A stretch of 33,732 bases of DNA from Candidatus Solibacter usitatus (lineage in GTDB: Bacteria; Acidobacteriota; Terriglobia; Bryobacterales; Bryobacteraceae): the NCBI GenBank assembly GCA_016213245.1, contig JACRBC010000004.1, forward strand, positions 1 through 33,732, read 5' to 3'. Every line of letters starts with the position of its first letter. Position 1 is the stretch's first letter. The position numbers and the translations under genes were made by a program. This document shows positions 1 through 33,732 of the stretch, one piece after another. The notes below the pieces were generated by a model that was not told the DNA's origin, did not search any database, and was given only the letters and a program-made list of their open reading frames with translations.

Positions 1-535
1 ACACCACTGCCAGCCGGGAGTTCTTCGGATCGGTGGAGGCCTTCAGGAAGTCCGGCGGCCCCTGGCCGTGGTTCTTGGCATGCGAGATGCGCGACAGCGC
101 GCCGCGGTAGGGCATGAACTTCTCATCCAGCCCCAGCTTCCTATAGATCTGTTTGATCAGCCCGAGCTGGTCGTCGTCGTCGTAAATGTGAAAAGAGGTG
201 GTGAAGTTGCGCCGCAGCCCGGCCAGCGAGGCCCCGTCTCGCCGCAGCAGGCGGACGCAGAAGGAGTGGAACGTGGATACATTCGGTCCAGAATCGGCCG
301 CAAGGTGGTTCAAGAGGCCCGCCACGCGCTCTCTCATCTCGCCGGCAGCCTTGTTGGTGAAGGTGACGGCCAGCACCGACGGTCCGTAAACCCCTTGATT
401 GGCAATCAGATGCGCGATGCGATGGGTGATCACCCGCGTCTTGCCGCTGCCGGCGCCGGCCAGAATGAGCAAAGGGCCGTCGACGTGCGCGACGGCCTCG
501 CGCTGTTGGGGATTCAGGCCGGAGAGAAAATCCAT
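1..535 (-). CDS. UvrD/PcrA-type superfamily 1 DNA helicase, N-terminal part (runs off the window)
   Basis: ATP-dependent 3'-5' DNA helicase of the UvrD/Rep/PcrA group, used in excision and mismatch repair and in clearing replication forks. I translated the minus strand from ATG at 535; about 178 residues are present before the window edge. The N-terminal Q-motif region reads LNPQQREAV. The Walker A motif GAGSGKT has its lysine at about residue 32. Motif Ia is VTFTNKAAGEMRERV, followed by the STFHSFC motif and an RRNFTTSF segment. These are in the usual order for the family. The start is conventional, because only a few residues precede the Q motif. No clear Shine-Dalgarno precedes it; a TAAAAT -10-like hexamer lies at 560-555 on the minus strand. 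It is divergent from the sigma-factor gene. UvrD, PcrA and Rep cannot be separated from this fragment. Confidence 0.95.
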   Translation of the reverse strand, partial: MDFLSGLNPQQREAVAHVDGPLLILAGAGSGKTRVITHRIAHLIANQGVYGPSVLAVTFTNKAAGEMRERVAGLLNHLAADSGPNVSTFHSFCVRLLRRDGASLAGLRRNFTTSFHIYDDDDQLGLIKQIYRKLGLDEKFMPYRGALSRISHAKNHGQGPPDFLKASTDPKNSRLAVV

Positions 536-686
536 GGGAGGGCGCTAAGTGGCAATTTTAACACGCGGCCGGAAGTTCAAACGGATTGGGATGAGATTGT
601 TGTAACCTGGGGGCAAGCCGAGTCCGCCTTAAGATTTGTGAAGGAGTGTTGACAAGTTTTGACGCACCCGGCGATGCTGCCCATTC

Positions 687-1301
687 ATGCTGGTCGAATT
701 CGAAGTCGTGGAGCGAGCGCGCGCCGGCGATCCGGTGGGCTTCAACGAGCTCGTCACGGCATACCGGCGGCGCATTTTCGGGATCGTGTCCCGCATGATC
801 GGCCGGCCGGAGGACGTCGAGGATGTGGCCCAGGAGGTATTCCTGCGGCTCTACTTTTCGCTCGACCAGTTGCGGAGCGCGGAAGTCTTCGAGCCGTGGC
901 TGTACCGCCTGACGGTCAACGCGGCGCTGGACTATCTGCGCAAGCGCAAGAAACGCCGGCTGGAGGCGCGGGTCTCCGACCTCAGCGAGCAGCAGGTGAT
1001 GATGGCCGATGCCGCCGCCGGCACGATGGTTCAAACCGAGAACCGGCAGCGGGCGCGGACGCGCGAATTGGTCGATTCGCTGCTCAGCGGGGTCTCCGAG
1101 GAGGACCGCCTGCTGTTGACGTTGAAGGAAGTGGAAGGCCTGTCGTTGAAAGAGTTGGAAACGGTCTATCATGTGAACGAGAATGCCTTGAAGGTGCGGC
1201 TGTTCCGGGCAAGGCAGAGGGTTTTGAAGGCCTACGCGGCATCCCGGGGAGAAGCCGCCTTGGGGCCGGAAGCGAGCGCGGAACCGAGAGAGGAAGTTTG
1301 A
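687..1301 (+). CDS. RNA polymerase ECF-type sigma-70 factor
   Basis: Alternative sigma factor of the ECF (RpoE-like) group, 204 residues, a normal size. Region 2 covers roughly residues 15-95, with the core-binding PEDVEDVAQEVFLRLY segment and the WLYRLTVNAALDYLRKRKKRR stretch that contacts the -10 element. Region 4 is near residues 135-190, with a helix-turn-helix around LSLKELETVYHVNENALKVRL. Its stop codon lies 1 nt before the next gene, a membrane protein placed as its anti-sigma partner. Two upstream promoter readings are possible: an ECF-like TGTAACC at 602-608 with GTCC at 623-626, which would suggest autoregulation, or TTGACA at 650-655, which would give an almost leaderless mRNA. No good SD is seen immediately before ATG 687. 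The regulon cannot be inferred. Confidence 0.93.
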   Translation: MLVEFEVVERARAGDPVGFNELVTAYRRRIFGIVSRMIGRPEDVEDVAQEVFLRLYFSLDQLRSAEVFEPWLYRLTVNAALDYLRKRKKRRLEARVSDLSEQQVMMADAAAGTMVQTENRQRARTRELVDSLLSGVSEEDRLLLTLKEVEGLSLKELETVYHVNENALKVRLFRARQRVLKAYAASRGEAALGPEASAEPREEV

Positions 1302-1302
1302 G

Positions 1303-1665
1303 ATGAAAGAGCGAGCAGACAACCTGGAGCGGGATTTCGACCGGCTGCTGAGCGCCTACCGCGACGCCTGCCAAGCGCCCGAGCCCAGCCCTGAGTTCAT
1401 ACCGATGCTGTGGGCGCGAATCGAGAACGGACGGAGTTGGACCACGCAGGTGTGGAAGTGGGCCAACGGCTTTGTGGCCGCCGCCGCCGCCGCCAGCCTC
1501 TTTCTTGTGCTGTTGCAGATGCTGCCCCGGCACAGCTCGGACTTTTACGGCGCGACTTACCTGGAAACCTTGGCCGACCATGACGACGACCAGGCACTGG
1601 GCGAGGTGGCTCGCGTCACCGTCCCGGCCGCGGAGGGTCCCGGGCAGGAGCTTCCAAAGCGATGA
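1303..1665 (+). CDS. Putative membrane anti-sigma factor
   Basis: A 120-residue protein with a short N-terminal cytoplasmic part, one membrane helix at about residues 55-74 (an alanine-rich run then LFLVLLQML) and an acidic periplasmic tail. The gene begins 1 nt after the ECF sigma stop codon and its own stop overlaps the following start by 4 nt, so the three genes are one translationally coupled unit. Position, size and topology match anti-sigma factors, and the cytoplasmic part would bind the sigma factor. No HxxxCxxC zinc motif is visible, so it is not a typical ZAS-type anti-sigma. The function is inferred from context; I do not recognise a named domain. Confidence 0.75.
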   Translation: MKERADNLERDFDRLLSAYRDACQAPEPSPEFIPMLWARIENGRSWTTQVWKWANGFVAAAAAASLFLVLLQMLPRHSSDFYGATYLETLADHDDDQALGEVARVTVPAAEGPGQELPKR

Positions 1666-2069
1666 TCCGCAGGTCCAATCTCAGCCTGGCGCTTTCGATG
1701 GTGCTGGTCTTCGCCAGCGGGGCGGTGGTCGGTGCGGTCGGCTTCCGCTACTATAACCTGCGGGAGTCAAGCGCCGGGCAGCGTCCTCCCAGGTCGCCCG
1801 ACGATTACCGCAACTCCTACCTGAAGGAGATGAAGACGCGGTTGCATTTGAACGGCGATCAGACGCGCCAGCTTGAGGCGGTCCTCGACGAGACCCGGAA
1901 CCAGTTCAGGGAACTGCGTGAAAAGCACAGGCCGGAGTTCAGGGCGCTGCAGGATGCCCAGACTGAGAAGATCAACTCCATGCTGAACGCCGATCAGCAG
2001 GCCGAGTACGCCCGCATGCGCGCCGAGCGGGACGCCCGCAGGAAGGCCGAGGAATCAAAGAGGAAGTAG
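1662..2069 (+). CDS. Membrane-anchored Spy/CpxP-like (LTxxQ) periplasmic protein
   Basis: A 135-residue protein with an N-terminal membrane anchor or uncleaved signal at about residues 7-29, followed by a charged, helical periplasmic domain. Two degenerate LTxxQ-like motifs are visible, LHLNGDQTRQL and SMLNADQQAEYARM, separated by an amphipathic helix rich in E, R and Q. This is the pattern of Spy/CpxP chaperone-like and periplasmic heavy-metal-sensor families (CnrX/ZraP type). It is the last gene of the sigma/anti-sigma cassette (4-nt ATGA overlap). It could be a periplasmic input for the anti-sigma or a product of the response; this is inference. A GCAGGCC/GGCCTGC hairpin follows at 2100-2123. 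Confidence 0.75.
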   Translation: MIRRSNLSLALSMVLVFASGAVVGAVGFRYYNLRESSAGQRPPRSPDDYRNSYLKEMKTRLHLNGDQTRQLEAVLDETRNQFRELREKHRPEFRALQDAQTEKINSMLNADQQAEYARMRAERDARRKAEESKRK

Positions 2070-2099
2070 ACCCGGCCGCGTGCGCCTTCAAGGAATCCA

Positions 2100-2123
2100 G
2101 CAGGCCGCCGCGAGGTGGCCTGC
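2100..2123. terminator. Intrinsic hairpin between convergent genes
   Basis: A 7-bp stem GCAGGCC/GGCCTGC with a 10-nt GC-rich loop lies between the convergent Spy-like gene and rpmE. There is no long T tract on either side, so it is a weak or bidirectional terminator candidate. Confidence 0.45.
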
Positions 2124-2131
2124 CACTGTCT

Positions 2132-2383
2132 TCAGGCCACGGGCTGGGGCTTGTTGGCGGCGCGCTGGGCCTTGAGAGCGGCCGAGCGCAGTACCTGCTT
2201 GTTGAAGCGGTCCACGCGGCCCTCGGTATCCACGAGCTTCTGGCGTCCCGTGAAAAACGGGTGGCAGCTGGAGCAGATCTCCACGCGGATGTCGCCCTTA
2301 TGCGTGGAGCGCGTCTTGAACTGGTGACCGCAGGCGCAGATCACACTGATTTCGCTATAGGCGGGATGGATGCCGGCTTTCAT
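2132..2383 (-). CDS. rpmE: 50S ribosomal protein bL31 (zinc-binding type)
   Basis: Ribosomal protein bL31, 83 residues, a component of the large-subunit central protuberance and of the intersubunit bridge to the 30S. It begins [22 protein letters not shown], and the core [27 protein letters not shown] is diagnostic. Cysteines 16, 18, 37 and 40 form the zinc-binding C+ pattern, so this is the zinc-dependent paralogue rather than the YtjA type. The start at 2383 is set by homology; AAGGA lies about 12 nt upstream. A TATACT -10 hexamer at 2413-2408 on the minus strand suggests its own promoter. It sits directly downstream of the small RNA gene at 2457-2687, but a strong terminator separates them. 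Confidence 0.96.
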
Positions 2384-2407
2384 CGGGGGAATGTCCTTGA
2401 CAGAGCC

Positions 2408-2413
2408 AGTATA
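2408..2413 (-). promoter_or_regulatory. Candidate -10 element of the rpmE promoter
   Basis: TATACT on the minus strand (5 of 6 matches to TATAAT), 24 nt upstream of the rpmE start. No convincing -35 hexamer is found 16-18 nt further upstream. Confidence 0.4.
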
Positions 2414-2463
2414 GCAGAGCGGCGGGGTCCACGGGGCGAACAGGAGTGAAAGGCGCAAATACA

Positions 2464-2498
2464 AACGCCCCGCAGCCGGACTCCGGCGGCGGGGCGTT
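2464..2498 (-). terminator. Strong intrinsic terminator of the small RNA
   Basis: A 10-bp stem AACGCCCCGC/GCGGGGCGTT is continued, after a single A/G mismatch, by an inner GCCGG/CCGGC stem with a 3-nt loop. On the minus strand a T-rich tract (TTTGTATTT) follows at about 2465-2457. The plus strand lacks a T tract, so it acts on minus-strand transcripts. Confidence 0.85.
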
Positions 2499-2611
2499 AC
2501 GGTAGCCTGTCTTTCTCAGGCCTTCTGCCTGAGCAATGCGCTTGGATGGCCGGCGCATGTCAATCCCTGCCCTTCACTGAAGCCGGGGTGAGAGAGTGAC
2601 CAGAACGAGCT

Positions 2612-2656
2612 TTAGCAGTCGACCACCTCACGCGTGTGATAACTACCAGTTCTCAT
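2612..2656 (-). CDS. 14-residue small ORF behind a perfect extended SD
   Basis: ATG at 2656 to TAA at 2614-2612 encodes MRTGSYHTREVVDC. It is too short to assign to a family. GGAGG ends 14 nt upstream of the ATG, longer than the usual 5-9 nt, but complementarity to the 16S tail continues through CCAGC, so initiation could still be strong or the ribosome could be held. The frame stays open for 31 codons after the TAA, up to a TGA at 2518-2516. The peptide ends in Cys, so it could be a leader peptide, but no regulated downstream gene other than rpmE (beyond a terminator) is present. Confidence 0.45.
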   Translation of the reverse strand: MRTGSYHTREVVDC

Positions 2657-2693
2657 TGTTGCTGGATCACCTCCTTTCTTCAGTGATGGCCTC

Positions 2694-2722
2694 ATCGTAA
2701 TCGAGGCAGGCCGGTCTGTCAA
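2694..2722 (-). promoter_or_regulatory. Sigma-70 promoter of the small RNA
   Basis: Minus strand: a perfect TTGACA -35 box (2722-2717), a 17-nt spacer and a TACGAT -10 box (2699-2694). The expected transcription start is near 2687, 8 nt before the 16S-complementary stretch. Confidence 0.7.
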
Positions 2723-2815
2723 CGAAAATCTGGAACAGAACCGGAGAAAAGTGTTTCAAACCGCGGAGCCGGCCGCCGCGGCGTCCCGGGGGCCAAGGTG
2801 GGCGGTCCGGGGCGG

Positions 2816-4054
2816 ATGTACAATACGGTGGTGCCAACTACCGGGCAGCCGCACTTGATCGATCCGGCCGTGACCGCAACTGCCCAGGGCGCGCTGCACG
2901 GCTCGGCCGCCGGCCGGGGATTGTCGGGACTGTTCATTTCCGGCGTCCTGATGTCGTTTCTCGGCGCGATTCTGCCGGCCTGGCGCTACCACATCGCGCC
3001 CGACTACCTGCTGATCGGCACCTACTTCCTGTGCCAGAACGCCGGCGTCCTGGCCGGGGCGTGGATGGGGATGAGGTTCATGCGCCGCAAGGGCATCGCC
3101 TTCACGCTCAGCTTGGGGGCAGGCGTGGCCGCGGCAGCGCTGGTCCTGCTGGCATTCTTTCCGCCTCCAGCGCCGTTCTGGTGGCGCCTGGCCGGCCTGC
3201 TGCTGGTCGGATTCGGCGCCGGCACCCTGAACACAGCGGCTTTTCACGCCATTTCGGCGGCCTATCAGTTGAACAAGGCCGCCGCCGTCAACCTGGCTGG
3301 GGCGATGTTTGGCCTGGGCTGCCTGCTCTGCGCCCTGTTTCTTTCCGGCACTTTCTTCGCCTATTCCGTGCAGAGCGTCCTGCTGCTGCTGGCGGCGGCG
3401 CCGCTGCTGGCGTCGGTGAAGTATGCGCGCTGGAAGATGCCCGCCGGCGCGCCGCTGGAGCATCCGGCATGGCGCCAGGTGGCCAAGGACTTTCGCAGCC
3501 CCGCCGCCATCCTGTTTGCCCTTCTGTTGTTCTTCCAGTTCGGCAACGAAGGCGCGCTGGCCGGCTGGCTGGCGCTCTTTCTGACCCAGAGGCTGGGCGT
3601 CAGCCCGGAAACTTCGCTGTTGCTGCTGGCGGTCTATTGGGCAGCGCTGCTGCTGGGCCGGGTGGGGGCGCAATGGCTGCTGCCGCGCGTGTCACACGCA
3701 CGCCTGCTGGCCGCCGCGGTGGTGGCGCCGATGTTCGCCTGCCTGGTCCTGCTGCTCACCAACAACCTCTTCGGCGCCACGGTGGGGGTGCTGCTGGCCG
3801 GAGGCGGCTTTGCCGTCATCCTGCCGCTGGTGATGGAGAAGACCAGCGACCGCTTCCCCTACTTCCATCCGGGCTTTTTCAACGGCATCTTCTCGCTGGC
3901 CCTCACCGGCGGACTGCTGGCCCCTGCCTCGGTCGGCTACCTTGCCCACCATTTCGGCATCGGCGTGTTGATGGGGTTGCCCTTGCTGGGCTCCGTGCTG
4001 GTCCTGCTGCTGCTGCTGCTGATCCTGCTCGAGGACAAGCTCAGCGCAGCCTGA
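2816..4054 (+). CDS. Major facilitator superfamily transporter
   Basis: Polytopic inner-membrane transporter of about 412 residues, with roughly 12 hydrophobic segments. The first begins near GLFISGVLMSFLGAILPAW, and a central break around residues 210-235 (the charged KYARWKMPAGAPLEHPAWRQVAKDFR stretch) separates two six-helix halves, as in the MFS fold. The substrate is not predictable; the FGNEGALAGWLALF segment and overall look resemble sugar/FucP-like or general MFS permeases, but this is weak. An in-frame GTG at 2798 would add six residues. I prefer ATG 2816, though neither has a clear SD. It ends convergently with, and overlaps by 14 nt, the following minus-strand gene. Confidence 0.85.
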   Translation: MYNTVVPTTGQPHLIDPAVTATAQGALHGSAAGRGLSGLFISGVLMSFLGAILPAWRYHIAPDYLLIGTYFLCQNAGVLAGAWMGMRFMRRKGIAFTLSLGAGVAAAALVLLAFFPPPAPFWWRLAGLLLVGFGAGTLNTAAFHAISAAYQLNKAAAVNLAGAMFGLGCLLCALFLSGTFFAYSVQSVLLLLAAAPLLASVKYARWKMPAGAPLEHPAWRQVAKDFRSPAAILFALLLFFQFGNEGALAGWLALFLTQRLGVSPETSLLLLAVYWAALLLGRVGAQWLLPRVSHARLLAAAVVAPMFACLVLLLTNNLFGATVGVLLAGGGFAVILPLVMEKTSDRFPYFHPGFFNGIFSLALTGGLLAPASVGYLAHHFGIGVLMGLPLLGSVLVLLLLLLILLEDKLSAA

Positions 4055-4688
4055 GCATGGCCTTTCCTCCCGGACCGTCATAGACCAGCTCGATCTTCTT
4101 CAACTGCTTGAGCTTGCCCTTCCATTGGAAGTAAATCAGGCCGCTCCTGGCAGAGCCGCCCGGACCCTCGTTCAGCGCCAGTTCCTGAGCTGCCCGCGCG
4201 CCCCGGTCCGAGTAGGTGGCCGTTTCATCGGATGTGGTCCGTGATCCAGGCCTGCGCACTGTCGGGTCGCCGGGAAAACGCTCGGCCGGGCGGCGGGGCG
4301 CGATGACCACTCCTCCAATGCCCCCACCCACCTGGATGCCCGGAGGATGGTCTCCAGAGTATTCCGGATTCCGGATGTCGGCGGCGGCCATTCCGGGGGT
4401 GGCCGGCGCCCACTCCCGCGACGCCCCGTTCAGCCGCAGCCGGAAGTGGCTGGACGAGACCGGCAGGCCAGGATTGCCGCTGGGAAACACGGCCACCTCG
4501 ACTACAAGGTAGCTGGAGGTATAGAACGAACCGCCGCCCGGCCCGGGCGCGTCGACGGCGCGGCCCAGCAACTCGGCGCCGATAGAGGCATGTGCCGTCC
4601 TGGCGCTGGCGGCGTAGTCCGGCGCCGACGGTTTGGGCGGCGTGCCGCCGCTCAGCGCGGGCAGCAGCGTCAACCATGCGGCCAGCAT
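4041..4688 (-). CDS. Secreted hypothetical protein
   Basis: About 215 residues from ATG 4688, beginning MLAAWLTLLPALSGG, a short signal-peptide-like hydrophobic stretch; I chose this start over the upstream in-frame ATG at 4736 for that reason. The body contains a beta-type segment (SFYTSSYLVVEVAVFPSG, SSHFRLRLNG), a glycine-rich GGGIGGVVIAPRRP stretch, and a C-terminal basic/beta segment (LIYFQWKGKLKQLKKIELVYD). I do not recognise the family. It is divergent from the PBP4-type gene with only 30 bp between the two starts, and both products are exported, so they may share regulation. The C-terminal end overlaps the MFS gene by 14 nt. Confidence 0.7.
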   Translation of the reverse strand: MLAAWLTLLPALSGGTPPKPSAPDYAASARTAHASIGAELLGRAVDAPGPGGGSFYTSSYLVVEVAVFPSGNPGLPVSSSHFRLRLNGASREWAPATPGMAAADIRNPEYSGDHPPGIQVGGGIGGVVIAPRRPAERFPGDPTVRRPGSRTTSDETATYSDRGARAAQELALNEGPGGSARSGLIYFQWKGKLKQLKKIELVYDGPGGKAMLRLR

Positions 4689-4718
4689 TCTCACGGCCCC
4701 AGGATACACTGGATAGTC

Positions 4719-6191
4719 ATGCGCACGGCCATTCATGCACTGCTAACGGCGTTGCTCGCCACCCTCGCGGTTGCGCAGACGCTGGAAGAGTCGGTGGAGA
4801 AGATTCTGGCCGCCCCGGCGGCGCGCAAGGCGGCCTGGGGCGTCCACGTGATCGATCTGGCCAGCGGCCGCACGCTCTATGCCAGGAATGCCGGTGTTCC
4901 TTTCACCCCGGCTTCCAACACGAAGCTGTTTTCCACGGCTCTGGCGCTGATGCGGCTTGGGCCGGATTACCGCTTCGAAACCAGGGTCCTGGGCGCGGCT
5001 CCCGGCTCCGCCGGGCGGATGAAGGGCGACCTGCGCCTGGTAGGCGGCGGCGACCCCACGCTTTCGGCCCGTGCTATGCCCTACCAAAAAGGCCCCATCG
5101 AGGGCGATCCGCTGCAAGGCCTGGCCGCGCTGGCCGACGAAGTGGTGGTCCAGGGCGTACGAGTCGTGGAGGGGAATGTGATCGGCGACGACACCCTGTG
5201 GCCGTGGCAGCCGTACCCGGAAGGCTGGGCCGCCGGCGACCTGGCCTGGGAGTACGGCGCTGCGGTGAGCGCTCTCACTCTGAACGATAACGCGATCTCC
5301 ATCACTGTCCGGCCCGGCCAGTCGCCCGGCGCGCCGGCTGAATTGGCTCTGCGGCCTGCGGTGGAGCATTTCACATTTCTTTGCACACTCCGGACGGAAG
5401 CCGGCGCTGAGCGCAAGATCACCCTGGACCGGGCGCCGGGATCGAGCGTGGTCGAAATCGGAGGCGCCGTTCCCCCAAACTCAGCGCCCTACTCCCGGTT
5501 GATCGCCGTGGAGGACCCGGCGCGCTTCGCCGCCGAGGCGTTCCTGCTGTTGTTGCGCGCCCGCGGGGTCTCGGTGGGCGGAGCCGCCAGAACGGCCCAC
5601 CGCGCAGCCGGCCAGCCCTACCTTCCGCCCCAGGGCGTGGTGCTGGCGCGCCGGCTCTCGCCCCCCTTGCTGGAGATCGCCCGCGTGGTGGACAAGGTGA
5701 GCCAGAACCTCCATGCCGAAATCCTGTTGCGTGAGGTGGGCCGGGTGAAGCGGGGACAGGGGACCGCCGCCGCCGGCCAGGACGAGATGGAGGAGTTCCT
5801 CCTCGGCCTGGGAATCGAGAAGCCGGACTTTTCGCTGGAAGACGGTTCCGGGCTCTCCCGGCGGACCTTGATCAGCCCCACCGCCGTCACCTCGCTGCTC
5901 GGGTACATGCATCAGAGCCCGCACGGGGAGGCCTTTTGGAGCCTCCTGCCGGTCGCCGGCGAGGACGGAACGCTCTCCACGCGCTTCCGCGGCGTGGATG
6001 GCGCCTCGTCGATCCGCGCCAAAACCGGGACCATCAGTCACGTGGCGGCGCTGTCGGGCTACGCGGGCCTGAACGGCGGCCGGCGCCTCGCGTTTTCCAT
6101 CATCGCCAACGGCGCCACTGGCCCTGCGGCCGAGGTCCGTGCCGTGATTGATAGAATTGCGGTAGCGGTCATGCGCGAAGGACAACGATAA
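4719..6191 (+). CDS. dacB: D-alanyl-D-alanine carboxypeptidase/endopeptidase (PBP4 type)
   Basis: Periplasmic low-molecular-weight class C penicillin-binding protein that trims or cleaves D-Ala cross-links in peptidoglycan. It is 490 residues, within the family range. A signal peptide covers residues 1-20 (MRTAIHALLTALLATLAVAQ). All three active-site motifs are present: SNTK with nucleophile Ser66 and Lys69, SQN at 328-330, and KTG at 435-437. The DGSGLSRR segment typical of the family precedes the KTG motif. The long insertion between the first two motifs is the extra-domain region characteristic of PBP4. The open frame continues far upstream over the antisense of the neighbouring gene, but the signal peptide fixes the start at 4719. 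An FmdB-like gene follows after 2 nt. Confidence 0.93.
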   Translation: MRTAIHALLTALLATLAVAQTLEESVEKILAAPAARKAAWGVHVIDLASGRTLYARNAGVPFTPASNTKLFSTALALMRLGPDYRFETRVLGAAPGSAGRMKGDLRLVGGGDPTLSARAMPYQKGPIEGDPLQGLAALADEVVVQGVRVVEGNVIGDDTLWPWQPYPEGWAAGDLAWEYGAAVSALTLNDNAISITVRPGQSPGAPAELALRPAVEHFTFLCTLRTEAGAERKITLDRAPGSSVVEIGGAVPPNSAPYSRLIAVEDPARFAAEAFLLLLRARGVSVGGAARTAHRAAGQPYLPPQGVVLARRLSPPLLEIARVVDKVSQNLHAEILLREVGRVKRGQGTAAAGQDEMEEFLLGLGIEKPDFSLEDGSGLSRRTLISPTAVTSLLGYMHQSPHGEAFWSLLPVAGEDGTLSTRFRGVDGASSIRAKTGTISHVAALSGYAGLNGGRRLAFSIIANGATGPAAEVRAVIDRIAVAVMREGQR

Positions 6192-6193
6192 CC

Positions 6194-6421
6194 ATGCCCA
6201 TCTACGAATACGCTTGCCAGGAGTGCGGGACGAAGTTCGAGAAGCTCATCCGGCGCGAGGCCGACCTCGACGCACTGGCCTGCCCGTCGTGCGGCCAATC
6301 CCGGCTCGCCCGGCAACAGTCCACCTTCGCGCCCCAGATGGGCGCTTCCAAGCCGGCCGCGCCCGCCATGTGCCCTTCGGGCGGGATGTGCCCGACTCCG
6401 GGGAAGTGCGGGTTGAACTAG
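6194..6421 (+). CDS. FmdB-family zinc ribbon protein
   Basis: A 75-residue protein starting MPIYEYACQECGTKFEKLIR, the hallmark of the FmdB putative regulatory zinc ribbon. CxxC pairs at Cys8/Cys11 and in ACPSCGQ bind zinc. The C-terminal tail is short and cysteine-containing (AMCPSGGMCPTPGKCG), as in many family members. FmdB proteins are small and of unclear function; a role in transcriptional regulation was proposed from the fmd operon of methylotrophs. It begins 2 nt after dacB and is probably cotranscribed with it. lexA follows after 81 nt with its own promoter. Confidence 0.9.
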   Translation: MPIYEYACQECGTKFEKLIRREADLDALACPSCGQSRLARQQSTFAPQMGASKPAAPAMCPSGGMCPTPGKCGLN

Positions 6422-6467
6422 TTTGAGCCTGTGTCTATCTTTCGTTTAGTCCTGGCGGCCGGGGGGC

Positions 6468-6496
6468 TTGACTTTCGCTAAGTATTCGCCAAGAAT
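6468..6496 (+). promoter_or_regulatory. lexA promoter with embedded direct-repeat operator candidate
   Basis: TTGACT at 6468-6473, a 17-nt spacer and AAGAAT at 6491-6496. The predicted start of transcription falls at or next to ATG 6503. The spacer contains the 9-bp direct repeat TTCGC(T/C)AAG at 6474-6482 and 6485-6493, an 11-bp period (one helical turn). This resembles the TTC-N8-TTC arrangement of direct-repeat LexA boxes (GTTC-N7-GTTC), so it may be the autoregulatory SOS operator. Confidence 0.5.
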
Positions 6497-6502
6497 GTTG
6501 GC

Positions 6503-7138
6503 ATGGCTCTCACGCCGAGGCAAAAGGAAGTGCTCGACTTTCTGGTCGAGTATACGGAACGGCAAGGTTACAGCCCGAGCTTTGAGGAGATCGCCCGCGG
6601 GTTGCAGTTGGCATCGCTGGCTACCGTCCACAAGCACGTCACGGCTCTGGAACAAAAGGGGTATCTCAAACGGCGCTACAACGAGAGCCGGTCGATTGAA
6701 GTGTCGGCCGACTATCGCATGGCGGAACGGGAGCGCGTCCACGGCACTTCAACCGGATCCACGGAGGTCCCGTTGCTGGGCAGGATCGCCGCCGGTGCGC
6801 CCGTGGAAGCCGTAGCTTCACCGGAGACGCTCAACTTTGCTGATTTCGCCGGGTCCGCAGAGACCTACGCTTTGCAGGTGAAGGGGGACTCGATGATCGA
6901 GGACCACATCTGCAGCGGCGATTTTGTGCTGGTGGAGCGTACTCCGAACATTCGCGACGGCGAAATCGTGGTGGCGCTGGTCGACGGAATGGAGACCACG
7001 CTCAAGCGCATCTACCGTGAGGCGGAAGGCATGGTCCGGCTCCAGCCGGCCAACAGCGGGATGGACCCGATTCGCGTTTCCGGCGAAAGGGTCGAACTCC
7101 AGGGCCGCGTCCTGGCCGTGCTGCGAAAATATCGCTAG
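6503..7138 (+). CDS. lexA: LexA SOS repressor
   Basis: Transcriptional repressor of the SOS regulon that self-cleaves when RecA is activated. It is 211 residues, a normal length. The N-terminal winged helix covers residues 1-65: MALTPRQKEVLDFLVEYTERQGYSPSFEEIA, then the recognition region LASLATVHKHVTALEQKGYLKR. The cleavage bond is Ala97-Gly98 in RIAAGAPVEA. The S24 latent protease domain carries Ser130 (KGDSM) and Lys168 (TTLKR). All catalytic features are intact. The start at 6503 has no SD; the promoter geometry suggests a leaderless transcript. An upstream in-frame ATG at 6494 is possible but would lie in the -10 region. The 3' end overlaps the convergent DUF2934 gene by 4 nt. Confidence 0.96.
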   Translation: MALTPRQKEVLDFLVEYTERQGYSPSFEEIARGLQLASLATVHKHVTALEQKGYLKRRYNESRSIEVSADYRMAERERVHGTSTGSTEVPLLGRIAAGAPVEAVASPETLNFADFAGSAETYALQVKGDSMIEDHICSGDFVLVERTPNIRDGEIVVALVDGMETTLKRIYREAEGMVRLQPANSGMDPIRVSGERVELQGRVLAVLRKYR

Positions 7139-7455
7139 CCGGCCTGGTGTCTGGCGCGCACGATCTCGATGGCGCGCAGCCAGTCCTGGTGTGCCTGGCC
7201 GTGGGAGGCGCCGCGGTTCAGCCAGAGCAGGTAGGCTTCCTGGGCGATCTCGGCCTGGTGGAGAGTCTCGTCGAAGGCGGAAATCTCCTTCCCCGGCGCT
7301 TCGGGCCGGCTGCGGCGCGCCGCCGGCTTGCGGGCGGGGGCCTTGTGGGTGGCGGCCGTGGACTTCGTTCTGGCGGCGGCGCGCGACTTGAGGGGTGGGA
7401 CGGCGGCCGGTGTCACGGCGCCTGTTTCTGCGGCGGTTTTCTTCTTGGGCGGCAT
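7135..7455 (-). CDS. DUF2934 protein with Lys/Ala/Pro-rich basic N-terminus
   Basis: 106 residues from ATG 7455 (MPPKKKTAAETG). The first 55 residues are low-complexity and basic (repeated KS, AAAR, KAPARKPAARRSR), like histone H1-type tails. The C-terminal half, about residues 57-106, matches the short DUF2934 pattern, with IAQEAYLLWLNRGASHGQAHQDWLRAIEIV, an aromatic/acid helix pair ending in DWLRA. DUF2934 is of unknown function and common in Acidobacteria and Proteobacteria. The basic tail suggests nucleic-acid binding, which is inference. The open frame extends 67 codons upstream, but that part looks non-coding. It is convergent with lexA and divergent from the cysteine-cluster gene. Confidence 0.82.
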   Translation of the reverse strand: MPPKKKTAAETGAVTPAAVPPLKSRAAARTKSTAATHKAPARKPAARRSRPEAPGKEISAFDETLHQAEIAQEAYLLWLNRGASHGQAHQDWLRAIEIVRARHQAG

Positions 7456-7705
7456 TTTCTCAATGATTCTCCGGAACTGCAAATGCGGCGTGAATAGTGG
7501 GCCACGCTTGCGTCTCTGCGCGCCGGCGGAGTACGCGGCCTGACTGCTGCAACGCGGGTCCGCCCCTTCGTGGGGGCAAGGTGAATCTTCCGCGCCTGTC
7601 GAAGGCGGGAGGCGGGATTCCTCTTCAATCATTATACCGCATACCGCGCCGATCAACGCGCGCTACGGCCTGCTGAGCCCGTCCAAACGGATATCCTGGT
7701 TCAGT

Positions 7706-8119
7706 ATGATCGGCGTGCGATTTACCTGCCAGCCCGGCTGCACCCATTGTTGTGACGTGCAGGGATTCGTTTACCTGACTGAGGCGGACCTGGTGCGGGC
7801 CGCTGGTTTGCTGAAACTGGAGCCGGCCGAGTTCGAAGCGCGCTACGTTTATCGCACCCGCCATCTCATCCGGCTGCGCAAGCCGCCCGGCCGGCAGTGC
7901 CATTTTCTGGCTGAGGGGGGATGCTCCATCCACCAGGGCAAGCCGACGCAGTGCCGCCTGTTCCCGTTCTGGCCTGACCTGCTGGAATCCGCCCGCGCCT
8001 GGACGGCCGTTTCAAGACGTTGTCCGGGCATTGGGAAGGGCGTTCTGATCCAAATTGGTACTGCCCACGAAACAGCCTCCGAAATGAAACGCGCCTACCC
8101 CTCGATGTATTCGGAATAG
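7706..8119 (+). CDS. YkgJ-family cysteine cluster protein
   Basis: 137 residues. Cysteines fall in the CxxxCxxCC arrangement near the start (FTCQPGCTHCCDVQG) and in a second group (CHFLAEGGCSIHQGKPTQCRLFPFWP), the signature of the YkgJ/UPF0153 zinc- or iron-chelating family. FVYLTEADLVRAA is also typical. The biochemical role is not established for the family; members are thought to bind a metal or Fe-S centre. ATG 7706 is well placed relative to the first cysteines, although no strong SD is visible. It stands alone, upstream of the flagellar operon and its sigma-54 promoter. Confidence 0.88.
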   Translation: MIGVRFTCQPGCTHCCDVQGFVYLTEADLVRAAGLLKLEPAEFEARYVYRTRHLIRLRKPPGRQCHFLAEGGCSIHQGKPTQCRLFPFWPDLLESARAWTAVSRRCPGIGKGVLIQIGTAHETASEMKRAYPSMYSE

Positions 8120-8180
8120 TGGCGGCGCTAGGCCGCGCCATGAGCCTCTGAATCCAATTACTTGCCGCCGCCGCACGGCA

Positions 8181-8198
8181 TTGGCACTCCTCCTGCAT
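8181..8198 (+). promoter_or_regulatory. Sigma-54 (RpoN) promoter of the flagellar operon
   Basis: TTGGCAC-N5-CTGCAT. The invariant GG is at 8183-8184 and GC at 8195-8196, exactly 10 nt apart, matching the -24/-12 consensus TGGCAC-N5-TTGCA with one substitution. Transcription should start near 8207, leaving a short leader that contains AGGAAG before flgB ATG 8227. Confidence 0.85.
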
Positions 8199-8226
8199 AG
8201 GAACGAGCTCAGGAAGCTCTGCCGGC

Positions 8227-8562
8227 ATGCTCTCCAGCATCTCGAACCGAATCGAACACTACATGGACCTGCTGGCTTACCGGCAGAAGCTGGTGGCCGC
8301 CAATATCGCCAACGCCGACACTCCCGGCTATCGCACGCGCGACCTCGACTTCCAATTCGAGTTCCTGTCGCTGCCGGAGGGGGATAGCCCACGGGCGATC
8401 GAACCAGCCGGTCTGACGATGAAAAACGATGGCAACAACGTGAGCCTAGACCGGGAAGCGCGCCTGCTGGCGGAAAACGCCCTGCGATTCAACGTGGCCA
8501 GCAACCTGCTGAAGGGTGAGATCAGGCTGCTGAGGAAGGCAATCGAGGAGGGACGCGGCTGA
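8227..8562 (+). CDS. flgB: Flagellar basal-body rod protein FlgB
   Basis: Proximal rod subunit of the flagellum, exported through the type III apparatus. It is 111 residues, shorter than the usual 130-140. The N-terminal helix region and the conserved ANIANADTPGYRTRDLDF motif (residues about 25-42) are intact. The C-terminal helix with ALRFNVASNLLKGEIRLLRKAI forms the coiled rod partner. The central region is reduced. An AGGAAG SD sits about 10 nt before the ATG. It is the first gene of the flgBC-fliEFGHIJ run and overlaps flgC by 1 nt (TGATG). Confidence 0.95.
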   Translation: MLSSISNRIEHYMDLLAYRQKLVAANIANADTPGYRTRDLDFQFEFLSLPEGDSPRAIEPAGLTMKNDGNNVSLDREARLLAENALRFNVASNLLKGEIRLLRKAIEEGRG

Positions 8563-8999
8563 TGAGCCTGTTCAATCTGTTTTCGGTCAGCGCCTCGGGC
8601 ATGGCGGCCCAAAGGGCCCGCGCCGAGGCCATTGTGGAGAATCTGGCCAATGCCGAGACCACGCGCACCCCTGACGGGGGTCCGTACCGGCGCAGGGACA
8701 TTATTCTCTCTCCCCAGGCGCAGGATTCTCCCTTTTCCGCCGTGTTTCAGACCGAGCTGGATGCCGGCTCCACCGGCGTCGGCGTAGCCGGGATGGTAGA
8801 AGACAGCCGCCCGCCGGATCAGCGCTATCAGCCGGGGCATCCGGACGCCGACTCCAGGGGGTATGTCTCCTATCCTCATATCAACCCGGCCGAGGAGATG
8901 GTGGACCTGATGAGCGCCGCGCGCGGCTATCAGGCCAACGTGGCGGCCATCAGCGCGGCCAAGGACATGGTCGCACGGTCGATCGACTTGATGCGGTAG
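8562..8999 (+). CDS. flgC: Flagellar basal-body rod protein FlgC
   Basis: Second rod subunit, 145 residues, a typical length. N-terminal SASGMAAQRARAEAIVENLANAETTRTPDGGPYRRRD is the conserved FlgC motif. The C-terminal PHINPAEEMVDLMSAARGYQANVAAISAAKDMVARSIDLMR is the D0 helix shared by rod, hook and hook-associated proteins. It overlaps flgB by 1 nt and is followed 40 nt later by fliE. Exported and assembled between MS-ring and rod. Confidence 0.97.
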   Translation: MSLFNLFSVSASGMAAQRARAEAIVENLANAETTRTPDGGPYRRRDIILSPQAQDSPFSAVFQTELDAGSTGVGVAGMVEDSRPPDQRYQPGHPDADSRGYVSYPHINPAEEMVDLMSAARGYQANVAAISAAKDMVARSIDLMR

Positions 9000-9039
9000 T
9001 GTGATCCGGCAGTCTTGATCCGGCACTTTTGAGAAGGCA

Positions 9040-9333
9040 ATGCTGAATCCAATCATCGCAATCCGTCCTCCCGATCTCATCGCGCCGGTGCAGTCCGCCG
9101 CGCAGGCCCACCCGGGGGCCTTTCAGAGCGTCTTTGGAGAAGCGCTGAAGACCGTGGACTCGCTGCACGCCCAGTCCAGTGGTTCCATCGAGCGGTTCCT
9201 GAGCGGCGAGGGCGAAGACCTGCACCGCGTGGCATTGGAACAGCAGCGCGCCGCGGTGGCCTTCGACCTCTTCCTGCAGGTTCGCAACAAAATGGTACAG
9301 GCCTATCAGGAATTAATGAGGATGCAGGTCTGA
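9040..9333 (+). CDS. fliE: Flagellar hook-basal body complex protein FliE
   Basis: 97 residues, the normal size for the small adapter that joins the MS ring (FliF) to the proximal rod. The N-terminal half is variable. The conserved C-terminal part EDLHRVALEQQRAAVAFDLFLQVRNKMVQAYQELMRMQV ends as in other FliE proteins. The start ATG 9040 is preceded by GAGAAGG, a plausible SD. The order flgB-flgC-fliE-fliF is widely conserved. Confidence 0.95.
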   Translation: MLNPIIAIRPPDLIAPVQSAAQAHPGAFQSVFGEALKTVDSLHAQSSGSIERFLSGEGEDLHRVALEQQRAAVAFDLFLQVRNKMVQAYQELMRMQV

Positions 9334-9367
9334 GCGCGCGCCGCGCGCCTGCCGCCGACAGCCGCAC

Positions 9368-11074
9368 ATGAACCAGTTCACCGCCCTCATCAGCGCGCTC
9401 TCGCTCCGGCAGAAGATCTCTCTCCTGCTGGCCTCGGCGGCCATGGCGGCCGCCATCGCCTGGGGCATGCAATGGAATCGCCAGCGCGACCTGAAGCCGC
9501 TGTTCATCAGCGTCGCGGCCGAGGATGCCGCGCCGATGGTGGAGAAGCTCCGTTCCGCCAATGTGGCATTCAAGGTGGCCGACAACGGCACCATCCTGGT
9601 TCCCTCGGCGCAGGTCGCCGAATTGCGGCTCGACATGGCCGCCGCGGGCCTGCCGCGGAGCGGCCGCATGGGTTTCGAGATCTTCGACAAGACCAATCTC
9701 GGCGCCACCGATTTCGCCGAGCACGTCAACTACCGGCGGGCGATCGAGGGCGAATTGGAGCGTAGCGTGGTTTCGCTGTCTGAAGTGGAGCGGGCGCGTG
9801 TCCACGTTACATTTTCCAAGGAATCGGTCTACATGGAAAACCGCCAGCCCGCCAAGGCCAGCGTGCTGGTCAAGTTGCGTCCCGGAGCCCGGCTTTCCCC
9901 ACCGCACGTGCAGGCCATCCAGCACCTGACGGCCAGCGCGGTGGAAGGGCTGAGCCCGGAGTCGGTTTCGATCCTGGACATGTCGGGCAACCTCCTCGGC
10001 CGGCCGCGCCGCGATCTCGAAGCTGAAACCGGCGCGCCCGGCGTCGCACTGGAATTGCGCCAGGGGCTGGAGAAGGACTACATCGCCAAGGTCCGGGCCA
10101 CGCTCGATCCGTTGCTGGGTGCGGAGAAGTACCGCGCGGGTGTGAGCATCGACTGCGATTTCACCAGCGGCGAGCAGAGCGAAGAGACATTCGACCCGGA
10201 CCGCTCGGTCATGTCCACTTCGCAGAAGACCGAGGATCTCACCTCGGCAGCAGCTTCCGGCGGCGTGCCGGGAACGGCTTCCAGCCTCCCCCGGCCCGTT
10301 CCTCGCGGCGGTTCCTCCTCCGGAGGGGTTTCGCGCAAGACCGAGAACACCTCCTACCTGACCAGCCGGGTGGTGCGCCACCTGAAGCTGCCACAGGGGA
10401 CCATCAAACGCCTCTCCGTAGCCGTGCTGGTGGATCACAGCCTGCGCTGGGAGGGCGAGGGGGCCAAAGCCAAGCGGATCCTGGAGCCGCCACCGGCGGA
10501 GAAGCTCAAAGTCGTCCGTGATGTCCTGGCCGGCGTGGTGGGCTTCAATCAGGAGCGTGGCGACCAGATTCTTGTGGAAACCTTGCCCTTCGAAGCCACT
10601 CTGACCGCGCTGCCGCCGGATGAAGTCGCCCCCCGGCCGGACTCCTCCGCCCAGCCCGACGGCATTCCGGGCTGGCTCCGCCCGCTGCTGAACAAAGCGC
10701 CGGTCGCAGTCTGGGCGGCCGCGGGCGCCGCGCTGGCGGCGGTGCTGGCGCTGATCGCACTGCTGCTGTTCCGCCGCCGCCCGGGCCGGGCGGCGGTGGC
10801 CCAAAGCGCCCCGGCCGTCGCCGCGGGAAAGCGCAATCCATCGCAGATCCCGGCGGCCGATCAGGCAGCGGAGTTTGAGGAAAGAGCGATGGCCAAAGTG
10901 AAGGAGAACCAGGCCGAACGTGAACGATTGGAGCGCGAAACACTGGACTCGCTCAAGATGCCGTCTCACACCAAGAAATCCGAAGTGCTCAAGAAAGTGA
11001 TCACCGAGGAAGCCCGGAAGGATCCGGCCGCCACCGCCCAACTCCTGCGCACCTGGATCACGGACCAACGTTGA
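9368..11074 (+). CDS. fliF: Flagellar MS-ring protein FliF
   Basis: Forms the MS ring in the inner membrane, on which motor, export gate and rod are built. It is 568 residues, a usual length. A TM helix lies at about residues 17-35 (ISLLLASAAMAAAIAWG). Periplasmic ring-building domains follow, with RAIEGELERSVVSLSEVERARVHVTFSK and KASVLVKLRPG. A Ser/Gly/Pro-rich loop is near residues 295-325. The second TM is at about 443-468. The cytoplasmic tail ends VLKKVITEEARKDPAATAQLLRTWI, the FliG-binding region. fliG starts 1 nt after the stop codon. Confidence 0.97.
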   Translation: MNQFTALISALSLRQKISLLLASAAMAAAIAWGMQWNRQRDLKPLFISVAAEDAAPMVEKLRSANVAFKVADNGTILVPSAQVAELRLDMAAAGLPRSGRMGFEIFDKTNLGATDFAEHVNYRRAIEGELERSVVSLSEVERARVHVTFSKESVYMENRQPAKASVLVKLRPGARLSPPHVQAIQHLTASAVEGLSPESVSILDMSGNLLGRPRRDLEAETGAPGVALELRQGLEKDYIAKVRATLDPLLGAEKYRAGVSIDCDFTSGEQSEETFDPDRSVMSTSQKTEDLTSAAASGGVPGTASSLPRPVPRGGSSSGGVSRKTENTSYLTSRVVRHLKLPQGTIKRLSVAVLVDHSLRWEGEGAKAKRILEPPPAEKLKVVRDVLAGVVGFNQERGDQILVETLPFEATLTALPPDEVAPRPDSSAQPDGIPGWLRPLLNKAPVAVWAAAGAALAAVLALIALLLFRRRPGRAAVAQSAPAVAAGKRNPSQIPAADQAAEFEERAMAKVKENQAERERLERETLDSLKMPSHTKKSEVLKKVITEEARKDPAATAQLLRTWITDQR

Positions 11075-11075
11075 G

Positions 11076-12119
11076 ATGATCACCAACTCGCTGGCCAATC
11101 GCGACACGGACGGACCGAAACACAGCGGCGCTCAGAAGGCGGCCGTTCTGTTGGTCACCCTCGGCGAGCAGACCGGCGCCGAAGTGCTCAAGCACCTCGA
11201 CGAGGACGAGGTCGCCGTCATCGGCAAGGAGGTCGCCCGCATCCACTCCATCACCGCCGAGGACGCCGAGGCCATCCTGGACGAGTTCTACCAGATGTCG
11301 GTGGCCCAGGACTACGTGCTCAAAGGCGGCATCGATTATGCACGCAAGATTCTGGTCACTGCCTTCGGGGCCGAGTCGGCCCGCAAGATCCTCGATCGCC
11401 TCATGAAGCTACTGGGCCACGAAGCCGCCAGCTTCGACGCGCTGCAAAAGGCCGACCCCCAGCAGCTTGCCAAGTTCATCCACAGCGAGCATCCGCAGAC
11501 GGTCGCGCTGATCCTCAGCCACCTGGGTTCCTCCCAGGCGGCCGGCCTCCTCTTTTCGCTGCCAGCGAATCTGCGCGCCGACGTGGCTCTGCGGATGGCC
11601 AACCTGGACCAGATCTCGCCCGATATTATCTCCAAAATCGCCGGCATCATCGGCCAGAAGCTGAAAGCTCTGGGCGAACTGAGCCGGGAGTCCTACGGCG
11701 GCGTGCGCGCCGTGGCGGAAATGTTCAACCGGCTGGATTCCGGCACCAGCAAGGACATTCTGGACAACATCGAGCAGAACGACGCCAACCTGGCTGAGAC
11801 CATCCGCCACCTGATGTTCGTCTTTGAGGATCTGCTGCTCATCGACCAGAGCGGCATCCAGGAGGTTCTCGGGCGGCTCGACCGCAAAGTGCTGACGGTG
11901 GCCCTGAAGGGCACCAGCGATCAGTTGAAGAACCACTTCCTGCAGTGCATGTCCCAGCGCGGCGCCGAGATGCTGAAGGAGGACATGGATGCGCTCGGGC
12001 CGATCAAAATCAAAGAGGTGGAAGGAGCCCAGCAACAGATCATCTCCATCGTCCGTCAACTGGAGACCGAAGGAGTTGTCAACCTGAAGGGCACGGTGGG
12101 TGAGCAGTACGTAGTGTAG
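11076..12119 (+). CDS. fliG: Flagellar motor switch protein FliG
   Basis: C-ring rotor protein that interacts with the stator and sets the rotation direction. It is 347 residues, a normal length. The N-terminal domain binds FliF (SGAQKAAVLLVTLGEQTGAEVLKHLDEDEV). The middle armadillo domain carries the EHPQTVALILSHL signature. The C-terminal domain carries the charged torque helix around FVFEDLLLIDQSGIQEVLGRLDRKVLTVALKG and the MSQRGAEMLKEDMDALGPI segment. Key charged residues appear retained. fliH begins 4 nt after the stop. Confidence 0.98.
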   Translation: MITNSLANRDTDGPKHSGAQKAAVLLVTLGEQTGAEVLKHLDEDEVAVIGKEVARIHSITAEDAEAILDEFYQMSVAQDYVLKGGIDYARKILVTAFGAESARKILDRLMKLLGHEAASFDALQKADPQQLAKFIHSEHPQTVALILSHLGSSQAAGLLFSLPANLRADVALRMANLDQISPDIISKIAGIIGQKLKALGELSRESYGGVRAVAEMFNRLDSGTSKDILDNIEQNDANLAETIRHLMFVFEDLLLIDQSGIQEVLGRLDRKVLTVALKGTSDQLKNHFLQCMSQRGAEMLKEDMDALGPIKIKEVEGAQQQIISIVRQLETEGVVNLKGTVGEQYVV

Positions 12120-12123
12120 CGCT

Positions 12124-12786
12124 ATGTCGTCGAAGATCGTCAAAGCCGGCGCGGATGAACAGAGGGCGGCCACGGCCTGGACCTGGCGCCGCGGGGCCGA
12201 GGCCCGCGAAGCGGCCCGGCCGCCTCAGGCGGCCGGGCCGGCGGACGGCGACGTGGCGGAGCCGCAGCGGGAGATCCAGAGCCGCATGGGCGCGGAAATC
12301 GAGAGTGCATTCCGCCGTGGGGAAGCGGCGGGACGGCAGGCTGCCGCCAGCGAAGTCGATACCGCCCTGGCCGGCCTGGCGCGTTCCATCGAAGCGCTCG
12401 CCGGATCCCGGGCCCGGTACTGCCGGGAGGCGGAGCGCGAAGTGGTGGCCATGGCCCTGGCCGTGGCCAGGAGAGTTCTCCGCCGCGAAGTGCAAATCGA
12501 CAGCGGCGCTCTGCTGGGACTGGTGCGCGCCGCCTTCGACAGCGTCTCGCTGCGGGATATCACCGAGGTCCGCATCCATCCCTCCTTCAGCGCGCCGCTG
12601 GCGGCGCACCTGGCCGCCATCGGCGCGCCCCAGTCGATCGCCGTCACGGCGGACCCGACCTTGGAGCTGGGGGCGGTGCTGGTGGAAACCGCCCACGGCA
12701 CGGTCGACGCCTCGGCCGAGACGCAACTGGACGAGATCGGGCGCGGCTTCGCCAGCCTGCCGCCCGGCCGGGGGAGCGGCCGGTGA
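12124..12786 (+). CDS. fliH: Flagellar assembly protein FliH
   Basis: Regulator or stator of the FliI export ATPase, 220 residues. The N-terminal third is disordered and alanine/arginine-rich. The middle contains Ala/Gly-spaced helices (GAEIESAFRRGEAAGRQAA, the AxxxG/GxxxG-type repeat of FliH). The C-terminal domain resembles the ATP synthase E/delta-like FliH fold, with the segments EREVVAMALAVARRVLRREV and ELGAVLVETAHGTVDAS. The call rests on these features and on the position between fliG and fliI, because FliH sequences diverge fast. The stop overlaps fliI by 4 nt. Confidence 0.88.
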   Translation: MSSKIVKAGADEQRAATAWTWRRGAEAREAARPPQAAGPADGDVAEPQREIQSRMGAEIESAFRRGEAAGRQAAASEVDTALAGLARSIEALAGSRARYCREAEREVVAMALAVARRVLRREVQIDSGALLGLVRAAFDSVSLRDITEVRIHPSFSAPLAAHLAAIGAPQSIAVTADPTLELGAVLVETAHGTVDASAETQLDEIGRGFASLPPGRGSGR

Positions 12787-14099
12787 GCGCCCGATTCGAT
12801 CCCGCTCCCTACCTCCGGGTCCTGGAGTCGCTGGATAGCGTCCGCTTGTGCGGCGAGGTAACGCGCACCACCGGACTGCTGATTGAAAGCCGCGGCCCGC
12901 ACGCCGGAGTGGGGGAGTTCTGCGAGGTCCTGACGCGATCCGGACGTACCTTCCGCGTCCAGGTGATCGGGTTCAGGGACGGCCGGCTGCTCTCGATGCC
13001 CCTGGAAGAGACCGACGGCCTGGGCGCCGGCGACTCCGTCATCGCCCGGCCGCAAGCGTCGCGCGTGGCCGCCTCCAATCGCCTGCTGGGCAGGGTCCTG
13101 GACGGTTTCGGCGCGCCCATCGATGGCGGGCCGCCCGTCGAGGCGGAGGAGTTCCGCGACATCTACGCCGTCCCCCCCGGCCCGCTGGAGCGCGAGCCTA
13201 TCTGCGAGCCCCTGGCCACCGGCATCCGCGCCATCGACGGCTTCCTCACCTGCGGCCGCGGCCAGAGAATCGGCATCTTCGGGGGCAGCGGCGTCGGCAA
13301 GAGCACGCTGCTCGGCTCTCTGGTCCGTCATCACAACGCCGACGTCGCCGTGGTGGCCCTGATCGGCGAGCGCAACCGCGAGGTGCGCGATTTCATCGAG
13401 AACGAACTCGGACCTGAAGGCATGCGCCGCGCCGTGGTGGTCGCCGCCGCCTCGGACCGCCCCTCGCCCGTGCGCGTGCGGGCCTGCTTTGTCGCCCTGG
13501 CTCTGGCCGAGTTCTTCCGCGACCAGGGCAAAGACGTTCTCCTGGTCGCCGATTCGGTCACCCGGCTCTCCATGGCGCAGCGGGAAATCGGACTGGCCGG
13601 CGGCGAGCCTCCCAGCCAGAAAGGCTACACCCCCAGCGTCTTCCAGATGCTGCCGCGCATCTTCGAACGGGCAGGCCGCTTCCAACGCGGCTCCATCACC
13701 GGCTTCTTCACCGTCCTGGTGGAGGGCGACGACATGAACGAGCCCATTACCGATGCCGTACGCGGCATCCTGGACGGCCACATCGTGCTTTCCCGGACCC
13801 TCGGCCACGCCGGCCACTATCCCGCCATCGACGTGCTCCAGTCGGTCTCCCGGCTGGCCCCCCGCGTCGGCGCCGAACAGGCCGATCCCGCCCGGCGCGT
13901 CCGCGAGACCCTCTCCCTTCTGCAGGCCTCCGAGGACCTGATCCGCATCGGCGCATATGCCTCCGGCTCCAATCCGTCGCTCGACGCCGCCCTGCGCCGC
14001 GAGAGCCGGATCAAGGAATTCCTGAAGCAGACTCCGGCCGAACACTCCTCCTTGTCGCAAACCATCGACGCCCTGCGCGAACTCTGCGAGGTCCGATGA
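12783..14099 (+). CDS. fliI: Flagellum-specific ATPase FliI
   Basis: Hexameric ATPase of the flagellar type III export apparatus, homologous to F1 beta. It is 438 residues, the standard size. The Walker A motif GGSGVGKS spans residues 167-174 (Lys173). The Walker B region is KDVLLVADSVTRL, followed by the characteristic GEPPSQKGYTPSVFQMLPRIFERAG and the EGDDMNEPITDAVRGILDGHIVLSR segment. The start overlaps fliH (ATG/GTG region with a 4-nt overlap, GTGA), so it begins with GTG at 12783. It overlaps fliJ by 4 nt, indicating translational coupling of fliH-fliI-fliJ. Confidence 0.98.
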   Translation: MSARFDPAPYLRVLESLDSVRLCGEVTRTTGLLIESRGPHAGVGEFCEVLTRSGRTFRVQVIGFRDGRLLSMPLEETDGLGAGDSVIARPQASRVAASNRLLGRVLDGFGAPIDGGPPVEAEEFRDIYAVPPGPLEREPICEPLATGIRAIDGFLTCGRGQRIGIFGGSGVGKSTLLGSLVRHHNADVAVVALIGERNREVRDFIENELGPEGMRRAVVVAAASDRPSPVRVRACFVALALAEFFRDQGKDVLLVADSVTRLSMAQREIGLAGGEPPSQKGYTPSVFQMLPRIFERAGRFQRGSITGFFTVLVEGDDMNEPITDAVRGILDGHIVLSRTLGHAGHYPAIDVLQSVSRLAPRVGAEQADPARRVRETLSLLQASEDLIRIGAYASGSNPSLDAALRRESRIKEFLKQTPAEHSSLSQTIDALRELCEVR

Positions 14100-14530
14100 A
14101 GCGCTTTCACTTCCCGCTCGACCGCCTGCGCGCCTGGCGTCAGACCCAGTTCGAACGAGAAGAGGCGCGCCTGGCCGCGCTGTTGGCCGAACTGGAGGCG
14201 CTGCGCCAGCACCGGGGCCAACTGCGCGCCCAGGAGGCCGCCTCGCTGGCGAGCATTCACGCCAGCCCGGTGGTGAACGTGGCCGAGCTCCAAACACTGG
14301 AAGCATTTCGCCGCTGGGTACGCCGCGAGGAGGTCAGGATCAAGTCCGAAGAAGCCGGGCTGGGGGCCAGAATCGCCGAGCAGCGCGGCGCGGTGGTCGA
14401 AGCGCGCCGCAAGGTGGAGGGGCTGGACCGGCTCAAGGAGAAGCGTCTCAACGCCTGGAGAGCGGAGGTGGATCGCCAGACCGAGCAGGCGGTCGCCGAG
14501 CTCGTCATCGCCCGCTGGACTTCCCGCTAG
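14096..14530 (+). CDS. fliJ: Flagellar export protein FliJ
   Basis: 144 residues, almost entirely helical and rich in E, R, A, L and Q, starting MKRFHFPLDRLRAWRQTQFEREEARLAAL. This is the coiled-coil stalk protein that sits in the FliI hexamer and couples it to the export gate. The KRFxFxLDxLLxxR-like N-terminus is characteristic. It overlaps fliI by 4 nt (ATGA) and ends convergently against dsbD, overlapping it by 4 nt, with no terminator hairpin visible between them. It is the last recognised gene of the operon; no fliK or flhAB is in the window. Confidence 0.9.
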   Translation: MKRFHFPLDRLRAWRQTQFEREEARLAALLAELEALRQHRGQLRAQEAASLASIHASPVVNVAELQTLEAFRRWVRREEVRIKSEEAGLGARIAEQRGAVVEARRKVEGLDRLKEKRLNAWRAEVDRQTEQAVAELVIARWTSR

Positions 14531-16473
14531 GCCGCGGGCTTGCCCGCCTGGAGAAACTTCAGGAACTCCGAGGTCTCCCTGGTCAGCCCGGCAAACGACG
14601 CCACCACGCTTCCGCCGGGCTCAAAGACGGCATAAAAGGGAATCGCCACCGTCTGAAACATCTTCTCCTGGCGCCGCTGGTTCTCTTCGCTGGCCGCGTC
14701 GGTCCCGTCGGTGTACAGCTCCACCAGGACCATCTCGTCCAGCGCGGCGGCGATCTCCGGCCGCGGGAACATGTTGGCCTTCATCCAGTGGCAGTTGGTG
14801 CAGGCGTAGCCGGTAAAGGCCACCAGCACGCGCCTGTTCTCCGCTTTGGCGCGCGCCAGGGCCCCGTCGAAGTCGTTCTTCATCCACCGGGCCTGTGCCA
14901 GGCCGCCGCCACCGGCAGCCGCACGCTCGGCGGGCGCCGGCACATAAGCCTCCAGCTCCCCAAGCCGCGTACCGAACATCCCCGGCGCCAGGCTCAGGGC
15001 AAAGCCGAGCAGCAGGACGCCCGGCAGCAGCCGTCCCGCGCTCACATCCTCTTCGCGCCGGACGCCTTCCATGCGCAGGAATCCCAGCAGGTACAGCCCC
15101 GGCAGGGCGAACAGCACCATCCACAGAGCCAGGTATCTCTCCCGCGTCAGCAGGCCCCACTGCATCACCTGGTCGACGTTGGCCAGGTACTTCAGCATCG
15201 CCGCCAGAATCAGGAAGCCCAGCACCACCTTGACCCGCGACATCCAGCCGCCGCTGCGCGGCAACTTTCCCAGAAACGACGGGAACAGCGCCAGCAGAAA
15301 AAACGGCGAAGCCAGCGCCGAGGAGAAGGCCAGCATCCCGAGCACCGGCTGGAGCTTGTCGCCGCCCACCGAGGCGGCCAGCAGCGTGCCCATGAACGGG
15401 CCCACGCATGCGAACGCGGCCAGGCAGAAGGTCAGCCCCATGATCAGCGTCCCCAGGTAGCCGCCGCGGTTGGACGCCATGTTCAGCCGGGTCAGCAGGC
15501 CCGTGGGCAGCGTGATCTCAAACGCTCCCAGAAGGCTCAGCCCAAAGGCCAGGAAGACCACCGAAATCAACCCGTTCACCCACGGATTGGCGCCCAGTTG
15601 CACCACCGCGAAAGGCCCCAACGCCGCGCTCAGTCCGAATCCAATGCCTGTGAACAGCACCACGATGCCCAGGCAGAACACCACCGCCTGCGTTACCGCC
15701 TGCCGGCGATTTCCGCCCGCGCCCTGGTTGAGGAAGAACGACATGGTGATCGGGATCATCGGGAAGACGCACGGCGTGAAGATCGCCGCCAGGCCAAAAC
15801 CGAATGCCAGCAGCAGGAAGGAGCCCAGGTCCTGCCGCTGGGCAGCCGGCGCCGTCCGATTGTCCGCCGGCGGCGTAGCCCCGGGCTGGAACCGGACCAA
15901 GCCGGCCGGAATCACGCCCGGCGGGACGGGACTCCCGGCGGCCACTTCCAGCGTGGCCCCGGCGGTCACCTTTTTCGGCGGCAGGCACTCCTTCTCCGTG
16001 CAAAGCTGAAACCGCATCTGCGCCTCCAGATCCAGCGGGCCGGCCGGCGCATCCTTGGCCAGTTCGATGAGCAGCAGAAAGCTCTGCTCGCCCTCATAGG
16101 TCTCTGTGCCGATACTGAAGTTCGGGTCGAAAGCGCGCTTCGGGGCGGGGAAGTAGACGTCCCACTTGGTCACGGCGGGGTTTTCCGCCAGCTTGATCGT
16201 GGTCGCCGTCGGGCCGCCGGTTGGACCCGGCTTGGGCGTCGTGAGCGAATACATGTGCCACGGCGCGGTGAGTTTCAGATTCAGCCGGGCGGTGATCACC
16301 GAGCCAGCCGGGGCCCGCTGCACCGCCGGCGACAGCGTCCATGCCGCCGGTGACGGCTTCTGGGCGGCCAGAGGCAGCCCGCAGACCAGAAGGCCGAGCG
16401 CGGCGCTAGCCCGAAGCCTGGCCGTTTTCCTGCTGCCAACGGTGGATTTCGCTCTCGATGCGGTCGTTGACAT
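14527..16473 (-). CDS. dsbD: Thiol:disulfide interchange protein DsbD
   Basis: Inner-membrane protein that moves reducing power from cytoplasmic thioredoxin to periplasmic proteins. It has 648 residues and all three domains. The N-terminal periplasmic domain has the CTEKEC pair (Cys158/Cys163). The eight-helix membrane domain has Cys235 in [11 protein letters not shown] and Cys356 in [10 protein letters not shown]. The C-terminal thioredoxin domain has CTNC (Cys558/Cys561). A signal peptide is at residues 1-35 ([17 protein letters not shown]). All redox cysteines are present. The only usable start (ATG 16473) lies inside plsX, giving a 68-nt overlap; there are no ATG, GTG or TTG codons in frame between it and the signal peptide. 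It is likely cotranscribed with plsX. Confidence 0.93.
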
Positions 16474-17431
16474 GTTCTGAAGCGGACTCGGTAGCCACGC
16501 GGATCGCGTTGCGGATGGCATTGTCGTTCGACCTTCCATGACAGATGATCACCACGCCTTTCACGCCCAGTAGCGGCGCGCCGCCGTACTCGGAATAGTC
16601 CATGCGTTTGCGGAAGTCCTTAAACGCCTGCCGGCTCAGCACCGCCCCGATCTTGCTGGCGATGGTGGCCTGCAGGCTCTCCTTCAACATCTGCTTGACC
16701 ACTTCCACCAGGCCTTCGCTCACCTTCAGCGCCACGTTGCCGATAAAGCCGTCACAAACGATCACGTCGGCGTGGCCCGTGTAGAGGTCGCGCCCCTCCA
16801 CGTTGCCGATGAAGTTCAGCGGCATGGTCTTCAGCAGCAGCGACGCCGCCTTGGTCAGGTCGTTGCCCTTGTGCTCCTCTTCGCCGATGGAGAGAATCCC
16901 CACCCGGGGCGATTGCGTGTGGAACACCAGCCGCGAATAGACTTCCCCCATCAGCGCGAACTGCGCCAGCATGCGGGCCGACGAATCCACGTTGGCGCCG
17001 ACGTCCACCAGCACCGCCGGCTTGCCCTTGATCGTTGGGAAAGGATTGGTGAGCGCCGGCCGGTCCACTCCGGGAATCATCCCCAGCACGGTCTTGGATA
17101 TGGCCATCACCGCGCCCGTGTTGCCGGCCGAAACCAGGCCGTCGGCTTCGCCGTCCCGCACCAGCCGTGAAGCGATGCGGATGCTCGAGTCGCGCTTGGT
17201 CCGCAAGGCCTTGGCCGGATTGTCCTCCATCGTCACCACTTCGCTGGCGTGGACGATGCGGATCGGGAGCTTGCGCCAGCCGTCGTATTTCGACAGCTCG
17301 GCCTTCAGCACGTTCTCCTTGCCGACCAGCAGGACGTTGACGTCCTGATCTCGTGCGGCACGAACCGCGCCGTGCACCTCGGGGACGGGAGCGTGGTCGC
17401 CCCCCATGGCATCCACTGCGATGGTGATCAT
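16406..17431 (-). CDS. plsX: Phosphate acyltransferase PlsX
   Basis: Makes acyl-phosphate from acyl-ACP, the first step toward phosphatidic acid in the PlsX/PlsY route. It is 341 residues, the usual length. The N-terminus [14 protein letters not shown] is the family signature. [49 protein letters not shown] and [15 protein letters not shown] are the other conserved blocks. It belongs to the yceD-rpmF-plsX cluster, well known across bacteria, here extended by dsbD. rpmF lies 38 nt upstream. Confidence 0.98.
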
Positions 17432-17469
17432 TCAATCCACTGAAGTTCGAGCGCTTGACGCCGTCCAGG

Positions 17470-17652
17470 CTACTGCTGAACGACCTCGATCACTTCACGC
17501 GTCTTATACCACCCGCAATGCGGGCAAGCCCGGTGCGGCAGCTTCATTTCATGGCACTTCGGGCACTCGCTCAGACCAGCCACTTTCAGTGAGTCGTGCG
17601 TGCGGCGTGCGCTGGTACGCCGCTTGGAGTGGCGTCGTTTCGGATTCGGCAT
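17470..17652 (-). CDS. rpmF: 50S ribosomal protein bL32
   Basis: 60 residues with MPNPKRRHSKRRTSARRTHDSL at the start, typical of bL32. The zinc-ribbon cysteines are in ECPKCHE and ACPHCGWYK (Cys30, 33, 43, 46), so it is the zinc-containing form. It sits between yceD and plsX, the standard arrangement, and is expressed with them. Component of the 50S near the peptidyl-transferase exit. Confidence 0.98.
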   Translation of the reverse strand: MPNPKRRHSKRRTSARRTHDSLKVAGLSECPKCHEMKLPHRACPHCGWYKTREVIEVVQQ

Positions 17653-17772
17653 TGCTTCCTTCCTGTTTAGCCTCTCCCCGCGGAACGGTCCCGGCCGGGT
17701 CGCCGGAGCCCCCAGCCGCGACCGGGAGAAATGACAAGTCTTTTCTATTTTAGTAGATCCGGACGCCTCTTG

Positions 17773-18291
17773 TCACCGGAGCTGCTTGAACGCCTCCCAC
17801 CGCGCGTCGCTCGTCACCGTTGCGCAGCCGCACTGCCTGTCGTTGCGGTTCACCCCGCACACCGGACAGAGCCCCTTGCAGTCCTCCCGGCAGATGGCCT
17901 GCATCGGCAGGCTGAGCAGCACGTGCTCGCGGATCGCCTCGCGCAGTTCCACCCCGTCGCCGTCGTAAAACGACAGATCGATTTCACCCTCCTCCAGGTG
18001 AACCTCCCCATGCCCGCCGGCCTTCACCGCCGGGCGGTAGAACAGGTCGAAATCGCCGTCTACCGGCATCCGGGCAGGTTCCAGGCAGCGGTCGCAGGCG
18101 GCCTCGATCCCCGCCGTGACGTGCCCCCGCAGCCGGATCTCGCCTAATGTGTTGCGCAGCAACTCCGCCGTCCCCGCCACCCTTAAGTCCCCGATCTGAC
18201 TGAACTCTTCCGGAAACTGGATCTCACCGGGCCGGTAGCAGACGTCGAAGAGAATCGGGTGGTGTTCCAGTTCGGTCAGTGTAAAGAACAT
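17773..18291 (-). CDS. YceD/DUF177 protein (23S rRNA accumulation)
   Basis: 172 residues. DUF177 proteins such as E. coli YceD help 23S rRNA accumulate and are almost always adjacent to rpmF. The diagnostic features are CDRCLEP in the middle (residues 67-73) and a C-terminal cysteine group in CREDCKGLCPVCGVNRNDRQCGC, a probable zinc site. The beta-strand-rich N-terminal part contains the G-x-A/V repeats usual for the family. rpmF follows after 120 nt. It is the first gene of the yceD-rpmF-plsX-dsbD group; no clear promoter hexamers were assigned. Confidence 0.9.
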   Translation of the reverse strand: MFFTLTELEHHPILFDVCYRPGEIQFPEEFSQIGDLRVAGTAELLRNTLGEIRLRGHVTAGIEAACDRCLEPARMPVDGDFDLFYRPAVKAGGHGEVHLEEGEIDLSFYDGDGVELREAIREHVLLSLPMQAICREDCKGLCPVCGVNRNDRQCGCATVTSDARWEAFKQLR

Positions 18292-18337
18292 GGCAGGCTC
18301 CTGCTTACTCCATGATACCGCCCGCCCGGCGGACGGC

Positions 18338-19114
18338 TCAGTCCTTCGCCGCCGGCAGCCAGCGGCGGATCAGCAGGTCGTAGAGTCCGGCGCCCACCAG
18401 CCCGCCGGCCAGCGGCGCCACAACCGGTATCCACCAGATTGCCCCGCCGTCGGTCAGCCCGTTGTTCTTATACCCCAGTGCTGTCACCAGCAGGCGCGGG
18501 CCAAAGTCGCGCGCCGGATTGATGGCATAGCCGTGCAGCTTACCAAAAGAAATCCCGATCGCCACCACGATCAGCCCGATGATCACCGGAGTCAGGTTCC
18601 CGGCCACAGGCTGGTTGCGCTCGTCGGTCACCGCAAAAACCAGAAATAGCAGCAGCGCCGTGCCCAGCGCCTGGTCGAAGAAGCCCGCCGAGAGCGCCTC
18701 GGGAAACGCCGGGAACGTCGTGAACATCCCAGCCGTCTTCTCCAGCAGCGGGTCGAACTTCTCAATCGCCAGCCTGTAGTTGGCAAACACCAGCCCCGCA
18801 CCGGCCATCGCCCCCAGCACCTGCGCCAGGCAGTAAGGCGCTACTCTTGCCCACGAAAAGCCCCGGAATACCGCCAGCGCCAGCGTCACCGCCGGGTTCA
18901 GGTGCGCGCCGCTGATCTTGCCCGCGGCAAACACCCCCAGCATCACCCCCAATCCCCAACCCAGCACGATGTTGGTGTAGCCGCCATTCACTACCTCGCC
19001 CGGCACGCCCGAGCCGAACAGCACCACCATGGCGCATACCCCGGCGCCAAACAGCAGAATAATCATTGTGCCGGCGAATTCGGCCAGCAGCTCTCCGAGC
19101 AGTCCATTGCGCAT
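18338..19114 (-). CDS. Aquaporin/glycerol facilitator (MIP family)
   Basis: 258 residues with six membrane segments and two half-helices bearing the NPA motifs: SGAHLNPAVTLA and GYAINPARDFGPR. The Asp after the second NPAR and the long loop between helices 3 and 4 indicate the aquaglyceroporin (GlpF) branch rather than a strict water channel. MRNGLLGELLAEFAGTMIILLFGAG is the classical N-terminus. It conducts glycerol and small neutral solutes passively. No glycerol kinase is next to it in this window. The next minus-strand gene upstream ends 13 nt before its start. Confidence 0.95.
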   Translation of the reverse strand: MRNGLLGELLAEFAGTMIILLFGAGVCAMVVLFGSGVPGEVVNGGYTNIVLGWGLGVMLGVFAAGKISGAHLNPAVTLALAVFRGFSWARVAPYCLAQVLGAMAGAGLVFANYRLAIEKFDPLLEKTAGMFTTFPAFPEALSAGFFDQALGTALLLFLVFAVTDERNQPVAGNLTPVIIGLIVVAIGISFGKLHGYAINPARDFGPRLLVTALGYKNNGLTDGGAIWWIPVVAPLAGGLVGAGLYDLLIRRWLPAAKD

Positions 19115-19127
19115 GGGCTAGAGGATA

Positions 19128-19874
19128 CTACTCCGGCAGGGCCTTTTCCAACCAGTCCATCATTTCTTTTTGCCGCTCCAGCTTGCCCGTGCCCACCTCC
19201 AGGTTCACGTAGCGCACCCCCAGCCGCGCACACAGCCGTGACATGGAGCCGTCGTCCTCCCCTTCCGGCGCGCTTTGCAGCACTACGTTGTACGGACCCT
19301 GCGACAACAGCTTGTAGTCCCTGCCATCGGTCGCCAGGAAGAACTCGTGCGGCTCGCCGCGCCGGGGCAGGGAAGCCGCCTGCGAGATCCCCACCTCGTC
19401 TTCCACCGAGTATCCCCGGGCATTGTTGTGCAGCGCGAAAAGCAACCCGCGCTTCGGCGGCAGGAGCGCCTTCACCAGCTTCGGACGCGCCCCGTCCAGC
19501 CAGTCCAGAGCACGCATCACCTCCAGATCGCTCCAGCCCGGGTTCAGCCGCCGGTAGCTCTTCTCCGCCCCGGCCCGCGAGTACATCCGGTTGGGGTCCA
19601 GCCTGCCGCCCGCCACTGTCACCAGCCGGTCGCTGCCGGTCACGCTGAACGCCACCCCGCGCCGCGTCCGCATGTGCTCGGCCAGCGCCTTGGCGGCCGC
19701 GGTCTCGTCGCCGTGGATACGCAGATACCTTCTGCGCGACCGGCCGTTGGTGGTCCTCTCGAACTGGATGTCGGCAAGAAGCACCAACTCTAAGTGGTGC
19801 TTTCTCGGGCCGAAGATCGACATGAGCACGGCGCGCCGGCTCAGGCCCTGTTCTGATGAAGTTGCCGCGACCAT
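19128..19874 (-). CDS. Hypothetical protein with M14/AstE-like metallohydrolase pattern
   Basis: 248 residues as drawn; an internal ATG at 19823 (MSIFGPRKHHLE) is an equally plausible start. I recognise no named family, but the order of residues matches M14 carboxypeptidase/succinylglutamate-desuccinylase enzymes: HxxE in LRIHGDETAA (His54, Glu57), DPNRMYSR (Asn95, Arg96), FALHNN (His149) and VNLEVGTG (Glu226). In that fold these would be two zinc ligands, substrate-binding Asn/Arg, the third ligand and the catalytic Glu. The substrate is unknown. It lies upstream of the GlpF gene with a 13-nt gap, so they may be cotranscribed. It is divergent from gdhA with 36 bp between starts. No signal peptide is clear. 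Confidence 0.7.
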   Translation of the reverse strand: MVAATSSEQGLSRRAVLMSIFGPRKHHLELVLLADIQFERTTNGRSRRRYLRIHGDETAAAKALAEHMRTRRGVAFSVTGSDRLVTVAGGRLDPNRMYSRAGAEKSYRRLNPGWSDLEVMRALDWLDGARPKLVKALLPPKRGLLFALHNNARGYSVEDEVGISQAASLPRRGEPHEFFLATDGRDYKLLSQGPYNVVLQSAPEGEDDGSMSRLCARLGVRYVNLEVGTGKLERQKEMMDWLEKALPE

Positions 19875-19890
19875 ATCCTATGAGCATAAT
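19862..19890 (+). promoter_or_regulatory. Promoter candidate of the glutamate dehydrogenase gene
   Basis: TTGCCG at 19862-19867, a 17-nt spacer and CATAAT at 19885-19890. A strong SD, GGAGGTGATC, at 19897-19906 precedes ATG 19911 by 4 nt. The -35 box overlaps the start of the divergent gene if that begins at 19874. Confidence 0.5.
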
Positions 19891-19910
19891 AGGGGCGGAG
19901 GTGATCATTC

Positions 19911-21200
<1,290 letters not shown>

Positions 21201-21208
21201 GGAAAACA

Positions 21209-21234
21209 GGGGGACACACTTCAGTGTGTCCCCC
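21209..21234. repeat. 26-bp palindromic repeat, copy 1
   Basis: Perfect inverted repeat with 11-nt arms GGGGGACACAC / GTGTGTCCCCC and loop TTCA. It lies 9 bp after the gdhA stop codon. The adjoining sequence contains a shared CCCTGCGCCCCGCCCTTCGTG-like block, also near copy 2. It may act as a terminator or as a REP-like mobile repeat. Confidence 0.85.
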
Positions 21235-21327
21235 TCACCGAATCCCCCTCACCGAATCCCACGGCCCGTCCCTGCGCCCCGCCCTTCGTGGCGCCGATGG
21301 GGTTCGATACCGTCCGGGAATCCCGGT

Positions 21328-22716
21328 TTAGAGTCGGGGCCTCTTCCAGCCGCCGCAAGCCTGTTCCAGATGTGACGCCACCGCCAGCGCAATGTGCTCC
21401 TTCCACGGCGCGGCGACAACCTGAACATTGATAGGTAGTCCCTCGGCGGACTCGCCGCAACGGACGACGGCGCCGGGGCAACCGCTCAGGTTGTGAGCGA
21501 TGGTGTAGGAGAAGGCGGGCAGATGGGCCACCGATTCGCCGTGCGGGAGCGCCGGGAAAGCGTTCACCGGGCAGAGCAGCGCGTCGTAGCGCTGGAAGAA
21601 GCTCAGCACTTGCATGCGGTAGAGATCGCGGCGAACCAGCAAAGCGCCGAACTCGGTGCTGGAGACGGCCCGTTGCCGGAATACCTCCAACGTTTCGCCC
21701 AACAGAGGAGACAACTCGGTGGTCCCGCACATTTTCAGCAGCTCGCGCAGGCCGGCGCCGCCGTCGGCGGCCATCAGTCCCAGGAATATCTCGTAACATT
21801 CAGGCGTGCCTTCCGGGATGCCCTCCTCGACAATCGAGCCCGATGCGGCCACCTGCCTGGCGGCCTGCTCGACCGTGGCTGCGGTTTCCGGTGTGCAGGG
21901 CTGAATTCCGTTGTGCGTGTGGAAAGCGATGCGCAGCTTGCCCGGCCGAACCTCGTCCGGGTCGCCGAGGGTTGCATCCACGGCGCTGGCGTCGATCATG
22001 TCAGGTCCCATCATCAGCGGCAGAGTCAGCGTTAAGTCTTCGACAAAGCGCGCCATCGGCCCCGCCGTTGCCGCCAAAGTCACGACGCCGAACGGTCCCG
22101 GGAAGTAGCCGGTGAGCGGGACTCGCCCGAGCGTGGTCTTCAAGCCGGCGATGCCATTGTTGTGCGCGGGGAGCCGGATGCTGCCGCCCAGGTCACCCCC
22201 GGCTTCGAACGGAGAACAGCCGCTGGCGATGGCCGCTGCTCCTCCGCCGCCGCTGCCTCCGGCCGAGCGGGAGGCCAGATATGGATTGAGCGTGCGGCCG
22301 TAGACGAGGTTGTCGGACTCAAATGCGAAGGAGAATTCAGGCAGGTTCGTGACGCCGATGGGTATCGCGCCTGCCTGCCTCATGCGGGCGATGACGGTGG
22401 CGTCCTGCTGCGCGACGAAGCCCTTGCGTCCCAGCGTGCCGCCGGTGTTGATCATGCCGGCGCAGTCCCAGGCGCCCTTGACGGTCATGGGTACGCCGTG
22501 CAGCGGGCCGTCCGCGGCGCCCCGGGCCAACCGCTGGTCGGCGGCTCGCGCGGAGGTCATGGCCGCCTCCCCATCCAGCTCGACAATCGCGTTGAGTCTT
22601 GGATTCACCTGCGCGATGCGGTCGAGATGGGCCTCCGTCAGCTCGGCGGAAGAAAGCGTCTTGTTGCGCACCATCGCCGCCATTCGCTTCAGCGAAAGAA
22701 ACATGAGTTCGTTCAT
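21328..22716 (-). CDS. Amidase (amidase signature family)
   Basis: 462 residues, a serine hydrolase acting on amide bonds. The Ser-cisSer-Lys triad is complete: Lys80 (GVPMTVKGAWD), cis-Ser155 (SAGGSGGGGAAA) and nucleophile Ser179 (GGDLGGSIRLPA), with the exact 24-residue Ser-Ser spacing. The classic GGSSGGS is varied to GGSGGGG, but the functional first Ser is kept. The substrate is unknown; it could be an acetamide/indoleacetamide- or peptide-type amidase, and it is not GatA by context because gatB/gatC are absent. It is bracketed by two copies of the 26-bp palindrome. A 44-codon ORF upstream overlaps its start by 3 nt. Confidence 0.93.
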   Translation of the reverse strand: MNELMFLSLKRMAAMVRNKTLSSAELTEAHLDRIAQVNPRLNAIVELDGEAAMTSARAADQRLARGAADGPLHGVPMTVKGAWDCAGMINTGGTLGRKGFVAQQDATVIARMRQAGAIPIGVTNLPEFSFAFESDNLVYGRTLNPYLASRSAGGSGGGGAAAIASGCSPFEAGGDLGGSIRLPAHNNGIAGLKTTLGRVPLTGYFPGPFGVVTLAATAGPMARFVEDLTLTLPLMMGPDMIDASAVDATLGDPDEVRPGKLRIAFHTHNGIQPCTPETAATVEQAARQVAASGSIVEEGIPEGTPECYEIFLGLMAADGGAGLRELLKMCGTTELSPLLGETLEVFRQRAVSSTEFGALLVRRDLYRMQVLSFFQRYDALLCPVNAFPALPHGESVAHLPAFSYTIAHNLSGCPGAVVRCGESAEGLPINVQVVAAPWKEHIALAVASHLEQACGGWKRPRL

Positions 22717-22847
22717 CGAGCCACCTTTCCTGCGGCCAGCCAGGCTATCAGAGCGAGGCCCAACACGGCTGCGGTATCCACCGCATCATGATAGCGCCCG
22801 CAGACGCCGGCGCTGGCCTCGAAGTGGCCGTTGTACGCACTGCTCAC
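22713..22847 (-). CDS. Possible 44-residue ORF or gene remnant ahead of the amidase
   Basis: GTG at 22847 to TGA at 22715-22713, overlapping the amidase ATG (ATGA-type). The peptide contains YNGHFEASAGVCGRYHDAVD followed by a hydrophobic helix AAVLGLALIAWLAAGK. The frame remains open upstream into the repeat copy at 22901-22926. It therefore could be the C-terminal fragment of a longer protein cut off by the repeat, or a small membrane protein coupled to the amidase. The family is not recognised. Confidence is low because the region is GC-rich and open frames are common. Confidence 0.35.
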   Translation of the reverse strand: MSSAYNGHFEASAGVCGRYHDAVDTAAVLGLALIAWLAAGKVAR

Positions 22848-22900
22848 CCGCTGGGCGTGATTCCCCGCCGGCGTCCTGCGTCCCGCCCCTCGTGGCGCTT

Positions 22901-22926
22901 GGGGGACACGCTTCAGTGTGTCCCCC
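22901..22926. repeat. 26-bp palindromic repeat, copy 2
   Basis: Same element as at 21209-21234, with one change (A to G in the left arm, still able to pair as G-U in RNA). The flanks repeat a GCGTCCCGCCC(C/G)TCG(T/C) block on both sides. It lies between the amidase and mutS. Confidence 0.85.
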
Positions 22927-22975
22927 TCACCGCATCCCTCTGCGTCCCGCCCGTCGCTTTGTCTACCCTAGTGAG

Positions 22976-25585
22976 GTGGCTGGTGAACCTTCAACGCCGC
23001 TGATGCGGCAGTACCACGCGGCGAAGCAGCAGGCGCCGGGCGCCCTGCTCATGTTCCGCCTCGGCGATTTCTTCGAGCTCTTTTTCGAAGACGCCGTCAC
23101 CGCCTCGCGCGAGCTGGAGATCACCCTCACCTCCCGCAACAAGGAAAAGGGCGAGCCCGTCCCCATGTGCGGCGTCCCCGCGCACTCGGTGGAGAACTAC
23201 ATCGCGCGCCTCATCCAGAAGGGCTATCGCGTCGCCATCTGCGACCAGATGGAGGACCCCCGCTTCACCAAGAAGATCGTCCGCCGCGAGATCACGCGCA
23301 TCGTCACGCCCGGCACGGTCACCGAGTCCGCGCTGCTGCGCTCGCATGAGAACAACTACCTGGCCGCCGTCGCCGTCAAGGGCGGCCGCGCCGGCCTGGC
23401 CTACGTCGATATCTCCACCGGAGAGTTCCGCGCCACCGAGATGCCCGCCCCCGAGGCCGCTCCTGCCCTGGAGCAGCTCAACGTGCGCGAACTGCTGATT
23501 TCCGATGACGCCGCCGAGGCCCCCTCCGGGCGCTGGGTTCAAACCAAGGTCGAAGCCTGGACGTTTTCGGCCGACCACGCCGCCCAAAGCCTGCGCGATC
23601 ACTTCCGGCTACTCACCCTCGACGGCCTTGGCCTGGCCGAACGCCGCCTCGCCGTCTCCGCCGCCGGGGCGCTGCTCGCCTACCTGAAGGAGACCCAGAA
23701 GTCGGCGCTCTCCCACCTCGACGGGCCCTCCTACTACGAAGGCGCAGGCGCCATGCTGCTGGACGCCGTCACCGTGCGCAACCTCGAACTGGTCGAGCCG
23801 ATGTTCTCCGCCGATCTCGACTCGCGCCAGGAGTCCACGCTCCTCTCAGTGCTCGACCTGACCCGCACCGGCATGGGCGGCCGCCTCCTGCGCCGCCGTC
23901 TCCTCCGCCCCGAGCTCGAACTCGCCGAGATCGAGGCCCGCCTCGACGCCGTTCAGTGGTTGAAGGACTCCACCATCCCGCGCGCCCGCCTGCGCGACAC
24001 GCTCACGGCCATGCTCGACATCGAACGCCTTCTGTCGCGCATTACCGTTGGCACGGCGTCCCCACGCGACCTGCTTGGCCTCGGCCGCACGCTGGCAAAG
24101 GTCCCCGCGCTGCGCGCCGCGCTCGAGGGCGGGCTGCCCGCGCGCCTCGCCCTCGTCTTCCAGCAGCTTGACGGCGTCGCCGATGTCCGCGATGCCATCC
24201 TGTCGGCCATCGCCGACGAGCCGCCGCCCAACCTGGCCGATGGCGGCGTCGTGCGCTCCGGCTTCCACGCCGCTTTGGACGAGCTGCGCCATCTCGCCAC
24301 CAACGCCCGCCAGATCATCGCCGCCATCGAGGCGCGCGAGCGCGACCGCACCGGCATCGCCAGCCTCAAGGTCCGCTTCAACAACATCTTCGGCTTCTAC
24401 ATCGAGATCTCGAAGTCCAATCTCCACCTCGCGCCCGCCGACTACGAGCGCAAGCAGACCCTGGTCAACGCTGAACGCTTCACCACGCCCGAGCTCAAGG
24501 AGCTGGAGGCCAAGGTCCTCACCGCCGAAGAGAAGGCGCTCGAACTCGAGCGCGAGATCTTCGCCCAGGTGCGCGACGCCGCGGCGGCCCAAGCCCCGCG
24601 CATCCGCGCCACCGCCGCCGCAGTCGCCGAAATCGACTTTCTTTGCGCTCTCGCCCAGGCGGCCCTGGACAACCGCTACTCGCGCCCGCGCTTCTCCGCC
24701 GATGGCTCGCTGCTCCAGCTCGCCGCTTCGCGCCACCCCGTCATCGAGAAGCTCAGCGAGCGCGAGGCGCAGCGCTTCATCCCCAACGACCTCTACCTCG
24801 ACCGCACCTCAGCCCGCGTCGCCCTCATCACCGGCCCCAACATGGGCGGCAAGTCCACCTATCTGCGCCAGGCGGCGCTCATCTCCGTCATGGCCCAGAT
24901 GGGCTCCTTCGTCCCGGCTGATGAAGCCGTGCTCCCCGTGGTCGACCGCGTTTTCACGCGCATCGGCGCCTCCGACAATCTCGCCCGCGGCCGCTCCACC
25001 TTCATGGTCGAAATGACCGAGACCGCCGTCATCCTCAACACCGCCACCGCCAACAGCCTCATCGTGCTCGATGAAATCGGCCGCGGCACCGCCACCTACG
25101 ACGGCCTGGCGCTGGCCTGGGCCGTCATCGAGCACATCCACGACAAGACCGGCGCGTTCACCCTCTTCGCCACCCACTATCACGAGCTCACCGAGCTGGC
25201 CGACAAGCTCGAGGGCATCCGTAACCTCCACGTCTCGGTGAAGGAGTCCGGCGACCAGATCATCTTCCTCAGGAAAGTGGAACCCGGCAGCGCCGACAAA
25301 AGCTACGGCATCGAAGTGGCCCGCCTGGCCGCGCTTCCCATGCCCGTGATCGAGCGCGCCCGCGAAATCCTTGCCCTCCACGAAAAGACGGAGCAGAGCG
25401 TCACCGAGCAGCTTGAGGCTCCGCGGCGGCGCGCGCCCGGCGCGCCTTCCATCCAGATCCAACTGTTCGAGCCGGTCGGCTACCAGATCGCCGGGAAGAT
25501 CCGGCAACTGGATATTGATAACCTGAAGCCTGTGGAGGCGCTGCGTATCCTGAGCGACCTGCAAGAGGAGTTGAAGCGGCAATGA
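22976..25585 (+). CDS. mutS: DNA mismatch repair protein MutS
   Basis: Recognises mispaired bases and starts methyl-independent or methyl-directed mismatch repair with MutL. It is 869 residues from GTG 22976, a usual length. The mismatch-reading Phe-x-Glu motif is in GDFFELF (Phe32, Glu34). Walker A GPNMGGKST spans residues 620-628, and Walker B is LDEIGRGTATYDG (Asp699, Glu700). THYHELTELADKLEGIRNLHVSV is the C-terminal ATPase signature. I selected GTG 22976 because it yields the conserved TPLMRQY N-terminus; ATG 23003 would remove it. The open frame extends to 22310 antisense to the amidase and is not coding there. No mutL is in the window. anmK overlaps the stop by 4 nt. Confidence 0.97.
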   Translation: MAGEPSTPLMRQYHAAKQQAPGALLMFRLGDFFELFFEDAVTASRELEITLTSRNKEKGEPVPMCGVPAHSVENYIARLIQKGYRVAICDQMEDPRFTKKIVRREITRIVTPGTVTESALLRSHENNYLAAVAVKGGRAGLAYVDISTGEFRATEMPAPEAAPALEQLNVRELLISDDAAEAPSGRWVQTKVEAWTFSADHAAQSLRDHFRLLTLDGLGLAERRLAVSAAGALLAYLKETQKSALSHLDGPSYYEGAGAMLLDAVTVRNLELVEPMFSADLDSRQESTLLSVLDLTRTGMGGRLLRRRLLRPELELAEIEARLDAVQWLKDSTIPRARLRDTLTAMLDIERLLSRITVGTASPRDLLGLGRTLAKVPALRAALEGGLPARLALVFQQLDGVADVRDAILSAIADEPPPNLADGGVVRSGFHAALDELRHLATNARQIIAAIEARERDRTGIASLKVRFNNIFGFYIEISKSNLHLAPADYERKQTLVNAERFTTPELKELEAKVLTAEEKALELEREIFAQVRDAAAAQAPRIRATAAAVAEIDFLCALAQAALDNRYSRPRFSADGSLLQLAASRHPVIEKLSEREAQRFIPNDLYLDRTSARVALITGPNMGGKSTYLRQAALISVMAQMGSFVPADEAVLPVVDRVFTRIGASDNLARGRSTFMVEMTETAVILNTATANSLIVLDEIGRGTATYDGLALAWAVIEHIHDKTGAFTLFATHYHELTELADKLEGIRNLHVSVKESGDQIIFLRKVEPGSADKSYGIEVARLAALPMPVIERAREILALHEKTEQSVTEQLEAPRRRAPGAPSIQIQLFEPVGYQIAGKIRQLDIDNLKPVEALRILSDLQEELKRQ

Positions 25586-26724
25586 TCATCGCCGGCATCA
25601 TGTCGGGGACCTCGCTCGACGGCATCGATGTCGCCCTCATCCGCATCTCCGGCCGCTCCATCTGCACCCTCGGCTTCCACTCCACGCCTTATCCCGCCGC
25701 AGTCCGCGCCGCCCTGCTGGCCGTCTCCAACTGCGACACCCACACCCGCGAGATCGCCCGCCTGCACTCTCTGCTCCCCGAACTCTACGCCGCCGCCTTC
25801 AAGCAGACCTGCAAGCGCCTGAAGCTCAACCCGTCGGCAGTCGGCCTCATCGGCTGCCACGGCCAGACCATCTTCCACGAGGGCGCGCCCGTCGAGGTCC
25901 TGGGCCAGCGCATCGCCTCCACGCTTCAGATCGGCGACGGCAATATCCTGGCGGAACGAACCGGCATTCCGGTCGTCTGCGATTTCCGCCCCGCCGACAT
26001 CGCCGCCGGCGGCCGCGGCGCCCCGCTGGTTCCCTACGCCGACTACGTTCTGCTCCACCAGGAGACGCTCTCCCGCGTCGCCCTCAATATCGGCGGCATC
26101 GCCAATATCACATGGCTGCCCGCCGGCGCGCCGCCGTCGAAAGTCGTCGCCTTCGACACCGGTCCCGGCAACATGGTCGTCGATCAACTCGTCAGCCATT
26201 ACTCGAACGGCGAACGGAACTACGACGCCGCCGGCCAGATGGCCTCCGAGGGCCTGGTGCATCCGGAGATCGTCGCCGAGCTCCTCGACGATCCCTTCTA
26301 CTCCGAGCGCCCGCCCAAGACCGCCGGCCGCGAACAGTACGGCGCCGATTTCGTCACCCGGCTGCTTGCCCTCAACCTGAGCCCCGCCGACACCGTCGCC
26401 ACGGCCACCTACTTCACCGCCGCCGCCATCGCCGAAGGCATTACGCGCTTTGCCGGCGGCGAGGATCATCCGCCGGACGAAGTCATCGTCTCCGGCGGCG
26501 GCGTGCACAACAAGACCCTGCTCCGCTTCCTCCGCGCCGAGCTTCCGGAGTCCGAAGTGGTCCGCGCGGAGATCCACGGCATCGACCCCGACGCCAAGGA
26601 AGCCGTTGCCTTCGCCATCCTGGCGCACGAAACCTGGCACGGACGGCCTTCCAACCTCCCCTCGGCCACCGGCGCGCGCCATCCGGCGATCCTCGGCAAG
26701 CTCTGCCGTCCCACTCCGCGTTGA
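25582..26724 (+). CDS. anmK: Anhydro-N-acetylmuramic acid kinase
   Basis: Phosphorylates and opens 1,6-anhydro-MurNAc to MurNAc-6-phosphate during peptidoglycan recycling. It is 380 residues, as expected. The N-terminal phosphate-binding [16 protein letters not shown] is diagnostic. [36 protein letters not shown] and [14 protein letters not shown] follow, and the [12 protein letters not shown] block completes the ASKHA-kinase signature. The ATGA overlap with mutS indicates translational coupling, although the two functions are unrelated. A GH95 gene follows after 10 nt. The etherase MurQ is not in the window. Confidence 0.97.
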
Positions 26725-26734
26725 GCAATCCGCC

Positions 26735-29176
26735 ATGCCGACCCGGCGCCAATTTCTGCAATCCGCGTCGCTCCTGGCCGCCGCACCCAACCCTTCGCTG
26801 GACCCCACGCTGAGGATCTGGGACAACCAGCCCGCAGCGGATTGGAACGCCGCCTATCCCATCGGCAATGGCCGCCTCGGCGCCATGATCTTCGGCGCGC
26901 CCGCCGAAGAACTCCTCCAGCTCAACGACGATACACTCTATTCCTCCGCGCCCGGCGTCGACGACCTCCCCCTCGATATCACGCCCGACTTCGACGAAGT
27001 CGTCCGCCTGCTCAGGTCCCGACACTACGCCGAGGCCGGCACGCTGATCTCAAGAAAATGGTGCGGCCGCTCCTGGCCCTGCTACCAGCCGCTAGGCGAC
27101 CTCCGCCTCAACTTCGGCCACGCCGCCGCGCCCGGCTCCTACATGCGCGAGTTGCTTCTCGACGACGCGCTCTGCCGGACCGCCTATGTGCACGAAGGCG
27201 TCACCTGCACCCGTGAGTTCTTCGCGAGCGTTCCGGCCAACGTCATTGTCATCCGCCTCTCCGCGTCCAAACCCGGGGCGCTCTCCTTCAAGGCGTCCTT
27301 CTCGTCAGTCCACCCCACGGCCGGCGCCGGTCTCTCCGGCGGGAGCGAGATCTCCCTTCGCGGTCAGGCCCCCGGCTTCGCTCTGCGCCGCACGCTGGAG
27401 TGGGTGGAGCAGCGCAAAGAGCAGTGGAAGTACCCGGAGATCTTCCACCCCGGCGGTTCGCGCAAACCCAATGCCAAGCCGGTTCTGTACGGTGACGAAA
27501 TCGGTGGCCGGGGCCTCTTCTTCCACGCCCGCCTTACTGTCCACTCCCACAACGGCTCCCTCAAAGTCGAGGGCGGCGCCATCCATCTCACAGCGGCCAT
27601 TGAGGCTGTCCTTCTGGTCTCCGCCGCCACCAGCTACCAGGGCGCCGACCCAGCCGAACGCTCCGGCAAACAGATCGCCGCCGCTTCCGCCACTGCCTGG
27701 CGCGCCCTCTTCGGCAGCCACACCGCCGAACACCGCAAGCTGATGGGCCGCGTCTCCCTCTCGCTCGGCAAGTCCGGCGCCGCCTCTTACGCCCCAACCC
27801 CGGAGCGCATCCGCCAGTTTCACACCGGCGATGACCCCGCCCTTGCCGCCCTCTACCTCCAGTACGCCCGCTACCTCATGCTGGCCGGCTCGCGCCCCGG
27901 CACGCAGCCGCTCAACCTCCAGGGCATCTGGAACCCCCACGTCATCCCGCCCTGGGCCAGCGCTTACACCGTCAACATCAACACCGAGATGAACTACTGG
28001 CCCGTCATGGCGGCCAACCTCGCCGAGTGTCACGAGCCGCTCATCCGCATGATCGCCGAGCTCGCCGAAAGGGGCAGCGAGACTGCCACGAAGATGTACC
28101 ATCGCCGCGGCTGGGTGCTCCACCACAACACGACGCTCTGGCGCGGCGCCCAGCCGGTCGACAACGACGCCATGCCCTCTTTCTGGCCCCTGGGCGGCGC
28201 ATGGCTCTGCCAGAACCTCTGGGAGCACTACCGCTTCACCGGCGACAAAGCGTTCCTTGCACGGGTCTGGCCTCTCATGAAGGGCGCTGCCGAGTTCCTG
28301 TCCGACTGGCTCATCGACGATGGCCACGGCCGCCTCGTCACCGCCGCCGGCAACTCCCCGGAAAACACCTTCATCTACACCGATCCGGAGGGCAACCGCC
28401 GCACCGCCGGCATCACCATGGGCCCCACCTCGGACCTAGCCATCTGCCGCGACCTCTTCCGCAACTCGATCGAAGCCTCCGTCATCCTCGGCGTCGACGC
28501 CGCCTTTCGCGCCGAACTGGAATCCAAACTCCCTCGACTGCTGCCCTATCAGACCGGCGCCCGCGGCCAGTTGCAGGAGTGGCCCGAAGACTTCGCCGAA
28601 CGCGAGCCGTCGCATCGTCACGTTTCTCACCTCTACCCGCTCCATCCGGGCCGCGAGTTTCATCCCCGCACCACACCCGCCCTCTGTGAGGCCGCCCGGC
28701 GCACGCTCGAACTGCGCGGCGACGGCGGCGCCGGCTGGGCGCGCGCCTGGAAGATCAACCTCTGGGCACGCCTGCTCGACGGCGAGCACGCCTACGCCCT
28801 GCTGAAGAACCTCTTCGTGCCCGCCACCGCGAAGAACGGCGGCGTGCTGCCCAACCTTTTCTGTTCTCATCCGCCGTTTCAAATTGACGGCAACTTCGGC
28901 GGCGCCGCCGGCGTCATCGAAATGCTCGTGCAGTCCCACATGGACGAGATTCATCTCCTGCCCGCGCTACCCTCCGCCTGGCCTTCAGGCGCGGTGAAGG
29001 GCATCCGCGCCCGCGGGGGCTTCGAACTCGACATGGCCTGGGCCGGCGGGCGCCTGACTTCAGCCAGAATCGTCTCCCACGCCGGCGGCCTCTGCCGCCT
29101 CCGCTATCGCCAGCGCGTCGAAGCCCTGCCCACTCGCCCGGGCCAGTCTCTCTCGCTTGCCAAATTCATCGCCTGA
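26735..29176 (+). CDS. GH95 alpha-L-fucosidase, Tat-exported
   Basis: Glycoside hydrolase family 95, an inverting 1,2-alpha-L-fucosidase (or alpha-L-galactosidase), 813 residues. A twin-arginine signal is at the start ([15 protein letters not shown]). The N-terminal domain has [18 protein letters not shown] and [11 protein letters not shown]. The catalytic (alpha/alpha)6 barrel has [10 protein letters not shown] with Asn414 and Asn416, SPENT with Glu543, and [12 protein letters not shown] with Asp718. These match the general base/acid set of the characterised bifidobacterial enzyme. The C-terminal domain is the usual beta-sheet. The start ATG 26735 was chosen for the Tat motif over a longer open frame. 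It is cotranscribed with anmK and the following oxidoreductase. Confidence 0.93.
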
Positions 29177-29190
29177 TTGGAGGTATTCGC

Positions 29191-30459
29191 ATGGATTCCA
29201 CTGACCTCTCCCGTCGCACTTTCCTCGCCGCCGCGCCCGCCGGCTTCTTCGTCCAGGGCCCCGGCGTCATCAAGGTTGGCGTCATCGGCTGTGGAGGGCG
29301 CGGCGAAGCCGCCGCCATGAACGCCATGAACGCCGGCAAGGACGTTCGTGTTACCGCCATGGGCGACCTCCTGCGCGACCGCGTCGAGGAGAAACTCACC
29401 GCCCTGAAACTCAAGTATCCCGGCCAGGTGGAAGTTTCGCCCTCCCACATCCACTCCGGCTACGACGCCTACAAGAAGGTGATCGCCTCCGGCGTCGACG
29501 TCGTCATCATCGCCAACGCCGCCAAGTTCCACGCCCTCCACGCCATCGCCGCACTGGAAGCAGGCAAGCACGTCTTCGTGGAGAAGCCCCATGCCATCGA
29601 CCCCTATACGCTGAAGCTGCTCCAGCGGGCCGTCGACACCGCCCGCGCCAAGGGCCTTTCTCTCGTCTCGGGCCTCCAAAGCCGCTTCCATCCCGGCTAC
29701 ATCGAGACCATGGAGCGCGTCCACGACGGCGCCATCGGCAGGGTCATCGCCATCCAGGAAACGTGGCTTCGCCCGCCCTACGTCCTCTATCCCCGCCGGC
29801 CCGGCATGAAGGAGATCGTCTACCAGGGCAGCAACCAGTACCACTTCAACTGGCTCTCCGGCGACGACGTCCCCCAGACCCTGATCCACAACCTCGACCG
29901 CTCAAGCTGGGCGCTCGGCAACGCCGCTCCTCTCCGTTGCTACGGCATGGGCGGCCGCTCCACCCTGAAAGGCGAGATCTACGGCAACGTCTTCGACCAC
30001 CACTCGGTCGTCTACGACTTTCCCGCCGGCGTCCGCGTCTACGCCTATTGCCGCACGATTGACAACTGTTACAACGAGAACTCCAGCCTCATCCTCGGCT
30101 CCAAGGGCCGCTGCGACCTGCTCCGCCTGCGCATCGAAGGCGAGACCAACTGGCAGTCCACCGCCACGCCCGCCAAGAACAACGCCTATGACATCGAGCA
30201 CGAGGTGCTCTTCAACGCCATCCGCGCCGACAAGCCCGTGAACAATGGCGACTACATGGTGCGCAGCACCGCCATCGGCGTCATGGGCCAGCTCAGTTGC
30301 TACACGGGCAGGGAAGTCACCTGGCGGCAGATGCAGGAATCCAGCTTCCACTACGGCCCCACGCCCGAGGAGTGCGGCGAGGATACCGCCCCGCCCGTCG
30401 TGCCCGGCCCCGACGGCTCCTACCCCGTCTACATTCCCGGCCAAACCAGCTTGCTCTGA
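29191..30459 (+). CDS. Gfo/Idh/MocA-family oxidoreductase, Tat-exported
   Basis: 422 residues. The Tat signal LSRRTFLAAAPAGFFVQG is at residues 7-24. The NAD(P)-binding Rossmann domain begins VGVIGCGGRGEAAA, and the family's catalytic-lysine EKP motif appears in HVFVEKPHAID. The C-terminal alpha/beta domain contains YDIEHEVLFNAIRADKPVNNGDYMV. Secreted members of this family are frequent in Acidobacteria and Planctomycetes and probably carry a tightly bound nucleotide, acting on sugars or glycosides. Here it follows the GH95 gene after 14 nt with a clear GGAGG SD, so a joint role in processing fucose-containing or related glycans is a reasonable inference. The exact substrate is unknown. Confidence 0.9.
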   Translation: MDSTDLSRRTFLAAAPAGFFVQGPGVIKVGVIGCGGRGEAAAMNAMNAGKDVRVTAMGDLLRDRVEEKLTALKLKYPGQVEVSPSHIHSGYDAYKKVIASGVDVVIIANAAKFHALHAIAALEAGKHVFVEKPHAIDPYTLKLLQRAVDTARAKGLSLVSGLQSRFHPGYIETMERVHDGAIGRVIAIQETWLRPPYVLYPRRPGMKEIVYQGSNQYHFNWLSGDDVPQTLIHNLDRSSWALGNAAPLRCYGMGGRSTLKGEIYGNVFDHHSVVYDFPAGVRVYAYCRTIDNCYNENSSLILGSKGRCDLLRLRIEGETNWQSTATPAKNNAYDIEHEVLFNAIRADKPVNNGDYMVRSTAIGVMGQLSCYTGREVTWRQMQESSFHYGPTPEECGEDTAPPVVPGPDGSYPVYIPGQTSLL

Positions 30460-30506
30460 CGCGCCGTTCCACGGAACCCCGCCCCCGCAACCTGCGTAGT
30501 TGAGTG

Positions 30507-30712
30507 TAGAGCCGCGAGCGAATCAGCACGTAGAGCCGCGAGCGTCAGCGAGCGGGTACAGCCCATACGTAGAGCCGCGAGCGGTAGCGAGCGGGTACAG
30601 CCCGTACGTAGAGCCGCGAGCGGTAGCGAGCGGGTAGCGCCCGTACGTAGAGCCGCGAGCGTCAGCGAGCGGGTACAGCCCGTACGTAGAGCCGCGAGCG
30701 TCAGCGAGCGGG
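30507..30712 (+). repeat. 39-bp tandem repeat, about 4.7 units plus a partial copy
   Basis: TAGAGCCGCGAGCG starts at 30507, 30531, 30570, 30609, 30648 and 30687. The last five are spaced exactly 39 bp and the first is offset by 24 bp. The unit also contains AGCGAGCGGGTACAGCCCGTACG, with a short CGGG/CCCG dyad. Units differ at two positions (GTCAG or GGTAG) and in one indel-like variation (TACAG/TAGCG). It is not coding; a reading frame crosses three units but stops at TAG in the fourth. It lies between the oxidoreductase and the PspC-type gene. Confidence 0.9.
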
Positions 30713-30731
30713 CCCAGGGAAGGAGTCCACC

Positions 30732-31052
30732 ATGTACTGCACCAACTGCGGATCAGCGATGGAACACGCCGACAGGTTCTGCGGTCACTGCGGCAAGTCC
30801 GCCGGCGGCCCCGCGGCCCCTCCCCCTTCCTACGGTCCCCGCCGTCCCCTAAGCCGTGACATGGCCAACAAGAAGATCGCCGGCGTTTGCGCCGGCTTTG
30901 CCCGCCACCTCGGCTGGGACGTCACCCTCGTCCGCATCGCCTTCCTCGCCGCGCTCGTCATCCACGGCATCGGCCTCATCGCCTACGTCATCGCCTGGAT
31001 CTGCATGCCCCGCGACGACATCCGCACCTTCCCCGCGCACACCTCTGCCTGA
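30732..31052 (+). CDS. Zinc-ribbon/PspC-domain membrane protein
   Basis: 106 residues: an N-terminal zinc ribbon (CTNCGSAM...FCGHCGK, four cysteines at about residues 3, 6, 17 and 20), a proline-rich linker, then a PspC domain. The PspC part reads SRDMANKKIAGVCAGFARHLGWDVTLVRIAF with a membrane helix LVIHGIGLIAYVIAWICMP. PspC-like proteins are membrane sensors or effectors of envelope stress. The SD AAGGAG precedes ATG 30732. The gene follows the tandem repeat. Its partner is unknown; no pspA is in the window. Confidence 0.88.
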   Translation: MYCTNCGSAMEHADRFCGHCGKSAGGPAAPPPSYGPRRPLSRDMANKKIAGVCAGFARHLGWDVTLVRIAFLAALVIHGIGLIAYVIAWICMPRDDIRTFPAHTSA

Positions 31053-31074
31053 GCGCCCTCCTCCGCATTCGCGA

Positions 31075-31105
31075 TTGACACAATCGCGCCAGGGTTCAAT
31101 AGAAT
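31075..31105 (+). promoter_or_regulatory. Promoter candidate of the M48 protease gene
   Basis: A perfect TTGACA at 31075-31080 and TAGAAT at 31100-31105, with a 19-nt spacer (long). The predicted start of transcription is within a few nt of GTG 31115, so the mRNA may be nearly leaderless. Confidence 0.4.
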
Positions 31106-31114
31106 AGAACCCTA

Positions 31115-33115
31115 GTGAATCCGGCGACATTTCTTCTCACGTTGGCCGTAGCGGCAATCTGCTGGAACCTGGCATCAATCGGCATTGGCTTATGGCTGAG
31201 CAGCCAGGCCCGCCGGGCAGCATTGCCGGAACGCCCGTCGGTTTGGTTCCGCTATCTCCGCGTCTCCGGCTGGCTGTTGCCGCTTTGCGCGCTTTCGTGG
31301 GTTGCACTCTATATCCACTTGATTGGCCGTGTCGACCTCCACGAGCTCTTCGAGACGAATTCGGACCGTGTTCTAGCGTTCACGCTCGTTCTTCTCGCTG
31401 CGCCGCCCCTGCTGGCCTGGCTTGCCTTCATGGTCGCCTCACGACCCGTTCCACGAATCCTCAGGGGCGTCGAATGGCGCGTGGGAGACGTGGCCGCCCA
31501 GTGGTTGTGGTTCTTGGTATCGTTGCTCCTCCCATTTGGCCTTGCGATGATTGGGTTCTTCTTGACCAGGGATCACAAGTTCCGTTCGGCGGTTACGTTC
31601 TTCGCTATTGCGGCTCTCTTGTTTTTCTTGACCGCAAATCGCCGGGATGCCTCCTACGGCGTTCACTGCCGGCCGCTGGATTCCGGCCAATTGCGCGATC
31701 GCATCTTTGAACTTGCAGCAAAGGCTAGGACGCCGTTGAAGCGCGTGATGATCATTCATGCTTCCAATGGATCCGTCATGAACGCTGCGGCTGCATCTGC
31801 GAGCACTATCCTGTTGGCCGAAGACCTCGTTCGTTCCATGCCCCGGGCCGAGCTCGATGCGGTCGTCGCTCACGAGCTCGGCCACCTCCGTCACCGCCAT
31901 GTACCCCTGGTGCTGCTCTCCAACATCGTCCCGATAGTCCTGTTCGGTTGGCTCGCCAGTCTCGCACCTGTGCCCTTCATCGCGCTGAATCACATACTGG
32001 TCGCACTCCCGCCCGCAATCCTCGTCGGAGGCTTCCTGTCACGCCGCATCGAGCATGCCGCCGACAAGGCGGCTTCCTCCACTGTCGAGGATCCCGAGGT
32101 GGCCATCCGCATGCTCGCCCGGCTCACGAAGTTGAATCTGCTACCCGCGCGCTGGACGGGCTGGGACGTGACCGTCATGTCGCACCCTTCGCTGGAACAG
32201 CGCGCCGCCGAGATTGCCAGTCAGTTTTCCATCCCCCAGCCACGCGTGCTTGAGTTGCTCCGCGTCGATGATGCACCCTTTGAACCGTACTCCCTGCCGC
32301 CCGATCATCTCGACTCGGCCTGGACCGCCCACAAACAGCGGACCAGCGTTCGAAACCTCGCCATCTACCTCGCCTGTCTCGCTCTGCCTTCGGCGGCCGC
32401 TAGCCGGTTAGCGGTGTCCATGCCGGTCATCCCCATTTGGATCGCCGCCGCCGCCCTTACCTTCTGCATGGTTCTGTTGATCCCGTCCTTGGTCCGGCGC
32501 TGGGAGATGCCAGCGTTGGGGCGCCGGATCAGAGGCCGGCTTGGCGAAGCCGGCGGCTCGCTCGTCGCGCTACGGCCCACGTCCGAGTCTCGATACTATG
32601 GCGGGTACCCATACTGGGATCTCGGTGTCGTCACGTTCAACGGCTCCATTTTGCGCTACGCCGGCGAAGAGATGAGCTTCCTGTTGCATTCCTCCGCTAC
32701 CCGCGCCGTCGCGCTCACCCGCGCGGCCCCCGGCTGGCTGCAATCGGAAGCCGTCTGCTTCGACACCTCCTATGGCACCTTTGTCCTGAGTCCAGTGGGT
32801 GCCACGAGGACCGCGGCGCTGCTGGATGCCGCAGGCTCGTGGTTGCGCGCCCCCGTCGGCGAGCCGGCCCCCGCCGTTTCTCCTCTTGCATTCCCCACAA
32901 TCAGCAGCGTCTGCCCGAAACAGGCTGTGCTCAACGGCAATATGTTCGTCGTCATGCTGCTGGCCGGACTCACTTCGCTGGCTGCCAGCGCCTTAGTGTC
33001 CGGTGAGTTGAGTTGGCTGCCGCCTCTTGTCGCCATGGGCGCCATGGCAGCGGAACTCGCGCCGCTGGTCACTTATCGGGAGACGGCGATGCCGGCAGCC
33101 TCCAAGGCTCCATAA
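31115..33115 (+). CDS. M48-family membrane zinc metalloprotease
   Basis: 666 residues starting at GTG 31115. Several N-terminal membrane segments (FLLTLAVAAICWNLASIGIGLWL, LRVSGWLLPLCALSWVALYI and others) precede a peptidase domain. The zinc motif HELGH is at residues 253-257 and the third ligand is in EHAADKAAS (Glu313, Asp317), the M48 pattern. Further hydrophobic segments follow at about residues 270-300 and 430-460. A C-terminal region of roughly 200 residues, ending in another membrane helix, has no family I recognise. It may take part in envelope protein quality control, as HtpX does. Codon choice is visibly more A/T-rich than in the neighbouring genes. Confidence 0.85.
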   Translation: MNPATFLLTLAVAAICWNLASIGIGLWLSSQARRAALPERPSVWFRYLRVSGWLLPLCALSWVALYIHLIGRVDLHELFETNSDRVLAFTLVLLAAPPLLAWLAFMVASRPVPRILRGVEWRVGDVAAQWLWFLVSLLLPFGLAMIGFFLTRDHKFRSAVTFFAIAALLFFLTANRRDASYGVHCRPLDSGQLRDRIFELAAKARTPLKRVMIIHASNGSVMNAAAASASTILLAEDLVRSMPRAELDAVVAHELGHLRHRHVPLVLLSNIVPIVLFGWLASLAPVPFIALNHILVALPPAILVGGFLSRRIEHAADKAASSTVEDPEVAIRMLARLTKLNLLPARWTGWDVTVMSHPSLEQRAAEIASQFSIPQPRVLELLRVDDAPFEPYSLPPDHLDSAWTAHKQRTSVRNLAIYLACLALPSAAASRLAVSMPVIPIWIAAAALTFCMVLLIPSLVRRWEMPALGRRIRGRLGEAGGSLVALRPTSESRYYGGYPYWDLGVVTFNGSILRYAGEEMSFLLHSSATRAVALTRAAPGWLQSEAVCFDTSYGTFVLSPVGATRTAALLDAAGSWLRAPVGEPAPAVSPLAFPTISSVCPKQAVLNGNMFVVMLLAGLTSLAASALVSGELSWLPPLVAMGAMAAELAPLVTYRETAMPAASKAP

Positions 33116-33173
33116 GGCCTGGCCCCCGCGACCACCCGCTGTTACCACCAACGCGCCGGCAGGCTGTGAGCCC

Positions 33174-33608
33174 TCAGCCCTTTTCCCACGCCCGCCGAGG
33201 GGTCCCCTCGTCCCGCCCCTTCACCCGGTCGTACAGGTGCTTCTCGTTCGTCGTCCCCAGCCCTTCGTTGTAATGGCTGGTCAGCCCCAGCCTTTCACCC
33301 AGTTCTTCCCGGAAGCCGTGCAGTGCATGAAGGTGTTCGGCAAGAGCCGGCGTCGTCCTGCCGGAAGCGGTCAGGAAGATCTTCTGGAAGCCCAGGTCGG
33401 TCAGTACGGCCATTTCGTCGCGGACCGCCAGCCCCGCTGCCTCAATCACTGGCTTGCCGCCGGAGCCCTCCGCCAGCGTCGCCGCCAAATTGCCCTTTGT
33501 GACACGCGCGTTGCTCCCAGCCTGCACCACCGCATAGCCTGCACTTCGCAGTGCTTCCAACTGCTCTGAAAACGTAGTCTGAACCGCCTTGGCGCGCTTG
33601 AAAAACAT
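33174..33608 (-). CDS. Hypothetical protein, family not recognised
   Basis: 144 residues from ATG 33608 (MFFKRAKAVQTTFSEQLEALRSAGYAVV). The sequence has coding character: an amphipathic helix at the start, then VVQAGSNARVTKGNLAATL, GKPVIEAAGLAVRDEMAVLTDLGFQKIFLTASGRTTPALAEHLHALHGFREELGERLGL. The C-terminus (HLYDRVKGRDEGTPRRAWEKG) is charged. No signal, TM segment or known catalytic motif is seen. It is soluble, cytoplasmic, and probably an Acidobacteria-specific conserved protein. It ends convergently with the M48 gene, about 58 nt away. Confidence 0.65.
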   Translation of the reverse strand: MFFKRAKAVQTTFSEQLEALRSAGYAVVQAGSNARVTKGNLAATLAEGSGGKPVIEAAGLAVRDEMAVLTDLGFQKIFLTASGRTTPALAEHLHALHGFREELGERLGLTSHYNEGLGTTNEKHLYDRVKGRDEGTPRRAWEKG

Positions 33609-33711
33609 GGACCTCTCTCCGCCGGACTCATCCCATTATGCCCCACCACCCTGATTCGGTGAATCTTTTCTGTTCCGTCAAGCTCTAACATCCTGTCCAA
33701 CACTATCAGCC

Positions 33712-33732
33712 ATGAAAAACGCATTGTTGCTG
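33712..33732 (+). CDS. Possible start of an exported protein (truncated by window edge)
   Basis: ATG at 33712 reads MKNALLL before the window ends, which is compatible with a signal peptide. There is no visible SD. Only seven codons are present, so this is a hint rather than a call. Confidence 0.25.

Follow-up and report, generated by a model that had tools for sequence, protein, structure and literature searches.

A Conserved Small-RNA Gene Upstream of rpmE in Candidatus Solibacter usitatus with an Exceptional 16S rRNA Complement and a Short Open Reading Frame

The Locus

On the minus strand of the window, the whole stretch of 33,732 nucleotides from Candidatus Solibacter usitatus that was analyzed, lies a conserved small-RNA gene with an exceptional complement to 16S rRNA and a short open reading frame (ORF); its parts are listed in Table 1. 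The promoter TTGACA-N17-TACGAT and the 14-codon ORF (ATG at 2656 to TAA at 2612) had been proposed in an initial annotation of this DNA and were both confirmed, the promoter (2722-2694) being the sole promoter-like site within 2300-2850, where shuffled sequences contain 0.1 on average. The gap between GGAGG and ATG, previously given as 14 nt, is 13 nt. The terminator-like hairpin also held: a simple terminator scan found none, though a GC-rich hairpin with a T-rich tail is plain in the fold at 2457-2498, and RNAalifold finds in the family alignment a terminator-like stem with two-sided changes. The fold of the window RNA is better than that of 200 out of 200 shuffles (z = -4.9). Judged from the sequence, the gene is likely a stand-alone transcription unit with its own terminator.

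Promoter-like hexamers are visible by eye, uncounted, in most of the homologues viewed. Upstream of rpmE, TGCTATACT resembles by eye rpmE's own extended -10.

TABLE 1. Features of the minus-strand gene (window copy) and its downstream neighbor.
Feature	Position	Strand	Remarks
Promoter, sigma-70-like	2694..2722	(-)	TTGACA 2722-2717, 17-nt spacer, TACGAT 2699-2694
Arm A, CACTGAAG	2678..2685	(-)	Directly 5' of the 16S complement; partner is A'
SD1, AGAAAGGAGGTGATCCAGC, 19-nt exact complement of the 16S rRNA 3' end	2661..2679	(-)	
Mini-ORF, 14 codons, MRTGSYHTREVVDC	2612..2656	(-)	ATG from 2656; stop TAA 2614-2612
GAGGTGGTCG	2620..2629	(-)	Final ORF codons, internal SD-like motif and arm B; end of GAGGTG to stop 9 nt
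Arm A', CTTCAGTG	2575..2582	(-)	Within a hairpin loop in many relatives
Arm B', CGGCCATC	2545..2552	(-)	Complementary to part of arm B
Hairpin CTCAGGC-AGAAG-GCCTGAG	2515..2533	(-)	Predicted fold
GGCTACC	2501..2507	(-)	Recurs among relatives
Probable intrinsic terminator, GC-rich hairpin and T-rich tail	2457..2498	(-)	Plain in the predicted fold
rpmE (ribosomal protein L31)	2132..2383	(-)	Next gene, outside the RNA

The 16S Complement

The perfect 19-nt complement to the 3' end of 16S rRNA, noted in the initial annotation, is borne out (2679-2661, minus strand); this stretch, here called SD1, equals the 16S antisense in a genome of the same order (L026). Its best duplex with the 20-nt 16S tail reaches -37.7 kcal/mol, as compared with a mean of -10.7 kcal/mol (sd 3.3) over 16,854 windows and with -25.6 kcal/mol for the second-best 16S-tail site in the window. 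AAAGGAGGTGATCC is present only once in the assembly of the window, namely at the SD1 locus, so that the assembly presumably lacks the 16S 3' end of the organism itself. No stretch of the family alignment is more conserved than SD1, AAGGAGGTGRTCCA being invariant except for R across 44 aligned rows, and SD1 is paired in the MFE structure of the window copy. In eight distant loci of the same class (L190, L195, L196, L197, L199, L200, L202 and L204) SD1 carries one inserted base (GGAGG-A/T-TGRTCC) and the ORF ending is retained; an unbroken complement is thus not essential. True 16S antisense loci (L026, L205, L206, L208) look different and have no ORF. One of these, L208, comes from the family of the inserted-base members and has the usual GGAGGTGATCC.

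Two further stretches touch on the same subject. 3' of the stop, at 2590-2605, the window has CTGGTCAC, which is found in its genus and could pair with SD1 (GTGATCCAG). A stretch similar to AGCCnCAGGTT-N9-GGCTACC, at 2501-2533 of the window and after B' in L089, L157, L180 and L184, resembles further 16S antisense in part of the family. Such a second 16S-like segment (GGCTACC region) is not general: the mean score was 18.7 vs. 14.6 for shuffled sequences, and only 15 of 56 loci stood at ≤1 in 100 shuffles. The GGCTACC stretch may instead form a local hairpin and pair, in addition, with GGTAG in the ORF.

Conservation and Spread

Conservation among relatives, on which the initial annotation had made its reading depend, was found. 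A DNA search (E < 0.001) retrieved the gene from nine out of nine genomes of the genus, including the window's own, and from 14 genomes of other genera; of 150 genomes in the window's family, 104 contain the pattern AGGAGGTGRTCCAN{20,50}GAGGTGGYC, each of them once, and none contains its reversed control. Seventy-two loci, mostly of this family, with three from the order and ten from similarly worded named contigs, were compared with the layout; two misfits (L018 and L030, in which the fixed ORF ending described below is absent) and 11 duplicates were dropped and 59 distinct loci kept.

Among 396 genomes from across the phylum, three had the exact pattern, and each of them belongs to the window's family. 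An RNA model (R1) gave a match at E up to 1 in 68 of 149 genomes of the phylum, many of these matches being short (~30-40 nt) and weak. Thirty R1 loci were retrieved (L185-L214), one of which is the window. SD1 and the ORF end are present in nine (L186, L187, L188, L189, L191, L192, L193, L198 and L201), and four are 16S antisense (L205, L206, L208 and L211), which by itself scores up to ~20 bits with R1; besides these and the eight loci with the inserted base, the layout is absent in the remaining eight of the 30. The 17 further phylum loci thus found share the ORF ending, some as GAGGTGTCT, GAGGTGCCT or GAGGTGACT; since R1 was built on this ending, they are not independent support. In L189 (similarly in L192), of the same phylum, two GAGGTG stand in one longer ORF (MSYHSSSEVSYRTREVAAT in L189), as if the ending had been duplicated.

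Outside the family set, R1 was compared with 66 of the 110 loci of a second pattern (see below), among the matches listed, and 64 scored at E up to 10, 56 below 0.01. These scores alone are weak evidence of homology because the loci had been pre-selected by SD1 and because L036, L047, L084 and L097, in which the stop at the fixed distance is missing, score as well. The layout-fitting loci are most often named Actinomycetota (among the matches listed; the titles are often MAG labels); other labels, likewise often of MAGs, are Acidobacteria, Krumholzibacteriia, Nitrospinae, Nitrospirae, Zixibacteria, Deltaproteobacteria, Myxococcales, Rokuibacteriota and Spirochaetia. For a putative kinship across phyla the shared anatomy weighs more than the scores.

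The Mini-ORF

In all 59 distinct loci an uninterrupted frame leads from the first ATG downstream of SD1 to the stop, where by chance about 12 would be expected (37.5 stop-free by composition; a third of this, by hand). Because a stop 9 nt after GAGGTG was already a condition of the layout filter, the free test is the frame of the start, not the stop. From ATG to GAG GTG there are 6-13 codons, variable in length and sequence, and the distance from GGAGG to ATG is 11-16 nt. Over 116 pairs, substitutions at codon positions 1, 2 and 3 number 229, 192 and 242; codons with a single change comprise 108 synonymous and 242 non-synonymous ones (expected 85 and 265), which is only a rough measure because the pairs are not independent. 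These counts suggest that translation as such is of more importance than the peptide produced, some constraint on the peptide being possible.

The ending is fixed also outside the family. The pattern AAGGAGGTGRTCCN{25,55}GAGGTGGY, which makes no demand on a stop, matched at least 120 loci, of which the ten belonging to the acidobacterial family set were left out. In 104 of the remaining 110, among the matches listed, GAGGTG is followed at exactly 9 nt by a stop (about five expected; 3/64, by hand); the six without it are L036, L047, L054, L084, L097 and L127, of which L036, L054 and L127 are apparent chance matches. An in-frame ATG, GTG, TTG or CTG is present in 106 of the 110 among the matches listed (42 TTG, 35 ATG, 20 GTG, 9 CTG), a weak test because four start codons were permitted anywhere. 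When the stop codon occupies the A site, the end of GAGG lies 8 nt upstream of the P-site codon. An initiation SD usually has about this spacing from its start codon, so that a terminating ribosome could be held there.

At the start position CTG is seen in L042, L049, L067, L095, L106, L122 and L132 (mostly labeled Acidimicrobiia or Actinomycetes) and ATC in L090 and L145. The rare start codons are perhaps linked to start-codon discrimination by IF3.

RNA Structure

The last ORF codons are predicted to pair with B', which mostly lies 54-66 nt 3' of the stop, to form helix B. In an alignment of 42 rows, helix B together with a hairpin between the stop and B' has 86.4% of its cells paired and 70 changed on both sides, and none of 500 shuffles reached any of the five measures. 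With arm A/A' added (44 rows), four measures were reached by 0-3 of 500 shuffles and the pair types by 35 of 500, and every slide scored lower; the shuffle tests leave relatedness in place. In A:A' itself 94.7% of the cells are paired over the 44 rows, and one column is A-U in 35 and G-C in 6. A:A' would make a pseudoknot with helix B, which is likely, not proven, since arm A varies little.

Unaided, RNAalifold recovered five B pairs and the terminator stem; on the family alignment it did not propose the hairpin and placed a 3-bp stem inside SD1. The nested MFE structure of the window copy (-99.7 kcal/mol) contains eight of the eight A:A' pairs and none of the eight B:B' pairs; forcing B:B' costs 11 kcal/mol, in a nested fold that cannot score A and B together. 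Of the two partners considered for B', B binds more strongly than SD1 in 56 of 57 loci. Loci outside the family show concerted changes in B and B', as in GGTGGTTGTC/GGCAACCACC, GGTGGCTACG/CGTAGCCACC and GGTGGCCAG/CTGGTCACC; among the matches listed, 57 of 101 such loci have a best B helix that no more than 3 of 60 base-count shuffles reach. B' is anti-SD-like because any partner of GGTGG must be so. In Actinobacteria an outer helix GGAC/GUCC was seen by eye.

Proposed Function

The initial annotation had recognized a small-RNA gene, which is indeed conserved; it had missed that the structure covaries and that an SD-like motif stands at constant spacing from the stop. With these features included, we tentatively propose, at somewhat less than even confidence, that the window RNA is a stand-alone, structured, 16S-tethered mini-mRNA, probably translated, that acts as a capture-translate-park-open switch. 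SD1, by virtue of its complementarity, would pair with the 16S 3' tail and capture the 30S subunit. A ribosome would then translate the ORF of 12 to 19 codons, as the kept frame and the published footprints on relatives would suggest; with the peptide under weak constraint, the wording of the ORF would be nearly irrelevant. By the geometry given above, the terminating ribosome would be held at the stop by the internal SD. The held ribosome would keep helix B, which covaries in relatives, open and would free the anti-SD-like B'. Least certain is the output: the RNA might report on, or buffer, free and terminating ribosomes, either as a decoy holding 30S subunits or via the exposed anti-SD stretch acting on other mRNAs. 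Several observations given elsewhere in this text speak against the proposal: the nested MFE structure of the window copy, the RNAalifold result for the hairpin and SD1, the inserted base in SD1 of eight loci, the 11-16 nt between GGAGG and ATG, the missing fixed ending in L018 and L030, and the footprints on many non-coding RNAs.

Other explanations have been considered. The RNA could be a regulatory sRNA that acts in trans, pairing through B' or a different loop with the SDs of target mRNAs, while the ORF mainly recruits ribosomes or protects the RNA. The stand-alone unit with its probable terminator and the classification of the relatives as sRNAs by Rfam fit such a role, as does the anti-SD-like B', with the proviso made above for any partner of GGTGG; but the kept frame and the fixed distance from GAGGTG to the stop would be needless, and we regard a trans-acting sRNA as improbable, though worth keeping in mind. 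A non-translated 30S decoy or hibernation RNA, in which the 16S complement alone matters, would explain why conservation in the family alignment is highest at SD1 and why no other site in the window comes near SD1 as a 16S match; it would explain neither the in-frame ATG in 59 of 59 loci and the fixed stop distance nor the eight distant loci in which SD1 has an inserted base and the ORF end is retained, and is unlikely. Equally unlikely is a functional Ser- and Arg-rich micropeptide as the product of the gene. The frame is kept, MxSGS...REVADC-like peptides recur and non-synonymous changes are slightly below expectation (242 vs. 265), but the 6-13 codons of the body are constant in neither length nor sequence and the codon positions change near-equally; the recurrence of E and V (GAG GTG) is of limited weight because GAGGTG was contained in the search patterns.

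The position of the gene just upstream of rpmE, mentioned in the initial annotation, would be that of a leader-peptide attenuator of rpmE. When L31 was sought by tblastn with the window's protein (E 1e-4), it was found downstream on the same strand in 38 of the 59 distinct loci, in 37 of them at 148-263 nt from the stop and in one at 1130 nt. The tie did not hold, however, for the other 21, which gave no L31 match downstream and of which 18 offer 911 nt of room or more (L161, L177 and L004 have little). Moreover, a probable terminator intervenes, and the pattern loci in other phyla adjoin other genes (longest ORFs, by eye). With rpmE downstream in only 38 of 59 loci the gene is not an rpmE leader; this was dropped as a general role, and attenuation of rpmE is considered very unlikely. 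That the gene is a piece of 16S antisense or another artefact is scarcely credible: 19 nt equal 16S antisense and in part of the family the downstream GGCTACC resembles more of it, but the true antisense loci named above differ and lack an ORF, and the structure covaries.

If the parking of ribosomes proposed for the mini-mRNA is true, bacteria would have an RNA devoted to sensing or buffering free ribosomes via the anti-SD itself. The anatomy leads to clear testable predictions for the start codon, for SD1, for the internal SD and its distance from the stop, and for helix B.

Comparison with Known RNAs

A scan of the window with Rfam gave no family at the curated cut-off, as the initial annotation had supposed; a likeness to Ms_IGR-5 and, less surely, to CC2171 emerged nevertheless. 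The gene can therefore be called undescribed as regards this branch and, as far as searchable, its anatomy, but not as regards every relative.

L31-Actinobacteria (RF03158), which we take to be an rpmE leader, shares with the gene the linkage to L31; it has no match in the window at cut-off. Dual-function sRNAs such as SR1 of Bacillus subtilis, going by the accessible part of the literature, likewise combine a short ORF and a regulatory activity in a single molecule. We know of no 16S complement and no internal SD at the stop in such RNAs.

CC2171 (RF01867), an alphaproteobacterial sRNA of unknown function, has SD1 at its 5' end, and in the model alignment the window copy shares with it the 5' AAAGGAGGUGAUCCAG; the window copy scores 12.7 bits, below the curated cut-off of 75. 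The CC2171 model recovers the superfamily locus in three of four genomes holding it (25.5, 20.6 and 16.9 bits) and a Rhodobacteraceae locus with 44.3 bits, all below 75. The link to CC2171 is weak because the model also matches in 6 of 14 control genomes, in one of them above cut-off. The Rhodobacteraceae locus L215 is CC2171-like: it contains AAAGGAGGTGATCC, a short frame and, further downstream, CACCTCC, and does not follow the GAGGTG-to-stop rule; it may be a distant branch.

Ms_IGR-5 (RF02471), an actinobacterial sRNA of unknown function, represents the actinobacterial branch of the shared layout. The window copy scores 14.7 bits (E 0.34), below the curated cut-off of 45. Of 20 pattern loci compared with the Ms_IGR-5 model, among the matches listed, seven score above cut-off and 13 below; the seven comprise four from Mycobacterium, Mycolicibacterium and Streptomyces and contigs labeled Zixibacteria (L080) and Acidobacteria (L038, L095). 

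For Ms_IGR-5 there are published data on expression, cited here from the accessible parts of the papers: RNA-seq support in S. lividans (PMC8079986), inclusion among the sRNA transcription units of S. avermitilis (PMC8780764) and, for its homologues in M. abscessus and M. smegmatis, significant ribosome reads (PMC4974804), ribosome footprints being, according to the authors of PMC4974804, common to many non-coding RNAs. In these parts, none of the three papers mentions a 16S complement of Ms_IGR-5. Nor are the 16S complement and ORF of Ms_IGR-5 or CC2171 described in the accessible literature (mostly outside subscription papers), including PMC3828370, PMC11701678 and PMC5596092, and the main text of PMC5521070 on sRNA-coded peptides, as far as available, does not contain "Ms_IGR", "Mycobacterium" or "Caulobacter".

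Common to Ms_IGR-5 and the acidobacterial RNA are SD1, a short in-frame ORF ending in EVA-x-x-stop and a predicted pairing of the last ORF codons with a downstream anti-SD-like stretch. The window copy has SD1 and an ORF ending in GAG GTG GYN NNN NNN stop, as the actinobacterial loci do; the helix between the last codons and the anti-SD-like stretch covaries in the alignment that includes the window and is absent from the nested MFE structure of the window. Unlike these features, arm A/A' with the hairpin is described here for the acidobacterial branch only. RNAs that Rfam lists only as "sRNA" appear to belong to a wider group with a precise common anatomy. Beyond that, it is conceivable, though doubtful, that Ms_IGR-5, CC2171 and the acidobacterial RNA form one ancient superfamily of RNA ribosome probes, which would dock the 30S subunit via the anti-SD, have a throw-away ORF translated, park the ribosome at the stop by a second SD placed at the spacing used in initiation, expose an anti-SD mimic through a pseudoknotted switch and so report the availability of ribosomes to other mRNAs.
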